The notes beneath the pieces are model-generated. The model was not told the DNA's origin and searched no databases. It was given only the letters and a program-made list of their open reading frames with translations. DNA of 64,000 nucleotides from Epilithonimonas caeni DSM 17710 (lineage in GTDB: Bacteria > Bacteroidota > Bacteroidia > Flavobacteriales > Weeksellaceae), in contig NZ_AUFK01000019.1 of assembly GCF_000426465.1 (NCBI RefSeq), positions 1 to 64,000 on the forward strand, read 5' to 3'. Shown one piece after another: positions 1 through 64,000 of this stretch. The position numbers and the translations under genes are program-made. Position 1 is the first letter of the stretch, and every line of letters starts with the position of its first letter.

Positions 1-51
1 AAGTTAATTATTTGATTATCAGGTAATTGTAAAATTATTTTTTGCGCATAT

Positions 52-84
52 AAAAACAAAAAAGTCGGAAGAAAATCTTCCGAC
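52..84 (-). terminator. Intrinsic terminator of the first T9SS surface protein
   Basis: A perfect 9-bp stem (64-72 with 76-84, three-base loop) is followed on the minus strand by a T-rich tract. It lies about 50 bases past the stop codon of the minus-strand gene ending at 132. Confidence 0.8.
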
Positions 85-131
85 CATGACTACCATAAAT
101 GACGTCTTTTGCTGATTATTTAAAAATAATA

Positions 132-3100
132 TTATTTTATTATTTTCTTAGTTTTTACATCTCCTGAATTCTCAGCTTTCAAAATATAAACTCCGTTAGA
201 GAATGTAGAAACATCAATTCTTATCGTTGTTTCATTCGTACTCAATGTTTTCATTAATCTTCCAGCCGTATCATACAACTCTACTTTGCCTAACTTCTTA
301 GAAGAAGTGATCACATAGCTGTTCCCATCTTTGTAAACATTGAAGCTGGATTTAGAAATAGCATCTGTAGCCAGAACAGCATCCTCTTTGTAAACAATCT
401 CGAAACGTGTTTCATCTGTACCCTTCACTCCTTGGAAGATATAATCTCCTTGTGACAAATTCACTACTTTGTTAAGAAGTTTGTCTTTCAAATATATATT
501 TTGAGAACCATCGAAGACACCTTCCCTATTTTTGATGGAAATCTTGTACTCTCCATCTTTAGAATAAACATTTCCTAGAGTCACTTTATCCTCTGCATTG
601 AACTCTGCCTTACCTTGAATAGCCAGTTTTCTGCTTCCTAATGTAGAGTAGAACGCATCAGAACCGATCACAAACAATTCTCCATCATAGTCGATCTCAA
701 ATCCATTTGTTGCCTCCGGAACATAAGCCACCAATATTGTGTTACTAATATTAGCTGGCGAAGTAAAAGTCAACCAGAAACGATTCTTGTCTGCTTTTTT
801 GCTGTTATAGAAAACAGCATTCGAATCATAACCTAACCTCATATCATTATTGAATTCTAAGGATTGGTCTTTACCTGCAACTTTTGATTTCACTATGAAA
901 CCTTGTCCAAGTTTTATGATTCCGTTCGGCACCTCAAAACCATTCCCTTGAGTAGGATCCGGATCTACAGCCGGTGTACCACCACTCAAATTATATATCG
1001 CATAATTATTTCCACTATAACCATTACCCGCCTGTTGAGTCACGGTAATATCATTATTGGTCCAGAAGTATGCTGTACCATAAATTTTAGAAGAGTTAGC
1101 AGCATACAACGCTTCAAAATCTATACTTGACGGATAAGGATTCCCAACAAGGTTATAACCTTTCTCGCATCCAGCTTCTACAGTACAAGAATTTTTAAGC
1201 TGCTGGGAGAATAGTTGCCCATTGTTAAGTTTACCCCCAAACAAAAATTCATTGGTAGCAGGATTCTCATTTCCAAATTTGTTCATACCCCGGATAGCAT
1301 AACCACGTCCTGTTACAAAAGTAGAAGCGCTATTGAGCTCAATCTCGTTAGTGATTTTCGTTACAAAATAATCATTCGCCTCATTATAGACATAAAATCT
1401 GTTCCAAGGTGTACCAGTACCCGATTCACCACCTGCGTTATTGTATCCATCAGAGAAGTTATATAGGTTCTGTCCAGAAACTGGCGAACTCCAAAAAGTG
1501 TAACCTACCGTCGGCAATGTGGAGTTTCTCTTGGCAATCACAGAATAGTTAGTTGGGTTTGTATCTATACCATCGGCAGTCTGAATCAGGTTACCATCAT
1601 TTTCTATAGTGATTTTATCATCCGCAGGAAGTACAATGCTTCCATGAACTATAATATCCTGCTGTGGCTGAATAGTGAGTGAACCCGTACTGGTAATGGT
1701 CAGATTATTAGTTTCAAAATTAGTGCTACCTGTGTAAGCTCCGACAATCTCCGCATCAAGTGTTTCGTCTGGACCGACATTGGCATTGCTCCAACTGGCA
1801 CCATCCCAAACTATGGCATTTGTGGTTTTAACAGCTATCTCATTCGAATCTTCTGTCTCATTACCATTGTTAACTGCACGTACTATATAATAATATTGAG
1901 TATCTCGATCCAAATCATTAAAGTTTCGAGAGTAAGTCGCAGGCTGAGGGTCCTGAGCAGGTATCGTAAATAACGAACCGGATATTGGTGATTTGACTTG
2001 TTGCCTTCCTGTTAAAACCATATTAGACAACCTTGCACCTACACCAGAAGTACCATTAGGTGTAGTTCCAGTTGCAGATAAGGTTCTCATTCTGATCTTA
2101 ACCTGCGAATTACCAGCATAACTTGACAAATCAATCGCAGGATCCATGATACTGGTCGTAGAGGTACCTTGTCTTGTTATAGGAGAAGACCACGTAGCAC
2201 CATCATCAGTAGAAAAATCAAACGTTACAGCATTACCAGCACCGGCTCCACCAAAAGTACCGAGCGTCATATTTAATTCAGCGGTAGCATAATTTGATAA
2301 ATCGATAGTAGGTGTAATTAAAACGGAAGTATTCATTATCATTTTCAGATAGGTTCCCGGTTGCCCTACATTTGTAGCTGACCATTCTGATGGTACAGAG
2401 GCACCAGCGTTATCGAACAATTCGGTATCTGTTGCAGCTGCGGTTTTCGTATAAACATCCAACTTGTAGCTATCTGCATTCGCAACCGCGTTCCAGTTAG
2501 CATTAAATCCTGTCCCCAAAATATTAGTTGCCGCTGTGGCAGTAGGAATAGTTGCCGTATTGAAATTGACTATAAGGTTGATACTTGCATCGTATGCATT
2601 ATAGTTTGCAGTTGGATCCGCATGTGCAGTGATTCCAGTGGTTCCAACACCCGTTATAGTAACTGTGTTCCCTGAGATGGTTGCAACATCTGCATCGGGC
2701 GTATTGGTAACTGCGTACGTCACAGGTTGAGTACCCGTAGTGGTAACAGCGGTTGGTAGGTCGAACGGCGCATCGGTAGAAAGCTTAACGATATCACTTC
2801 CGAATCCAGTGAGTGCCTGATCAGCTTTGGCTATAGTAAATGCAAACGCTGTAGAGCTAGCCGTATTGTAGTTGGAACTTTCAGCTACTGTAGCTATAGC
2901 AGAATACGAACCAGCGTTGGTTGGCCTGGTTGCAGATGGACCGTACGTATCGCCTCCGTCTTCTGTACCAGAATAGGAATAAGTCGCGGTCCCAGCAGCA
3001 GAAGGTGTCACTGTAGAAGTTGCCGGCCCCTGAGCTAGACCGTTATATGTATAAGCATCGCTTCCTGTGACCACTACAGCAGGCGTCGCCTTTGTAATAT

Positions 3101-5333
3101 CCGCAGTCAAGCCGGTCGGTTGCGTCAAAGTATAATAGCTTGCCTTAGTTCCCGTTAATGTGCTTGTAGAAGTTACCGGTTTGTCCTGACCCGCATTTGC
3201 ATCATCAAAATTGGCAGTTAAATCAAGAGTTACATCATCACCGTTCACAAAACCGTTTGCACTACCAGTCAATACAGCTGTAGTATTACCGTCATAAACT
3301 TTATCTGAAACTACCGGATTAGAAATCGTCACCTCTTTTTGTGCTACCGTAATAACCAAAGTTGCCTCATCACCTGTTCCGCCTTCATTAGTAGCCGTCA
3401 GCGTAACATCATAATCACCTGGCGCAACAGTCGGAGTCCCTGTAATTTCATGAGTTGTAGAATTGTAGCTTAAACCCGCCGGCAATCCGGAAACACCGAA
3501 TGATGTAGGATTATTGGAGGCCGTAACAGTATATGTTGCAGCTGTTAGTCCATAGGTCATGGACCATGTCAATGAACTAGTAATCTGAGGTACAGCTACA
3601 GATGTGATCTGAAAATTAAAGTCATCCGATACTGCACTCGCATAATTATTGTCAGCAGCTAATGTAGCAACCGCTTTATAGGTACCGACCGCAGTAGGTC
3701 TTGTTGTACTTTCAGGATAACTTGTAGCCCCCACTCCGGTATATTGGAAAGTTACTGCACCCGAAGAGCCCGTGTGGTCATAAGTTGTTGGTCCGTGCCC
3801 GCTTCCATTGTAAGTGTAGGAAGTATCTCCAGTTACTGTAATGGTAGAAGCAGCCCTATCAATTGTGAATGGCGTGGACGGAGAACTTTGTGACTCATAG
3901 TTTGTACTCTGCGCAACAGTAGCAACTACAGAATAAGAGCCTGCATTAGTAGGTCTGTCAGCAGAAGCCGAATAAGTATTTCCACCATTCTCAGTACCAG
4001 AGTAAAGATATGAAACCGCACCATTACTAGCGGATGGAACTACAGTTACCGCAGTAGGCCCCTGAGGTGTCCCGGGAATGTAAGTGTACGGAGAACCATT
4101 GACAATGGTAACACTTGTGGTATTAGCTCGGCCAATAGTAATAATGCCAGCAACTGGTGAAAAGCTATAATTAGTAGCACTAAGTGTTGTAACAACCGGC
4201 GTAATAGTAATCCCACTAGTTCCCGCATTGGTTGTAGTAGTATAAGTAGTATTGTAAGTAGGCGTGCCAGTTCCTCCCGCTAATTGCGAGATAGTAGTCG
4301 CAGTTTCACCATTAGCGAATCCGGACAATGTATAAGCGCCAGCTGAAGTAACCGAACTAACGGATGAACCATAGGCTACGGTTTGGTTATCAGCGGTAAT
4401 GTTCAAAGCTTTTTTGCTGACGCTGTTGCCAGTAGCAGCAGTCTTAGCCAGAGCATCTGTTGCGCTAGAGCTGGTAAGAGTTGCCGCAGTCACGTTATTA
4501 TAAGAACCGTTTACAGGGGCAGTGGCTGCAAGTCTTACAGACAATGTTCCGCTAACAGTACCACCCGATTGTGTGAAAGTGGCCGTCTGCCCCCAAGTAG
4601 TACCATTGCTGGAAACCTCAAAGTGATTGGCAGCTGTAGCTGTGATATTTGCTGTAAGAGCAGAACCAGATACGGATACTGTTCTCACCGTAGTTGAAGC
4701 TGTCCCATATGTAGATGTAAGGGCCCCGCTTAAAACACTGCTATTCCCAAGAGTTATAGCAGGACCTGTTGCGGCATAAGTAACAGAAATTGCTGTGATA
4801 TAACACCTCGTAGTTGAGGAATTACCTTTATTGTAGTATTCGACATAACTTGTTGCATTCATTGTCCCGGAAGTAGGGATAACATTACTAGTAGTACCAT
4901 CTGCAAAAGTTCCGGCCTCTGAGCCACCGTCAACAAGATAACCGGCAGGCCCATCACCGTCACCACTGGCTTTGGTAACAGTAACTCCTGTAATCTTGTA
5001 GCCTGTAGCTACACTTATTCTCATGGAACCCCCTTTTGTCGCGTTTTGATATAAACGCACACCTCCACTAGTAAAATAAGTAGGCGCAGTACCACTACTG
5101 TTCTGAGCAAATGAAACCGTAATGATGCTAGGAACCACAGTATAATTACCTGTTCCGGTAGCTGCACCATTTGTCAGTCCTAAGCTAGACATATTGTAGT
5201 TCACTGTAGTCTGAGCAAAGGAATATTGCATCAATAAAAGCAAAACAGGAAACATAATACTTTTTTGAGAAAGCTTCAAAAAAGTAAACCATCGCCTTAC
5301 AAGAACGTAGTTAGTTAGTAATTTTATTTTCAT
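132..5333 (-). CDS. Large T9SS-exported surface protein with MBG/YDG/Ig-like repeats
   Basis: A 1733-residue secreted protein. An N-terminal signal peptide ends near SFA-Q (about residue 40). Low-complexity Thr/Ser/Ala-rich beta repeats follow: Ig/MBG-like blocks around 190-580 and 750-840, a putative-Ig block (GLPAGLSYNSTTHEITGTP) near 617-635, and a YDG-type block (VVSDKVYDGNTTAVL) near 674-688. A fibronectin-III-like strand (FNANWNAVANADSYKLDVY) is near 943-961. The last 75 or so residues form a T9SS type A sorting domain (LYDTAGRL, FSNGVYILK, terminal KKIIK), so export through SprA and cell-surface attachment or release is expected. About 480 C-terminal residues closely match the next gene. 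Adhesive or structural function is inferred; no enzyme motif was seen. Confidence 0.85.
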   Translation of the reverse strand: MKIKLLTNYVLVRRWFTFLKLSQKSIMFPVLLLLMQYSFAQTTVNYNMSSLGLTNGAATGTGNYTVVPSIITVSFAQNSSGTAPTYFTSGGVRLYQNATKGGSMRISVATGYKITGVTVTKASGDGDGPAGYLVDGGSEAGTFADGTTSNVIPTSGTMNATSYVEYYNKGNSSTTRCYITAISVTYAATGPAITLGNSSVLSGALTSTYGTASTTVRTVSVSGSALTANITATAANHFEVSSNGTTWGQTATFTQSGGTVSGTLSVRLAATAPVNGSYNNVTAATLTSSSATDALAKTAATGNSVSKKALNITADNQTVAYGSSVSSVTSAGAYTLSGFANGETATTISQLAGGTGTPTYNTTYTTTTNAGTSGITITPVVTTLSATNYSFSPVAGIITIGRANTTSVTIVNGSPYTYIPGTPQGPTAVTVVPSASNGAVSYLYSGTENGGNTYSASADRPTNAGSYSVVATVAQSTNYESQSSPSTPFTIDRAASTITVTGDTSYTYNGSGHGPTTYDHTGSSGAVTFQYTGVGATSYPESTTRPTAVGTYKAVATLAADNNYASAVSDDFNFQITSVAVPQITSSLTWSMTYGLTAATYTVTASNNPTSFGVSGLPAGLSYNSTTHEITGTPTVAPGDYDVTLTATNEGGTGDEATLVITVAQKEVTISNPVVSDKVYDGNTTAVLTGSANGFVNGDDVTLDLTANFDDANAGQDKPVTSTSTLTGTKASYYTLTQPTGLTADITKATPAVVVTGSDAYTYNGLAQGPATSTVTPSAAGTATYSYSGTEDGGDTYGPSATRPTNAGSYSAIATVAESSNYNTASSTAFAFTIAKADQALTGFGSDIVKLSTDAPFDLPTAVTTTGTQPVTYAVTNTPDADVATISGNTVTITGVGTTGITAHADPTANYNAYDASINLIVNFNTATIPTATAATNILGTGFNANWNAVANADSYKLDVYTKTAAATDTELFDNAGASVPSEWSATNVGQPGTYLKMIMNTSVLITPTIDLSNYATAELNMTLGTFGGAGAGNAVTFDFSTDDGATWSSPITRQGTSTTSIMDPAIDLSSYAGNSQVKIRMRTLSATGTTPNGTSGVGARLSNMVLTGRQQVKSPISGSLFTIPAQDPQPATYSRNFNDLDRDTQYYYIVRAVNNGNETEDSNEIAVKTTNAIVWDGASWSNANVGPDETLDAEIVGAYTGSTNFETNNLTITSTGSLTIQPQQDIIVHGSIVLPADDKITIENDGNLIQTADGIDTNPTNYSVIAKRNSTLPTVGYTFWSSPVSGQNLYNFSDGYNNAGGESGTGTPWNRFYVYNEANDYFVTKITNEIELNSASTFVTGRGYAIRGMNKFGNENPATNEFLFGGKLNNGQLFSQQLKNSCTVEAGCEKGYNLVGNPYPSSIDFEALYAANSSKIYGTAYFWTNNDITVTQQAGNGYSGNNYAIYNLSGGTPAVDPDPTQGNGFEVPNGIIKLGQGFIVKSKVAGKDQSLEFNNDMRLGYDSNAVFYNSKKADKNRFWLTFTSPANISNTILVAYVPEATNGFEIDYDGELFVIGSDAFYSTLGSRKLAIQGKAEFNAEDKVTLGNVYSKDGEYKISIKNREGVFDGSQNIYLKDKLLNKVVNLSQGDYIFQGVKGTDETRFEIVYKEDAVLATDAISKSSFNVYKDGNSYVITSSKKLGKVELYDTAGRLMKTLSTNETTIRIDVSTFSNGVYILKAENSGDVKTKKIIK

Positions 5334-5361
5334 AACAAATTATTTATCATATATAACTTTA

Positions 5362-5392
5362 CAAAATTAATATATTAATACATATCGTGAAA
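5362..5392 (-). promoter_or_regulatory. Bacteroidota-type promoter of the first surface protein
   Basis: On the minus strand, TAATTTTG (5369-5362) fits the -7 consensus TAnnTTTG. Exactly 19 bases upstream is TTTC (5392-5389), one mismatch from the -33 TTTG. The start codon is about 29 bases downstream of the -7 box. Confidence 0.5.
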
Positions 5393-5650
5393 GAAATAAT
5401 TTTTATTTTTATCGATATTGCAATTAATTAGCAATTGGTTCACATTGTAATCAATGATTTGAAAAAAATATTTTACATAAGCAAACATATATGTGATATT
5501 TGCCCATTTTTGCCAATTATCACACATCATAAAAACCCGCACATAAACAATCCCTATCAAATAAACGCATCATTGAAAATGACCGGACATAAAATGTCTT
5601 GTTTCTCATCTGTTGCATTAGAGGACCAGCAATAGGTAAAATTATTAGCC
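5393..5650. other. Intergenic stretch without a convincing gene
   Basis: This AT-rich gap separates the two surface-protein genes. Two opposed frames of 61 and 66 codons overlap here, but neither has coding-like composition or a recognisable family. Only the promoter to its left and the terminator to its right are supported. Confidence 0.5.
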
Positions 5651-5680
5651 AAGAAAAAAGCCTTTCGAAAGTCGAAAGGC
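5651..5680 (-). terminator. Intrinsic terminator of the second T9SS surface protein
   Basis: A perfect 9-bp stem (5660-5668 with 5672-5680, three-base loop) is followed on the minus strand by CTTTTTTCTT. It sits 25 bases after the stop codon of the gene ending at 5705. Confidence 0.85.
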
Positions 5681-5704
5681 TTACTTTTTAATAAATTGTA
5701 TATT

Positions 5705-8700
5705 TTATTTTATGAATTTCTTTGTTTTCAAGTCTCCAGAGTTCTCAATCTTAAATATATAAACACCATTTGATAAAATTGTGGTGTCAAATCTTGCTTC
5801 CGTGCCATTCACAATTGCAGTCTTGACCAGTTTCCCGGAAGCATCATAAATCTCAACCTTTCCTAATTTCTTAGTTGATTTGATAACCTGCTCGTTATTA
5901 TCCTTATAGACCATAAAATCAGATTTAAGGTCAGCACCAACACCAAGCACTTCTTCTGCCTTATAGACAATCTCGAAACGGGTGTGATCGGTACCTTTTA
6001 TAGCTTGGAACATATAATCTCCATTGGTCAGATCGATAACTTTGTTAAGTAATTTATCTTTCAAATATATTTTCTGCCCATTATCAAAAACACCTTGTTT
6101 ATCAGCAATCGATATCCTGTAAGTTCCATTTTGAGAATAGACATTTCCCAAAGCCACTTTATCTTCTCTATCAAAGGTAGACCTACCCTGTATCGCTAAT
6201 TTTCTGCTCCCTAACAGAGAATAGAAAGAATCCGAACCTATTACAAACAACTCCCCGTCATAATCGATTTCAAAATCATTGGTTGCAGAAGGGATATAAC
6301 CGACCAGCACTGTATTTGAAACACTAGAAGGAGATATCAATTTCAGCCAAAATCTATCATTATTAATGTTATTTTTATTATTAAAGAAATTGCCGTCATC
6401 CGTAGAACGCATGTCATTGGTAAAATCAAGAGGCTGATCTTTTCCCGCCAGTTTTGTTTTGATGATGAATCCCTGTCCTACTTTGATAATATTACTTGGA
6501 GCCAGGCCTGCAGAGCCAGATTGATTTGGATCTCCATCTATTTGAACCGCAGGAGAGCCGCCGGTAAGATTATAGACAGCATAATTATTACCAGAATAGC
6601 CAGCTCCCTGTTGTTGTGTAACCGTCATGTCGTTATTGGTCCAAAAATAGGCCGTTGCGTATATTTTAGAAGAATTGGCTGCATAAAGCTTATCAAAATC
6701 GATATTGGACGGATAAGGATTCCCTACGAGATTATAACCTTTCATATCATTGGTATACTTCAAAGAAGCAAACGATAATTCACCGTTATTTGGCACACCT
6801 GTAAATGCGAATTCATACGATACGGTTGGCATCGATGTACTGAAGTTATCCATACCACGAATAGCATACCCTCTCCCAGTTTCGAACACAGAAGAGTCAT
6901 TCAACAAGAAAGCTCCTGTATTTTTAAACGTGTCTGTTGCTTCGTCATAAACCCAAAACCTATTCTTAGGCGTACCTCCTACCTGTCCTCCATTTGAGAA
7001 CGCATAAAGATTCTGAGCGTTGACTGGCGAACTCCAATAGTTGTAACCCATTTTGGGAAGCCTGCCTTTTCTTGCAGACACAATATTTCCAATGTTAACT
7101 GCATCAGAATCCTGCATGAGCTGTGCATTAGTTCCAAAATTAAGTGCCCCACCATAGTTAGAAATCCCCTTATGGGCATACAGGACGTTAGAAGTCGTGT
7201 GATCTGCCGTTTCAGAAATAATTAAGCTTCCGGCGCTTACCGTTGTTAGGCCATTCACAATAATGTTTCCGGGAGCCGCCGTTTTCACCCCAGCTGTAGA
7301 AATTATCAAATTATGATAATCCAAACTATTGGTCACTATTTGATCGGCACCTGTATAGTCTATCGAAGAACCTGATTCTAAAGTAATTGTTGGATTATTG
7401 GTATTTTTAATAGCCGTAGTAGAAGCTCCGCTAAAGCCATTATCATTATTCACCTTGAACCTCGCTCCGTTTTTCACTATGAAGTTTCCATTTTCCTGGA
7501 AAGTCAGCCCTCCATTAGTTGTAGTTCCCGCAACCACATTACTTCCGGAAATAATAACGTTCGCATACTGAGGTGCTAAGCGAATTTGCGTGGCAGATGT
7601 TCCTGTAAATTCTATATTGGTTCCTGATGCCAGATTATAAGCCCCACTGATATCCGGTTTTACACCAGAACCTGCCAAACGAAAAGTCCCGGCAACCATT
7701 GTAAGACCAGTTGTAGAATTACCAAATGTATTATTGGAAACATCCAATATAGCATTACTCCCATCTATAGTAACCGTACCAGCGATGGCTGCAATGCTAC
7801 CCGTAGTACTTTTTGTACCACTCCCTGTAAAGAGTAGATTTTGATAATCTGCCCTGGACGACACTGTTTGAGCACCATCTAGCGCATAATGAACCGTAGC
7901 ACCCGCATTAATAGTAACGGGAACGGTAGGCACACTAGAATTACTACCGGTGAACCCTTGTGCATCCTTCGCAACAAATGTCCCATTTATTACAATTGCT
8001 GCTCCACTTCCCCCACTTGTAATCTGGTTCTCACCATTATTATCAAATACAGCATTCTCCCCAATGGTCATTACACCTCCCAAAGCCAGGCTGTTTCCTG
8101 CACTATTGAGTGAAAACTTAGAAGTTCCATTGATATTAACAGCTCCTGAGACTATTAAACTTCCCGTTCTGTTAGATACAACTTCTGCATTGTTAAAAGT
8201 AAGGCTTGCAGGATTCCCTATGGTTCCTGTTGGAAAAGGAGTAATTGTATTAGTATTGAACAAATAGTTGACACCCGCTATAAACTGTGCTGTTCCGTTA
8301 TTAGAAGTGGAACCAGTTGCGCCAAACGACCTCAAGCTACCCGTAGTATTGGTCCCTCCAAATCCGTGAGCATTGGATGTACTTAACACAGCTCCATTTG
8401 CAGTAACAAATCTTGCAACATTATTTCCTATGATCGACTTATCGTCAAAGTCGAGGGTCCCTTTTACTGTAAAATAGGAAACAGGTCCTGTATTACTCCC
8501 CAATGTCAGATCGGTATTTAATTTTGCATAGTAGCCAGCATCTACTTCATAACTCGTGTAATCAGAATTCTCTCCCGAGTAGCTGATCTGGGATGGCATA
8601 GAAGAGGTACCTCTAAAAACAAAACCTCTTGCCTGTGATATTGAAGTTGTTTGATAAACACCATTTCCTGTGTGGGTCAGATTACCAGAAATCGCAATAT

Positions 8701-11551
8701 AATTACTTGACACACTCCCAATACCAAAATCAACATCTATAGCATCTGTAGCAGTATTATTTGAACTGAAGTTTCTTCCAACATTAACTACACCAGGCCC
8801 TGTGGCCCCTCCTGTATTGGATTTCAAATTTAAAATGGCCGAAGTTCCGGCAATAACAAAATCTCTTCCAACAGAAAGTATTTGTGTCCCAACAGTTGAA
8901 CTTGTACCAGCTACAACCTCTAAACTTCCCTGACCCTTGAGCAAAACATCATTTGTTACCGTGACATTAGCATTCCCGTTGCCAGTCGCCAGACGAAATG
9001 CACCAGTATTATCAACAACAAGGTCAGTTGCGACATTCAAGTTCAAAACCGTTCCAGACCCAACCCCATGCAAAGCACCGCCAGTTATATTAATTTTATT
9101 AATGTTTGCCGTCACAGAAAAACTAGAATTACCAAATGACACAAGATTACTTGTCAATGGCCCCACTGTCAGTGTTCCTCTTACCGTCATAGTTCCGGCA
9201 GCAGCAAACAAATTGAGATAACCCGTTTTCGTATTATTAAAGGTCAGGTTCCCAAAATCTTGTCCTATCCCGGAAACACCATTTATATTGGAAGTACCTG
9301 TATAGCCTATCACATTACAATTGGAAGAATCACTCCAAGTTGCAGTTGGTATTGTCCCGCCATTGGCATTATGATTATAGATAGAATCGTCTCCGAAAAC
9401 AAGGGTACCACTGTTTGAGATGGCCGTTGTTGTTATTTGGTTCCAAGTTCCGTTCACAACATTGGTCCCTGAAATGGTAAATGCACTGTTGACCGTCAAA
9501 ACACCGCCACTTTCTACAGTAATATCTTTCCCCGTTGCAGTTGCAGAGACCGTAATTGTACTGTTATCTGATATAGTGATTCCCGATGCCGTATTTGAAG
9601 GTACCAAAGTAGAGTTGATCCATGTTACATTGTCTGGTGAAGACAACCAGTTACTTGCCGTCGCCCATGTACCCGTCACCTCTTTACTTTTAAAATAATC
9701 AGACGCCTGCGTCACCAAGGCCACACTGAATGGATCCGATTCTATACTTGCGAATGAAGAGGAACCAGCCGTCAATTTCAGATTAGTTCCAGCCGCCGTA
9801 TGTCTAAGCGTAGAAAAAGTAGCTAATCCAGACACGGCATTAGAGCTCACAGGAGCACCCGTCAAGTTCCCTGTAGATGTTACTGCGACTGCTGTTGTAT
9901 AATCCCTGTCCCTATTTCCATAAGCATCATTTGCCGATACCGTGACCCCGGGAGACATATTGCTATTAACCGTGATATTGGTAGGCTGCTGTACGAAATC
10001 CAATTTGGTTGCAATGACCTCAACCGCATTATTACCGGCTCCAGATCCTACTACCGTTCCTGTACCCGCTTCAAATTGAGTAGACGTTGCGGAGCCTGCC
10101 GTTGTAAAATTACTTCTATCTACTTTGAAGACCAGATTCTGACCATCTATCGTTGTAGGCAAAGTTCCCCCAAGAGAGGTCTTCAACCAGACATTCAAGC
10201 TGTAGGTCTTATTACCATTATCCGCAATATATCCTAATGAGTTGACCGTGGCAGGAATACCAGAAAATGTTACGTTCGTGGCATTAACCGTTCCCACGAT
10301 CGTATTGACGCCATCTGTAAGCACAGCTCCATCGATAGCCTGCGTCCAGTTGGCAATATCATTTCCTGTATTTTGAGGGATAACAATCTGACTGATCAAA
10401 GTTGGCAGACTATCATTGCCGTCCGTCGTATTATTATCATCCGTAACTGTAAAATCAAAGTTAAGCAAGGAATCCGTTTGTGTATTGATAAGAGATGAAA
10501 GCGTTGCCGGTTCCGTACCTGCTCCTGCGCTCACCCCGGAATAAGATGCTATCAGTTTCCACTCCGCATACAGAGCTGTATTGCCCGCAGGTATTGTAAA
10601 GTTTGCATTCTCGTTATAATGAGTTCCTGTCCCGCTGGCATTGGTATTCCATCCATTGAAGACATATCCTGTCTTTGCAAGGGCTCCAGTATTGGATGAT
10701 AAATTGATGCTTGAGTTATAATTTCCGCTTTGTGCTGCCGGAACAGTTCCACTAGTGGATGCATTTGCATTGTAAGTTACATTATAGCTATTGACAGACC
10801 ATTGCGCATAAAGCGTCATGTCTGCACTGAAGCTATACTGGGCACCATTGGCATAGGCTGTGCCAGATCCACTTGTGGTGGTATTCCATCCTGTGAAGCT
10901 ATAACCGGTTCTCGTAAACGTATTGGATGTAAGATTGGTAGGGACAGATGCCGTTTGAGAACTCATGGTTCCCGAGCCTCCATTTGAGTTGAATGTAACA
11001 GTCTTACCGGCAGAATATTCTACTATAATGTTTGTAATGGTAGTGGTACCAGAAGTTGCACCATTAGTAAAATAAATTTTAAAAAAGGTATTACTACTCC
11101 CCGTAGGAGTCCAAACAATATTATTGCCACTCATTGTCCCCGCCGTCCCACTCGAAGCACCTGTCTGTTCACTGGTTCCTAAAAGTAGAAAAGCATTAGA
11201 AGCAACCAACGTTCCGGCATTACGGGTGATGGTAACTTTGGTAATACTACCCGGTATTGCAGAAGTATTTGAAAACTGGAAATTTGAAGCTACGGCGGAT
11301 TGATTACCCCTAACTTGTATAGTATTAGGAATCCAATTATTAATCGACCAGTCAACGCCCGAAGCGGTAAAAGCCTTCGCGGTAGTTACATAACCGGTAC
11401 CCGACGACCCTGTAGTTGCTGAATTGGGAACAATTGTCAAGGTCTGTCCTGATGCGACATTCCCAATCAACAATAAAAAGAAAAGAAAAAAAGCTTTTAA
11501 AGAACTAGCATAAAAGCACGAAATTTTTGTTAATAAATTTAGTTTCATCAC
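5705..11551 (-). CDS. Very large T9SS-exported surface protein with InlB B-repeats
   Basis: A 1948-residue secreted protein. The signal peptide is MMKLNLLTKISCFYASS... with a probable cut near VASG-Q (about residue 36). Around residues 180-335 are two InlB B-type (Listeria-Bacteroides) repeats, recognised by GYSFTGWNT...YAQWS and GYVFNGWNT...YAEW. The long middle is Gly/Ser/Thr/Asn-rich repeats of the kind that fold as beta-helix or beta-sandwich passenger domains (many VxGTxxxxG and NLxxNNxxT strands). The C-terminus repeats the roughly 480-residue module of the neighbouring gene (GYNYWSSPVNAQNLY, GYNLVGNPYPSNIDF) and ends in a T9SS type A domain (IYDASGKLV, LSNGVYIFKIE, KKFIK). Expected site is the cell surface. 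Role in adhesion or gliding is inference. Confidence 0.85.
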   Translation of the reverse strand: MMKLNLLTKISCFYASSLKAFFLFFLLLIGNVASGQTLTIVPNSATTGSSGTGYVTTAKAFTASGVDWSINNWIPNTIQVRGNQSAVASNFQFSNTSAIPGSITKVTITRNAGTLVASNAFLLLGTSEQTGASSGTAGTMSGNNIVWTPTGSSNTFFKIYFTNGATSGTTTITNIIVEYSAGKTVTFNSNGGSGTMSSQTASVPTNLTSNTFTRTGYSFTGWNTTTSGSGTAYANGAQYSFSADMTLYAQWSVNSYNVTYNANASTSGTVPAAQSGNYNSSINLSSNTGALAKTGYVFNGWNTNASGTGTHYNENANFTIPAGNTALYAEWKLIASYSGVSAGAGTEPATLSSLINTQTDSLLNFDFTVTDDNNTTDGNDSLPTLISQIVIPQNTGNDIANWTQAIDGAVLTDGVNTIVGTVNATNVTFSGIPATVNSLGYIADNGNKTYSLNVWLKTSLGGTLPTTIDGQNLVFKVDRSNFTTAGSATSTQFEAGTGTVVGSGAGNNAVEVIATKLDFVQQPTNITVNSNMSPGVTVSANDAYGNRDRDYTTAVAVTSTGNLTGAPVSSNAVSGLATFSTLRHTAAGTNLKLTAGSSSFASIESDPFSVALVTQASDYFKSKEVTGTWATASNWLSSPDNVTWINSTLVPSNTASGITISDNSTITVSATATGKDITVESGGVLTVNSAFTISGTNVVNGTWNQITTTAISNSGTLVFGDDSIYNHNANGGTIPTATWSDSSNCNVIGYTGTSNINGVSGIGQDFGNLTFNNTKTGYLNLFAAAGTMTVRGTLTVGPLTSNLVSFGNSSFSVTANINKINITGGALHGVGSGTVLNLNVATDLVVDNTGAFRLATGNGNANVTVTNDVLLKGQGSLEVVAGTSSTVGTQILSVGRDFVIAGTSAILNLKSNTGGATGPGVVNVGRNFSSNNTATDAIDVDFGIGSVSSNYIAISGNLTHTGNGVYQTTSISQARGFVFRGTSSMPSQISYSGENSDYTSYEVDAGYYAKLNTDLTLGSNTGPVSYFTVKGTLDFDDKSIIGNNVARFVTANGAVLSTSNAHGFGGTNTTGSLRSFGATGSTSNNGTAQFIAGVNYLFNTNTITPFPTGTIGNPASLTFNNAEVVSNRTGSLIVSGAVNINGTSKFSLNSAGNSLALGGVMTIGENAVFDNNGENQITSGGSGAAIVINGTFVAKDAQGFTGSNSSVPTVPVTINAGATVHYALDGAQTVSSRADYQNLLFTGSGTKSTTGSIAAIAGTVTIDGSNAILDVSNNTFGNSTTGLTMVAGTFRLAGSGVKPDISGAYNLASGTNIEFTGTSATQIRLAPQYANVIISGSNVVAGTTTNGGLTFQENGNFIVKNGARFKVNNDNGFSGASTTAIKNTNNPTITLESGSSIDYTGADQIVTNSLDYHNLIISTAGVKTAAPGNIIVNGLTTVSAGSLIISETADHTTSNVLYAHKGISNYGGALNFGTNAQLMQDSDAVNIGNIVSARKGRLPKMGYNYWSSPVNAQNLYAFSNGGQVGGTPKNRFWVYDEATDTFKNTGAFLLNDSSVFETGRGYAIRGMDNFSTSMPTVSYEFAFTGVPNNGELSFASLKYTNDMKGYNLVGNPYPSNIDFDKLYAANSSKIYATAYFWTNNDMTVTQQQGAGYSGNNYAVYNLTGGSPAVQIDGDPNQSGSAGLAPSNIIKVGQGFIIKTKLAGKDQPLDFTNDMRSTDDGNFFNNKNNINNDRFWLKLISPSSVSNTVLVGYIPSATNDFEIDYDGELFVIGSDSFYSLLGSRKLAIQGRSTFDREDKVALGNVYSQNGTYRISIADKQGVFDNGQKIYLKDKLLNKVIDLTNGDYMFQAIKGTDHTRFEIVYKAEEVLGVGADLKSDFMVYKDNNEQVIKSTKKLGKVEIYDASGKLVKTAIVNGTEARFDTTILSNGVYIFKIENSGDLKTKKFIK

Positions 11552-11571
11552 ATTTTGTTTTCATAAGCAAG

Positions 11572-11579
11572 CAAATATA
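11572..11579 (-). promoter_or_regulatory. -7 promoter element of the second surface protein
   Basis: On the minus strand TATATTTG matches TAnnTTTG perfectly, 21 bases before the start codon at 11551. No clear TTTG is seen 19 bases further upstream. Confidence 0.4.
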
Positions 11580-11850
11580 AAATTATAAGAAGGATAAAAT
11601 CCGAGGGTATAAAAAGTTAATATAAATGTAAAGAATGAGACTAAAAAACATTTGCATATAGGAAACATACTAATGAATTTGTTTTAAGAAAAAGCATATT
11701 TACCTAAATTTTACAAACACTTAACCTTGAATTCAAAAATAAATTATTAATAATTGAAAACAAAAAAAACGGCTCCGCTCAAAAACAAGACGAAACACAA
11801 ATTCATTATTTAATTTTGAAATAATCTTCAGAGTCCCGGATCTAAAAGTC

Positions 11851-12630
11851 TCACTTGATCACGATCATTTGGCTATAGAGATTTTCCAAATGCAAGATCT
11901 TTGAGAACGGGCTCTTCACTTTTCTGAGCTCCTCTTTACCATTGATATAGCTGTATCTGGACGCAATGTTGTACATATTGGAGACCAGGATCAGCCAACA
12001 TTCCTTGGCCTTGTGATTATACAGGGGGTATTTGGAATTCTTCTTTTCTATGACTTCCAGAATTTTATCGGAATGGAGCTCATCAAACAAAGACAGGTTG
12101 TATTCTAAAAACAAAAGAACGCCTTTATGATGAGGCGTTCTTCTTATAGATCTAACAATTTTAGTTCTCTTGTTATTGGTAATCGCTGACGAGATCTCTT
12201 TGATCAACTGTTCCGGCTGCTGGTAAAAGTCATCTTGGAAATAATCTATATTGAGATGATAGATGCCGTAGAGACTTTTATATTCGGACAACAGATGTTC
12301 CACCGTACGAAAGATATGATTAATATAACTTTCTTTTTTCTTAAGCTCAAAATGATTGATGATCTCCGAAACTTCTACCCCGATCCGCTTTCCTTTGTAA
12401 TTGATAATAAAATCAGGACTTTCACCTGTCAAATTTTCAATCTCCATTTCAGGAAAATGGCTAAACAACGTATTAAGCAAAAGCAACTCGGTTTTTTTCT
12501 GATATTCTTCACGCTCGTGCAGGTTTGCCCTGCCAATGGAATCATACCATTTGACAAGGTCATCCGTCTTCTCATTTTTAGAAGCTACACAAATCTCCAG
12601 ATTCTTATTAAGGTCCTCGCAAAAGATCAT
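11851..12630 (-). CDS. Unrecognised 259-residue protein, possible nuclease-like fold
   Basis: I do not recognise a named family. The protein is charged and soluble, with no signal peptide or membrane segment. Around residues 69-89 it has ESPDFIIN, then GKRIGVEVSEI: a D in a PDF strand followed by an E in a buried strand, as in PD-(D/E)XK nuclease-like folds. The usual lysine after the E is not obvious (EVS), so activity is doubtful. The C-terminal half is Leu/Lys/Tyr-rich. It stands alone, 220 bases after the preceding surface-protein gene and divergent from the phosphorylase gene. The 300-base gap to its left holds only the surface-protein promoter. Confidence 0.55.
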   Translation of the reverse strand: MIFCEDLNKNLEICVASKNEKTDDLVKWYDSIGRANLHEREEYQKKTELLLLNTLFSHFPEMEIENLTGESPDFIINYKGKRIGVEVSEIINHFELKKKESYINHIFRTVEHLLSEYKSLYGIYHLNIDYFQDDFYQQPEQLIKEISSAITNNKRTKIVRSIRRTPHHKGVLLFLEYNLSLFDELHSDKILEVIEKKNSKYPLYNHKAKECWLILVSNMYNIASRYSYINGKEELRKVKSPFSKILHLENLYSQMIVIK

Positions 12631-12834
12631 ACCATTCCTTTTAGAAATTAAACCTGTTCTAAATTAGTAAATAATTGATTACAAAATAATTATATTAATT
12701 AAAATTAATAATAAAGAAAATATAAAGACCCAGATCAAAATGTTCAAGGAAACAAGAAAGCTTCGTAAGCAAGCAATAATGGCAAATGACAGGTTTTCCC
12801 TTTTAATTTCATGACTTTACACCACCCTGATCTA

Positions 12835-12862
12835 TTGTACAAAAAACTAATTCTTATATTTG
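12835..12862 (+). promoter_or_regulatory. Promoter of the alpha-glucan phosphorylase gene
   Basis: TATATTTG (12855-12862) matches the -7 consensus, with TTG at 12835-12837 and a 17-base spacer. Transcription would start near 12869, giving a leader of about 35 bases. The rest of 12631-12834 is AT-rich with no gene seen. Confidence 0.55.
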
Positions 12863-12902
12863 CAACCTTATAGACAAGACCTTAAAATATATAAAAAGAA
12901 CT

Positions 12903-14555
12903 ATGGATTTCAAAAACTTCAAGATGCCTTACAGCATCAATCCAAACTACTCAAAAAGAACCGCCTATTTCTCTATGGAATTCGCTATAGACCAAGCACT
13001 CAAGATCTACAGCGGTGGACTTGGCTTCTTGGCCGGATCACATATGAGAAGCGCCTATAACTTAAAACAAGACTTTGTAGGAATTGGGATCTTGTGGAAA
13101 TATGGTTACTATGACCAAAGCAGAAACGCCGACCAAACTTTGAATCCCATCTGGACAAAGAAAATGTACAGCTTCCTGGAAGATACAGGCATCAAATTCC
13201 AGATCGAGATCCACAATGCTCCGGTTTGGGTAAAAGTTTGGTACCTGAATCCTGAAACTTTCAAGACCTGCCCAATGTTTTTTCTAAGTACGGATGTTCC
13301 GGAAAACGACCACCTTTCAAAGACAATTTCTCACAGATTATACGACGCCAACGAGTCCACAAAACTGGCTCAATACATCCTTCTTGGAAAAGGTGGAGCA
13401 AAATTGCTGGACGAAATGAACTTCGAAAGAGATATCTATCATCTGAATGAGGCGCATGGTTTACCTGCAGCTTTTTACTTATTAAGAAAATATGGCGGAG
13501 ACCTTTCTAAAGTGAAAGAAAAATTAGTTTTTACAACACACACGCCAGAAGAAGCAGGAAATGAAAAACATAACATCCACCTTTGCCACGATATGTCATA
13601 CTTCTGCGGATTGACAATCGATGAGGTCAAAAATATAGAAGGCGTGAATGACGACCGTTTCAACCACTCACTTTGCGCATTGAGAATGTCAAGAATCTCC
13701 AATGGTGTTTCTCAACTTCACGGTGTTGTTTCCAGAGAAATGTGGAGCAAATATCCGGGAATCTGTGAGATCAAATCAATAACAAACGCGCAGGAATTCA
13801 AATATTGGGCAGATAAACCACTATATGATGCTAAGGACGAAAGCGATGATACTCTTTTCGATTACAGAAAAAAACACCTCAAGAAAAGAACATTCAAGAT
13901 CGTTGCTGACCAGACAGGAAAGATCTTCGACCCAAGTGTCTTGACAATCGTTTGGGCAAGACGTTTTGCCGGTTACAAAAGAGCCGACCTCCTTTTAGCC
14001 GACAAAGAGCGTTTCAGAAAAATGCTTGAAAACTCTAAATATCCTGTTCAGATCATCTGGGCAGGAAAACCTTATCCAATGGATTATGGTGCTATTTCTA
14101 CTTTCAACAATCTGGTCGAGGAAAGTAAAAATCATAAGAACATGGCCGTTCTTACAGGTTACGAATTATCATTAAGTAAATCCCTGAAACAAGGTTCTGA
14201 CATCTGGCTGAACAACCCAAGGGTTCCAAGAGAAGCATCTGGAACAAGCGGAATGACTGCTTCTATGAACGGTTCCGTAAACCTTTCCACCGATGATGGC
14301 TGGATCCCGGAATTTGCGAAAAACGGAGAGAACTCTTTCGTAGTTCCACAGGCTGATTACAAAAACTGGCCTCAAATTGAACAGGACAATTTTGACCTTA
14401 ACAATCTATATGATGTTCTGGAAAATCAAATCATCCCAACTTATTATGAAAATCCAAGCCAATGGAGAAAGATCGTACAGACAGCAATGGATGATGTTAA
14501 ATTCCAATTCGGAAGTGATAGAATGGCGGATGAATATTACAAGTTGCTTTACTAA
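12903..14555 (+). CDS. glgP: Short-form alpha-glucan (glycogen/maltodextrin) phosphorylase-like protein
   Basis: A GT35-family protein of 550 residues, the short bacterial/archaeal form. This family releases glucose-1-phosphate from alpha-1,4-glucans in the cytoplasm. Visible motifs: YFSMEFAIDQALKIYSGGLG near residues 20-39, HLNEAHGLPAAFY near 180-192 with the active-site His, FTTHTPEEAGNEKH near 209-222, RRFAGYKRADLLL near 357-369 with the phosphate-binding Arg and Lys. The block that normally carries the Schiff-base lysine of pyridoxal phosphate reads REASGTSGMTASMNG (about 440-454): the expected Lys after GM is Thr (codon ACT near 14254). Catalysis by the standard route is therefore uncertain. 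No glgA, glgB or glgC gene is adjacent. The start follows an A-rich site. Confidence 0.8.
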   Translation: MDFKNFKMPYSINPNYSKRTAYFSMEFAIDQALKIYSGGLGFLAGSHMRSAYNLKQDFVGIGILWKYGYYDQSRNADQTLNPIWTKKMYSFLEDTGIKFQIEIHNAPVWVKVWYLNPETFKTCPMFFLSTDVPENDHLSKTISHRLYDANESTKLAQYILLGKGGAKLLDEMNFERDIYHLNEAHGLPAAFYLLRKYGGDLSKVKEKLVFTTHTPEEAGNEKHNIHLCHDMSYFCGLTIDEVKNIEGVNDDRFNHSLCALRMSRISNGVSQLHGVVSREMWSKYPGICEIKSITNAQEFKYWADKPLYDAKDESDDTLFDYRKKHLKKRTFKIVADQTGKIFDPSVLTIVWARRFAGYKRADLLLADKERFRKMLENSKYPVQIIWAGKPYPMDYGAISTFNNLVEESKNHKNMAVLTGYELSLSKSLKQGSDIWLNNPRVPREASGTSGMTASMNGSVNLSTDDGWIPEFAKNGENSFVVPQADYKNWPQIEQDNFDLNNLYDVLENQIIPTYYENPSQWRKIVQTAMDDVKFQFGSDRMADEYYKLLY

Positions 14556-14603
14556 TTATCAATGATAAATTATAAATGATTTTAATTCAATCTCTCGATG
14601 GGC

Positions 14604-14650
14604 TTGCCCTGAAGGGGCAAAATATGAATAGCCATAGGTTTCACCTATGG
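14604..14650. repeat. Paired-hairpin intergenic palindromic element
   Basis: Two hairpins lie side by side: TTGCCC/GGGCAA (14604-14609 with 14615-14620) and an 8-bp perfect stem CCATAGGT/ACCTATGG (14632-14639 with 14643-14650). The GC-rich motif stands out against the AT-rich surroundings. From memory, very similar paired hairpins are scattered between genes in Chryseobacterium and other Bacteroidota. Only one copy was found in this window. Confidence 0.5.
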
Positions 14651-14670
14651 AATTTAGAATCATAAAATTC

Positions 14671-14703
14671 AAAACCCTGATTTCTTTGAAATCAGGGTTT
14701 TTT
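14671..14703. terminator. Bidirectional terminator between the phosphorylase and aceA genes
   Basis: A 13-bp perfect stem (14671-14683 with 14689-14701, five-base loop) begins in AAAA and ends in TTTT, followed by more T on the plus strand. It can serve the plus-strand phosphorylase gene and the convergent aceA gene. Confidence 0.85.
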
Positions 14704-14749
14704 GTTGACATATTTCGAAATTCAACAATTATAATATGGATTATGAGCT

Positions 14750-16030
14750 CTAATGAAATTGTGCTGTTTCTGTAGAATCCTTCATGGCCACAGTTGCAGA
14801 TTTTCCGTTGGTAACGATCGTTTGGATCTCATCAAAATAACCTGTTCCAACAAACGACTGATGTTTCACCGCACGGAAACCTTTTGACTGAAGCGCAAAT
14901 TCTCTCTCCTGCAACTCAGAATATCCCGCCATTCCTCTTTCTTTGTAAGCATAAGCTAACTCAAACATCGCTGTATTCAAAGCATGGAAACCAGCCAAAG
15001 TAATGAACTGGAATTTGTATCCCATTTTCGCCAGCTCTTCACGGAAGTTCTCCATTTCTTCAACGGTCAATTTTGCAGCCCAGTTAAAAGACGGAGAACA
15101 GTTGTAAGCCAGCATTTTGTTTGGAAACTTCGCGTGGATTCCTTCAGCAAAACGTCTTGCATAATCCAGATCCGGATTTGATGTCTCCATCCAGATCAGG
15201 TCAGCATAAGGAGCATAAGACAAACCTCTGTCAATCCCCTGCTCCACACCGTTATTCACAACATAAAATCCTTCCGAAGTTCTTTCTCCGGTCACGAATT
15301 TCTTATCCCTGTCATCGATATCAGAAGTCAGCAGGTCGGCAGCATCAGCATCAGTTCTCGCAACGATCACAGATGGGACACCACAAACATCCGCAGCTAA
15401 TCTGGCCGCAATCAGTTTATTGATCGCTTCCTGGGTCGGAACCAGAACCTTTCCCCCAAGATGTCCGCATTTTTTAGCAGAAGACAATTGGTCTTCAAAA
15501 TGAACACCTGCTGCGCCAGCTTCGATCATTTGTTTCATCAGTTCAAAGGCATTCAGGTTCCCGCCAAAGCCCGCTTCTGCATCAGCAACGATTGGAACGA
15601 GATATTCTTTTTCTCCACCTCCGTTGACCGATTGGATCTGGTCTGCTCTCAGCAAAGCATTATTAATTTTCTTAACCACAGACGGAACCGAATTCGCCGG
15701 ATAAAGTGATTGGTCCGGATACATCTCTCCGGAAAGATTTGCATCTGCTGCAACTTGCCACCCCGAAAGATAAATAGCTTCCAATCCGGCATCCACTTCC
15801 TGCACAGCCTGATTTCCCGTCAAAGCGCCAAGCCCGGCAACCCAATCCTGGTTATTAAGTTTATCCCAAAGTTTTTGGGACATTTCAGTCGCAATTGTAT
15901 AATCTAATTTGTAAGAACCTCTCAGTTTCAGCACATCTTCCGCTGTGTAAGGTCTCGTAACGCCAATCCATCGCGGATTCGTCAGCCAGTCTTTTTCCAA
16001 AGCCTGGATTTGTTCTTGTTTTGTTTTCAT
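14750..16030 (-). CDS. aceA: Isocitrate lyase
   Basis: First enzyme of the glyoxylate shunt: it splits isocitrate to succinate and glyoxylate in the cytoplasm. The 426-residue length fits short bacterial isocitrate lyases. Motifs seen: [19 protein letters not shown] at the N-terminus, the catalytic [15 protein letters not shown] near residues 186-200, and [12 protein letters not shown] near 223-234. The ATG at 16030 gives the usual N-terminus ([14 protein letters not shown]). It lies 82 bases downstream of aceB on the same strand, so it is probably the second gene of an aceB-aceA operon. Confidence 0.95.
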
Positions 16031-16068
16031 AATAATATTTGGTGATTTGGATTTAATTATTAATGATG

Positions 16069-16109
16069 ATTGATAAATGATAATCGATTATAATCCATCA
16101 TTTATCAAT
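16069..16109. repeat. 13-bp inverted repeat between aceB and aceA
   Basis: 16069-16081 pairs perfectly with 16097-16109. The sequence is purely AT-rich and the stem is not followed by a T-run, so it is unlikely to be an efficient terminator. It may influence mRNA processing or relative expression of the two genes. Confidence 0.45.
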
Positions 16110-16112
16110 TAT

Positions 16113-17687
16113 TTATATAAACGGATAGGCTTTCAAAGTGAGGAATTCCTCAAACTTATCACAGAATATCAATTCATTGAAAAGCTCTTTTGCGAGATTG
16201 AATCTTCCTTTGGTAAACCGCTCTTCCCCGACATATCTTTTGATTCTTGCAAGTTCCTCTTTTTCCCATTGGAGGACCAATTCTCTTGTTAAAGTTCTTT
16301 CATCATCCAGAACAACTTCGTGCTGAAGCCATTGCCAAACCTGCGTTCTGGAAATCTCAGCCGTTGCCGCGTCCTCCATTAAATTGTAGAGCGCAGCAGC
16401 CCCAACTCCCATTAACCAGGATTCGATATAGAGAATTCCGACGTTGATGTTTTTTCTGACACCATTTTCCGTAATTGTTCCAGAGGGAACTTCCAGCAAT
16501 TCGGACTCCTTGATTTTGTGGTCAAACTTTTTATCGATCTGATTTTTCTTCGGCATATATTGGTCAAAAATCTCCTTCGCTACAGGCACCAAAGCAGGAT
16601 GCGCTACCCAAGTTCCGTCGTGACCATTTCGAACTTCCCGTTCTTTATCATTTCTTACTTTCTCGAAAGCCAATTCATTAGCTTCATCATCATTTTTTAC
16701 AGGAATCTGCGCTGCCATGCCACCCATTGCATGGACATTTCTTTTGTGACAAATCTCGATCACCCGTTTGGAATAAGCACTCATAAAAGGTGAGGTCATC
16801 GTGACCTGGTCTCTATCAGGAACTAAGAATTGGGCTTGATTCCTGAATTTTTTGATATAAGAAAATATATAATCCCAACGTCCACAGTTGAGCCCCGAAC
16901 TGTGATTTTTCAGTTCAAAAAGAATCTCATCCAATTGAAAAGAAGCGGTAATTGTTTCAATCAAAACAGTCGCTTTGATTGTTCCTTGTGGAATTTCCAG
17001 ATAATTCTGAGCAAAAATGAAAACATCATTCCACCAACGCGCTTCTTTATAATGCTCCAATTTTGGAAGATAGAAATAAGGCGCTGTTCCTTTTTCAATC
17101 AAAGTTTTAGCATTCCTGAAAAAGTAAATTCCAAAATCTATCAAAGAACCTGACGCGTTTTCGCCCTCTATTTCAATATTTTTTTCGGATAAGTGCAAAC
17201 CTCTTGGGCGAACGATCAATGTTGCTATTTCATCATTTAGTTGATAAGATTTGCCTTGTTCATTAGTAAAATCAATGTTTCTATTAATCGCATCCGTTAG
17301 ATTGATTTGACCCTGAATGCAATTTTCCCAAGTCGGAGAATTACTATCCTCAAAATCCGCCATAAAAGTATTAGCTCCTGAATTGAGCGCATTGATGATC
17401 ATTTTTCTATCAACCGGACCTGTGATCTCCACTCTTCTATCCAGCAAGTCTTTTGGCGTTCCCGAGCAAGTCCATTCTCCATTCCGGATATGAATTGTTT
17501 CCGATGGAAAAGATGGCAGTTCACCCGAATCAAATCTCAATTGCGTCTTTTTTCTTTCTTCTAATAAATCAATCCTGGTATGATTGAAATTTCTGTGAAG
17601 TTTGATTAAAAACTCTGTTAGTTCATCGGTGAAAACCTCTTGAAATTTGGTTTCCGGAGAGATTCTAAGCTGGCTCATCGTTTCCAT
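16113..17687 (-). CDS. aceB: Malate synthase A
   Basis: Second glyoxylate-shunt enzyme: condenses glyoxylate with acetyl-CoA to malate. The 524-residue length is typical of malate synthase A. Motifs include DFEDSNSPTWEN near residues 110-121, LIVRPRGLHLSEKN near 157-170, GRWDYIFSYIKKF near 270-282, and GHDGTWVAHPALVPVAKEIF near 359-378. The start at 17687 (METMSQL) and one three codons later (MSQL) are both possible. The gene is divergent from the ScfR-type regulator and precedes aceA, so regulation by acetyl- or fatty-acyl-CoA supply is likely. Confidence 0.95.
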   Translation of the reverse strand: METMSQLRISPETKFQEVFTDELTEFLIKLHRNFNHTRIDLLEERKKTQLRFDSGELPSFPSETIHIRNGEWTCSGTPKDLLDRRVEITGPVDRKMIINALNSGANTFMADFEDSNSPTWENCIQGQINLTDAINRNIDFTNEQGKSYQLNDEIATLIVRPRGLHLSEKNIEIEGENASGSLIDFGIYFFRNAKTLIEKGTAPYFYLPKLEHYKEARWWNDVFIFAQNYLEIPQGTIKATVLIETITASFQLDEILFELKNHSSGLNCGRWDYIFSYIKKFRNQAQFLVPDRDQVTMTSPFMSAYSKRVIEICHKRNVHAMGGMAAQIPVKNDDEANELAFEKVRNDKEREVRNGHDGTWVAHPALVPVAKEIFDQYMPKKNQIDKKFDHKIKESELLEVPSGTITENGVRKNINVGILYIESWLMGVGAAALYNLMEDAATAEISRTQVWQWLQHEVVLDDERTLTRELVLQWEKEELARIKRYVGEERFTKGRFNLAKELFNELIFCDKFEEFLTLKAYPFI

Positions 17688-17715
17688 AATTAAAATATTT
17701 TGTGATTTGGTTTGA

Positions 17716-17723
17716 CAAATATA
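17716..17723 (-). promoter_or_regulatory. -7 promoter element of aceB
   Basis: On the minus strand TATATTTG fits the -7 consensus, 28 bases before the first ATG of aceB. The 16-bp palindrome at 17743-17758 lies where the -33 element would be, so a bound protein would block or modulate this promoter. Confidence 0.5.
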
Positions 17724-17742
17724 TAAAAAAGATTTTCACAAA

Positions 17743-17758
17743 TAGCGAACGTTCGCTA
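17743..17758. promoter_or_regulatory. Perfect 16-bp palindromic operator between aceB and its regulator
   Basis: TAGCGAACGTTCGCTA reads the same on both strands and is GC-richer than the flanks. It is centred in the divergent aceB/regulator intergenic region, near the -33 position of the aceB promoter and about 40 bases before the regulator's -7 box. A dimeric HTH protein, most simply the adjacent ScfR-type regulator, is the inferred ligand. Confidence 0.6.
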
Positions 17759-17800
17759 AATTTTTATAAAAATTATTATGCGGATAATCGCTTTAATATT

Positions 17801-17808
17801 TATCTTTG
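17801..17808 (+). promoter_or_regulatory. -7 promoter element of the ScfR-type regulator
   Basis: TATCTTTG fits TAnnTTTG exactly. Transcription from it would begin within a few bases of the ATG at 17814, giving a leaderless or almost leaderless message. This position argues against the upstream ATG at 17778. Confidence 0.45.
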
Positions 17809-17813
17809 ATTCT

Positions 17814-19289
17814 ATGATTGCAGAAAGCGACTATATACGCGTGGTTTTCGGACTAAAACTGAAACAACAGAGACAGAAAAAAAACTGGTCCCTGCAAGAT
17901 CTTGCAACCAAAACCGGACTTTCCAAATCTTATCTCAATGAAATAGAAAATGGCAAAAAGTATCCGAAACACGACAAGATCATTCAGCTTTCGGAAGCTT
18001 TGAATTGTACTTTTGATGATCTGGTTTCGACCAAACTAGATAAAAGTCTGACACCAATCAATGATGTTCTGCAATCTGATTTTTTCAAGGAAATCCCATT
18101 AGATCTGTTCGGGATCAACAAGAACAACCTCATCAGTATCATTAGTGATGCACCGAAAAAAGTAACTGCTTTTATTAATGCATTAATTGAAATTTCTCAG
18201 AATTACAACCTAGGAAAAGAACGATTTTATTTTGCAGTGATGCGCTCTTTTCAGGAATTGTATGACAATTATTTCCCTGAAGTAGAAGAAAAAGCGATCC
18301 AGTTTGCGAATGAAAATCAACTGGAACTCAATAAAAACCTCAGAACAGAGGTTCTTGAAAATTTATTAAAGGAAAAATTCGGTTACATAATCCAACCAAA
18401 GGATTTTTCCGGCGATTATGCTTTGAACAAACTTCGTTCATTATATATTCCCGAAAAGAAATTATTGCTACTGAACGAGCGATTGGACTTTAATCAAAAA
18501 ACCTTCATTCTCGCAAAAGAAATCGGCTTCAATGTATTGAAACTGAATCCAAGGCCAAACACTTATTCATGGCTGGACTTTGGAAGCTTTGAGGAAATTC
18601 TCAATAATTTTTATGCTTCTTATTTTGCAGGTTGTTTCCTGATCTCAAAAAAAGAACTGATTGAAAAAACATCAGATTTCTTTGATCAAAAACAATGGGA
18701 ATCTCAGAATTTTGAAGCATTGATCAATCATTTTACAGATTCGCCGGAGACATTTTATTATCGATTAACCAATGTTTTGACATCGGAATTCGGGATTCGG
18801 GATTTGTTTTACTTGTGTTTTGTAAAAAAAGATGATTCTGATAAAATTCAGATTTTGAAAGAATTGCACCTTAATCATCAGCAAGCACCTCATTCCAACG
18901 CTACCAACGAACATTACTGCAGACGATGGATCGCTGTGAAAAATCTGCATCACCTTAAGGAAAATGAGACTTTGACCGATGCGCAAATATCACATTACAA
19001 AGACCAGGGCGTGAGTTATCTCGTGATTTCTACTTCACAAAAAAATCCTTTTTCTGACGGAAGCAACAGAAGTTACTGCTTGGGAATTTTGCTCAATAAT
19101 CAAACCATCAAAAAACTGAATTTCGCAAAATCCTCTTCCTTGAAAACCATTGAAGTTGGAGTGACCTGTGAAAGTTGCAGCATTCAGAATTGTGAAGTGA
19201 GGCAAGCGCATCCAACGAGACTTGAAAAAGAACAATTCAACCTCGATATGAAAAAATCGATTGAGAAAATAAGAAAATCGTTAATTTAG
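17814..19289 (+). CDS. XRE-type short-chain fatty acyl regulator (ScfR/RamB-like)
   Basis: A 491-residue transcription factor. An XRE helix-turn-helix is near residues 10-65 (LKLKQQRQKKNWSLQDLATK, GLSKSYLNEIENGKKYPKHD). The middle resembles the ImmA/IrrE-like domain of this family but lacks an HExxH metal site (LAKEIGF at the position), as is usual in ScfR proteins. The C-terminus has the family's cysteine cluster CESCSIQNCEVRQAHP. Characterised relatives such as RamB control acetate, propionate and glyoxylate genes by sensing acyl-CoA. Divergence from aceB and a shared palindrome support control of aceBA. I chose the ATG at 17814 because the -7 box lies between it and the ATG at 17778. comF follows four bases later. 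Confidence 0.85.
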   Translation: MIAESDYIRVVFGLKLKQQRQKKNWSLQDLATKTGLSKSYLNEIENGKKYPKHDKIIQLSEALNCTFDDLVSTKLDKSLTPINDVLQSDFFKEIPLDLFGINKNNLISIISDAPKKVTAFINALIEISQNYNLGKERFYFAVMRSFQELYDNYFPEVEEKAIQFANENQLELNKNLRTEVLENLLKEKFGYIIQPKDFSGDYALNKLRSLYIPEKKLLLLNERLDFNQKTFILAKEIGFNVLKLNPRPNTYSWLDFGSFEEILNNFYASYFAGCFLISKKELIEKTSDFFDQKQWESQNFEALINHFTDSPETFYYRLTNVLTSEFGIRDLFYLCFVKKDDSDKIQILKELHLNHQQAPHSNATNEHYCRRWIAVKNLHHLKENETLTDAQISHYKDQGVSYLVISTSQKNPFSDGSNRSYCLGILLNNQTIKKLNFAKSSSLKTIEVGVTCESCSIQNCEVRQAHPTRLEKEQFNLDMKKSIEKIRKSLI

Positions 19290-19293
19290 GACA

Positions 19294-19950
19294 ATGATTT
19301 TTGACTTTCTTTTCCCAAATCGTTGTCTGGATTGCAATCAGCTGATTGACAAAAAAGAAGTCGTTTGCGAATTGTGTCTGGACAAAGTTAATTTCTCCAA
19401 TCATGAGTTTTTTGAAAATAATTCCCTGACGGAAAAAGCATCTTTGCTGATTCCTGTTGAAAACGCTTTTTCTTTATTATACTATGAAAAGGAAAGTCTG
19501 GCACAGAAAATCATTCACCAGCTCAAATACAACCACAGAGAAAAAATCGGGAAAGTCCTAGCCCAATGGACATACGAACGAATTAATTTCACCAATGGAA
19601 AACCAGATCTATTAGTTACCGTTCCGCTTCATTACAAAAAACTGAAACAGCGTGGTTACAATCAGCTACATCTTTTTGGAAATGAATTATCGAAGCATTA
19701 CGATATTCCTGTTGATCACACTTTACTGAAAAGAATCAAACATTCCCGAGCGCAGGCGAAGAAAAACCAAAGTGAAAGACTGAAAACAAAAAATGCTTAC
19801 CAATTGGCGGAAAACATCAATGACAAGCACATTCTTTTAATTGATGACGTTTATACTACCGGAAACACAATATCGAATATCACTTGGGAAATTCTAAATA
19901 ATTCCAAGAATGTAAAAATCAGTATTCTTGTGATGGCCATGGACGTTTAA
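19294..19950 (+). CDS. comF: ComF-family phosphoribosyltransferase-like protein
   Basis: A 218-residue protein with an N-terminal zinc-ribbon-like pair (CLDC near residues 10-13, CELC near 26-29) and a C-terminal PRTase domain carrying the PRPP-binding loop HILLIDDVYTTGNTI near 181-195. The SRAQAKKNQSERLKT stretch near 149-163 is also typical of the family. ComF is needed for DNA uptake in naturally competent bacteria; many relatives act in unknown nucleotide metabolism. It starts four bases after the ScfR-type gene, so both are probably co-transcribed, with no obvious functional link. Confidence 0.85.
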   Translation: MIFDFLFPNRCLDCNQLIDKKEVVCELCLDKVNFSNHEFFENNSLTEKASLLIPVENAFSLLYYEKESLAQKIIHQLKYNHREKIGKVLAQWTYERINFTNGKPDLLVTVPLHYKKLKQRGYNQLHLFGNELSKHYDIPVDHTLLKRIKHSRAQAKKNQSERLKTKNAYQLAENINDKHILLIDDVYTTGNTISNITWEILNNSKNVKISILVMAMDV

Positions 19951-19953
19951 TAG

Positions 19954-20024
19954 TTATGAATTATAAGTTATGAGTTTTTCAAATCATTCATAATTCATAA
20001 CTTATAACTTATAACTCATAATTA
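19954..20024. repeat. AT-rich direct and inverted repeat between comF and upp
   Basis: Variants of TTATAAGTTATGA recur in both orientations. A perfect 12-bp stem can form (19962-19973 with 19995-20006), and CTTATAA is repeated in tandem on the right arm. It lies between convergent genes and may act as a weak terminator. Confidence 0.45.
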
Positions 20025-20672
20025 TCGTTGTAATTTTTCTCCGTAAGATAAATCACCTGCATCTCCTAAACCTGGCGTGATGTAACCCTTTGAGGTTAAA
20101 CTTTCGTCCAAAGCACCAATCCAAACTTTCGCATCAGGATAAGCATTCTGAATCGTTTCAACACCTTGTCTGCTTGCAATTGCAGCAACAATATGAATAG
20201 AAGTTGGTTTTCCGTTGGTCAGCAGATCTTTGATGGCTTCGATCAAAGAAGCACCAGTCGCTAACATCGGGTCCGCAACGATCAATGGACGACCGTCTAA
20301 TTTCGGGCAAGTCAAATAATCTTGTTTGATGGAGAAATAATCGTTGGCATCATGCTTTCTGTAAGCCGCAACGAAACCACAATCTGCCTTATCAAAATAA
20401 TTCAAAATACCCTGAAACAAAGGAACTCCTGCTCTCAAAATCGTTGTGATTACAGGTTGCGTTTCTATTTCTTTTACTGTGATTTTATCAAGAGGCGTTG
20501 TGATCTCGACCTCTTTTTGGTCAAGGGTTTTACTGATTTCGAAAGCGGCAATTTCCCCGATCCTTTCCATATTTCTACGGAATTTCATTCGGTCTTGCTG
20601 TACTTCTACATTTCGAAGGTCATTGATCCATGAGTTGACAAGAGAAAAGTTTTCTGAAAGTATAGTTAACAT
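20022..20672 (-). CDS. upp: Uracil phosphoribosyltransferase
   Basis: Pyrimidine salvage enzyme: uracil plus PRPP gives UMP and pyrophosphate, in the cytoplasm. 216 residues, close to the usual 208-220. The PRPP-binding loop reads VADPMLATGASLIEAI near residues 130-145, and the uracil-recognition end reads GYITPGLGDAGDLSYG near 195-210. ILRAGVPLFQGI near 79-90 is also characteristic. It lies downstream of der on the same strand but is separated by a strong terminator, so it is likely its own unit. Confidence 0.95.
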   Translation of the reverse strand: MLTILSENFSLVNSWINDLRNVEVQQDRMKFRRNMERIGEIAAFEISKTLDQKEVEITTPLDKITVKEIETQPVITTILRAGVPLFQGILNYFDKADCGFVAAYRKHDANDYFSIKQDYLTCPKLDGRPLIVADPMLATGASLIEAIKDLLTNGKPTSIHIVAAIASRQGVETIQNAYPDAKVWIGALDESLTSKGYITPGLGDAGDLSYGEKLQR

Positions 20673-20730
20673 AGTTTGTTATGATGATTACTAGATTCTA
20701 AATTTAATTATAAAATCATTAATTACTATA

Positions 20731-20766
20731 AAAAACCCTTTCAGAGTTTAAAACTCTGAAAGGGTC
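20731..20766 (-). terminator. Terminator of der
   Basis: A nearly loopless 15-base inverted repeat (20736-20750 with 20752-20766) ends in six T on the minus strand, just after the der stop codon at 20772. Confidence 0.85.
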
Positions 20767-20771
20767 GGAAA

Positions 20772-22079
20772 TTATTTTTGTCTGAAGTAAATTTCGATTG
20801 GAACACCTGTGAATCCAAAGTGTTTTCTCAACTGGTTTTCCGTGAAACGCTTGTACGGCTCTTTCACATATTGCGGAAGATTACAGAAGAACACAAATTG
20901 TGGCGACGGCGTTGGCAACTGCACACAATATTTGATTTTCACGTATTTCCCTTTGATCGCCGGTGGCGGCAATGCTTCGAAAACAGGAAGCATCACTTCA
21001 TTCAGTTTAGAAGTTTTGATCTTTTTGGCCCTGTCATTATAAACTTCCATTGCAACCTCAACAGCTTTCAGTATCCTTTGTTTAGTCAAAGCGGAAACAA
21101 ATAAGATCGGAATATCTGTAAACTGTCCGATTTTGTGTTTGATCGCTGCTTCAAAATCCCTCATCGTATTGGTATCTTTCTCGACCAAATCCCATTTGTT
21201 CACAAGAATCACGATTCCTTTTCTGTTTTTCTGGGCAAGACCAAATATATTCATATCCTGAGATTCCCAGCCCAAAGTCGCATCTACCATAATGATGACA
21301 ACATCAGAAAACTCGATGGAACGGATAGAACGCATTACGGAATAGAATTCCAGATCTTCATTTACTTTCGATTTTCTTCTCATTCCTGCCGTATCAACCA
21401 GTACAAACTCGTGTCCGAATTTGTTGTATAAAGTCTGGATACTATCTCTAGTGGTTCCAGCGATATCTGTCACGATGTTTCTTTCAACATCAAGAAGTGC
21501 ATTGGTCAAAGTTGACTTCCCTACATTCGGACGACCGGCAATTGTGATTTTTGGCAAACCTTCGAATGGGTCTTTGTAATCGGTTGTCGGGAAATCACTC
21601 ACAACATCATCCAACAATTCTCCAGTTCCCGAACCTGTTGCAGAAGATAAAGTGTAATATTTTTCAACTCCTAATTGATAAAATTCGGTTGCAGGTAATT
21701 CTTCTTTTGAAGAATCTACTTTGTTCACTACCAGATAAAGCGGTTTGTTTGCTTTTCTTAAAAGTTCATAGATCTCTTGATCTGTATCGGTAAGACCTTC
21801 TTCCACATTTACCATAAAAATAATAGACGTGGCCTCGTCCACAGCCAACTGAACTTGTTTACGGATTTCCATTTCGAAAACGTCATCCGTTCCTACATCA
21901 TAACCTCCTGTATCGATCACTGTGAAGTCTACGCCGTTCCAATCGGATTTACCATAATGACGGTCACGTGTAACTCCTGCAGTTGAATCTACAATAGCTT
22001 CTCTTCTTTCTAATAAACGGTTAAATAATGTGGATTTTCCTACGTTGGGACGTCCAACGATAGCGACAATGTTTGACAT
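20772..22079 (-). CDS. der: Ribosome assembly GTPase Der (EngA)
   Basis: Essential double-GTPase needed for 50S subunit maturation. The 435-residue protein has two G domains, each with a P-loop (VGRPNVGKST near residues 7-16 and AGRPNVGKST near 182-191), G3 motifs (DTGGY, DTAGM) and NKxD motifs (NKVD near 118, NKWD near 295). The C-terminal KH-like domain (KYVKIKYCVQ, FTGVPIEIYFRQK) is present. Preceding it on the minus strand is a TATCTTTG -7 box about 63 bases before the start. Confidence 0.96.
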   Translation of the reverse strand: MSNIVAIVGRPNVGKSTLFNRLLERREAIVDSTAGVTRDRHYGKSDWNGVDFTVIDTGGYDVGTDDVFEMEIRKQVQLAVDEATSIIFMVNVEEGLTDTDQEIYELLRKANKPLYLVVNKVDSSKEELPATEFYQLGVEKYYTLSSATGSGTGELLDDVVSDFPTTDYKDPFEGLPKITIAGRPNVGKSTLTNALLDVERNIVTDIAGTTRDSIQTLYNKFGHEFVLVDTAGMRRKSKVNEDLEFYSVMRSIRSIEFSDVVIIMVDATLGWESQDMNIFGLAQKNRKGIVILVNKWDLVEKDTNTMRDFEAAIKHKIGQFTDIPILFVSALTKQRILKAVEVAMEVYNDRAKKIKTSKLNEVMLPVFEALPPPAIKGKYVKIKYCVQLPTPSPQFVFFCNLPQYVKEPYKRFTENQLRKHFGFTGVPIEIYFRQK

Positions 22080-22141
22080 AAATTTGTTTAATAATAAGAT
22101 TATTAATGGGTTACTCTTACTTTAAGAGCCCAAAATTTTTG

Positions 22142-22149
22142 CAAAGATA
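22142..22149 (-). promoter_or_regulatory. -7 promoter element of der
   Basis: TATCTTTG on the minus strand matches TAnnTTTG. No convincing -33 TTTG is seen at the usual spacing. Confidence 0.35.
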
Positions 22150-22238
22150 CGGTTTTTGACTGAGAGTTGTTATTCAAAAACTTGAACACAAAGCCTACAA
22201 AGTTTTTATTTATTATTAAAAAATATTTTAAGGTTCGC

Positions 22239-22264
22239 AAAGGTACTTCGACAGCTCAGCATAA
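22239..22264. repeat. Degenerate dispersed repeat (CTTCGACAGCTCAGC type)
   Basis: This GC-richer phrase resembles an intergenic repeat common in Bacteroidota (form TGCTGAGCTTGTCGAAGTA on the other strand). A second degenerate copy appears at 49866-49890 in opposite orientation. The remaining bases of 22080-22395 hold the der promoter and AT-rich sequence; no gene is seen. Confidence 0.35.
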
Positions 22265-22395
22265 ACTACAAACTCATCAAATATCTGAAACGTGTAGTTC
22301 TGGAATTACCCAACTTGTTTTCTTTTTACCTTTGCCTTGTTTCTGATTTTTACTTTTGGACGAGATTTTGTAATATTAATTTTAAAATCTGAACT

Positions 22396-22857
22396 ATGAA
22401 AAAAATATTGACCATTCTTTTGGCAGCATTTATTTTTATTCAATTCTTTCCGATTGATAAAACGAATCCTGTGACCAATGACGGCATGGATTTCTTGAAA
22501 ATCAAAAGAACACCGGAACCGATTGCGAAAATCATCCAAAACTCCTGTTATGATTGCCATTCCAACGAAACCAAATATCCTTTTTACAGCAACATCCAAC
22601 CTTTTGCATGGTTATTGAAAAATCATATCGATGAAGGCAGAAAGGAATTGAATTTCTCTACCTTTGCAACATATGAACCGAAAAGGCAGGCGCACAAGTT
22701 AGACGAAGCGACGGAATATGTGGAGCAGAAGAAAATGCCTTTGGAGAGTTACCTTCTGGGACATCCGGATGCAAAATTATCTGATGAACAGAGAAAGGAA
22801 TTGATACAGTATTTCAGGAAAATCCAGAAAGAAATTGAAACTTCAAATGCATTATGA
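22396..22857 (+). CDS. Haem-binding domain protein (CxxCH)
   Basis: A 153-residue exported protein of the haem-binding domain family common in Bacteroidota. An N-terminal hydrophobic stretch (KKILTILLAAFIFIQFF) serves as signal or anchor. A single c-type haem site reads SCYDCHSNETKYPFYSNIQP near residues 50-69, followed by the family's HIDEGRKELNFS. Haem would be attached covalently in the periplasm. The stop overlaps the start of the next gene (ATGA), so translation is probably coupled. Electron transfer or redox sensing is inferred. Confidence 0.85.
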   Translation: MKKILTILLAAFIFIQFFPIDKTNPVTNDGMDFLKIKRTPEPIAKIIQNSCYDCHSNETKYPFYSNIQPFAWLLKNHIDEGRKELNFSTFATYEPKRQAHKLDEATEYVEQKKMPLESYLLGHPDAKLSDEQRKELIQYFRKIQKEIETSNAL

Positions 22858-23273
22858 CCACAGAAATATCCGTTAGTTTGAAAGATAAATTCATTGTTTT
22901 CTATGACGGCGAATGTGGATTCTGCAATCATTGGGTACAGTGGATACTGGAACACGATAAGGATGATAAGTTCATGTTTTCGTCCCTGCAGTCTGAATTT
23001 GGACAGAAATTCTTAAATGAAAGAAATCTTCCGAATGAAATTTTTGACACTCTTTATCTTTGGAAACCTCAGAGTTTCTACCTGTCAAAATATCAGGCTA
23101 TTTTGAAAATTGCTACAGAAGTTGGTGGAATCTATTCTTTGGCTGAGGTTGGGAGGATCATTCCGGATTTTGTTGGGAATCAGCTCTATAATTTGATTTC
23201 CAGAAACAGAAAAAAGCTAGCTGCGGATCAATGTTTTCTACCTAATCCTGAACAGAGAAAAAAATTTATTTAA
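22854..23273 (+). CDS. DCC-family thiol-disulfide oxidoreductase (DUF393)
   Basis: A 139-residue protein with the family signature YDGECGFCNHWVQWILEHD near residues 17-35, a CxxC redox pair directly after an Asp. The C-terminal half (LWKPQSFYLSKYQAIL, GRIIPDFVGNQLYNLISRNR) is also typical. Its four-base overlap with the haem protein suggests a joint redox role. No signal peptide was seen, so it probably acts in the cytoplasm or at the inner membrane face. The substrate is unknown. Confidence 0.85.
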   Translation: MTTEISVSLKDKFIVFYDGECGFCNHWVQWILEHDKDDKFMFSSLQSEFGQKFLNERNLPNEIFDTLYLWKPQSFYLSKYQAILKIATEVGGIYSLAEVGRIIPDFVGNQLYNLISRNRKKLAADQCFLPNPEQRKKFI

Positions 23274-23379
23274 AAATAAATATATAAAAGGCTTGAGGGG
23301 ACTCAGCTAGAAGAACTACAAATTAACATAGAAAAACACAGACTCGATTTTGAATTCAAACTTTGAACTCTAAATGTTT

Positions 23380-23387
23380 TATATTTG
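23380..23387 (+). promoter_or_regulatory. -7 promoter element of the DUF4290 gene
   Basis: TATATTTG matches TAnnTTTG and ends eight bases before the ATG at 23395. A transcript from here would be leaderless or nearly so, and the upstream ATG at 23374 would not be transcribed. Confidence 0.45.
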
Positions 23388-23394
23388 CAACATT

Positions 23395-24045
23395 ATGGAA
23401 TATAATACCGACAGAACACAACTACTCATGCCCGAATACGGGCGCAACATACAGCAGCTTGTTGAACACTGCAAAACACTGCAAACCAAAGAAGAACGCA
23501 ACGAAATGGCACTCGCCATCATTGAGTTCATGGGACAAAGAAATCCACATCTGCGTGATGAGGAAAACTATAAGCATAAACTTTGGGATCATTTGTTCAT
23601 TCTTGCAGATCACAATTTGGATGTAGATTCTCCCTACCCTGTTCTTTCAGCTGAAGATCTTATTACAAAACCAAGGAAAATGGATTATCCGTCTTTGGAA
23701 AATGAATATAAATTCTATGGAAAAAGCATTCTTCAATTGATAGATACGGCCATCGCTCTGGAAGAAGGCGATGAAAAAGATGCTTTGATACAAGTGATCG
23801 CGAACAACATGAAAAAATCCTACAATGTTTACAACAAGGAACACGTGCAGGATGATGTGATCTTCCGACATCTGAAAGAACTTTCGAAAAACCGACTAGA
23901 TCTCACCGGACTGGACTCTCTGGACAAAAGTAAGATCTATTACGCAAATAATCGAAATAATCACAACCGAAATAACAACAACCGTAACCAAAGCAACAAT
24001 AACAGGAAAAACAATTTCCAAAACCATAAAAACAAGAGAAGATAA
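23395..24045 (+). CDS. DUF4290-domain protein with an Asn/Arg-rich tail
   Basis: A 216-residue conserved Bacteroidota protein of unknown function. The DUF4290 region spans about residues 1-170 (MEYNTDRTQLLMPEYGRNIQ, RDEENYKHKLWDHLF). The last 30 or so residues are almost only Asn, Arg, His, Gln and Lys (NNRNNHNRNN...), a disordered basic tail that could contact RNA or DNA; this is inference. I prefer the ATG at 23395 because a -7 box lies between it and an upstream ATG at 23374. The stop overlaps the murA start (TAATG), so it is translationally coupled to murA. Confidence 0.8.
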   Translation: MEYNTDRTQLLMPEYGRNIQQLVEHCKTLQTKEERNEMALAIIEFMGQRNPHLRDEENYKHKLWDHLFILADHNLDVDSPYPVLSAEDLITKPRKMDYPSLENEYKFYGKSILQLIDTAIALEEGDEKDALIQVIANNMKKSYNVYNKEHVQDDVIFRHLKELSKNRLDLTGLDSLDKSKIYYANNRNNHNRNNNNRNQSNNNRKNNFQNHKNKRR

Positions 24046-25352
24046 TGAGCGGAGCTTTCGAAATAAGAGGAGGGAAGAGATTAAGCGGTGAGATCACACC
24101 ACAAGGTGCGAAGAATGAGGCTTTGCAAATTCTTTGTGCTGTTCTTTTGACCGAGGACGAAGTGAGGATCACCAACATTCCTGACATCAAGGACGTTAAT
24201 AAACTGATCGATATTCTTCAGGATTTCAATGTAAAGGTAACTAAAAACGGAAAAGGCGATTACACTTTCAAAGCAGATGAAGTTAATTTTGATTATATCA
24301 AATCTAAGGAATTCAAAAAAGACGGTGCGAAACTGAGAGGTTCCGTAATGATCCTGGGACCGATGCTGGCGAGATTCGGGGAAGCTTATTTACCAACGCC
24401 TGGCGGAGACAAGATCGGAAGAAGAAGGCTGGATACGCATTTCCAGGGTTTTGTGGAATTGGGTGCTGAATTTTCTTACGATGAGGAAGAAGCATTCTAC
24501 TCTTTGACAGCAAAAGAACTGAATGGAAAATTCATTCTTTTGGAAGAAGCTTCTGTGACAGGAACGGCAAACATCGTAATGGCAGCCGTTTTGGCAAAAG
24601 GTAAAACCAGAATCTATAATGCTGCTTGTGAGCCTTACCTCCAGCAATTGTGTAAAATGCTGAACAGGATGGGTGCTAACATCTCTGGAATAGGTTCAAA
24701 CTTATTGACGATTGAAGGTGTTGATAAGTTACACGGAACAGAGCATACGATGCTTCCAGACATGGTCGAAATTGGATCTTGGATCGGATTGGCAGCAATG
24801 ACAAAATCCGAGATCACTATTAAAAATGTTAACTGGAATCAATTGGGTGTAATCCCAAATACTTTCAGAAAATTAGGGATTGAGCTTGAGCAGAGAGGCG
24901 ATGACATCTACATTCCTTCTCAGGAAAACTATAAAGTACAGAAATTCATCGATGGTTCCATCTTGACAGTTTCAGATGCGCCTTGGCCGGGTTTCACTCC
25001 TGATTTGTTATCAATCATTTTGGTTGTTGCAACTCAGGCAAAAGGTTCTGTTTTGATCCATCAGAAGATGTTCGAAAGCAGACTATTCTTTGTAGACAAA
25101 TTGATCGATATGGGCGCACAGATCATTCTTTGCGACCCACACAGAGCAACTGTAATTGGAATGAACCAGGAAACGCCACTTCGAGGGACAACCATGATCT
25201 CACCAGATATCCGAGCCGGAAATGCGCTCTTGATTGCCGCTCTCTCGGCGGAAGGAAAATCTGTGATCCAAAACATCGAGCAAATCGATAGAGGTTACGA
25301 AAACATCGACGAAAGATTGAGAGCCATTGGCGCTGACATCAGAAGAATATAA
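24045..25352 (+). CDS. murA: UDP-GlcNAc 1-carboxyvinyltransferase with Cys-to-Asp active site
   Basis: First committed step of peptidoglycan synthesis: enolpyruvyl transfer from PEP to UDP-GlcNAc. The 435-residue protein has the GGKRLSGEITPQGAKNEALQ start (KN motif near residues 22-23) and the DAPWPGFTPDLLS block near 310-322. The active-site loop reads LGPMLARFGEAYLPTPGGDK; the residue normally Cys115 (GGC) is Asp (GGD) near residue 121. Natural Cys-to-Asp MurA enzymes are active but insensitive to fosfomycin. It is coupled to the DUF4290 gene upstream and ends in a clear terminator. Confidence 0.96.
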   Translation: MSGAFEIRGGKRLSGEITPQGAKNEALQILCAVLLTEDEVRITNIPDIKDVNKLIDILQDFNVKVTKNGKGDYTFKADEVNFDYIKSKEFKKDGAKLRGSVMILGPMLARFGEAYLPTPGGDKIGRRRLDTHFQGFVELGAEFSYDEEEAFYSLTAKELNGKFILLEEASVTGTANIVMAAVLAKGKTRIYNAACEPYLQQLCKMLNRMGANISGIGSNLLTIEGVDKLHGTEHTMLPDMVEIGSWIGLAAMTKSEITIKNVNWNQLGVIPNTFRKLGIELEQRGDDIYIPSQENYKVQKFIDGSILTVSDAPWPGFTPDLLSIILVVATQAKGSVLIHQKMFESRLFFVDKLIDMGAQIILCDPHRATVIGMNQETPLRGTTMISPDIRAGNALLIAALSAEGKSVIQNIEQIDRGYENIDERLRAIGADIRRI

Positions 25353-25357
25353 AAATT

Positions 25358-25388
25358 AAAAGCGTTCAGTTTTATGAGCGCTTTTTTT
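25358..25388 (+). terminator. Terminator of murA
   Basis: An 11-bp stem with one G-U pair (25358-25368 with 25375-25385) and a six-base loop is followed by T. The first ATG of the following broken frame (25374) lies inside this hairpin. Confidence 0.85.
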
Positions 25389-26186
25389 ATATCCATTTTT
25401 CAAATTAAATGGGTTCTTGGCGGCATACATTATATTAAGTTTAATTTTTTCGCAAAACTCAAACGTGTCTTCGAGGAGAACTATTCTATGTTGGAAAAAA
25501 ATGACCTCAGCTGGTACAGACAACTGATAATAGGTCTTTTCATAATCATAGTGGTTGACTCTCTTTGTACGGTCTATGAAATGTTCTTTCCAGAAATCCC
25601 ATGGAATATCGGGACGATCATTGCCTTTTTGTTTGTTGGATTCTAATTATATCTGGGTTACAAAGGGATGTTCCAGTCCAGAATCCTTATGCCTGATTTT
25701 CTATTACAAAAAATCGAAAATGACAATGCCTTCAATAATGATCAACATAATAATGAGATTGGTCAACCACTTGAAAATCCGGAAAAAAATTCATCGATCA
25801 AACAATTGGATATTTTTTCAAAACAAGAGATAGATTCCATCAAAGAAAAGCTGAACAGAGTTCTGGAAGTTGATAAAATATTTCTAAATGATGAACTGAA
25901 TCTCACTGATCTATCCGATAGTATTGGTATTTCCAACAAAAAGTTATCCGAACTTTTGAATCAACACCTCAATACCAATTTCTATAATTTGATCAATGAT
26001 TACAGAATCGCAGAGGTCATCAAAAAATTTGAAGAAGGAGACACATCCAAATTCACGATAATGTCAATTGCGAACGACTGCGGTTTCCAATCCAAAGCCA
26101 GTTTTTACAGAATCTTCAAACAAAGAACGGGTGTATCTCCCTCCGAGTTTATTAAAAATAAAAAAATAAAAAAGGAAGCTGTTTAA
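25374..26186 (+). pseudogene. Decayed membrane-anchored AraC-type regulator
   Basis: A continuous frame interrupted by one in-frame TAA at 25644-25646. Before the stop it encodes a linker (KLKRVFEENYSMLEKNDLSW) and a membrane helix (LIIGLFIIIVVDSLCTVYE) with the start of another. After it, in the same frame, it resumes LYLGYKGMFQSRILMPDFLL and ends in an AraC-type DNA-binding domain (LTDLSDSIGISNKKLSELLN, FTIMSIANDCGFQSKASFYR). Related sensors carry several more N-terminal membrane helices, which are missing here. The only ATG upstream sits in the murA terminator, so the 5' end looks lost too. A 172-residue HTH fragment from 25668 could still be made. Confidence 0.7.
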
Positions 26187-26200
26187 GAAGCTTCCTTTTT
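26169..26200. terminator. Bidirectional terminator between the AraC remnant and the NIL gene
   Basis: A 12-bp perfect stem (26169-26180 with 26189-26200) with A-run and T-run flanks. The two convergent stop codons lie within its loop. Confidence 0.8.
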
Positions 26201-26488
26201 TAGAACATCTATTCTGCTGTTTAGCAATCTGTATTCATTCAGATAGTTTTCTATCTTATTGATTTGGTCTTGTGTGATATTCAGGAGAAGTTTTACGTTT
26301 CCGAAGTTACTTCCATTCAGGTATTCGATATTGGCATTTACGATTTTGTAGCTCACATTATAATGATTGTAAATCGTATAAAGTAATATATCGAATCTGA
26401 TCTTTCCATTCAGTTCTATCTCAAGGATTATTTCTCTCGTTGTTTTCGGAAGAAAATTGTTGCCGGTAGTTTCTTGTTTGTAGATCAT
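26183..26488 (-). CDS. Stand-alone NIL-domain protein
   Basis: A 101-residue soluble protein whose length and pattern fit a single NIL domain, the ferredoxin-like fold found at the C-terminus of the methionine ABC transporter ATPase MetN. Visible strand pattern: ILEIELNGKIRFDILLYTIY, VSYKIVNANIEYLNGSNFGN, VKLLLNITQDQINKIENYLN. Such orphan domains may bind methionine or act as regulatory subunits. It lies 24 bases after the DUF4395 gene on the same strand, so they form an operon. The upstream leader with clustered Met codons fits a methionine link. The family call is from pattern only. Confidence 0.65.
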   Translation of the reverse strand: MIYKQETTGNNFLPKTTREIILEIELNGKIRFDILLYTIYNHYNVSYKIVNANIEYLNGSNFGNVKLLLNITQDQINKIENYLNEYRLLNSRIDVLKKEAS

Positions 26489-26512
26489 AGTAGTATTTTG
26501 GTATTTGGTGTA

Positions 26513-26944
26513 TTATTTAATTTTATTTTGAATTGGAACGACGATAAATTGATAAATGTAACAGCCCACACAGATCTTGAAAAAGCTTTCCAGACTCGCC
26601 AGAATAATTAATAAAGATCCTGTAATATAAGCCTCATCATAATGTCCATTTATCATTAATAAAAAAATCAGCAATGTGAAAACTGCTCCCAATGCTGCAG
26701 CAAATCTTTTAGGTGCTGCAAAAATGGATTTCTTTTTCAGTTTCAATATTTTCGCAGTCGATTTTGAAAAAAGAGCTAAAGGAGAAAATGATCGTCCTAA
26801 AGCTCTAATAATAAAATCAAAAACTAAGAGCAAAAGTAAAAACGGCCACTTAAAAAATAGAGATACAGTAGTCATAACAATCACTGAAAATGCTGTCAAC
26901 CTTACGATATTCTCGTCTGTATAGTATTTATTAATCTGACTCAT
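26513..26944 (-). CDS. DUF4395 membrane protein
   Basis: A 143-residue integral membrane protein with about four hydrophobic segments (near residues 17-45, 80-98, 105-120 and the C-terminal region). Family-like features are the RALGRSFSPLALFSK linker and the C-terminal CVGCYIYQF cysteine pair. DUF4395 proteins are often found near sulfur or thiol metabolism genes; their activity is unknown to me. It is the first gene behind a leader with a probable methionine attenuator, 17 bases after the terminator T-run. Loss of termination would be needed to reach it. Confidence 0.75.
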   Translation of the reverse strand: MSQINKYYTDENIVRLTAFSVIVMTTVSLFFKWPFLLLLLVFDFIIRALGRSFSPLALFSKSTAKILKLKKKSIFAAPKRFAAALGAVFTLLIFLLMINGHYDEAYITGSLLIILASLESFFKICVGCYIYQFIVVPIQNKIK

Positions 26945-26960
26945 TGTTTAAAAATTTGAA

Positions 26961-26991
26961 ATAAAAAAGCCTCATCGGTAAGATGAAGCTT
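26961..26991 (-). terminator. Intrinsic terminator in the leader of the DUF4395/NIL operon
   Basis: A 10-bp stem with one G-U pair (26982-26991 with 26967-26976, five-base loop) is followed by a run of T on the minus strand. It lies between the promoter and the first gene, so it must be read through; this is the layout of an attenuator. Confidence 0.75.
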
Positions 26992-27018
26992 TATATCATA
27001 GCTTTCTCACCGCACTCT

Positions 27019-27066
27019 TCAGTTCGTATTACACATCATTGCCATCTGTGAGAAAGTCTGTTTCAT
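27019..27066 (-). CDS. Putative Met-rich leader peptide
   Basis: The 16-codon frame reads MKQTFSQMAMMCNTN and a TGA stop. Four of 15 residues are Met and one is Cys, with Met-Ala-Met-Met-Cys at positions 8-12. It begins about 12 bases after the predicted transcription start, with A-rich AAGAAATA just upstream of the ATG. Position and composition match leader peptides of amino-acid biosynthetic attenuators. Translation is not shown by the sequence alone. Confidence 0.45.
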   Translation of the reverse strand: MKQTFSQMAMMCNTN

Positions 27067-27084
27067 TATTTCTTATTTACATTG

Positions 27085-27115
27085 CAAATATAGAAATTAT
27101 TTAATTCCCACCAAA
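27085..27115 (-). promoter_or_regulatory. Near-perfect promoter of the DUF4395/NIL leader
   Basis: On the minus strand TTTG (27115-27112) and TATATTTG (27092-27085) are separated by exactly 19 bases, the consensus Bacteroidota primary promoter. Transcription would begin near 27079. Confidence 0.75.
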
Positions 27116-27203
27116 TAAGTATGAATTAAATTTACACAAATTCATTATTTGTTAACATTGGAGTATTCTGATTCTTTTTCTAGAGCATGAGAATTAAAGT
27201 AAA

Positions 27204-27848
27204 TTACTCAATTTCTCCAACTTTGAATAATTTCTCCGAGGCTGCCAATCCATTCGGATTACAACCAGGTTCACCTTCTGGAACTTTTAGGTTTTTGTCT
27301 TGATAGAATTTTTCCCAGAACGCATTGATCTTTCCTGTTTTCGGGTCAACAAAAGTCATTGGCTCTAGCTTGAATATCTTATTATCTCGAAAAGCTCTTT
27401 CAACAAAATCTGAACAGTAATAAGATTGTTCATCCAGAATATAATTGAAATTATAAGGTTTTCCAACCAAAGTTTCAGCTTTCGAAACAGAATTTGGAAT
27501 TGATGATTGGAATTCTGATTTTAAACGATAAACATCAATTTTTTGGCCGGATTTGATTTGTTCTTTTAAGAAATGATTCAGTTTTTGTTTTTGAGAACCG
27601 CCTTTTGGTGAGGCGTGAAGAACGTAAAGATGATGTTCTTCTTTTTTAACGATTCCAATATGGTCGTAAGATGTTTTTTTCTCTGTCTGTGTCACATTAT
27701 TAATAGCTCCTGACAATCCGGATTCTACCGCAGGAACAAAAAGTAAATCACCGTTTTCCAAAATCGAAGTATTGTAGGTTTTGCAACTCGTTAAAAAAAA
27801 CAGCGCAAAAATAAGGTAAACTAAATTACTTTCTATAATTCTTTTCAT
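27204..27848 (-). CDS. Papain-like (YiiX/NlpC-P60 type) lipoprotein
   Basis: A 214-residue predicted lipoprotein. The lipobox is FLTSC near residues 18-22 after a hydrophobic signal (LVYLIFALFF). GDLLFVPAVESGLSGAI, YDHIGIVKKEEHHLYVLHAS and YYCSDFVERAF are the motifs of the permuted papain-like cysteine amidase family, giving a probable His (DHIG) and Cys (YCSDF). It likely acts at the periplasmic side of a membrane on a peptide, peptidoglycan or lipid amide; substrate unknown. A longer frame begins at 27905, but the ATG at 27848 puts the lipobox in place. It overlaps the DUF1801 gene by 23 bases. Confidence 0.8.
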   Translation of the reverse strand: MKRIIESNLVYLIFALFFLTSCKTYNTSILENGDLLFVPAVESGLSGAINNVTQTEKKTSYDHIGIVKKEEHHLYVLHASPKGGSQKQKLNHFLKEQIKSGQKIDVYRLKSEFQSSIPNSVSKAETLVGKPYNFNYILDEQSYYCSDFVERAFRDNKIFKLEPMTFVDPKTGKINAFWEKFYQDKNLKVPEGEPGCNPNGLAASEKLFKVGEIE

Positions 27849-28281
27849 AGATCGCAATCCATTCATCCACAGATATTTTCTGACAAAGCTCACCCAACAG
27901 GTCATAAGTAATATCCTCTACTTTTTTGAATCTGATGCAAGATTTTCCCATATCCAATTTCTTTTTGGAATGATTGGGAAACTCTGATACAAACCAATCT
28001 AAAATCTTTTGGTCTGCATAGATTCCCGTATTGTAAAAAGCTATAAAATTCTTCTGCGAAGCTACACTTATGAAAGGCAAAGGTGTATTTTTTGTACAAT
28101 GGTAACCCGCAGGATAGGTTTCCAGGGGCACAACCCAAGTGACCATTCCGTACTGCATGGTCTGTTGAAAACCTTTCGGGAGATTAACATCAACAGTCTC
28201 CAATAACTTTCTGAAGGCATCTCTTCTTTCCTCAGGAATCCGGGAAATATATTCTTCTATGGTATCAACAAAAATCTGCAT
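27826..28281 (-). CDS. DUF1801-domain protein
   Basis: A 151-residue soluble protein with the DUF1801 pattern (TIEEYISRIPEERRDAFRKL, YGMVTWVVPLETYPAGYHC, GKSCIRFKKVEDI, EWIAIYEKN). The family is widespread and structurally YdhG-like; no activity is established. It overlaps the start of the papain-like lipoprotein gene and is probably co-transcribed with it. It is divergent from the aminotransferase gene. Confidence 0.8.
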   Translation of the reverse strand: MQIFVDTIEEYISRIPEERRDAFRKLLETVDVNLPKGFQQTMQYGMVTWVVPLETYPAGYHCTKNTPLPFISVASQKNFIAFYNTGIYADQKILDWFVSEFPNHSKKKLDMGKSCIRFKKVEDITYDLLGELCQKISVDEWIAIYEKNYRK

Positions 28282-28335
28282 TAGGGAAATTATTTAAATC
28301 AAAAATACTAATTTTTTTATTGAAAATTTAAAGCT

Positions 28336-28343
28336 TATTTTTG
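28336..28343 (+). promoter_or_regulatory. -7 promoter element of the aminotransferase gene
   Basis: TATTTTTG matches TAnnTTTG 20 bases before the ATG at 28364. No good -33 is seen. Confidence 0.35.
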
Positions 28344-28363
28344 TATCCCAAAGTCAAATAACA

Positions 28364-29572
28364 ATGCCGAAAATATCGCAAAGAGCGCAGCATATGCCTG
28401 CTTCTCCAGTTAGAAAATTAGTTCCTTATGCAACAATAGCAAAACAGAAGGGAATCAAAGTTTATCATCTCAACATTGGTCAGCCGGACATCGAAACTCC
28501 GGAAACTGCTTTGAATGCTGTAAAAAACATCGACCTCAAAGTTTTGGAATACGCTTTATCAGAAGGTAATATCGAGTACAGAAAAGCTTTGACAGACTAT
28601 TATCACTCTCTTGGATTTACAGATCTAAACCCAGATAATTTCATCGTAACAAACGGAGGTTCAGAAGCTTTGAATTTCGCCATTTCTACACTTTGCGATG
28701 ACGGAGACGAAATCATTATTCCGGAACCTTACTATGCTAATTATAACGGATTTGCCGGAACGTTCAATATTAATGTTGTAGCAGTTCCTTCAACGATCGA
28801 TACAGGTTTTGCTTTGCCTTCAATTGAAGAATTTGAGAAAAAGATAACAGATAAAACCAGAGCAATCGTCGTTTGTAATCCCGGAAACCCAACAGGTTAT
28901 CTTTATTCAAGAGAAGAACTACAAAAATTGGCTGAGATTGCAAAAAAACACGACATTGTGATTATTTCAGACGAAGTTTACAGAGAATATGTTTACGATG
29001 GAGAAGAGCAAATCTCAATGTTCGAATTTCCGGAAGTAGCAGATAATGTTATCGTTATCGATTCCGAATCTAAAAGATATTCTATGTGTGGCGCAAGAAT
29101 CGGTTGTTTGATTACACGTTCTAAGAAGATTCACGATGCTGCGATTCTTTTTGCTCAGGCGAGGCTGAGCCCAGTCCTTTTGGGTCAGATCGCAGCAACT
29201 GCAGCTCATAAAAACGATGCGGAATATATCGCCAAAGTAAGAGAAGAATATACCAACCGAAGAAATCTTTTGGTAGAATTATTGAATGAAATTCCAGGCG
29301 TGATATGCCCGAAACCAAAAGGAGCTTTCTACTGCGGTGTAGAATTACCTGTTGATGATTCTGACAAATTTGCGCAATGGCTTTTGGAAAGTTATTCCAA
29401 TAATAATGAGACTGTAATGGTTGCACCAATGGGAGGCTTTTACAGCAATCCGGAATTAGGAAAAAAACAAGTGAGAATTGCGTATGTTTTGAAGCAGGAA
29501 GACCTAAAAAGAAGTGTCGAGCTTTTGAAAGATGCGATAGAAAAATACAGAACCGAATTTGGTCTGAATTAA
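28364..29572 (+). CDS. PLP-dependent class I/II aminotransferase
   Basis: A 402-residue fold-type I aminotransferase, close to aspartate/aromatic transaminases in length and motifs. It shows YHLNIGQPDIETP near residues 34-46, NGGSEALNFAI near 96-106, NPGNPTGYLY near 170-179, DEVYREYVYDG near 203-213, and the PLP lysine in SESKRYSMCGARIG near 233-246 with the Arg-containing loop. Substrate range cannot be read from sequence. It is single, with a strong hairpin behind it. Confidence 0.9.
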   Translation: MPKISQRAQHMPASPVRKLVPYATIAKQKGIKVYHLNIGQPDIETPETALNAVKNIDLKVLEYALSEGNIEYRKALTDYYHSLGFTDLNPDNFIVTNGGSEALNFAISTLCDDGDEIIIPEPYYANYNGFAGTFNINVVAVPSTIDTGFALPSIEEFEKKITDKTRAIVVCNPGNPTGYLYSREELQKLAEIAKKHDIVIISDEVYREYVYDGEEQISMFEFPEVADNVIVIDSESKRYSMCGARIGCLITRSKKIHDAAILFAQARLSPVLLGQIAATAAHKNDAEYIAKVREEYTNRRNLLVELLNEIPGVICPKPKGAFYCGVELPVDDSDKFAQWLLESYSNNNETVMVAPMGGFYSNPELGKKQVRIAYVLKQEDLKRSVELLKDAIEKYRTEFGLN

Positions 29573-29592
29573 TTTCAAACTCAGTTCTTAAA

Positions 29593-29650
29593 AAAACCAC
29601 ATAGAAAATAGTTTTAAAATCTATTAAAATTAATATTTCTATGTGGTTTT
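29593..29650 (+). terminator. Hairpin terminator after the aminotransferase gene
   Basis: A 15-bp perfect stem (29593-29607 with 29636-29650) with a 28-base AT-rich loop ends in TTTT, soon after the stop codon. Confidence 0.65.
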
Positions 29651-29686
29651 ATCATTAAATTTACATCAATCATAAAATCAAAAACG

Positions 29687-30130
29687 ATGAAAATATTAAA
29701 AACAGGACTAATTGCATCGGCTTTTGCAATGCTTTTGATTAGCTGTAAAACTGTCGCCCAGAATTCACAGATCGAATCTATAACATTCAGAAATACCTAT
29801 GGACGAGGCGGCTTCACATCTATCACCGCAACAAAAGATTCGTTAACAGCTTCTTCAGCAGGCGGAAGGATGACAGATTACCCTAATTTCAATAAAAAAA
29901 TCAATTCTAAAGATTGGGAAAAATTGGTTTCGGTTTTGGATATTTCTGTTTTAGACAAAACTCAAAATGGAGCCCGAAGAGGAGTTTACGATGGACATGA
30001 TGAGATTTTCAGTATTGTTACAAAAGATAAGGAATATGAGATTTTCAACGCATCTGAAGATACACAGAACTATAAACAATTAGAAAAATTAAAAACCAAT
30101 CTTAATAATCTGCTCTCCCAATATAAATAG
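29687..30130 (+). CDS. Small lipoprotein of unknown function
   Basis: A 147-residue predicted lipoprotein with a lipobox LLISC near residues 16-20 following a hydrophobic signal. The mature part is polar, with YGRGGFTSITATKDS and GARRGVYDGHDEIFSI as distinctive segments; the pattern resembles small Flavobacteriia lipoproteins that I cannot assign. Its stop is two bases before murB, so they are probably co-transcribed, giving it a possible envelope role. Confidence 0.75.
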   Translation: MKILKTGLIASAFAMLLISCKTVAQNSQIESITFRNTYGRGGFTSITATKDSLTASSAGGRMTDYPNFNKKINSKDWEKLVSVLDISVLDKTQNGARRGVYDGHDEIFSIVTKDKEYEIFNASEDTQNYKQLEKLKTNLNNLLSQYK

Positions 30131-30132
30131 TA

Positions 30133-31164
30133 ATGCAGGAAAATTTTTCTTTAAAACCTTTCAACACATTCGGAGTGGAAGCTTCGGCTCGTTATTTTTC
30201 TGAAGTCACTTCTATTGAAGAATTAATAGAAACACTCAAATTCTCAAACACTCAGACTCTCCCTCTTCTGTTTATTGGCGGAGGAAGTAATATTCTGTTG
30301 ACAAAAGATTTTGATGGATCAGCCATTCTCTTGAATTTGAAGGGAATTTCAGAAGAGATAATTGATGAGAATCATGTTCTGGTTACAGCAAAAGCTGGTG
30401 AAAACTGGCATCAATTGGTGATGTATTGTCTAGAGAAAAATTATGGCGGATTAGAGAATCTCTCGTTGATCCCGGGAAATGTCGGCACTTCTCCAATGCA
30501 GAACATCGGTGCTTACGGAACAGAAATAAAAGACGTTTTCGAAAGCTGTAAAGTTCTGAATCTCGAAAAACTAAAACAATGTCACACTGAGGCTCTCGAA
30601 GTGTTCAATCTCGAGAAATGTAGATTTGGATATAGGGATTCTATTTTTAAGCATGAAGGGAAAGGAAAATATGTAATTCTGGAAGTTACTTTCCGATTGA
30701 CCAGAAAAGACCATACAATTGACGTAGAATACGGCGCGATCAAGTCTGAATTGGAAAACCTTGGAATCAAAAAACCTACTATTCAAGATGTTTCGAAAGC
30801 AGTGATCAACATCAGACAAAGTAAATTACCCGACCCGAAAGTGATTGGAAATGCCGGAAGTTTTTTCAAAAACCCTACAATTCCACTTTCGCAATTTGAA
30901 GCTTTAAAACTAAAATTTGAAAATATACAAGGCTATCCGAATGGAGATTTTGTGAAAGTTCCTGCAGGTTGGCTCATAGAACAAGCTGGATGGAAAGGCA
31001 GACAAATTGGAAATGTAGCTTCTCATAAGTTGCAGGCTTTGGTCATCATCAATGCAACCGGAAATGCAACCGGAAAAGAAATCTTTGATTTTTCTTCGGA
31101 GATCATCAATTCGGTAAATGAAAAATTCGGGATTGAACTGGAACGGGAAGTGAATATCATTTAG
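30133..31164 (+). CDS. murB: UDP-N-acetylmuramate dehydrogenase
   Basis: FAD-dependent reductase that converts UDP-GlcNAc-enolpyruvate, the MurA product, to UDP-MurNAc. 343 residues, the type I MurB length. Motifs: SLKPFNTFGVEASARYF at the N-terminus, LLFIGGGSNILLTKDF near residues 46-61 (FAD binding), SLIPGNVGTSPMQNIGAYG near 115-133, and GNAGSFFKNP near 238-247 with the catalytic Ser. It follows the small lipoprotein gene by two bases. Confidence 0.96.
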   Translation: MQENFSLKPFNTFGVEASARYFSEVTSIEELIETLKFSNTQTLPLLFIGGGSNILLTKDFDGSAILLNLKGISEEIIDENHVLVTAKAGENWHQLVMYCLEKNYGGLENLSLIPGNVGTSPMQNIGAYGTEIKDVFESCKVLNLEKLKQCHTEALEVFNLEKCRFGYRDSIFKHEGKGKYVILEVTFRLTRKDHTIDVEYGAIKSELENLGIKKPTIQDVSKAVINIRQSKLPDPKVIGNAGSFFKNPTIPLSQFEALKLKFENIQGYPNGDFVKVPAGWLIEQAGWKGRQIGNVASHKLQALVIINATGNATGKEIFDFSSEIINSVNEKFGIELEREVNII

Positions 31165-31214
31165 AAAAAAAATTTCGGATGATTGAATTTTAATAAACCA
31201 AAAATCAAACAAAT

Positions 31215-31766
31215 ATGGCAGATTTATCAGGAAAAGAATTCAAAAAACTCATCCGGAAGCATATTGACAAAGTCAATTTTGTAAAGGTCATTCTCAAAGA
31301 CGATTCATCGATATTTGGATTTATTGTAAAATATTCTGATGAATTTTTGATGATCGAGGAAACTTATGATTTCTCATTAGCAGGAACCAAAATTGTCCCT
31401 TACGAAAGAGTAAAAAGTATTCGCCACAACAAATTTGATAAGGTTTCTAAAATGATTTTTTCAGAGGAAGGCCTGATTAAATTCAATCAAAAAATCATTG
31501 ATAAAACTTCTTTAAAAGACTTTGAATCACTTTTCAGATCTATCAAAAAGCAAAATTTCCATTGCATCATAGAAAGCAGAGAAAAGAAAATCGGATATTT
31601 TTCGATTGGGGAAATCTTAGATATCAATGAAAAATCCGTCATCATTCAGAATTATGACACGACAGGAAAAATTTATAAAAAATCAGACAAAATCTCTTTT
31701 AAAAATATAGAGTTGATTAACTTTAATGATAATTATTCTAAGACGTTTAGAAAATATTTAAAATAA
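31215..31766 (+). CDS. Unknown protein with two Sm-like beta-barrel-type segments
   Basis: I do not recognise a named family. The 183-residue protein has a first segment NFVKVILKDDSSIFGFIVKY and VPYERVKSIRH (about residues 20-72) that follows the strand pattern of Sm/LSm or similar small barrels. A second segment (HCIIESREKKIGYFSIGEIL, about 115-175) repeats that pattern more loosely. No signal peptide or membrane segment is seen. The next gene starts four bases later, suggesting one transcript with the DsbA-like gene. RNA binding would be inference only. Confidence 0.65.
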   Translation: MADLSGKEFKKLIRKHIDKVNFVKVILKDDSSIFGFIVKYSDEFLMIEETYDFSLAGTKIVPYERVKSIRHNKFDKVSKMIFSEEGLIKFNQKIIDKTSLKDFESLFRSIKKQNFHCIIESREKKIGYFSIGEILDINEKSVIIQNYDTTGKIYKKSDKISFKNIELINFNDNYSKTFRKYLK

Positions 31767-31770
31767 AAAA

Positions 31771-32475
31771 ATGAAAGTAGATATTTGGAGCGACACACGT
31801 TGTCCGTTTTGTTTTATTGGAAAGAAAAATTTTGAAAAAGCACTTCAGAATTTTGCTCAAAATGATAAGATTGAAGTCAATTGGCATTCTTTCCAGCTAG
31901 ACCCGAAAATGAAAACCGACCTCAGCAGAAATCATTATGAATATCTTTCCGATATCAAAGGACACTCTTTGCAAGAGACAATCAAAATGCACGAAAACCT
32001 GATTCAAATAGGAAAAAATGCAGGAATCGATTTCAATTTTGATGAAGTGAAAGTTTCTAACTCTTTCAAAAGTCAAATATTGGTTCAACTCGCAAAGGAA
32101 AAAGGTCAAGCTAACGAAATGGAAGAACTTCTGTTCGAAGCTTATTTCATCCTTGGAAAGAATATTGATGATGTTGAAGTTCTGTCTGAGATTGGAAAGA
32201 AATTAGGTTTCACAAAAGAAGAGATTCAGAATGCAGTTCAGTCTCTTGAATTAACAGAATTGGTAATCAATGATATCGAGGAAGCAGCGTCGCTTGGGAT
32301 CAACAGTGTGCCGTTTTTTGTTTTTGATAGAAAATATGCAATTTCCGGAGCTCAACCAGCCCATTTATTTTCTGAAGTTTTGGAAAAAAGTTTGTCAGAG
32401 TTTTTAGAAAACAATTCAAAGATCAGCATTGTAAGCGAAGGTGATTCTTGCGATGTTGATGGAAATAATTGTTAA
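31771..32475 (+). CDS. DsbA-family (FrnE-like) oxidoreductase
   Basis: A 234-residue cytoplasmic thioredoxin-fold protein. The redox motif CPFC sits in WSDTRCPFCFIGKKNFEKAL near residues 6-25, with the DsbA helical insertion in the middle and the cis-Pro region GINSVPFFVFDRKYAISGAQ near 175-194. There is no signal peptide, as expected for FrnE-like members. The C-terminus has two further cysteines (DSCDVDGNNC), as in some relatives. Role in protein thiol repair or oxidative stress is inferred. Confidence 0.85.
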   Translation: MKVDIWSDTRCPFCFIGKKNFEKALQNFAQNDKIEVNWHSFQLDPKMKTDLSRNHYEYLSDIKGHSLQETIKMHENLIQIGKNAGIDFNFDEVKVSNSFKSQILVQLAKEKGQANEMEELLFEAYFILGKNIDDVEVLSEIGKKLGFTKEEIQNAVQSLELTELVINDIEEAASLGINSVPFFVFDRKYAISGAQPAHLFSEVLEKSLSEFLENNSKISIVSEGDSCDVDGNNC

Positions 32476-32493
32476 ATAATTAATTTTTTTAAA

Positions 32494-32632
32494 AAACACA
32501 AAGACGCAAAAGTTAAATCACAAATATTATGTTTTAAGGCACAAAGTTTCATGCTGTAAAATTGAAAATTTTCAATTTTCCTTGTGTCTTATTTCATAAT
32601 CAAAGAGAATTATTCCTTGCGCCTTTGTGTTT
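32494..32632. repeat. Nested inverted repeat before proC
   Basis: The outer arms (32494-32509 and 32617-32632) are inverted copies of a CACAAAGRCGCAA motif, with one mismatch in 16. Inside is a second pair (AAGGCACAAAG near 32536 and CTTGTGTCTT at 32581-32590) and a perfect 22-base palindrome at 32558-32579. Motifs of this CACAAAG type are scattered in Flavobacteriia genomes. It fills almost the entire 192-base gap; its function is unknown. Confidence 0.55.
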
Positions 32633-32667
32633 AACATAAATTCAATAATCAAAAACTAGAAATACAA

Positions 32668-33471
32668 ATGAAAATTGCAGTTTTAGGCGCAGGAAATATG
32701 GGTTTGTCATTTTCAAGATCTTTTTTGAAATATGAATTGATAAAACCGCAAAATCTACACCTCATCACAAGAAACGAAAACAAAAAAGATAAAATAAAAA
32801 CGTTGTTTCCAGAATCAGAAATCTCGTCATTTGATGAAATTCAAAATTTGGAAGCTGACCTTATTATCATTGCTGTGAAACCTCAGGATTTTGGGTTTGT
32901 AGCAGAAAACTTGCCTTTCAGTATTTCAGAAAAATCGATGGTTCTGTCAATAATGGCTGGCATTTCTATTGAGAAAATCCAAAAACTTCTGAACCACAAA
33001 TCCGTCGTAAGAGCAATGCCCAACTCTCCTACTCTTCTCGGAATGGGAATCACAGGCTATACTGCAGCAGAAGGAATTTCTTTCTCAGAATTGATGAACG
33101 TTGAACGTTTACTAAATTCGACGGGACGTTCTGTTTACCTGGAGGATGAAAACCTTTTGAATGGTGTCACAGCGCTTTCAGGAAGCGGGCCAGCTTATTT
33201 CTATTACATCATTGATGCCATGATAAAAGCCGGGACCGAAATGGGAATCGATGAAAATCTTTCGAAGTTATTCGTAAAGCAGACCATGTTAGGCGCATAT
33301 CATCTCATTAATAATTCGGATAAATCTTTGGAAGAATTGATAAAAGATGTCGCTTCAAAAGGCGGAACAACGGAAGCGGCTCTCAAAACCTTCGAGGAAA
33401 ACGAGTTGAAATCAATCCTGAAAAAAGGAATCTTGGCGGCGGAAAACAGAGCGAAGGAACTGAATTCATAA
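32668..33471 (+). CDS. proC: Pyrroline-5-carboxylate reductase
   Basis: Last step of proline synthesis: NAD(P)H-dependent reduction of pyrroline-5-carboxylate. 267 residues, the normal length. The Rossmann motif MKIAVLGAGNMGLSFSRSFL opens the protein. VVRAMPNSPTLLGMGITGY is near residues 112-130, the substrate-binding loop ALSGSGPAYFYYIIDAMIKA near 169-188, and the C-terminal VASKGGTTEAALKTFEENEL near 228-247. It stands downstream of the nested repeat and shortly before an unknown gene. Confidence 0.96.
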   Translation: MKIAVLGAGNMGLSFSRSFLKYELIKPQNLHLITRNENKKDKIKTLFPESEISSFDEIQNLEADLIIIAVKPQDFGFVAENLPFSISEKSMVLSIMAGISIEKIQKLLNHKSVVRAMPNSPTLLGMGITGYTAAEGISFSELMNVERLLNSTGRSVYLEDENLLNGVTALSGSGPAYFYYIIDAMIKAGTEMGIDENLSKLFVKQTMLGAYHLINNSDKSLEELIKDVASKGGTTEAALKTFEENELKSILKKGILAAENRAKELNS

Positions 33472-33480
33472 TCTTTGAAA

Positions 33481-34236
33481 ATGACAGAATACAAGGAATT
33501 TTCAGAATCTGAATTAAACAAATTAATTCCAATTCAAAATGATTTTAAGGCAGAATTTAAAATTGATGATTTTGCCCATTGGTTTTATGACGCAGATGTA
33601 GAAATATTAAGACTTTACAATGATGATAATGATGAAGTCTTTTTCAAATACATTCCAATCGGAACATTTTCATTGACATCAAAAACTTGGATGTGGAGCT
33701 GGTTCAATAATTATTTGTCCGAGAAAAATAAAGTTGAAACTTTAAAAATTAAAAAATTCGGAGAAGAAAATAATTATGAAAAGCTAACAAATGGAACATT
33801 TCCAAGTGATGAATATGACGGATGGGAATTCCTTGCCATTGCTTTTGAAATTTTAAACGGAATTGGGACTTACAAAATCAACCTTGAAAACTTAGAATAT
33901 TACGTTTTAATTACTGAACAAGTTTACGCAGACGGAAATTCAGAAGTAAAAAAATTGAAACAGAAAAAACTAGAATGTGGGAATCACGGTTATAGAAGAC
34001 CTGCTTTTGTTTGCCAACATTTGGATTCTGAAACAAAAAGAGGATTTGTAGAATCTTTTGAAGCTACTCCAGATATGGATTTGGAAGACGAAGAACATTT
34101 TGAGGCTTGGTGTGATGAATGTGAAAAAATAAGAATTAAATACAATGGTTGGAATGAAGAATCTGAAAAATTTGTAAACATAAAAATGGTTTGCGAAAAT
34201 TGTTATTTTGAAATGAAAGCTTTAAATAATTCGTAG
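33481..34236 (+). CDS. Unknown protein with a DUF6882-like part and Cys/His-rich C-terminus
   Basis: A 251-residue soluble acidic protein without a firm family call. The N-terminal half has IGTFSLTSKTWMWSWFNNYL near residues 58-77, similar in style to DUF6882 proteins. The C-terminal half carries cysteine and histidine pairs (ECGNHGY, VCQHLD, WCDECEKI, VCENCYFE) that could bind zinc. I chose the ATG at 33481 rather than the TTG at 33475 because ATG is the stronger start. The GNAT gene begins four bases after its stop. Confidence 0.6.
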   Translation: MTEYKEFSESELNKLIPIQNDFKAEFKIDDFAHWFYDADVEILRLYNDDNDEVFFKYIPIGTFSLTSKTWMWSWFNNYLSEKNKVETLKIKKFGEENNYEKLTNGTFPSDEYDGWEFLAIAFEILNGIGTYKINLENLEYYVLITEQVYADGNSEVKKLKQKKLECGNHGYRRPAFVCQHLDSETKRGFVESFEATPDMDLEDEEHFEAWCDECEKIRIKYNGWNEESEKFVNIKMVCENCYFEMKALNNS

Positions 34237-34240
34237 GAAA

Positions 34241-34672
34241 ATGTACAACAAAAACGACTTCTATATTTCTACTGATAAATCCAAAATGGACATAGAAACC
34301 ATTCATCGTTATTTGTCGGAAGAATCTTATTGGGCAAAAGGCGTTCCTAGAGAAATTGTTGAAAAATCGGTTGCTAATTCTTTTTGTTTTGGCGTATTTT
34401 ATCAGGATAAGCAAGTTGGATTTGCAAAAGTGATCACAGATTTTACGACGATTGCTTATTTGGGAGATGTGTTTATTTTAGATGAATTTCGTGGCCTTGG
34501 TTTATCAAAATCATTAATGGAAAACATTATGAATCATCCTGAATTACAGGGTTTGAGAAGATGGATTTTGCTAACGGCTGATGCTCACGAGCTTTATAAA
34601 AAATTTGGATGGAATAACATCAAGGAGCCTGCAAGATGGATGGAAGTTCATACTAAGAATCCTTATCAATAA
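34241..34672 (+). CDS. GNAT-family N-acetyltransferase
   Basis: A 143-residue acetyl-CoA-dependent acyltransferase. The fold is recognised by the core strands GVFYQDKQVGFAKVITDF near residues 51-68, AYLGDVFILDEFRGLGLSKS near 72-91 with a diverged acetyl-CoA pyrophosphate loop (RGLGLS), and LLTADAHELYKKFGWNNI near 108-125. The substrate is unknown. It follows the unknown zinc-pair protein gene by four bases and is probably co-transcribed. Confidence 0.88.
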   Translation: MYNKNDFYISTDKSKMDIETIHRYLSEESYWAKGVPREIVEKSVANSFCFGVFYQDKQVGFAKVITDFTTIAYLGDVFILDEFRGLGLSKSLMENIMNHPELQGLRRWILLTADAHELYKKFGWNNIKEPARWMEVHTKNPYQ

Positions 34673-34749
34673 AGATTACTTATAATTTTAATATAATTCA
34701 TCTCGCTGATTTTGCAGATAGAGCAGATTTAATTTGAAAATCAGTTAAA

Positions 34750-35181
34750 TCAAAAAAATCTGCGAGAATGAAACTTTTTGTCAAACAACTGATAAATACA
34801 AAAACCAATCGCAACGCCAGCAGTATTCAGAATAACATCGTCAATATCAAAAACACCCAGTCTTGTGAAATACTGAAGACTTTCTATCAAAATAATTGCG
34901 AAAAGAAAGTCCAGAATCAGAAGCCAAAAGTTGTTGAGTTTCGGAAAGACAATTCCTAAAAATCCAAATGGTACAAACATCAATATATTACCGAAAATAT
35001 TAACGACGATCGTCTTCCAAAGAATGGTTTCTTTTATGAAACCCACAGTTGAAAACATCGGAATCAACCTTACAATGTTAATATCATACTGGCTTCTCCC
35101 AAATCCGAAAAACATCAGATAAAGTAAAAACAAAGTGTAAAACGGAATCAATATTTTATATAATTTCTTCAAAAAATCCAT
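34750..35181 (-). CDS. VanZ-like membrane protein
   Basis: A 143-residue membrane protein with four predicted transmembrane helices. The VanZ-like signature is visible: an N-terminal helix, a polar loop RLIPMFSTVGF, then NIFGNILMFVPFGFLGI near residues 59-75 and a later IESLQYFTRLGVFDIDDVIL near 101-120. Relatives include the teicoplanin-resistance protein VanZ, but most bacterial members have unknown function; this does not indicate glycopeptide resistance. A longer frame from 35331 would add 50 unlikely residues; MDFLKKLYKIL at 35181 is the better start. Confidence 0.8.
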   Translation of the reverse strand: MDFLKKLYKILIPFYTLFLLYLMFFGFGRSQYDINIVRLIPMFSTVGFIKETILWKTIVVNIFGNILMFVPFGFLGIVFPKLNNFWLLILDFLFAIILIESLQYFTRLGVFDIDDVILNTAGVAIGFCIYQLFDKKFHSRRFF

Positions 35182-35209
35182 ACAGAAAATTCGATTCCAA
35201 ATATACAAA

Positions 35210-36193
35210 CTATTGTTGCTGCTGTTGTTGCTGTTGCATTTCCAAAAACATTCGGTAAGAATTACTTTGAGGTAAAATCTCTTCAATCGATGGATTATTT
35301 TCTCTGATGTACATTGGAACTTTAGGAACATCAGTTAGATTTTTGGTCTTATCGGTCGTAATAATTACAGAAACGCCCAATTTGTGGCTGGATGTTCCTT
35401 TATATGTCCCTTTCACGGGAGTACAATCTTTGAAATCTCTTCCCACCGCAATCTTGATATGCCGGTCGCTTACCCAGCAATTATTCGTCGGGTCGTTTCC
35501 AAGCCAGCCGTAACCCGGAATAAAAACTTCTACCCAGGCGTGCGTTGCACCTTCACCTCTCAATTCCTGATTGCTCGGACTGATATATCCGCTGACGTAT
35601 CTCGAAGGCACACCCAACATTCTCAGCATTCCCAAAAGCAAATGTGCAAAATCCTGACAAACACCGGCTTTCAGTTCCCAAATCTCATCTATCTCCGTTT
35701 CAAAATCCGTGATTCCTTGTCGGTATGTAAAATTTTCATAAATGTAAGTTGACAAAGCCGTTGTCGTTTCCATCACAGACAAATCTGAAGTTGCTACAGA
35801 TCTTATAGTGGACAGAATCTCTGCCTTATTTTTAATATTTTCCTGTCTTACAAAATCGATGTAAGGAAACTGATTTGCCTGTTCTTTTACAATCTGCCAT
35901 TGCTCTTCGACATTCAGATTGATGACCGGCAATTCTATTGGAAACGTTTCTACAACCAATTCGACTTTGATCTCCAAAAAATGATGCGGTTCCACAATTG
36001 TGAAAACGCCAATTCTGTTGGTAAAATAATCATAATAATAATCGATATTGGAATTCGGAAACAGAGATATTTTCTGTTCGATAACTTCTTGGAAATCATT
36101 GGTCATTGGCGACAAAATAATCTGGTTAGCACTGTCTGTAACCGCAGAAGAATACTCGTATCTCGTAATGTGTAAAATATTGAAAACTGGCAT
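35210..36193 (-). CDS. Transglutaminase-like protein with polyglutamine tail
   Basis: A 327-residue cytoplasmic transglutaminase-core protein. An N-terminal beta domain (about residues 1-100) is followed by the catalytic core: Cys in ELKAGVCQDFAHLLLGMLRM near 173-192, His in GATHAWVEVFIPGYGWLGND near 216-235, and Asp in NDPTNN. The last 12 residues include eight Gln in a row, encoded by a CAA/CAG mixture that may be slippage-prone. It forms the last gene of a conserved cluster with the alpha-E and permuted ATP-grasp genes, thought to make or process a peptide or modified amino acid; the product is unknown. Confidence 0.88.
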   Translation of the reverse strand: MPVFNILHITRYEYSSAVTDSANQIILSPMTNDFQEVIEQKISLFPNSNIDYYYDYFTNRIGVFTIVEPHHFLEIKVELVVETFPIELPVINLNVEEQWQIVKEQANQFPYIDFVRQENIKNKAEILSTIRSVATSDLSVMETTTALSTYIYENFTYRQGITDFETEIDEIWELKAGVCQDFAHLLLGMLRMLGVPSRYVSGYISPSNQELRGEGATHAWVEVFIPGYGWLGNDPTNNCWVSDRHIKIAVGRDFKDCTPVKGTYKGTSSHKLGVSVIITTDKTKNLTDVPKVPMYIRENNPSIEEILPQSNSYRMFLEMQQQQQQQQ

Positions 36194-36220
36194 AAAATTA
36201 ATAATGCTATTTTGCTTCTG

Positions 36221-37141
36221 TTAAACAACCAAACCAAAAAACTGGTGGTTAAAAATATTTGAAATTTCGTAAATATCACTTTCTATTCTGGCAAGAAAAA
36301 GCATCTTTTCCTCGCGTGTTCTGGGATGTCTTGTAAACTGGACATTCGCAATACATTTCCCGATGAAAAAACCGACTGTTTCATCACTTTCGCCCTGTTC
36401 TCCGGAATTGAGCTGTTTTGCAAATTTGTCTAATTCATTCAGAGAATAAGTGATCGAATTGGGAAAAAGCGGTTCGTAGATCATTTGATAAAAAATCCTT
36501 TCCTTTTCCATCGTTCCGAGATTATGCCGAAGATAAAAATCATAACCACTTACCGAACTCAGAAAATACCGCCAGTTGGAGTAATCGTTATCCAAAAGGT
36601 CTTCGCCGTAGAGAATCCATTGTTTTCGGATCAGATTGATACAATTCAGAACTCTTTCAATATATTTTCCAAGCTCCAGAAAACAGTAACCTTCATCTCT
36701 CGCCACATAATTGTCGATAACACCATAATAAACCATCGATTGCTTCACCAAAACATCAAAAACACTGATCGGGTCACCATATCTGGATTGGCTGAACAGG
36801 AAATGGTCCTTCATCTGATGATGAAAATCGTTGAGACATTGCCAGACATCTTTATTGATGTGGTCTTGTGCACTTCTGGCATTTTCTCTCGCCCGGAAGA
36901 TATTACTGGCAATGGACAGATCATTATTGATATCAAAAAGCGCCTTGGAAATCAGATTTCCAAAACTGTAATCATCATTATCGATCTCGATTTGATTTTC
37001 TTCGCAAAAATTTTCCCAACTTTCCACAGAAGCGCCATCCTGATAAGCAATATATCTCGTATGAAAAACTTTGAGCTGAAAATTTGTTCGCTCCATATAA
37101 CGGCTCATCCAAAATATATTTTCTGCAACTCTACTTAGCAT
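36221..37141 (-). CDS. Alpha-E domain protein (DUF403)
   Basis: A 306-residue mostly helical protein. The N-terminus MLSRVAENIFWMSRYMERTN is the family signature, followed by the conserved IFRARENARSAQDHINKDVW near residues 81-100. The alpha-E domain is found beside circularly permuted ATP-grasp and transglutaminase proteins across bacteria, as here. It has no assigned activity and is thought to serve a shared peptide-related pathway. Spacing to the ATP-grasp gene is 40 bases and to the transglutaminase gene 27 bases, so one operon is likely. Confidence 0.88.
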   Translation of the reverse strand: MLSRVAENIFWMSRYMERTNFQLKVFHTRYIAYQDGASVESWENFCEENQIEIDNDDYSFGNLISKALFDINNDLSIASNIFRARENARSAQDHINKDVWQCLNDFHHQMKDHFLFSQSRYGDPISVFDVLVKQSMVYYGVIDNYVARDEGYCFLELGKYIERVLNCINLIRKQWILYGEDLLDNDYSNWRYFLSSVSGYDFYLRHNLGTMEKERIFYQMIYEPLFPNSITYSLNELDKFAKQLNSGEQGESDETVGFFIGKCIANVQFTRHPRTREEKMLFLARIESDIYEISNIFNHQFFGLVV

Positions 37142-37181
37142 TTATTTTTTAATTGATTAATTGTTAATGATGAAAGTTGAA

Positions 37182-38624
37182 TTAATCTACAACCCATGTA
37201 TCTTTGGAACCGCCACCTTGAGAGGAATTTACGACAATTGAACCTTCTTTCAGCGCTACTCTCGTCAGCCCGCCAGGAACAATATCAATTCCATCCGGAC
37301 CGTATAAAGCGAAAGGTCTCAGATCTACCCTTCTTGGTTGCAAAACGCCGTTGATATAACAAGGTGCAGTAGAAAGTTTTATGATTGGTTGAGCGATGTA
37401 ACTTCTAGGATTCAGGTTGATCTGCTTCGTGAATTCAGCAATTTCTTCATCGGTTGCCTTGTCACCGATCAGCATTCCGTAACCACCACTTTCATTGGTT
37501 TTTTTGACCACCATTTTATGCATATTTTCGATGGTGTATTTCCGTTCGTCAAGGTTTTCCATCCGGTAAGTCGGAACACTTTTCAGAATCGGTTCTTCTC
37601 CCAGATAATACCGGATCATATCCGGAACGTATGAATAGATAGCCTTATCATCTGCAACACCGTTCCCCATTGCATTGACGATAATGACACTTCCTTTTCT
37701 GTAAGCATGATATAGTCCCGGAACACCCAAAACACTGTCCTGACGAAAAACCAGCGGATCGATGAACTCATCATCCACTCTTCTGTAAATGACATCTACT
37801 TTTTTGAGTCCTTTCGTCGTTTTCATATAAACCTGATGATTTTGAACCACCAGATCACGACCTTCCACCAATTCGATCCCCATCAATCTGGCCAAAGTTG
37901 TATGCTCAAAATAAGCGGAATTGAAAATGCCCGGCGTCAGTAAAACCACATTAGGTTTTGCACTGATCTGGCGACCGAATGACAATAGATTTTTTATTAA
38001 AAGATCAGGATAGATATTAACTTGTTTAACCTTTATATTAGGCAAAATATTAGGAAAAAGCCGGTAACTCATTTTCCTGTTTTCCAACATATAACTCACT
38101 CCGGAAGGCGTTCTGAGATTATCTTCCAAAACATAATAGCTCCCGTCATGATCTCGGACAAGGTCGATTCCGCTAATGTGTGTATAAATATCAAAAGGCA
38201 CATCTACGTTTATCATTTCGCGAAGATAATTGGGACACGTATAAACCAAAGACGAAGGCAAAACTTCATCTTTTATAATGAATTGCTGATGATAGACATC
38301 TTTTAGAAAAATATTGAGCGCCTTTAGTCTTTGTTTTATTCCTTTCTGTATAAACTCCCATTCCGAAGACTGAATAATCCTTGGAACCACATCAAAAGGG
38401 AAAATTTTTTCGATGCCTTCACCGTCATTATAAACCGTGAAAGTGATGCCTTGTGTCATAAAGAGTTTCTTTGCAAGGTCATTTTTCTGATCCATTTCAG
38501 AAACATCAAACTTGGAAAAACCAGTCACAAAATCCTGATAATGATCTCTCACCGCATTATTGGACATCATCTCATCATAAATATCATCTATTTTTGGATA
38601 ACCACTCAAAAAATCATCATTCAT
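37182..38624 (-). CDS. Circularly permuted type 2 ATP-grasp protein
   Basis: A 480-residue cytoplasmic ligase-like protein, first gene of the cluster. ISGIDLVRDHDGSYYVLEDN near residues 148-167, RTPSGVSYMLENR near 170-182, and the late ESGGYGMLIGD and PRRVDLRPFALYGPDGIDIV stretches are the family motifs; the nucleotide-binding core is permuted compared with standard ATP-grasp ligases. Such enzymes use ATP to form an amide or peptide bond. Together with the alpha-E and transglutaminase proteins it is a three-gene module whose product is unknown to me. Confidence 0.9.
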   Translation of the reverse strand: MNDDFLSGYPKIDDIYDEMMSNNAVRDHYQDFVTGFSKFDVSEMDQKNDLAKKLFMTQGITFTVYNDGEGIEKIFPFDVVPRIIQSSEWEFIQKGIKQRLKALNIFLKDVYHQQFIIKDEVLPSSLVYTCPNYLREMINVDVPFDIYTHISGIDLVRDHDGSYYVLEDNLRTPSGVSYMLENRKMSYRLFPNILPNIKVKQVNIYPDLLIKNLLSFGRQISAKPNVVLLTPGIFNSAYFEHTTLARLMGIELVEGRDLVVQNHQVYMKTTKGLKKVDVIYRRVDDEFIDPLVFRQDSVLGVPGLYHAYRKGSVIIVNAMGNGVADDKAIYSYVPDMIRYYLGEEPILKSVPTYRMENLDERKYTIENMHKMVVKKTNESGGYGMLIGDKATDEEIAEFTKQINLNPRSYIAQPIIKLSTAPCYINGVLQPRRVDLRPFALYGPDGIDIVPGGLTRVALKEGSIVVNSSQGGGSKDTWVVD

Positions 38625-38851
38625 AGCTATATTTTATGTTTTTAAAACACTAATATATAAAATTAATAGGGGTTATTATATTTTTTATTCAAAATAAATT
38701 ATCAACACCCCATTTCAAAAGACATTTAAATTAAATAAAATCAATTTCTATATTTTAATTAGAAATTCATAACAGAATCCTTTAACTACAATATTCCCCT
38801 TGACTTTTTTTGTAATTTTTAGTATATTCGTTACTCATTTGCACGAAATAG

Positions 38852-41053
38852 ATGATTTACGACCTAGAGAAAGAAAACAAGGAAATCCTTGCCCGATATA
38901 AAGACCTCATTACCAATACATACCGTACTCTGGACGAGGAACAGAACAAGCTTATCAGAAAAGCCTTTGATATTGCTTTGGACGCTCACAAAGACCAGCG
39001 TAGAAAAACCGGCGAACCGTACATCTATCATCCGATAGAAGTCGCTAAAATTGTGGCAAATGAAGTTGGCCTGGGTGCAACGAGTATCGCCTGTGCCTTA
39101 CTCCATGATGTCATCGAGGATTCCGAATATACCTACGAAGACCTCAATAAGATATTCGGAAAAACGATTGCTGATATCGTCAGCGGATTGACGAAAATCT
39201 CTGTAATGAACCAGCAGAACATCTCTGTCCAGTCTGAAAATTACAGAAAACTTTTACTTACGCTGTCCGAAGACTTCCGGGTAATTCTCATCAAAATAGC
39301 AGACCGGCTGCACAATATGAGAACCCTGGAAAGCATGCATCCCGTAAAGCAGAAAAAGATCGCTGCAGAAACTGCGTATATCTATGCGCCGTTAGCTCAT
39401 AGATTTGGACTTTACTCTATCAAATCAGAACTAGAGGACCTATCATTAAAATATAACAATCCTGAGGTCTACAATGAGATCCTAAGCAAATTAGAAACAG
39501 CAAAGGAAGTCCGTGAAAAATATGTGGAGGAGTTCACAAAAGAAGTTTCCGAACAGCTGAAAGAAGAAAATCTCAACTTTACGATCAAAGGACGCGCAAA
39601 AGCCATCAGTTCGATTTATAGAAAAATGCAGAAGCAGAACGTGACCTTTGAAGAAGTCTACGACAACTATGCGATCAGGATCATCTATAAGTCCGACCCT
39701 AGAAACGAAAAATTCTTAGCCTGGAAGATCTACTCCATCGTAACAGATCTTTATCAAAGTAATCCTTCCCGAATGCGTGACTGGATCTCCCAGCCAAGGT
39801 CAACTGGTTATGAAAGTCTCCATTTGACCGTAATGGGACCTGATAAAAAATGGATAGAAGTGCAGATCCGCTCTGAAAGGATGAACGAGATTGCAGAAAA
39901 AGGAGTTGCGGCCCATTACAAATACAAAGAAGGCTACAGGAAAAACACGGATGACCAGAGATTCGAAAACTGGGTTTCCGAGATCAGGGACGTTCTCGAG
40001 CAACAACAAAACCTTTCCACATCCGAGCTTCTTGACAATATTAAATTAAATCTTTATTCCAAAGAGGTTTTTGTTTTTACTCCAAAAGGAGAAATCAAAA
40101 TTCTTCCGACCGGAGCTACGGCTTTGGATTTTGCCTTTTCTGTACACTCAGACCTGGGAACAAAATGCCTGGGAGCAAAGATCAACGGGAAATTGGTTCC
40201 GATAAGTTATGTTCTTCAGAATGGGGACCAGATAGACATTCTTTCCTCTCAGAATCAAAAACCGAAAGCTGACTGGCTGGATTTTGTGGTGACTTCCAAA
40301 GCCAAGTCAAAGATCAAGAACATCCTTAATTCCGAAAAAAACCAGAATACCGCGGAAGGGAAAGAGATTCTCCAAAGAAAAATGCGTCATGCAAAACTGA
40401 ATTTCTCCGACGAAGAGATCAACGGATTACAAAAATTCTTGAATTTAAAAACCTCTCAGGATCTTTTCCTTGGTTTTCAAAATGGTACTTTCGACATTGG
40501 TGATATTAAACGATATTCTGACAAAAAGAGTATCCTCAGCAATATATTCAATCGTTTCAGAAAATCATCCTCCAAGGAAGAATATGTTGAAAAGGTCGAC
40601 TCTAATCTGGATATGATCGTATTCGGAAAAGATGAGGAGAAACTGAATTATTCTTTTGCTAAATGCTGTACAGTGATTCCTGGCGATAAAATTTTCGGAT
40701 TCATTACCATTTCTGATGGGATCAAAGTCCATAGCGAAAGCTGCCCAAATGCGATCAACCTAAGAGCTAATTATGACTACAGGGTTTTGCAGGCAAAATG
40801 GGTCAATGCGGAGAGCTTTAAAAACAGGATCAAAATCGAGATCGAAGGTCTGGACAGAATGGGAATGATCAACGACATCACGGCAGTTATCAGCGGTTCT
40901 ATGAATATGGATATGAAGAGTATGAGCATTGCTTCAAATGATGGTATTTTTACAGGAAGTATCGCTCTCGAGGTTAAAAATAAAAGCCAATTGGAAGAAA
41001 CTTTCAAACAGCTAAAAGCAATAAAGGGTGTTTCTAAAGTGAAGCGAACATAA
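38852..41053 (+). CDS. Bifunctional (p)ppGpp synthetase/hydrolase (Rel/SpoT)
   Basis: Stringent response enzyme, 733 residues. The HD hydrolase domain is intact (HPIEVAKIVANEVG, LLHDVIEDSEYT with HD, KIADRLHNMRTL; about residues 45-155). The synthetase domain carries RAKAISSIYRKMQKQN and STGYESLHLTVMGPDKKWIE (about 240-345). A TGS domain (VFVFTPKGEIKILPTGATAL) is near 406-465 and a C-terminal ACT domain near 655-733. Both activities are expected, so it may be the main alarmone enzyme of this genome. About 225 AT-rich bases precede it, with no clear consensus promoter. Confidence 0.95.
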   Translation: MIYDLEKENKEILARYKDLITNTYRTLDEEQNKLIRKAFDIALDAHKDQRRKTGEPYIYHPIEVAKIVANEVGLGATSIACALLHDVIEDSEYTYEDLNKIFGKTIADIVSGLTKISVMNQQNISVQSENYRKLLLTLSEDFRVILIKIADRLHNMRTLESMHPVKQKKIAAETAYIYAPLAHRFGLYSIKSELEDLSLKYNNPEVYNEILSKLETAKEVREKYVEEFTKEVSEQLKEENLNFTIKGRAKAISSIYRKMQKQNVTFEEVYDNYAIRIIYKSDPRNEKFLAWKIYSIVTDLYQSNPSRMRDWISQPRSTGYESLHLTVMGPDKKWIEVQIRSERMNEIAEKGVAAHYKYKEGYRKNTDDQRFENWVSEIRDVLEQQQNLSTSELLDNIKLNLYSKEVFVFTPKGEIKILPTGATALDFAFSVHSDLGTKCLGAKINGKLVPISYVLQNGDQIDILSSQNQKPKADWLDFVVTSKAKSKIKNILNSEKNQNTAEGKEILQRKMRHAKLNFSDEEINGLQKFLNLKTSQDLFLGFQNGTFDIGDIKRYSDKKSILSNIFNRFRKSSSKEEYVEKVDSNLDMIVFGKDEEKLNYSFAKCCTVIPGDKIFGFITISDGIKVHSESCPNAINLRANYDYRVLQAKWVNAESFKNRIKIEIEGLDRMGMINDITAVISGSMNMDMKSMSIASNDGIFTGSIALEVKNKSQLEETFKQLKAIKGVSKVKRT

Positions 41054-41202
41054 TGCAAATTATCAAAATACCTTCAACATTTTTTTCACACTAGAGAGGC
41101 AATTCCATCAAATTGAGAATAAGAAAATTGCCAATCAGTATTTTGACCGCTTCAATTTTATCCGGAATTATAGGCTTTGTAATTTTAAATTTCAATAAAA
41201 AA

Positions 41203-41227
41203 CCTTCCAATATTAATTGAAAGGTTT
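41203..41227. terminator. Hairpin between the Rel gene and the small lysine-rich gene
   Basis: AACCTTCCAAT and ATTGAAAGGTT form an imperfect stem with one mismatch, flanked by A and T runs. It can terminate in either direction, serving the gene that ends at 41235 on the minus strand and read-through from the Rel gene. Confidence 0.55.
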
Positions 41228-41234
41228 TTAAATA

Positions 41235-41345
41235 TCAATCTCTTTTGGAAGCATTTTTCTTTTCCCTTTTAGCTTCTTTCTTTTCTTTTGCTGTTTTCAG
41301 TGGTTCTTTTTTCACTGCTTTTTTAGCATCTTGACCTTTTGCCAT
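41235..41345 (-). CDS. 36-residue lysine-rich protein
   Basis: A short frame encoding MAKGQDAKKAVKKEPLKTAK and then EKKEAKREKKNASKRD. Seventeen of its 36 residues are Lys or Arg, giving a strongly basic, probably disordered peptide. Coding is supported by the start codon, a terminator-like hairpin right after the stop, and my recollection that nearly identical short proteins occur in other Flavobacteriia. No function is known; ribosome or nucleic acid contact is only suggested by the charge. Confidence 0.6.
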   Translation of the reverse strand: MAKGQDAKKAVKKEPLKTAKEKKEAKREKKNASKRD

Positions 41346-41431
41346 ATTTTTATATTTTAGTGTTTTGTTTTTAGTATTGTAAATATAATGATTTTAATAA
41401 ATGCTATTGGGATAAAACACCTTAACAAAAA

Positions 41432-42361
41432 CTAATTAATTGTTATCATCTCATCTCGTACCAACTTTTCCAGCTTTACTTTTTTAATGGCAAGATTAAG
41501 TTCATTTCCCATCAGTACAAGAAAAACATTGACATTGATCCAAACCATTACCAAAATAATGGAACCAATGGAACCATAAAGAACGTTATATCTTGCAATG
41601 TTCGCCACATAAATGGCAAAGAAGTAAGTCAATGTAACAAATAGAACTGTTGTCAAAACCGCTCCTGGGAAAGCTTCTCTAAGTCTTGTGATTTTTAGAC
41701 AGCCAACCCAATAGAAAAGTGTCAACAAAATAAGATAGAACAACGGAAAAGAAATAAATCCAATGATTTTTGTGAGATTCTTCGTAAACCAGCCAATGTC
41801 ATAAGTCGGTGTGAAAAGTTTGAGAACAACTTCACTGTAATAAATTCCGAAAATCGAAAGAAAAACCAATGTCAGAAAGCAAATTGTAACCAACATCGCC
41901 AAAGCGTATTCTTTTACGAAACCCCTTTTAAGTTCCGTATTCCGGTTAAATCCATTGATGAATGTAAAACAACCGTTAGTTGCAAACACAAAAGATAGCA
42001 AGATCGTTAAAGTACTTATCGACTTCATATTTGGAAGAAGATTAGTTTGTATATAACCCGTGACATCACTTTGCATATGAGACGGAAAAATACGAGGCAT
42101 CAGAACTTCAAAGATATAAAACTGAAGCTTATCGTAGTGAGGCATATAAGGTAAAACCGACAACAAGAAAAGAATCATCGGAAAAAGACTAAGAAAAAAA
42201 CTCCACGAAATACTGGCAGCCTGCCTTCCCAAAGGATTTTTGAAAATAGCATCAGAATATATCGTGAACATCTTCCAGAGAGAAATTCCCAAAACTGGTA
42301 TATGGATCCCGTCGAAAAAGTTTTTGATTTTGAGGAAAAAACGCTGTATTTTTTTTGCCAT
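41432..42361 (-). CDS. YihY/BrkB-family membrane protein
   Basis: A 309-residue inner-membrane protein with six predicted helices. Family motifs are AASISWSFFLSLFPMILFLL near residues 44-63, TNGCFTFINGFNRNTELKRG near 128-147, PGAVLTTVLFVTLTYFFAIY near 229-248 and NVLYGSIGSIILVMVWINVN near 254-273. The family was once called ribonuclease BN but is no longer thought to be an RNase; a transport role is suspected. It is divergent from rlmH with facing promoters. Confidence 0.88.
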   Translation of the reverse strand: MAKKIQRFFLKIKNFFDGIHIPVLGISLWKMFTIYSDAIFKNPLGRQAASISWSFFLSLFPMILFLLSVLPYMPHYDKLQFYIFEVLMPRIFPSHMQSDVTGYIQTNLLPNMKSISTLTILLSFVFATNGCFTFINGFNRNTELKRGFVKEYALAMLVTICFLTLVFLSIFGIYYSEVVLKLFTPTYDIGWFTKNLTKIIGFISFPLFYLILLTLFYWVGCLKITRLREAFPGAVLTTVLFVTLTYFFAIYVANIARYNVLYGSIGSIILVMVWINVNVFLVLMGNELNLAIKKVKLEKLVRDEMITIN

Positions 42362-42366
42362 TCATT

Positions 42367-42387
42367 TATCTTTGCCTCACAAATATA
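42367..42387. promoter_or_regulatory. Facing promoter elements of rlmH and the YihY gene
   Basis: On the plus strand TATCTTTG (42367-42374) serves rlmH, which begins at 42392. On the minus strand TATATTTG (42387-42380) serves the YihY gene, which begins at 42361. The two -7 boxes point at each other five bases apart, so polymerase binding at both sites at once would be sterically excluded. No clear -33 is visible for either. Confidence 0.5.
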
Positions 42388-42391
42388 GTAA

Positions 42392-42865
42392 ATGCGTATT
42401 AATTTGATCTGTATCGGCAAAACAGATGATAAAGAAATTGTTTCCCTTATCAAATATTATCTGCCCAGAATCCCCAAACACTGGAACTTTGAACTGATAG
42501 AGATCCCGGATGTTAAAAATGCCAAAAATCTAAGTTCTGACCAACTGAAAAAAGAGGAAGCAAAATTATTTCACAACCAGATCGATTCTTCTGACCTGGT
42601 AATTCTTTTGGACGAAAGAGGGAAGCAATTCACAAGCCGGGAATTCTCTGAGAAAATCGATTTCTGGATGGGAAGTTCCGTGAAAAAAATTAATATTTTG
42701 ATTGGTGGTGCTTATGGTTTTTCTGATGAGATCTATCAACGCGCCAACGAAAAAATGTCTTTGTCAAAAATGACTTTTACACATCAGATGATCCGGTTAT
42801 TTTTTGTGGAGCAGATCTACAGAGCAGCTACAATTTTGCAAGGAAAGCCTTATCATAATGATTAG
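42392..42865 (+). CDS. rlmH: 23S rRNA (pseudouridine-1915-N3)-methyltransferase
   Basis: A SPOUT-class methyltransferase that modifies helix 69 of 23S rRNA on 70S ribosomes. 157 residues, matching the family length. The start MRINLICIGKTDDKEI, LLDERGKQFTSREFSEKI near residues 71-88, the SAM-binding knot IGGAYGFSDEI near 104-114 and the C-terminal MTFTHQMIRLFFVEQIYRA near 126-144 are all present. The end (GKPYHND) is the typical rlmH C-terminus. Confidence 0.96.
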   Translation: MRINLICIGKTDDKEIVSLIKYYLPRIPKHWNFELIEIPDVKNAKNLSSDQLKKEEAKLFHNQIDSSDLVILLDERGKQFTSREFSEKIDFWMGSSVKKINILIGGAYGFSDEIYQRANEKMSLSKMTFTHQMIRLFFVEQIYRAATILQGKPYHND

Positions 42866-42912
42866 ATGTCAGATGTTGGATGTTAGCAAAATTAATTTCT
42901 AATTTCTAATTT

Positions 42913-43467
42913 CTAATTTCTATTAACAACTTTCTTCGTAAGATTCGCTAAAACGCCACCTAAAAGAAAGCCAACTCCTGCACCAAAAGCAATATCCCCC
43001 GGATAATGAACGCCAATATAAATCCTGCTATAAGACACTATAAATGCCCAGACAACTAAGATGTACGGCAGGTATCTGTAGTTTTTCCCAATCAATATCG
43101 TAAGAAAACTAACCAGGAAAAAAGAGCTGGAAGCGTGTGCAGAATAGAAACCATATTTTCCGCCACAGATCACCAATCGCATTTTTCCCATTAGTAATGG
43201 CTCATGGCAAGGTCTCAATCTTTCCACACCATGTTTGAAAACACTTGCCAATTGGTCAGAGATTGTGATTCCGATGGCGATGAAAATGAGGACAAAAATT
43301 AGTTTTTTAGTAGGAACAGCTTTATAAACAAGATAAAGTAAAATCACATAAAACGGTATCCAAAACCATTTTCCCGTAACCAAAAGCCAAAACGGGTCGA
43401 ACGTGGAACTTCCCAAACCATTGAGAAATAATAGAAGTTGTTGATCCAGGGAAATTACTTCATTCAT
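42913..43467 (-). CDS. PAP2-superfamily phosphatase
   Basis: A 184-residue inner-membrane lipid phosphatase. The three catalytic motifs are visible: KHGVERLRPCHEP near residues 73-85 (KxxxxxxRP), YSAHASSSFFL near 107-117 (xSxH, here SAHAS), and SRIYIGVHYPGDI near 148-160 (SRxxxxxHxxxD). Several transmembrane helices frame them. Possible substrates are undecaprenyl pyrophosphate or phosphatidic acid. It begins three bases after tatA on the same strand. Confidence 0.9.
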   Translation of the reverse strand: MNEVISLDQQLLLFLNGLGSSTFDPFWLLVTGKWFWIPFYVILLYLVYKAVPTKKLIFVLIFIAIGITISDQLASVFKHGVERLRPCHEPLLMGKMRLVICGGKYGFYSAHASSSFFLVSFLTILIGKNYRYLPYILVVWAFIVSYSRIYIGVHYPGDIAFGAGVGFLLGGVLANLTKKVVNRN

Positions 43468-43470
43468 AGA

Positions 43471-43794
43471 TTATCGGCTTACGGGACCTTCGTGGGAATC
43501 GTCCTCTGACAGGTCTATTTTAGGTGTTTCTTGTTTTAGAAAAGAATCATTTTTCTTCTCTGCCAAAGGATTGAATTCCTGTGCAGATTGTTTCACTTTT
43601 TCAATCTCTTTTTTGATCTCGGAAACAGGGTTATCCGCCTCCTTCATGATTTCGGTTTTGATATCATCTACCGCGCCGCGCATCTTACGAACACCTTCTC
43701 CAAGACCTCTTGCAATCTCGGGTAATTTATCGGGGCCGAACAAAACAACGATCGCCAGAGCAATCATCAGCATTTCTCCAATACTCAATTCCAT
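43471..43794 (-). CDS. tatA: Twin-arginine translocase subunit TatA/TatE
   Basis: A 107-residue Tat pore subunit. A single transmembrane helix (GEMLMIALAIVVLFGP) at residues 6-21 is followed by the hinge FGPDKLPEIARGLGEGVRKM near 19-38 and a charged amphipathic and disordered tail. It exports folded proteins together with TatC, not encoded nearby. The next gene on the strand (PAP2) follows three bases later. Confidence 0.9.
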   Translation of the reverse strand: MELSIGEMLMIALAIVVLFGPDKLPEIARGLGEGVRKMRGAVDDIKTEIMKEADNPVSEIKKEIEKVKQSAQEFNPLAEKKNDSFLKQETPKIDLSEDDSHEGPVSR

Positions 43795-43874
43795 TTGACA
43801 AAATTAAGAAAGATTATAAACCTAGCAGACATTTAGTTATCATAATTTTATCATAAAAAGAAAAATTATCTATT

Positions 43875-45089
43875 TTATTTCTTCCCTTTAAAATTGATAT
43901 AAACAAAATAGATACTCGCCATAAACAGCAAGAATGCCAAGAAAAATGGCGCTCCCGGAAACTGGAATGGCGCTTCTTTGTGCGTAAAATAGTAAAACAA
44001 ATTCGTCATCAATGGTGGCCCAATGATAGAAGTGGCACTCATCAAACTCGTTAATGCCCCCTGTAATTCCCCTTGCTCATTGGACGGAATATTTTTAGTA
44101 ATGATCGATTGTAAAGCAGGCCCGCAAATACCCCCTAAGCAATACGGAATGGTAAATACCAGCATCATCCAGCCTTCCGTTGCGAAAGCATATAGCAACA
44201 TCCCAAATGAGTACAACAGCAATCCATAGAAAATACTTTTTTTATCACCTATTTTCGGGTTGATCCACCTGATCAGTAATCCCTGAACCAGTCCAACCAT
44301 CAAGCCTACAACACCAAGAGAAATACCAACCATTCTCTCATCCCAATTGAATCTGTACATCGTATAGAAACTCCAGTTACTTTGTACGGCGTGCCCGCCG
44401 ATATAGATCAAGATCAGGGAAATAACCAATCCCGAAATCTCAGGATGCTTTCTCAGTAATTTTAAAGAACCAATTGGGTTGGCACGTTTCCAATCAAATT
44501 CCCTACGGTTGTCTTTATCCAGACTTTCGGGCAAGATGAAATATCCGTAAATGAAATTAACCATACACAAAACCGCCGCTGCATAAAACGGAACTCTGGA
44601 ACCATAATGCCCCAGAACACCTCCCAAAACAGGCCCGATAATAAAACCTAATCCGAAAGCAGCACCTATCAATCCAAAATTCTTTGCCCGGTCCTTATCT
44701 GTCGAGATATCTGCGATATATGCGCTTGCTGTTGTAACACTGGCTCCGGTAATTCCTGCGATGATCCTACCTATAAACAGCCACCAGATATTGGGTGATA
44801 AAGCCAGGAAAATATAATCTACAGAGAATCCAAAAAGTGATAATAGAATAATTGGTCTTCGCCCATATTTATCACTGAGGTTTCCAACCATTGGGGAAAA
44901 AACAAATTGAATAAAAGCATAAGCAAAACTAAGCCAGCCACCATATTTTGCGGCCTCGCTGACATCTGCATGGATCAGTTCCTCTATCAGTTTCGGAACC
45001 ACAGGGATGATGATGCCCCAGCCCGTAATATCTATCAATAATGTGATAAATATAAAACCAATAGCAGCAGATTTTTGATTTGTTTTCAT
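43875..45089 (-). CDS. MFS transporter, TCR/Tet-type
   Basis: A 404-residue major facilitator with 12 predicted helices. The MFS signature between helices 2 and 3 reads [20 protein letters not shown] near residues 69-88, and the helix-5 motif C-like [18 protein letters not shown] is near 146-163. Its closest general pattern is the TCR/Tet tetracycline-type branch of drug:H+ antiporters. That is a broad family label; tetracycline resistance cannot be claimed. The gene is monocistronic by spacing. Confidence 0.85.
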
Positions 45090-45121
45090 AACGGTTGCGA
45101 AGATAAGAATTTTTTCATTTC

Positions 45122-45226
45122 ATTGGTCGCACAGAAGTAGACCTGGCCAGCTATGCCTATGACGACACATTACAGCCTGTAATATCCAATACACTTAGCT
45201 TTGAACTTTACTGTAACCATTCTTAA
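45122..45226 (+). other. Possible gene remnant, GC-richer than surroundings
   Basis: Within the 202-base gap before secDF, this segment is open in one frame (IGRTEVDLASYAYDDTLQPV and beyond, stop at 45224). Its balanced base composition looks coding, yet it lacks a start codon and clear homology. It may be the end of a lost gene. Confidence 0.3.
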
Positions 45227-45242
45227 AACTAAAACCATAAAC

Positions 45243-45271
45243 AAAAAGCTCCCAATTTCTTGAGAGCTTTT
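45243..45271 (-). terminator. Terminator of secDF
   Basis: A 12-bp stem with one mismatch (AAAAGCTCCCAA with TTGAGAGCTTTT, four-base loop) is followed by T on the minus strand, just after the secDF stop codon. Confidence 0.75.
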
Positions 45272-45291
45272 GATTATATATTTTAAGAAAA

Positions 45292-48201
45292 TTATTTCAC
45301 TATTTCAGCATTGCTGATCGAAGATTTCCCTGTCACCTTATCTTCCTTTTTCTTTCCCTTCAGGAAGTCATAAGCCGTAGCAGATGCAATGAAAATAGAT
45401 GAATAAGTACCGAATCCAATACCAATCAATAAACAGAACATAAATCCTCTCAAGTTATCCCCACCGAAGATGAAGATCGCAAGGATCACCAAAATCGTAG
45501 TGAAAGACGTGTTGAACGTTCTACCGATCGTACTGGATATTGAATCATCGAATAATCCCGCTAAAGTCAATGCCTTCTTCTCACGCAGGTATTCTCTAAT
45601 TCTATCAAAGATAATCACCGTATCATTGATGGAATATCCAATCACTGTAAGAATCGCCGCAATGAAATCCTGATTGATCTCCATATTGAAAGGCATTACT
45701 TTGTAGAATAATGAGTAAACCCCAAGGATAACCACAGTATCATGGAATAGACCTGCAACCGCTCCAAGCGAGAACTGCCACTTGTCAAATCTTACCAGGA
45801 TATAGATAAAGATACCAATCAATGATGCAGCTACAGCCAACATCCCGTGGGTCTTGATATCATCTGCAACTGTAGGTCCTACTTTCGTAGAGGAAACAAT
45901 CCCTGCATGCCCTTTATCTGCAGACTTGAATTCTGCCAAAGTCATACCGGCTGGTAATTCAGATCTAAGTCCTTCGTAAATTTTTTGCTCCACAGTCTGA
46001 TCGGCTTGCAGAGACTCGTCATCAATCAAATAATCTGTTGTGATCTTCAACTGAGAAGAGTTACCAAAAGTTTTAGCTTCTACAATGTTGTTTTGACCAT
46101 CTGCGGTTACCATCAATTTACCAATACTGCTCTCAATTTTTTCAGCATCTACAGGTTTTTCAAATCTCACCACATAGTTACGTCCACCTGTAAAATCAAT
46201 ACCATATTTGAATCCGTTGATTGCGATAGATGCAATTGCGATCACCATTAATATACCTGATATAATGTATGACCATTTTCTTTTTCCAATGAAATCAAGC
46301 CAAGTATTTCTGAAAAGATTTTTAGTTGGTGCCGTCCAGACAGAAAGAGATTTCCCTTTTTCAAGTCTGCTGAAGATCATCACTCTCGATAACAATACCG
46401 AAGTAAATAATGTCATTACCAATCCGATCATCAACGTTACTGCAAAACCTTTGATAGGTCCAGTTCCGAAGACATAAAGGATCAATGCTGTGATGAAAGT
46501 AGTTGCATGACCATCGATGATCGCAGAGATCGCGTGCTTGAAACCATCTTTATAAGCTTCCATAATTCCTTTTCCAAGGAACAATTCTTCTTTCGTTCTT
46601 TCGTAGATGATAACATTTGCATCCACTGCCAATGCCATTGACAATACAATACCTGCAATACCAGGAAGCGTCAATGTTGCATCTATAGAATCCATGATTC
46701 CGAAGATGTAGAATAAGTTGATAGTCATTGCAATAACTGCATAGACTCCTGCTCCACCATAATAGAAAATGATGTAAACAATGATAATAGCAAATGCAAT
46801 AAGGAATGACATAATACCATCGTTGATAGACTCAGCTCCAAGAGATGGGCCTACAACATCTGCTTGTACAATTTTGGCACCTGCCGGCAATTTACCGGCT
46901 CCAAGAACATCTACAAGGTCTTTAGCTTCTTCTTGGGTAAAGTTTCCGGAGATCTGAGTTCTACCGTTAGGAATCACATCATTTACAGAAGGCGCTGTAT
47001 AAACTCTATTATCTAAAGTTACAGCCACCACTTTACCTTTGTTTTTCTCTGTCATTGCCTTCCAATCACGAGCACCCTGAGAATCCATCTGCATATCTAC
47101 AACGATACGACCCAATTGGTCATAATTGATATTTGCAGATTCTACAGCACCGTCCACTGGTGCTTTCTGAGTGATATTTCCACGGATAGCGTACAATACA
47201 AGACTGTTAGAAGTATTATTCTCAGGCTTGTAACCCCACATGAACTGGGTATATTTCAAATTAACAGGTCTTGCTTTGATAGCAGCATCACTATTAAGTA
47301 ATTTATTTACGACAGCTGTATCCGATAATTTAACATTAGCAACAGCATTTCCAGGCGTAGAATTCAATTGAATCAAGTTCATTAAATTCGTTGTTTTTGG
47401 AACGCCTATAGAATCTCCCTTAGCCTTGACCAACTGGTCTAGTTGAGAAAAATATGGTACAACCTCTTGTGCTAGCTGAACTTCCCAAAACTGAAGCTTG
47501 GCGGAAGTTGCCAACATCTTTTTAACTCTGTCGATATCTTTGATACCAGGCATTTCCACTAATATTCTTCCAGTTCCGGGAACTCTCTGAACGTTTGGTT
47601 GCGTGACACCCATTTTGTCGATACGTGTTCTAAGAACTTCATATGCCGTACCTACAGATGCATCGATTTTCTTTCTTACAATATTTTTAACCTGATCATC
47701 CGGCGTGTTGAATTTGATCTCGGAAAGATTCGTATTCCCGAAGATCTCAGGATCTGCAAGTTTCAGGTTCGTTCCTTTTTCCTGATTAACAGCATCGAAC
47801 TGCGTGAAGAAATCCTCGATGTATTGTTTACTTGAGTTTTTCTGTGCTTTGTCTGTTCTGTTAAGCGCTTCTATTAAAGTAGCATTTGTAGAGTAATTAC
47901 TAAGATCATTTACCAGATCTCTCTGATTGATCTCCAATAATACGTTGATACCACCTTTAAGATCCAATCCGAGTTTCATTTCTTTCTGTTTTGCAGACGC
48001 ATAATCCAGTTTTGTAAAACCTAGATTAAGCGTGTCTTTAGAAAGTCTTGCAATCTCAGCTTGATATTTCACTGGATTTTCTCCTGCAATTGCTTTTGCT
48101 TCTTTTTCTATTTTATTGGCATAGAAAGAAGGCAGAAGCTCATTAAGGCAAATCAATCCAAGAACGATGGCAACTAATGTAACGAGTCCTTTTCCTTGCA
48201 T
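45292..48201 (-). CDS. secDF: Fused SecD-SecF protein translocase subunit
   Basis: A 969-residue inner-membrane RND-type subunit that uses proton motive force to complete Sec export. SecD is in the N-terminal two-thirds: a first helix near 5-25, KLGLDLKGGINVLLEINQRD near 77-96, the periplasmic P1 head, and six helices with GIAGIVLSMALAVDANVIIYE near 512-532. SecF follows: GIDFTGGRNYVVRF near 673-686 and GYSINDTVIIFDRIRE near 880-895. Bacteroidota typically carry this fusion. The -7 box TATATTTG lies at 48231-48238. Confidence 0.95.
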   Translation of the reverse strand: MQGKGLVTLVAIVLGLICLNELLPSFYANKIEKEAKAIAGENPVKYQAEIARLSKDTLNLGFTKLDYASAKQKEMKLGLDLKGGINVLLEINQRDLVNDLSNYSTNATLIEALNRTDKAQKNSSKQYIEDFFTQFDAVNQEKGTNLKLADPEIFGNTNLSEIKFNTPDDQVKNIVRKKIDASVGTAYEVLRTRIDKMGVTQPNVQRVPGTGRILVEMPGIKDIDRVKKMLATSAKLQFWEVQLAQEVVPYFSQLDQLVKAKGDSIGVPKTTNLMNLIQLNSTPGNAVANVKLSDTAVVNKLLNSDAAIKARPVNLKYTQFMWGYKPENNTSNSLVLYAIRGNITQKAPVDGAVESANINYDQLGRIVVDMQMDSQGARDWKAMTEKNKGKVVAVTLDNRVYTAPSVNDVIPNGRTQISGNFTQEEAKDLVDVLGAGKLPAGAKIVQADVVGPSLGAESINDGIMSFLIAFAIIIVYIIFYYGGAGVYAVIAMTINLFYIFGIMDSIDATLTLPGIAGIVLSMALAVDANVIIYERTKEELFLGKGIMEAYKDGFKHAISAIIDGHATTFITALILYVFGTGPIKGFAVTLMIGLVMTLFTSVLLSRVMIFSRLEKGKSLSVWTAPTKNLFRNTWLDFIGKRKWSYIISGILMVIAIASIAINGFKYGIDFTGGRNYVVRFEKPVDAEKIESSIGKLMVTADGQNNIVEAKTFGNSSQLKITTDYLIDDESLQADQTVEQKIYEGLRSELPAGMTLAEFKSADKGHAGIVSSTKVGPTVADDIKTHGMLAVAASLIGIFIYILVRFDKWQFSLGAVAGLFHDTVVILGVYSLFYKVMPFNMEINQDFIAAILTVIGYSINDTVIIFDRIREYLREKKALTLAGLFDDSISSTIGRTFNTSFTTILVILAIFIFGGDNLRGFMFCLLIGIGFGTYSSIFIASATAYDFLKGKKKEDKVTGKSSISNAEIVK

Positions 48202-48230
48202 TTTCTTACGATATATATAAATTAAGTCGG

Positions 48231-48238
48231 CAAATATA
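48231..48238 (-). promoter_or_regulatory. -7 promoter element of secDF
   Basis: TATATTTG on the minus strand matches TAnnTTTG, 30 bases before the secDF start codon. The rest of 48239-48425 is AT-rich and shows no gene. Confidence 0.45.
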
Positions 48239-48425
48239 ATGATTTATCATGGAAATAAGAATTTGAAAATGAGAAATCTGCATTATACTTTTTATATTGA
48301 ATCCAAATGTGATTATTCAGCAAAAAAATGAGATAAAATTTCGGTTTATTAAGAATTAAATAATTTACCATCTGCTCAGGCATTAAATTTGGTAACTTTA
48401 TTAAAAATCTATAAAATAATAAGTT

Positions 48426-49784
48426 ATGAAAAAATTACTATTCATTCTCTCGTTTGCTTTGGCTTCGGGACTATCTGCACAGCAAATCATATTAGAAGAG
48501 TTTGCAACAGCTTCAAATCCTGTTGAAATAATTGCTTCTCCCACAAACGACAACAGACTTTTTGTAGTTCAGCAGTCCGGAACTATCAGAATACTGAATA
48601 CCGATGGAACTTTTGAAACCAATAATTTTCTGAACATTACGGACAGGGTCAACTTCAGTGGGGAAATGGGGTTACTAGGCTTGGCTTTTCATCCGCAATT
48701 TGCAACCAACCGTTATTTTTATGTTTATTACAACAGAGCCGGTAGAACTATAACCGTTTCCAGATTCACTGCCAATTCTGCTGATCCAAATACGGCAGAT
48801 CCAACGACAGAAAAAGTCATGCTATCTATTGAGAAACCTTTTACCAATCATAATGGAGGGAGCATTCATTTCGGAGCGGATGGTTATCTTTGGATCTCAA
48901 CAGGAGATGGAGGAAGCGGCGGCGACCCTAATAACAACGGACAAAACAAAAACTCGCTTTTAGGAAAACTTTTGAGAATTGATGTTAATTCCGAAAATGC
49001 TTACAATATTCCTCCTGACAATCCTTTCGTTGGAACAGACGGAGCTGATGAAATTTGGTCTTACGGATTAAGGAATGGCTGGAAATATTCTTTTGACAAA
49101 ACAACCAATAATATTTGGATTGCTGATGTTGGCCAGAATTTGATTGAAGAAATAAACAGAGTTCCCACAACTTCAGCGGGAATCAACTACGGATGGCGAT
49201 GCTATGAAGGAAATAATGCATACAACACCGCCGGTTGTGCCAATGCTTCAACAATGACCTTTCCTGTTGTAGACTATGACCATTCCGGCGGAAAATGCTC
49301 CATTACCGGCGGTTATGTTTACAGAGGCAATCTTTATCCTGACCTGGTAGGGAAATACATTTTTGCAGATTACTGTTCAACTCAAATCGGGATTCTTGAC
49401 AACACAACCATTACGTGGACATCAGCTTTTTCCGGAAACAATTTTACAACGTTTGGCGAAGACAATCAGAAACAGCTTTATATTGCGGCCTCAAATGGAA
49501 AAATATTTAAAGTGAAATCAAATATTTTGGCAGTCTCTGATGCTGACAAAAATCCAATTCAAGTTTCTCCAATTCCGGCAAAAGATTTCATTTTTATTAA
49601 AAACATCAATGATAAAAATCTGACAGCAGAAGTTTTGGATCTATCGGGAAGAGAAATCCTAAATACCAATGTTGCTGAGAATGATAAAAGTATTGATGTT
49701 TCTACTTTGAAATCTGGAAATTATATCTTGGTACTGAAAAAAGATGATGTTAAAATAATGAGTCAAAAAATTATTAAGGAATAG
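48426..49784 (+). CDS. T9SS-exported PQQ-dependent sugar dehydrogenase-like protein
   Basis: A 452-residue secreted six-bladed beta-propeller of the soluble glucose/sorbosone dehydrogenase family. Signal peptide MKKLLFILSFALASGLSAQ. Family motifs: GEMGLLGLAFHPQF near residues 79-92, NHNGGSIHFGADGYLWISTGDGG in two parts near 141-163, LGKLLRIDV near 179-187, and EINYGWRCYEGN-like GINYGWRCYEGN near 253-264. The C-terminus (about 372-452) is a T9SS type A domain (VLDLSGREIL, LKSGNYILVLK). Expected site is the surface or medium. Sugar oxidation and PQQ use are family knowledge, not shown here. It is convergent with the GH3 gene of the polysaccharide locus. Confidence 0.85.
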   Translation: MKKLLFILSFALASGLSAQQIILEEFATASNPVEIIASPTNDNRLFVVQQSGTIRILNTDGTFETNNFLNITDRVNFSGEMGLLGLAFHPQFATNRYFYVYYNRAGRTITVSRFTANSADPNTADPTTEKVMLSIEKPFTNHNGGSIHFGADGYLWISTGDGGSGGDPNNNGQNKNSLLGKLLRIDVNSENAYNIPPDNPFVGTDGADEIWSYGLRNGWKYSFDKTTNNIWIADVGQNLIEEINRVPTTSAGINYGWRCYEGNNAYNTAGCANASTMTFPVVDYDHSGGKCSITGGYVYRGNLYPDLVGKYIFADYCSTQIGILDNTTITWTSAFSGNNFTTFGEDNQKQLYIAASNGKIFKVKSNILAVSDADKNPIQVSPIPAKDFIFIKNINDKNLTAEVLDLSGREILNTNVAENDKSIDVSTLKSGNYILVLKKDDVKIMSQKIIKE

Positions 49785-49865
49785 GAATATTAAAAGTCTT
49801 CGAGAACCTCTGACTGACACTTTTTGAATTTTCGAGAGCTGCTCAGACCAACAAGCCTTTGCCTA

Positions 49866-49890
49866 TCATACTGAGAATATCGAGGCATCT
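49866..49890. repeat. Degenerate dispersed repeat (CATACTGAG...TCGAGGCATC)
   Basis: This phrase resembles the intergenic repeat whose other degenerate copy is at 22239-22264, in opposite orientation. It sits just before the bidirectional terminator. Confidence 0.3.
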
Positions 49891-49896
49891 TATAAT

Positions 49897-49933
49897 AAAA
49901 GCCTTTCAGAAGTAAATTCCGAAAGGCTTTTTT
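49897..49933. terminator. Bidirectional terminator between the sugar dehydrogenase and GH3 genes
   Basis: An 11-bp perfect stem (49897-49907 with 49921-49931) has A-runs on its left and T-runs on its right, between two convergent genes. Confidence 0.85.
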
Positions 49934-49957
49934 ATTATTAATTAATTGAAACAAATT

Positions 49958-52285
49958 TTATTTTGTCCAAGTGATCCTGGTCGTTTTCACATCGTGAGAG
50001 TTGGTTCCGATCATGATATCGAAATCTCCTGCTTCCCAATCGAATTTCAATTGACTGTTATAAAATTTCAAATCTTCAGGAGAAATCTTGAAAGTCACTT
50101 TTTTACTTTCTCCCGCTTTCAGATAAACTTTTTGGAAACCTTTCAATTCCTTAACTGGTCTTGTAATGCTTCCAACAAGGTCTCTGATATAAAGCTGAAC
50201 TACTTCTGCTCCATCATATTTTCCATTATTAGTAAGCGTAACCGTAGCTTCAATCGAAGTATCTCCTGCCGGTTTTGTATTTGAAACAGAAACATCAGAA
50301 TAATTGAAATTAGTATAGCTCAACCCATATCCGAACGGATAAAGCGGCGTGTTACATTCATCCAAGTAATTGGAACGGAATTTCTCAAAAGTACATTTTT
50401 CTGTATTTTCCGTGCTTAATGGGCGACCTGTATTTTTAGCATTATAGTATATTGGAACCTGGCCTACACTTCTTGGGAAAGTCATTGGCAACTTTGCTGA
50501 AGGATTTACCTTTCCGTAAAGAACATCGGAAATAGCATATCCGGCCATACTTCCCGGAAACCAGACATTCAGGATGCTGTCTGCCAGTTCAGATTCTTCC
50601 GTTAAAACCAATGGACGACCCGTGAATAGAACTAATACAATCGGTTTCCCGGTTTTCTTAAGTTCCCTCAACAATTCTTTCTGAGTTTCCGGAATTCCGA
50701 TATCAGTTCTGGAACTGGATTCCCCACTCATTTCCGCACTTTCTCCAATTGCTAATAAAATGACATCAGCTTTGCTTGCGATTTCAAGTGCTTCTTTCCT
50801 GATCTGGTCCGCAGGGCGGTTATCTCTGTCAGTATTTTTTCCAAACATAGCGGCTTTTTCTTCCATTGCTGCAGATTCATAAACGTTGCTTCCTTTTGCA
50901 AAAAGGAAATTAACGTCTTTACCAACAGTTTCCTTAAGACCTCTTAATAATGAAATAGAATTCGCATGTTTTGCAGCGACACTCCAAGTCCCGGGCATGT
51001 TCACAGAATTATCGGCCAACGGTCCAATTACAGCAACAGTTCCCGATTTTTTAAGCGGAAGGATTTGTTTGTCGTTTTTCATCAAAACCATAGAGTTTGC
51101 AGAAATAGTTCTTGCTGCCTCCAAATGTTTCGGGCTGAAAACTTCTTTCTGGGCTCTTTTGGAATCTGTATATCTGTAAGGATCATCAAAAAGACCAAGG
51201 TCATATTTAGCTTCCAGGATCCTTCTTGTAGCATCTGTCACAGTTTTTTCAGAAACTTTTCCTTCGGAAACTGATTTTTTCAAAGTTGTCAGGAAACCTT
51301 CGCCAACCATATCCATATCAATTCCTGCGTTCATTGCCAAAGCAGAAACCTGTTGCAGATCTCCCATCCCGTGATCGACCATTTCGTTGATCCCTGTGTA
51401 ATCTGTCACTACAAAACCTTTGAACTTCCATTGATCCCTAAGAACATCCGTCATCAACCATTTATTTCCAGTTGCAGGAACGCCGTCAACTTCATTAAAA
51501 GAAGCCATTACAGAGCCTACACCCGCTTCCACAGCAGCTTTATAAGGTGGAAAATAATTATTGAACATCGATATATGACTCATATCAACCGTGTTATAAT
51601 CTCGTCCACCTTCCGGAGCTCCGTAGAGCGCAAAGTGTTTCAGACAAGCCAACATCGTATTATTTTTCGAAAGGTCATTTCCCTGATAACCAAAAACCAT
51701 TGCTTTTGCGATCTCACTTCCCAGATATGGATCCTCGCCAGAACCTTCGGAAACTCTACCCCATCTTGGATCTCTTGAGATGTCTGTCATCGGGGAGAAG
51801 GTCCAGTTGATGCCATCTGCCGTAGATTCCTGAGCTGCGATCTGGGCTGATCTCTGGATCAAATTCACATCCCAGGAAGAGGCCAATCCTAATGGAATAG
51901 GAAAAGATGTCTCGTAACCGTGGATCACATCCATCCCGAAGATCATCGGAATCTTCAATCGGCTTTTTTCTACTGCCACTTTCTGCACATCACGGATCTT
52001 ATCAACACCTTTGATGTTAAACAATCCGCCAACCAAGCCCTGCTCAATCTTTTTCCCAATATCAGAACTTTGGGCCTGGCCTGTAGTAAAATCGCCTGCA
52101 CCGGGAAGATTAAGCTGTCCGATCTTTTCATCCAAGGTCATTTTTGAGATCAAATTATCGATGAACGCTTTTTTCTTAGATTGGTATTTTTCGGTTTGAT
52201 AAGACTGAACCGGTCTGGTTATAAGTTCCTGTGCCAAAAAATAGGGCGAAAGTGCCAAAGCAGCAAGGATCACAAACTTTTTCAT
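49958..52285 (-). CDS. bglX: GH3 beta-glucosidase (BglX-type)
   Basis: A 775-residue secreted, probably periplasmic, glycoside hydrolase. Signal peptide MKKFVILAALALSPYFLA. GH3 N-terminal domain motifs include GMDVIHGYETSFPIPLGLAS near residues 118-137 and the nucleophile region GFVVTDYTGINEMVDHG near 293-309 (Asp in TDY). The second GH3 domain has GESAEMSGESSSRTDIG near 513-529, and a C-terminal fibronectin-III-like domain follows (DGAEVVQLYIRDLVGSITRP). It removes glucose from oligosaccharide ends. Beside GH144-like genes it may act on beta-1,2-linked oligosaccharides such as sophorose; linkage is inference. Confidence 0.92.
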   Translation of the reverse strand: MKKFVILAALALSPYFLAQELITRPVQSYQTEKYQSKKKAFIDNLISKMTLDEKIGQLNLPGAGDFTTGQAQSSDIGKKIEQGLVGGLFNIKGVDKIRDVQKVAVEKSRLKIPMIFGMDVIHGYETSFPIPLGLASSWDVNLIQRSAQIAAQESTADGINWTFSPMTDISRDPRWGRVSEGSGEDPYLGSEIAKAMVFGYQGNDLSKNNTMLACLKHFALYGAPEGGRDYNTVDMSHISMFNNYFPPYKAAVEAGVGSVMASFNEVDGVPATGNKWLMTDVLRDQWKFKGFVVTDYTGINEMVDHGMGDLQQVSALAMNAGIDMDMVGEGFLTTLKKSVSEGKVSEKTVTDATRRILEAKYDLGLFDDPYRYTDSKRAQKEVFSPKHLEAARTISANSMVLMKNDKQILPLKKSGTVAVIGPLADNSVNMPGTWSVAAKHANSISLLRGLKETVGKDVNFLFAKGSNVYESAAMEEKAAMFGKNTDRDNRPADQIRKEALEIASKADVILLAIGESAEMSGESSSRTDIGIPETQKELLRELKKTGKPIVLVLFTGRPLVLTEESELADSILNVWFPGSMAGYAISDVLYGKVNPSAKLPMTFPRSVGQVPIYYNAKNTGRPLSTENTEKCTFEKFRSNYLDECNTPLYPFGYGLSYTNFNYSDVSVSNTKPAGDTSIEATVTLTNNGKYDGAEVVQLYIRDLVGSITRPVKELKGFQKVYLKAGESKKVTFKISPEDLKFYNSQLKFDWEAGDFDIMIGTNSHDVKTTRITWTK

Positions 52286-52389
52286 ATGTAGTATTTATTT
52301 TTTATTAATTGTCATATGGAATCGCCTATCATCTATACTTTATCTTTTTTTCAAAATTCTTAAAGGCGATTTCATTATATATATTATTT

Positions 52390-53097
52390 TTATTGATTCT
52401 TTTTGAATGCTAGCATCCACTCGTATAACTTAGGGTCTGAGTAGGTAGAATCCCAAGAATTATGATTGTCATTTAGGAAAATAACCAATTCTGCTTTTGG
52501 GTTGATCGGATGCAATTTTTGATAGAAGTTGAAAGCATTTTCCGGAAGAACAACATCGTCCATTCCGCCGTGAAAAATTTTCAGGTTCATATCTTTGTAA
52601 TTGTGAATATTTGCCCACATTACCCGATCTGTTGGAGCGCAGACAGATACGACTGCGGCAAACATTTCCGGATGCTCTCCTGCCAATTTCAAAGTTCCCC
52701 AGCCTCCCATCGATAGTCCTGTAAGATAGATCCTGTCTTTGTCGATTTTATATTTCTCAGAAATCTCTTTGATCAGAAAATAAACCGTATCTGTATCCCA
52801 CCAAGTATTTGCGGGACATTGAGGTGCCAAAATCGCAACAGGTCCTTTGATTAAATCTTTATGTTGGAGAACACCGTTAAGTTTTACTTTTTCCAAATCA
52901 TTTCCTCTTTCGCCAGAACCGTGAAGAAAAACGATCAATGGAAGTTTTGTTTTGGGATTTTCTGGAATATCCAGAAGGTAAGAAAGTTTTTTCTGAATCT
53001 TCACTTCCTTATTAAACTCGGACCTGATCTCCTGAGCGTTGGAAAATGTTGTAAATCCTAAAAGTAAAAGAGGAAGATATTTTAGTTTTAAGGTCAT
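52390..53097 (-). CDS. Secreted alpha/beta-hydrolase (esterase-like)
   Basis: A 235-residue exported hydrolase with signal peptide KLKYLPLLLLGFTTFSNAQ. The alpha/beta fold shows IVFLHGSGERGNDLEKVKLN near residues 55-74 (oxyanion loop), the nucleophile Ser in YLTGLSMGGWGTLKLA near 143-158, a likely Asp in FHGGMDDVVLPENA near 195-208 and His in DNHNSWDSTYSD near 215-226. The pattern matches Est1-like or carboxylesterase proteins found in polysaccharide loci. It lies 104 bases upstream of bglX on the same strand. Deacylation of a modified glucan is inference. Confidence 0.85.
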   Translation of the reverse strand: MTLKLKYLPLLLLGFTTFSNAQEIRSEFNKEVKIQKKLSYLLDIPENPKTKLPLIVFLHGSGERGNDLEKVKLNGVLQHKDLIKGPVAILAPQCPANTWWDTDTVYFLIKEISEKYKIDKDRIYLTGLSMGGWGTLKLAGEHPEMFAAVVSVCAPTDRVMWANIHNYKDMNLKIFHGGMDDVVLPENAFNFYQKLHPINPKAELVIFLNDNHNSWDSTYSDPKLYEWMLAFKKNQ

Positions 53098-53276
53098 AAT
53101 AAGTAGATAAAAGAAAATAGAATAAAGATAAAAGACTTACAATCAATTTGTTTTGTTATTGAAAGCAAATACATTAATCCATTTTTACCATTATTCGTTT
53201 TGTTACACATACTTTGCTACCAAAGATACAAAATGTTAATTTGTATGTCTAAGCTTTATAATTATGCTGAATCCCA

Positions 53277-53372
53277 TAGCCCCGATTGTAGTGGAAATCC
53301 TTTTGCTTTTTTTTCACATATGAAAAAGCAAAAGATTGCAACGGAAAGCGGGATCAAGCTCTAAAAATATTT
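53277..53372. repeat. Approximately 100-base imperfect hairpin repeat
   Basis: Outer ends AGCCCCGATTG and GGAAAGCGGGATCAAGCTCT flank a perfect 12-bp inner stem (53300-53311 with 53323-53334). The GC-rich ends contrast with the AT-rich gap. Similar 'AGCCCCGAT...AAAGCGGGA' elements recur between genes in Chryseobacterium and Flavobacterium, from memory. Only one copy was seen here. It lies in the 327-base gap of the polysaccharide locus; no gene is present in that gap. Confidence 0.5.
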
Positions 53373-53424
53373 ATTGAATCAAAATGAGACAATAAATATT
53401 CCGCCCTAAAGATAATACTTTTTG

Positions 53425-54810
53425 CTAATCTATCTTATGCTTTTCTGATTTGAACCCGATTTTTTTCAAACCGGCTCTTATATCCGGCGCATTCATAAAC
53501 AAATTCCATAATAAACCAGAACGATAATTCTCTATCATTGGCGCAATGGTTCCTTGATCGATTGCCAAATATCGGGGTGTGAACCAATCGTTGAAATTGA
53601 TAGAAGTAGCATCGTAAGGCCCGGCCTGTCCTATGAAATTTGGTTTTTCTTCGTATAAAAATCTGAGGAATGCCATGGACTCCTTCGGGGTATAAGGCAT
53701 GGAACTAAGTGCTGCAGTTGGTACAATAACGCCCAAATCCTCTTTCATAGGCTGATGTGCAGCGTAACCCGTAGAACCATCTTTGTTTCTGGTATAACCT
53801 GCGGTAAGTCCCCAATATTTTTCAGAATAACCTTTGAATTTCAGTGGGTTTTCTAAGCAATATTTGTAGTCTATCAACACCTGATTTCTGTTCAGGTCCC
53901 AATAATTCTTCACATATTTGTCCGACAATTGCCTTGGATCCAATCCCAGATAGGAATACTGACTCCAAAATAATGGTCCACCATATTCTTCGGCATAATT
54001 GTGTTTTACATAAAGCGGAAGACCATACTTTGTGCGGTCCGTTGTATAGGTTCCGTTGCGGGTCCAACCTTTGTTGTAAGTATCATAATCTATGGAATGA
54101 TCAGGAGACGAGGCAGCCATGACATAAGTGATGAGACACTCGTTATAGCCTTCTAACGGAAAGTTCATTTCCCAGCCGTAAGTCGGTGACCAATGCCAGT
54201 AAAGAACTTTTTGCCCGCCTTTTGTGTACCAATTCCATTCTACGCCCTTCCAAAGCTTGTCCATTTTTGCAGCCAAAGCTTTTTCTTCCTCATTTCCATT
54301 TTTGAAATACTCGCGGACACAGATCATTCCCTGAGCAAGAAAGGCTGTCTCAACCAAATCTCCGCCGTTATCTTTTTTGCCAAATGGAACAACTTTTCCC
54401 GTTTCACCATTGATCCAATGCGACCAGGCACCGTGAAAACGGTCTGCTTTTTCCAGAAAATCTGCGATATGCGTCAATCTCTTAACAGCTTCCTGACGAG
54501 GAATGAATTTTCTATCCACGCCCACCAGAATGGTCATCAATCCAAATCCCGAACCTCCTGTTGTAATAACATGTTTGTCATTGTCCGGATAAATATTGTC
54601 TTCATGATATCGTTCTCTTCCCAAGAATGAGTTTGGTTCTGCAAAATCCCAGAAATATTTGAGTGCATCGCTTTGAACTTTATCCATTAGCTGGTTGTCG
54701 GTCAGTTCTAATCTTTGTTTTTCAGAAGTTTTATTTTCAGTCAGTTGTTTGCTTGTGCAAGATGTAAGTAATGCTAAGGAAACGATTGATAGTGATATTA
54801 TTTTGTTCAT
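53425..54810 (-). CDS. GH144-like glucanase lipoprotein
   Basis: A 461-residue predicted lipoprotein (LLTSC near residues 14-18) of the glucoamylase-like family that includes GH144 endo-beta-1,2-glucanases. Shared motifs: DALKYFWDFAEPNSFLGRER near 48-67, TGGSGFGLMTILVGVDR near 84-100, HGAWSHWINGETGKVVPFG near 121-139, YWHWSPTYGWEMNFPLEGYN near 202-221, SSMPYTPKESMAFLRFLYEE near 371-390, and APMIENYRSGLLWNLFMNAP near 420-439. An (alpha/alpha)6 barrel is expected. Position in a Sus locus with a GH3 enzyme supports glucan breakdown; beta-1,2 specificity is inferred. It lies 22 bases after its paralog. Confidence 0.8.
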   Translation of the reverse strand: MNKIISLSIVSLALLTSCTSKQLTENKTSEKQRLELTDNQLMDKVQSDALKYFWDFAEPNSFLGRERYHEDNIYPDNDKHVITTGGSGFGLMTILVGVDRKFIPRQEAVKRLTHIADFLEKADRFHGAWSHWINGETGKVVPFGKKDNGGDLVETAFLAQGMICVREYFKNGNEEEKALAAKMDKLWKGVEWNWYTKGGQKVLYWHWSPTYGWEMNFPLEGYNECLITYVMAASSPDHSIDYDTYNKGWTRNGTYTTDRTKYGLPLYVKHNYAEEYGGPLFWSQYSYLGLDPRQLSDKYVKNYWDLNRNQVLIDYKYCLENPLKFKGYSEKYWGLTAGYTRNKDGSTGYAAHQPMKEDLGVIVPTAALSSMPYTPKESMAFLRFLYEEKPNFIGQAGPYDATSINFNDWFTPRYLAIDQGTIAPMIENYRSGLLWNLFMNAPDIRAGLKKIGFKSEKHKID

Positions 54811-54832
54811 TTAATCTAATTTTTAAAATGAA

Positions 54833-56239
54833 TTAAAATCCATACATTGTTGAATGGAAACCTAGTTTAATCAACCCTTGTCTCACATCCGGAGCATTCA
54901 TAAATAATTTCCACAAGAATTGAGATTGATGATTCTCAATCATTGGAGCAATCGTTCCTTGGTCAATTGCCAAATATCTCGGCGTAACCCAATTGTATTG
55001 AATAGAATAGGCATCATATGGTCCAGCTATACCAACATGCTTAGAATAATTTTCATTGTAAAGAAATCTCAAGAAATTCATACTTTCCGTAGGTGTATAT
55101 GGCATATTAGAAATGGCTGCCGTTGGAGAAATAATTCCTAAATCATTATTAGGCTGGTGTGCAGAATACCCTGTAGTTCCATCTTGATTTCTGGAATAAC
55201 TTGCTGTAAGTCCCCAACTTTTTGAGTTATAACCTTGCCATCCTTTTGGATTGCTTACACAATATTGAAACATCACTTTCGCATGGTTTGTTGTTGCATC
55301 ACCATAATTGACATATTCGTCTGACAAACCTCTGGGATCCAATCCTAAGAATGAATAATGTGACCAGAACATTGGTCCGACCGTCCCAGTAGCTCCATTG
55401 TGATTTACAACTAAGGGAATCCCGAACTGAGAACCAGACGTTTTAATAGCTCCGTTTCTTGCCCATCCATTTTGATAAACCGATTTTTCAATTGAATAAT
55501 CAGGAGAAGCAGCTGCAAGAATATATGTAATTAAAGTTTCATCAAAACCTTGCAGTTTCATATTCATTTGGAAATCATAATTTGGAGACCAATGCCAATA
55601 AAGCGTATTTTCTCCCTTTGTGTACCATTTCCATTCGATTCCTTTCCAGAGGTCGTCTGCTTTTTGTGCCAATGCTAATTCTGAAGCGTTAGTAGAATTT
55701 TTAAAATACTCTCTTACACAGATCAAACCTTGTGCAAGAAATGCTGTTTCTACCAGATCTCCTCCATTATCCATTGTACTGAAAGAAAGTACATTTCCGT
55801 TTGTCCCATTGATCCAATGTGGCCATGCTCCATGAAAACGGTTGGCTGTTTGTAAAAAATCAAGAGCGGTTGTTAATCTCGAAACTGCATCAGCTTGTGA
55901 GACATAACCATTCTTGATTCCTACTAAAATTGTCATTAAACCAAATCCTGACCCACCTGTTGTCACTGTATTAGCATCGTCACTTGGATTATCTGTATGA
56001 TATCTTTCTCTTGCGAGCTTGGAATTAGACTGTGCAAAATCCCAGAAATATTTTAGGGCATCTTTTTTCACCATTTCTGTGATTTGGGAATCTGTATAGA
56101 CTGTCGCAGGATTCTGAGGTATTCCGACTGATGAATCATTAACATCCCAATCGCTTGAACTTGAACAATTATATGATAATAAAATAGTTGCGGACAAGGC
56201 GGCTATTTTAAAAAAATCTTTCATAATCATCTTTTTCAT
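54833..56239 (-). CDS. GH144-like glucanase lipoprotein, second paralog
   Basis: A 468-residue paralog of the adjacent gene, by eye about half identical over the full length, so an old duplication. A lipoprotein signal (IAALSATILLSYNCSSSSDW) places Cys near residue 25. It repeats the family motifs: DALKYFWDFAQSNSKLARER, TGGSGFGLMTILVGIKNGY, HGAWPHWINGTNGNVLSFS, YWHWSPNYDFQMNMKLQGFD and APMIENHQSQFLWKLFMNAP. The two copies may differ in location or in chain-length preference. It begins 74 bases after the LamG lipoprotein gene, with a strong hairpin between. Start choice among three nearby ATGs is open. Confidence 0.8.
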   Translation of the reverse strand: MKKMIMKDFFKIAALSATILLSYNCSSSSDWDVNDSSVGIPQNPATVYTDSQITEMVKKDALKYFWDFAQSNSKLARERYHTDNPSDDANTVTTGGSGFGLMTILVGIKNGYVSQADAVSRLTTALDFLQTANRFHGAWPHWINGTNGNVLSFSTMDNGGDLVETAFLAQGLICVREYFKNSTNASELALAQKADDLWKGIEWKWYTKGENTLYWHWSPNYDFQMNMKLQGFDETLITYILAAASPDYSIEKSVYQNGWARNGAIKTSGSQFGIPLVVNHNGATGTVGPMFWSHYSFLGLDPRGLSDEYVNYGDATTNHAKVMFQYCVSNPKGWQGYNSKSWGLTASYSRNQDGTTGYSAHQPNNDLGIISPTAAISNMPYTPTESMNFLRFLYNENYSKHVGIAGPYDAYSIQYNWVTPRYLAIDQGTIAPMIENHQSQFLWKLFMNAPDVRQGLIKLGFHSTMYGF

Positions 56240-56247
56240 TTTTTATG

Positions 56248-56281
56248 AAAAACACTTTATGGGTTTCCATAAAGTGTTTTT
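56248..56281 (-). terminator. Terminator-like hairpin inside the polysaccharide locus
   Basis: A 15-bp perfect stem (56248-56262 with 56267-56281, four-base loop) is followed on the minus strand by T-rich sequence. It separates the SusC-SusD-LamG genes from the hydrolase genes and may act as a partial terminator or an RNA-stabilising 3' end. Confidence 0.65.
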
Positions 56282-56313
56282 TATTAATTTTCTATAATAC
56301 TAAGTTAAGTATT

Positions 56314-57378
56314 TTATTGCATTATCGTTTGAATCTCTGTCGGAGTTAATGCTTTGTTGAAAAATCTAAATTCATCAATGCCACTAGTATCAGAGAAATG
56401 ATCCCAATAGGCAAATGTAGGACCTCCAGAACCAATAACTACATTCTTACAATTATTGAAGCTAATTGGTGATGATAAAGTGGATGTACTTTGAAGCACA
56501 CCATTTAAATAGGTTTTAGATTCTGATTCAGAAATAGTTACCGTAATATGAACCCAACCAGTAGCGGATCCCAAATCAAAAACATTATATGAATCGCTCG
56601 ATCCGATACCTACATTTAATTTTATTGATTTATTTGCCCCTTCTCTAAACAAACGGAATCCTTTTTTTCTCCCATCATCATTGTTCGTTTCATCAGGATC
56701 TCCAACGACTACAATACCTGCTCTCTCTTGCGTTGGATCAACTTTATACCAAAATGCTATACTTAGCTCTTTTGCTCCAAACAAATTATCAATTGGATAA
56801 CTCAAATAAGAATCTTTTACACCTTGATACGCAGATCCAGAATGACCTCCAGAAAATGTAAGTGGAGATCCTACAACTGTAGGATTATTAGTACTAATGA
56901 GATCCGTAAATATATTTCCAGAAGAGAAAGGCATATAAAGAGTTTCTGCATCGAGAAGTTTATTGTATTTATCAATATTAAATGTAAATGATTTAGTTGC
57001 AGTTTTGCCAGTAAGATCTTTAGCATTAACCATGAAGGTATGGCTTCCCAAACCAAGATTATTATAGCTAAAACTACTATTCAAATTTCTATAATCAATA
57101 AATTCATTATAACTAGCTAGTTTAACTCCATCTAAAAATAATTCTACATTCCCAATTTCAATATCATCAGAAACTTTATATTGAAAGTTCATATTTGATC
57201 CAGAAGCAGTTGATGGTATAAATATATTTCCCGTAGGACTTAAAATCTCTACAGTTGGAGCCAATTTATCCTCTCCAGTAGCAATTTGACTGATGTCATC
57301 AATATATCCTTCCGAACAAGCTGTCGACAAAGCCAATAAAGCTATAGAAGCAAAGGTTAATTTTATTATATTTTTCAT
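56314..57378 (-). CDS. LamG-domain surface lipoprotein (glycan-binding)
   Basis: A 354-residue predicted lipoprotein (LALSTAC near residues 15-21). An Ig-like segment (APTVEILSPTGN, then NFQYKVSDDIEIGNVELFLD) covers about residues 40-135, and a LamG/concanavalin-like domain covers about 150-350 (LSIAFWYKVDPTQERAGIVV, TGWVHITVTISESESKTYLN, GIDEFRFFNKALTPTEI). It takes the place of SusE/F-type glycan-binding proteins after SusD. Surface binding of the substrate is the inferred job. It begins 18 bases after susD. Confidence 0.8.
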   Translation of the reverse strand: MKNIIKLTFASIALLALSTACSEGYIDDISQIATGEDKLAPTVEILSPTGNIFIPSTASGSNMNFQYKVSDDIEIGNVELFLDGVKLASYNEFIDYRNLNSSFSYNNLGLGSHTFMVNAKDLTGKTATKSFTFNIDKYNKLLDAETLYMPFSSGNIFTDLISTNNPTVVGSPLTFSGGHSGSAYQGVKDSYLSYPIDNLFGAKELSIAFWYKVDPTQERAGIVVVGDPDETNNDDGRKKGFRLFREGANKSIKLNVGIGSSDSYNVFDLGSATGWVHITVTISESESKTYLNGVLQSTSTLSSPISFNNCKNVVIGSGGPTFAYWDHFSDTSGIDEFRFFNKALTPTEIQTIMQ

Positions 57379-57396
57379 TTTATATGTCTATTTTAA

Positions 57397-58944
57397 TTAC
57401 TCTAATGACTGTATTTTTTCTATCTGGGCCAATGGATATGGTAAAAATTGCTTGTCCATAGTAAATGTTTTACCATCATAGCTTAATGCGGCAGTATTAC
57501 CTAATCTTACCATGTCAAAGTAACGGATTCCCCATTCCATACCTAATTCAGCATATTTTTCGTCCATAACCTGATCTGCGGTAACAGAAGCTAAATCCCC
57601 TAATCCAGCTCTACTTCTTACTATATTTACCGCATTAACAGCTGTTCCCGCAGTTGGACTTGCACCTCTAGCAACAGCTTCCGCATACATCAACAATACT
57701 TCTGCATATCTCGTAATGATATAATTTTTATTACTACCATAACTAAGCCTATTGGGAATCAATTGATTAGAAGGTAAATAATGCTTTCCACTGAAGAATA
57801 ATGCTCTTGCAGAATTGTTTATTACATCATTATCTGGAGTAGTATTAGATACCCAAGAAGGAAGTGTCGAATATGCTGGATCTTCTTTAATTTTAGAAAT
57901 TCCATCTGGTGTAAATAATACATTTGTAGTAAGTCTCTTTTGTTCGTTTCTGCTAAGCATAAACTTAATGTATTTCTGGCTTGGCTCATAAAATCCCCAA
58001 CCTGCACCTGCTCCCGTTACAGATGGAGTCCAGCTTGTTGGCCCATAAAAATCCCAAAGATGTTTTACATTATTACCAGTTCCAACACCAAAGTCAGAAT
58101 ATTGGATTTCCAATAAATTCTCGTCAGCTAATTTACCTGGTGTTTTGAATAATTCATAATAATCACTATAAAGTGTAAATTTTCCAGAATTAATGATAAT
58201 GCCAGTGGCATCGGCTACGCCTTGATAATTTTTTAATTCAAGATTAGCCATTGCTTTAATTGCCAAAGCTGTATATTTAGTTACACCACCTTTAATATCA
58301 GTACGCTGATTAGGTCTCATATCAGGAAGGTTAGGAATAGATTCATCCATTTGAGCAGATATCCAAGACATCACATCATCTTTCGATCTAAGAGTCAATT
58401 GGCTTTGATCTAAAACTTCCATCACGATAACCTTACCCCAAACTCTAGATATTTCAAGCGTATAAAAAGCCCTAAGAGTTTTACATTCTGCAATATATTG
58501 ATCTATTAATTGAGAATTAACACCGCCAGCTCTGAACTTTTCCAATTGTTCAATCTGTGCTGTAACTTGTACAATTCTTTGATACCAAATTTCCCATAGA
58601 GAATTATACATCCAGTAACTACGGTCATATGAATAGTTATCAGTATCTGTAAAAGGAGCCTGATCACCTTTACCTCCAGCGTTAACATCATCACCCCGTA
58701 CGGATATCAACGGAATTTGTTCCCATCCCAGCCCTGTTTCATCATATGTCCCTGTAGCATTAAGCTTTTGGCCTACAAGAGTTGCATAAGCCCCCATAAC
58801 CGCTCCCTTAGCACCACTAGCGCTACTATAGTCATAACTATTACCTGCATCCAATTCCATTGGTTCATCTAGCTTACTATCACAGCTTGATAAACCAATA
58901 ACTCCAGCAAGCAATACTGTTTTTATATATTTTATTTGTTTCAT
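57397..58944 (-). CDS. SusD/RagB-family nutrient-binding lipoprotein
   Basis: A 515-residue surface lipoprotein that forms the lid on the SusC transporter. The lipobox is GLSSC near residues 17-21. SusD features include the N-terminal DEPMELDAGNSYDYSS, a helical TPR-like core (YIAECKTLRAFYTLEISRVW near 160-179) and the C-terminal MDEKYAELGMEWGIRYFDMV near 471-490. It is 19 bases downstream of susC, the invariant SusCD arrangement. The ligand is a glucan if the GH144 call is right. Confidence 0.92.
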   Translation of the reverse strand: MKQIKYIKTVLLAGVIGLSSCDSKLDEPMELDAGNSYDYSSASGAKGAVMGAYATLVGQKLNATGTYDETGLGWEQIPLISVRGDDVNAGGKGDQAPFTDTDNYSYDRSYWMYNSLWEIWYQRIVQVTAQIEQLEKFRAGGVNSQLIDQYIAECKTLRAFYTLEISRVWGKVIVMEVLDQSQLTLRSKDDVMSWISAQMDESIPNLPDMRPNQRTDIKGGVTKYTALAIKAMANLELKNYQGVADATGIIINSGKFTLYSDYYELFKTPGKLADENLLEIQYSDFGVGTGNNVKHLWDFYGPTSWTPSVTGAGAGWGFYEPSQKYIKFMLSRNEQKRLTTNVLFTPDGISKIKEDPAYSTLPSWVSNTTPDNDVINNSARALFFSGKHYLPSNQLIPNRLSYGSNKNYIITRYAEVLLMYAEAVARGASPTAGTAVNAVNIVRSRAGLGDLASVTADQVMDEKYAELGMEWGIRYFDMVRLGNTAALSYDGKTFTMDKQFLPYPLAQIEKIQSLE

Positions 58945-58963
58945 TTTGTTTAATTTTTAATTT

Positions 58964-61819
58964 TTAGAATTTGATACTGTAACCAACAGAAACCACAGAA
59001 GGTGTTGGATAGACATCCAGGTTAACTCCGTCATTAGCAACTTCAGGATTCATTAAGTTCTTACTTTTAGTCCACATAAAAGGTCTGTCAGCAGTAAGTG
59101 TAAATCTCATTTCCGGAATATCGTTTGCTTTTAGAGTATAACCTAACTGGATATTTTGTACTCTGAAAAAATCTCCGTCTTGTAACCAAAATTTGGATAA
59201 TTTTTGGTTATTCCAACTTTGTCTATAACCTTCGGATGATACATATTCATTAGTAGTACCCTCTCCGTGCCAACGGTTAATTGCAAAATCAGCATCAATA
59301 TTTCTTCCGGTTGTTCTAATAACTTCAGCCCTGTTTCTATTAAGAATTTTATTGCCTCCCTGTCCATAAAACGCAACAGAAAGATCCCAGTTTTTATAAT
59401 TCACACCCAAGGATCCACCATAATAATAAGTTGGAACAGGTGAGCCAAGGTACATTCTATCACTATCATCAATTTTTCCATCTCCATTTAAATCTCTATA
59501 CTTGAAATATCCTGGTTTTACAGTTCCTGCACCTTGAGAATTAGCATAGACGGCAGTGGGATCTGCATTAACTTCAGCTTGATTTTGATAGATACCAATT
59601 ATATCATATCCATAAAAAACATCTATTGGCTGACCAACCACCAACCGTTGTGGGAAATCTCCTGATCCTCTCGCAATAAATGTTTGTCCATTTAAATCTG
59701 TAATCTCGTTTTTAATTTGACTAAAGTTACCATTGATACTATATCCCCAATCTTCACCAATCTTATCTCTCCATCCTGCAGATATCTCAAACCCTTTATT
59801 TCTCATAGTACCTACATTTTTATAACTTACTTCGCTTCCAATTGTAGGCTGAACAGGGATTACTAAATTTTTAGTATCTTTTATGAAATAGTCTGCTTCC
59901 AAGGTTAAACGTCTTCCTAAAAATTCGGATGAAAGACCAACATTTGTTTCTTCTGTGAACTCTCTTCTTACATCATCTTTATATGTTGTGAACTGATAAG
60001 CAGACACATAAGTATCAGCAAATACTGTATTGACAGCAAATGGTGTATTAGCTCTATTTGCCTTCACAGCATCATTAGCCAATCTTCCCCATCCTGCACG
60101 TAACTTCAAAAGGTTAATCCAGCTTACATCTTTCAAAAATGATTCTTCAGAAACGACCCATCCCAAACCAACAGCTGGAAGATTGATTGTTTTTTGATTT
60201 GGGAATTTATTAGACCCTTCATTTCTAAGAGTAGCATAAGCAATATACCGATTCATAAATTTGTAAGAAAGTCTTCCAAAATAAGACGTTCTATAATAAC
60301 GATATGGTTCACCCTCAGAAGTAATTCTACCGTCAGGAGATGTATTATTTATATACCAAGTACTTTCATTATCTCTTGAAAATAGACTACCATCGAAGAA
60401 AAAGCCTTTCATACTCATAAATTTATATGATTGATCAGCGTAAGAAGTACCTGCTAATAATGTAAAATCATGATTCCCTAAGGTTTTTGTCCAAGTAAGT
60501 GTATTATCCCAGATATAATCTTCATAAGTAGCATTATTTCGGGTAATAGAAGACTGAGCTAATGTTCTCTGAAAACCGTTTCCAAAACTATTAACATAGT
60601 ATGGCAACTCCATTAGTCGTTCACTAATGTCTCTATTATTGTAAGATAAAGTTGTTTTAAATGTTAATTCTTTCGGAAGTAAACTGATTTCAGCATAAGC
60701 ATTAAAGTTTAAGGATTTTTGAATTCCCAGTTTATCAACATTATCCATCAATGAAAACGGATTATCATGACCTCTATATCCTAATACCTGAGCATCAGCA
60801 TAAGGCTTAACTGTTGCATCTGTAAATAAAGGGTCATAAACCGGCATTACAGGAACAGCATAGTAAATCTGCTGCCAAGCGGAACCTTCATCATCATATT
60901 TTTCACCTCGGGTATAATTAATCGTAGTTCCAACATTCAGCCAACTTGTTGCTTTGGCATCAATTTTAGCTCTAATATTAAATCTTTCATAACTATTTTT
61001 CATATTAAGGATTCCATCTTGTGCAAAGAAATTACCACCTAGGGAATATGCCACCTTCTCTGAACCTCCATCAACCGAAAGACTATGACTTTGAATTGGG
61101 GCAATTCTTAAAGCTTCTTTATACCAATCAGTATTAACATTAGGAAGATTTGGGTTTACTCTACTTCTTCCGAATCTTTGTATAGCTGCATCAATAGCAT
61201 CTATTTCAAATTGACTACCAGACTCAAGAGCAAAATTTGTATATTGCTCTGTATTTGCCATCTTTATAACATTATTGGCATATTGAGACCCGTAATAAGT
61301 ATCATAGGTCAGTTTAGGTTTTCTGTTATAGCTTCCTCCTTTTGTTGTTATTACAACAACTCCATTAGCAGCTAAAACCCCATAGATTGCAGATGCAGAC
61401 GCATCTTTCAAAATTGTAAAATCCTGTATATCATTAGGATTCAAGAATTCAATATTATTTACAAAGAGACCATCTACAACATATAATGGTTGATTATCTC
61501 CTTGCAAAGAATGTACTCCTCTAATATTCATTTTTGGCGCCTCTCCTGGGGACCCGTTTGTTATAATCTGTACCCCAGCAACTTTTCCTTGCAAAGCTTG
61601 AGTAGCTTGTCCAGATGGTGTCTTAACGATATCAGCTGCCTTTACGGTAGTAATAGCACTCGTCAAGTCGACTTTCTTCTGAGTTCCATACCCAATCACA
61701 ACAACTTCCTCGATCTTGTTCTCTTTCGTAACAGTATCCTGTGTGGTTTGTGCATGTAAATCACTGCCGAAGTACAGAGCAGCAATCAACAATGGTAATT
61801 TTACATAATTTTTTCTCAT
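58964..61819 (-). CDS. SusC/RagA-family TonB-linked outer-membrane transporter
   Basis: A 951-residue TonB-dependent transporter. Signal peptide ends near LHA-Q (about residue 23). The mature protein goes almost directly to the plug: EVVVIGYGTQKKVDLTSAIT near 39-58, ALQGKVAGVQIITNGSPGEA near 83-102, DASASAIYGVLAANGVVVIT near 139-158. The C-terminal barrel has the SusC end pattern (YPTPSVVSVGYSIKF). The carboxypeptidase-regulatory-like domain that usually precedes the plug in SusC proteins is missing, so TonB contact probably uses the short N-terminal stretch directly. First gene of the locus; no adjacent ECF-sigma, HTCS or SusR-type regulator is seen. Confidence 0.93.
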   Translation of the reverse strand: MRKNYVKLPLLIAALYFGSDLHAQTTQDTVTKENKIEEVVVIGYGTQKKVDLTSAITTVKAADIVKTPSGQATQALQGKVAGVQIITNGSPGEAPKMNIRGVHSLQGDNQPLYVVDGLFVNNIEFLNPNDIQDFTILKDASASAIYGVLAANGVVVITTKGGSYNRKPKLTYDTYYGSQYANNVIKMANTEQYTNFALESGSQFEIDAIDAAIQRFGRSRVNPNLPNVNTDWYKEALRIAPIQSHSLSVDGGSEKVAYSLGGNFFAQDGILNMKNSYERFNIRAKIDAKATSWLNVGTTINYTRGEKYDDEGSAWQQIYYAVPVMPVYDPLFTDATVKPYADAQVLGYRGHDNPFSLMDNVDKLGIQKSLNFNAYAEISLLPKELTFKTTLSYNNRDISERLMELPYYVNSFGNGFQRTLAQSSITRNNATYEDYIWDNTLTWTKTLGNHDFTLLAGTSYADQSYKFMSMKGFFFDGSLFSRDNESTWYINNTSPDGRITSEGEPYRYYRTSYFGRLSYKFMNRYIAYATLRNEGSNKFPNQKTINLPAVGLGWVVSEESFLKDVSWINLLKLRAGWGRLANDAVKANRANTPFAVNTVFADTYVSAYQFTTYKDDVRREFTEETNVGLSSEFLGRRLTLEADYFIKDTKNLVIPVQPTIGSEVSYKNVGTMRNKGFEISAGWRDKIGEDWGYSINGNFSQIKNEITDLNGQTFIARGSGDFPQRLVVGQPIDVFYGYDIIGIYQNQAEVNADPTAVYANSQGAGTVKPGYFKYRDLNGDGKIDDSDRMYLGSPVPTYYYGGSLGVNYKNWDLSVAFYGQGGNKILNRNRAEVIRTTGRNIDADFAINRWHGEGTTNEYVSSEGYRQSWNNQKLSKFWLQDGDFFRVQNIQLGYTLKANDIPEMRFTLTADRPFMWTKSKNLMNPEVANDGVNLDVYPTPSVVSVGYSIKF

Positions 61820-62093
61820 AATATTCTTAAGTATTATTTTCTTATTCTCCGAATATAAATATTTTTATTAACACAATGTTAATTTATGCTAAAATAAACA
61901 TAAATAACTGAATATCAATAAAATAAAATAAAAAATAATTATATTATATATGAAAAGCATCAAAAAATAATCCCCAAATTTTGGCTCAGTATTTGTCTAT
62001 TTAACATAATTGAAATTTTAATCACTCAAAACGAGCTAATATATTGCTTCACATTAAGACAATAAAAAGAATTGAATCACAAAATATTAAATT

Positions 62094-62648
62094 ATGAATA
62101 CCAACAGACTTTCACCAGAAATGCAGAATGCATTGATCAAACAAATGACAAAAGAAAATCACGCCTCACAAATATTCTTATCTTACGGATGTTGGGCGGA
62201 TGTAAAAGGTTATGGAGGAATTGCCAACTTTCTTTACAGACATTCTCAGGAAGAAAGAAATCATATGATAAAGTTTATGAGATATATCCTGGACAGAGGC
62301 GGTGAAGCTAAGGTAGAAGCCATTCCCGCTCCTCCGGAAAATCCACAAAACCTTACCGATTGTTTCAATAAAGTCTTCCAACACGAGGTTGATAATACCA
62401 CCTCCATATACAATCTTGTTGACCTGGCTTTCCAGGAAAAAGACTGGGCAACCTGGAATTTCATGCAATGGTTCGTGAAAGAACAGATCGAGGAAGAAAA
62501 ACTAGCTCTTGAATTAATTGATAAATTGAAAATTGCCGGTGGAGACAGAGCAACAGACGAATCCCTGTTTACCCTGGATAAGGCTTTGGAAGCTGCCGCC
62601 GATGAAGTTTCTTTACCACAAGAAGCTACCGCAGATAACCCTTCTTAA
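62094..62648 (+). CDS. Ferritin
   Basis: A 184-residue non-haem ferritin that stores iron as ferric mineral in a 24-mer. The four-helix pattern is present: MTKENHASQIFLSYGCWADV near residues 19-38, HSQEERNHMIKFMRYILDRG near 51-70 with the EExxH ferroxidase ligands, FQHEVDNTTSIYNLVDLAFQ near 97-116, and WFVKEQIEEEKLALELIDKL near 129-148. The C-terminal tail (about 160-184) is a low-complexity Ala/Glu extension. The gene is divergent from the SusC gene, with a 274-base AT-rich gap. Confidence 0.92.
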   Translation: MNTNRLSPEMQNALIKQMTKENHASQIFLSYGCWADVKGYGGIANFLYRHSQEERNHMIKFMRYILDRGGEAKVEAIPAPPENPQNLTDCFNKVFQHEVDNTTSIYNLVDLAFQEKDWATWNFMQWFVKEQIEEEKLALELIDKLKIAGGDRATDESLFTLDKALEAAADEVSLPQEATADNPS

Positions 62649-62717
62649 AACAAAATAAATATCACTAACTTTGATCTCCGTTTTTACGGAGATCTTTTAA
62701 TTTATATTCAAAACAAA

Positions 62718-63023
62718 ATGGCAGACATTATAGAAAACAATCATTCCAATCCAGAAGATTTTTACAAATCGTTAAAAGAAAAACTGGAAGAGCAGCATAA
62801 CTTCCCGGAGGAATACCTCTTCAAATTCATTGTAACAAATGATTCTGAGAAAATAACAGAAATCTTAAGGGTTTTCGATAATTTGAAATACACTTTATCC
62901 AACAAAGAAAGCTCAACAGGAAAATACACTTCTGTCTCAATCGATTGTTTTGTGCTGGACGCAGACCAGGTTATCACCATTTATAAAAAAGTGGCAGAGA
63001 TCGAAGGTGTAATGATGCTTTAA
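62718..63023 (+). CDS. DUF493-family (YbeD-like) protein
   Basis: A 101-residue small regulatory-type fold. The family core is FPEEYLFKFIVTNDSEKITE near residues 29-48, GKYTSVSIDCFVLDADQVIT near 68-87, and IYKKVAEIEGVMML at the C-terminus, an ACT-like arrangement. Function is unknown, though the Escherichia coli relative YbeD lies beside lipoate genes. Here it follows the ferritin gene by about 70 bases, with no lipoate genes nearby. Confidence 0.88.
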   Translation: MADIIENNHSNPEDFYKSLKEKLEEQHNFPEEYLFKFIVTNDSEKITEILRVFDNLKYTLSNKESSTGKYTSVSIDCFVLDADQVITIYKKVAEIEGVMML

Positions 63024-63065
63024 TTTTTGGTTTGAAACTTGTATTTTAAAATCAAATTTAATGTT

Positions 63066-63212
63066 ATGAAAAAAGCATTTTTTAAAATACTGAACAAAAT
63101 AAATGTCGCAGTTTTACCAAAGTACAGTAAAAGAGATTTTACAAAACTTAATAAATTTCAAAAAGCAATTTTTGGCTATAGATATATCGTTTTAATTAAT
63201 TCTTTAGATTAA
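63066..63212 (+). CDS. 48-residue basic protein of unknown function
   Basis: The frame encodes MKKAFFKILNKINVAVLPKY then SKRDFTKLNKFQKAIFGYRY and IVLINSLD. It has a hydrophobic C-terminus and about 25 percent Lys/Arg. From memory, very similar short proteins are found in Chryseobacterium genomes, sometimes misnamed SsrA-binding protein; it lacks the SmpB fold length. A strong terminator follows within 25 bases, supporting a real gene end. Confidence 0.65.
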   Translation: MKKAFFKILNKINVAVLPKYSKRDFTKLNKFQKAIFGYRYIVLINSLD

Positions 63213-63233
63213 TTATCAAACACTTAAAAATAA

Positions 63234-63259
63234 AAAAGCGTTCAAAATTGAACGCTTTT
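63234..63259. terminator. Bidirectional terminator before the deoxyhypusine-synthase-like gene
   Basis: A 12-bp perfect stem (63234-63245 with 63248-63259) with a two-base gap, A-run to the left and T-run to the right, lies between convergent genes. Confidence 0.85.
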
Positions 63260-63296
63260 GCTTTATCTTCCGGTTTCAGACTCCCGTCCTTCAGCT

Positions 63297-64000
63297 TTAT
63301 GAATTCTCAAGAATATAACTGAACATCAATGGAGCGCAAATCGTCGCATCACTTTCAACGATATATTTTGGTGTCGTAATATCCAGTTTTCCCCAAGTAA
63401 TTTTCTCATTCGGAACAGCTCCGGAATACGAACCGTATGATGTTGTAGAATCAGAGATCTGGCAGAAATAAGACCAGAATGGGATATCGTGCATTTCCAT
63501 ATCCTGATACAGCATTGGAACAACACAGATTGGGAAATCGCCTGCAATTCCTCCACCAATTTGGAAGAATCCAACGCCTTTTCCACCCGAATTTTTCGTG
63601 TACCAATCAGCCAAATAAGCCATATACTCAATTCCTGATTTCATTGTAGAAAATTTCAAATCTCCTTTGATACAGTATGAAGCGAAGATGTTACCCATCG
63701 TAGAATCTTCCCATCCCGGAACCACGATTGGCAAGTTCTTTTCAGCAGCAGCAATCATCCAGGAGTTTTCTCTTGGAATCTCATAATACTGCTCTAGAAC
63801 ACCAGAAAGAATCATTTTGTACATATATTCGTGCGGGAAATATCTTTCGCCTTTGTTATCTGCATCTTTCCAGATTTCGTAGATATGTTTCTGCAATCTT
63901 CTGAAAGCCTCTTCTTCCGGAATACAAGTATCAGTAACCCTGTTCAATCCTCTTTCCAAAAGTGCCCATTCTTCCTGTGGCGTAAGGTCTCTGTAATGCG
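63297..64000 (-). CDS. Deoxyhypusine-synthase-like protein (5' end beyond the window)
   Basis: The frame stays open to the right edge, so the start is missing; at least 234 residues are present. Family blocks: LPIVVPGWEDSTMGNIFASY, GVGFFQIGGGIAGDFPICVV, and the catalytic-lysine block EKITWGKLD (Lys in TWGK) followed by ATICAPLMFSYILE. In eukaryotes and archaea this enzyme modifies eIF5A with spermidine. Bacteria lack eIF5A, and several bacterial relatives make homospermidine or act on unknown amines. The exact role here is open. Confidence 0.88.
   Translation of the reverse strand, partial: HYRDLTPQEEWALLERGLNRVTDTCIPEEEAFRRLQKHIYEIWKDADNKGERYFPHEYMYKMILSGVLEQYYEIPRENSWMIAAAEKNLPIVVPGWEDSTMGNIFASYCIKGDLKFSTMKSGIEYMAYLADWYTKNSGGKGVGFFQIGGGIAGDFPICVVPMLYQDMEMHDIPFWSYFCQISDSTTSYGSYSGAVPNEKITWGKLDITTPKYIVESDATICAPLMFSYILENS

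Follow-up and report, generated by a model that had tools for sequence, protein, structure and literature searches.

A putative Met-Cys leader-peptide attenuator upstream of the NIL operon in Epilithonimonas

The ilvB1 leader of Mycobacterium is presented, in the excerpted source, as a ribosome-mediated amino-acid attenuator with branched-chain codons, and cysteine-responsive short frames that control mycobacterial sulfur genes are described in the same excerpts as acting by translation attenuation (PMC13236596). The uORFC-8-2 motif precedes the cysteinyl-tRNA synthetase gene and carries two tandem Cys codons (PMC8632094, in excerpt). For Bacteroidota, the excerpted transcriptome of Flavobacterium psychrophilum mentions 'strong clues' for leader-peptide control before amino-acid biosynthesis operons (PMC9723704), and a Bacteroides map, also in excerpt, refers to short frames reminiscent of such control (PMC7366714). 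Leader-peptide control in this phylum is little described in the searchable literature, and among the best-ranked titles of the open-licence literature we recognised no Met-Cys leader, no NIL-operon leader, and no such control in Epilithonimonas. A further case in Bacteroidota is the Bacteroid-trp leader, a leader-peptide control element with Trp codons in its frame.

We analysed a leader on the minus strand of a 64,000-nucleotide stretch of Epilithonimonas caeni DSM 17710 (contig NZ_AUFK01000019.1, positions 1 to 64,000; hereafter the window), located before an operon of a DUF4395 gene and a NIL-domain gene. From sequence comparison, this leader is probably a ribosome-mediated transcription attenuator that reads the supply of charged Met-/Cys-tRNA. 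As far as the excerpts describe the ilvB1 leader, the two have in common regulatory codons in a short frame and an intrinsic terminator before the operon, and an antiterminator that would exclude the terminator is predicted here as well; they differ in the Met-Cys codons, the phylum, and the NIL operon as the target. By description only, and within the excerpted account, the uORFC-8-2 motif likewise has a short frame with Cys codons, lying within a stem, and a terminator after it; the NIL leader differs in having a single Met-Cys pair and in preceding another gene. The mycobacterial cysteine-responsive frames, too, are short, lie upstream, and carry Cys codons according to the excerpts, whereas transcription attenuation is proposed for the NIL leader.

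The preliminary description had placed a promoter, a 15-codon frame, a 9-bp stem, and a terminator in this region, and re-reading of the sequence located each of them at the positions claimed. The predicted promoter, TTTG-N19-TATATTTG (27085-27115, minus strand, as are all features of the locus), comprises TTTG at 27115-27112, a 19-base spacer, and TATATTTG at 27092-27085; it is retained in the relatives inspected. The leader frame, MKQTFSQMAMMCNTN (27019-27066), runs for 15 codons from ATG to TGA and includes the codons ATG TGT (27031-27036), which are the final six bases of ATGATGTGT (27039-27031). Stem P1 has its 5' arm within the frame, as had been stated (27056-27048 within 27066-27019): arm 1, CTTTCTCAC (27048-27056), forms the 9-bp stem with arm 2, GTGAGAAAG (27002-27010). 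An inner hairpin, P2 (27011-27026), read from the sequence and alignment A4, lies over the stop codon and forms five of six pairs in the window leader. The intrinsic terminator, an 11-bp hairpin with a U-tract (26963-26992), is followed by the DUF4395 gene (26513-26944, ATG at 26944; 143 aa; Pfam PF14340, 98.2 bits) and the NIL gene (26183-26488; 101 aa). The fold of the window leader was better than that of its shuffled versions (z -2.66; 1 of 200 shuffles equally good). The full architecture was present in 40/40 related loci examined, which represent 22 distinct leaders, the remaining 18 being copies. None of the 22 frames contains a Trp codon, unlike the Bacteroid-trp leader, and the NIL leader also differs from it in matching no Rfam family.

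Frame conservation was evaluated over the distinct leaders, 22 in all. By parsimony, codon positions 1/2/3 had undergone 19/16/48 changes (binomial p 4e-6), a count that maps changes on the tree of the NIL gene alone and treats them as independent; this tree groups leader L114 with L003-L005 despite its differing sequence, so that some changes are possibly counted twice. For codons 7, 8, and 10-13, which lie outside the stem arms save for the first base of codon 7, the changes were distributed 4/1/20 (p 2e-6). Silent change in a conserved frame, which the preliminary description had proposed to look for, is thus what the alignment contains. The stop codon is TAA in 10 leaders, TGA in 8, and TAG in 4, and changes go only to other stops; an extra Ala in four leaders amounts to exactly one codon. 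By these comparisons, the leader frame evolves as coding sequence. The placement of L114 relative to the NIL tree suggests that leaders may have been exchanged. Among the frames, that of L114 (leader at 1894-2021), MYQNCSNMMMCNTN, diverges most and includes a second Cys.

The same data bear on the reading of the leader as a riboswitch or protein-binding RNA in which the frame is incidental. The leader is structured and its internal loop contains conserved bases, as would fit such an RNA. The changes in the loop codons nevertheless follow codon phase, the sole insertion is a whole codon, and the stops interchange. Moreover, at gathering scores no Rfam family matched the leader in a search of the 64-kb window, and leaders L001, L007, L233, and L241 yielded no Rfam match up to E 0.1. 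The only match in the window was a Flavo-1 RNA elsewhere (53274-53359, plus strand, 80.4 bits). A known riboswitch is ruled out by the absence of an Rfam match together with the codon-phased changes, and we consider this class of explanation as a whole very unlikely.

Besides the start codon, only Met11 and Cys12 are invariant (22/22 distinct leaders); the Cys12 codon is TGT in 20 leaders and TGC in 2, a silent change. Codon 10 encodes Met in 9/22 and Ile in 10, and codon 8 encodes Met in 6/22. The Met-Ala-Met-Met-Cys series reported earlier is therefore present in the window frame but was rejected as a conserved unit, only Met-Cys being kept across the 22 leaders. Overall, the frame holds one invariant Met and one invariant Cys, with no run of either. 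Variation is free at codons 2-4 and frequent at codon 14, which speaks against a functional protein of 14-15 residues with the RNA stems acting solely as terminator. Coding constraint on the frame is what such a protein would entail, but the pairing of P1 extends into the frame and covaries, and we assign this explanation next to no probability.

The best-conserved stretch of the frame is its last six codons (Met-Cys-Asn-x-Lys/Asn-stop). This pattern could reflect nascent-peptide arrest, in which a small molecule, and not a lack of charged tRNA, causes the end of the peptide to hold the ribosome. Part of the conservation is explained by P2, which includes codons 14-16, and a ribosome held at the stop codon leaves arm 1 free, which should favour termination. 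For these reasons, peptide arrest appears unlikely.

For P1, P2, and the terminator together, 92.8% of cells were paired in the 22 leaders and 9/24 pairs had changed on both sides; alignment A4, from which these values derive, was made to covariance model R1 and is thus fitted to the tested structure, which favours the pairing score. None of 500 shuffles was as high on any of five measures, and slid controls were 40-53% paired. The terminator helix was paired in 100% of cells, and P2, at 83.3%, was the weakest of the three helices. An intrinsic terminator lies between the frame and the first gene in all 22 distinct leaders. Covariation in both stems and a conserved terminator, the further signs named in the preliminary description, are accordingly found in this set. 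The possibility that the terminator belongs to the upstream C92 gene was ruled out, as the two are separated by a promoter and a frame that are both conserved.

The antiterminator is the least supported part of the leader. Its predicted 5' arm, GGTGAGAAAGCT (27000-27011), overlaps P1 arm 2, and its predicted 3' arm, AGCTTCATCTTACC (26977-26990), comprises the 5' arm and loop of the terminator. In the window, 12 pairs are predicted between GGTGAGAAAGCT and AGCTT-CA-TCTTACC (-11.4 kcal/mol). The short AAGCT/AGCTT pairing proposed earlier is really the inner part of this helix, so its length had been underestimated, but its designation as the weak point holds, since covariation is not significant (for example, 94/500 shuffles reach the covariation score in the 22-leader set). 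An antiterminator is predicted in 22/22 leaders, at -4.0 to -11.4 kcal/mol, and own partners performed better than swapped ones (p 0.014; 19 distinct pairs). Against shuffled arm 2 sequences, the mean z was -0.97, with p < 0.05 in 1/22 leaders and values above the shuffle mean in 3/22 (L019, L020, L060). When arm 1 was masked, the full-length minimum fold contained the antiterminator in 5/22 leaders (L001, L002, L009, L091, L114) and the terminator in 17; in this analysis the terminator arm of L001 and L002 was misplaced, so that the terminator, leader-before-terminator, and duplex values do not hold for these two, whereas the energies given above use the correct arm. Kinetics must therefore help antitermination.

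The spacing of these elements suggests how the attenuator would operate. Located by its motif, arm 1 ends 8-11 bases short of the Met codon and 23-26 bases short of the stop codon, and this spacing is constant. Based on usual ribosome footprint sizes, we infer that a ribosome at Met-Cys would cover arm 1 and that one at the stop codon would not. When Met and Cys are plentiful, the ribosome would reach the stop codon, P1 would re-form, and the terminator would halt transcription. When either is short, the ribosome would wait at the Met-Cys codons and cover arm 1; arm 2 would then pair with the 5' arm and loop of the terminator, allowing read-through into DUF4395 and NIL.

The distribution of the leader was investigated using R1, which was built from 13 leaders. 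In Epilithonimonas, R1 scored at least 57 bits in 22/23 genomes, at one place in each, and the next-best match within the genus was 27.4 bits. Across the family's 297 remaining genomes, scores were at most 37.4 bits, with no strong match, and an order-wide search of 395 genomes yielded nine matches at E 0.001 or better, six in Epilithonimonas (at least 61.9 bits) and three elsewhere (34-37 bits, with L231 at 34.1 bits); searches of more than 40 genomes, namely the family and order searches with R1 and that with R2 below, applied more stringent filters, at which weak matches are lost. Eight weak R1 matches outside Epilithonimonas (L094-L101) had terminators by eye and no frame. Conservation across Chryseobacterium and relatives, which the preliminary description had proposed to examine, was not borne out: strong matches are confined to Epilithonimonas, and the large sister genus g36, which judging by its size is probably Chryseobacterium, has NIL genes without a strong R1 leader match.

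The leader tracks the NIL gene. A DUF4395 search of 59 relatives yielded 22 loci, of which 20, all within Epilithonimonas, carry the leader; it was not seen at the two loci outside the genus. In two Epilithonimonas genomes, G002 (L060) and G017 (L091), DUF4395 was not found and the leader lies directly before the NIL gene, which identifies the NIL gene as the constant partner. The only Epilithonimonas genome without a leader match, G014, had neither a DUF4395 nor a NIL match. The DUF4395/NIL operon named earlier as the target is thus correct for the window, where both genes follow the leader, and too narrow for the genus. DUF4395 proteins fall into two groups, 55-100% and approximately 45% identical to that of the window; this split separates L012-L020 from L001-L011 and is not shared by the NIL gene, so that an exchange of the first gene is possible.

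At E 0.001, NIL matches occurred in 204/320 genomes of the family, 173 of them in g36; some of the weaker matches may be MetN. Eight g36 NIL loci (L142-L149) were inspected; they share a C92-like gene upstream, together with a promoter palindrome, and a leader was seen in none. A palindrome without a leader is compatible with control at initiation only, the terminator and frame in Epilithonimonas being leftovers of little effect. Constraint on both coding and pairing maintains this leader in 22/23 genomes, which would not hold for leftovers, and we regard initiation-only control as extremely unlikely. Initiation control probably adds to the attenuation proposed above, since a palindrome of a type also present before metNIQ lies at the promoter.

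In the window, this imperfect palindrome, AATTCATACTTATTTGGTGGGAATT (27103-27127), overlaps the TTTG promoter element and is likely an operator. A degenerate form of AATTCATACTTATTTGGTGGGAATT was searched with up to two mismatches, using its backwards form as the control. In the own genome, one strand had 5 matches and the other 6, at six places, as compared to 0 and 0 for the control. All 23 Epilithonimonas genomes had matches, the control giving 0 or 1 per strand among the matches listed. Besides the one at the NIL leader, own-genome palindromes (L232-L236) precede metNIQ, peroxiredoxin, TonB-dependent receptor, and cupin_8 genes, and one lies approximately 180 bases before metK, where a LysR-type gene ends; neither a Met-Cys frame nor a terminator was seen in the metK leader. 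Judged by their similarity, these sites likely form one regulon, although the TonB-dependent receptor and cupin_8 targets are not plainly linked to methionine uptake. In g36, palindromes of different sequence precede NIL, peroxiredoxin, and cupin_8 genes. One genome of this genus (G144; L163, 1400-1954) has a palindrome that follows an Rrf2-family gene and precedes one of the TauE family (sulfite exporter). Rrf2 proteins are no more than a candidate for the protein that binds the palindrome. An Rrf2-family gene occurs in 23/23 Epilithonimonas genomes; it was discarded as an obvious self-regulated owner of the palindrome because, by eye, none was present in the 150 bases upstream at the 23 loci.

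The metN transcript of the own genome has a leader of its own (L233, C3:286000-291000; 2341-2541, minus strand), with the frame MTGKMFCCCDLTFRIYMKK and a terminator. The 17 regions fetched for comparison comprised 15 metN leaders and two peroxiredoxin promoters. A terminator was present in 15/15 of the metN leaders, and in 14 the aligned start opens a frame that encodes one or more Cys, L257 being the exception. Part of the metN leader is conserved base by base across length changes, which makes its coding case weaker than that of the NIL leader. A model of this second leader, R2, scored at least 99 bits in 18/23 Epilithonimonas genomes and at most 42.3 bits elsewhere in the family. Because the metN leader also has Cys codons, we consider cysteine at least as likely a signal as methionine, and it is possibly the signal shared by the NIL and metN leaders. 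The earlier proposal of methionine (or cysteine) supply as the signal is accordingly retained in part: Cys12 of the NIL leader is as invariant as Met11, and methionine alone is not established.

The second gene of the operon encodes a NIL domain, as previously noted (Pfam PF09383, 36.1 bits), and this is the only Pfam domain found in the 101-aa protein. In the own genome, NIL is the domain that ends MetN, with which the protein is 35% identical over 49 residues. It is not MetN itself: it scored 21.9 bits against TIGR02314 (MetN; cut-off 499.7), in the NIL part only. Sequence searches of the PDB with the NIL and DUF4395 proteins returned no matches, and an NCBIfam search of the DUF4395 protein returned none. 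A NIL/ferredoxin protein of homocysteine synthesis links the NIL domain to methionine metabolism in the excerpted account of PMC5764234; as described there, it differs from the present protein, in which Pfam recognises NIL alone.

Taken together, these observations allow a broader and more tentative proposal, which we consider possible but less likely than not: a two-layer sulfur regulon in Epilithonimonas. A common operator would serve metNIQ, the NIL operon, and others, and separate leader-peptide attenuators would act on NIL and metNIQ. One of these would read Met-Cys, so that the supply of the two sulfur amino acids would be gauged together by one ribosome, and the free-standing NIL protein might act as a partner that senses methionine and is produced only under shortage.

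The principle of attenuation is known; the NIL target and the Met-Cys codon pair look new. If the proposed attenuation is correct, the Met-Cys leader would extend the leader-peptide control described in Bacteroidota to sulfur amino acids and would tie free-standing NIL proteins to sulfur supply. The two leaders behind similar palindromes would then constitute a compact system for separating codon identity, stem exclusivity, and promoter control.
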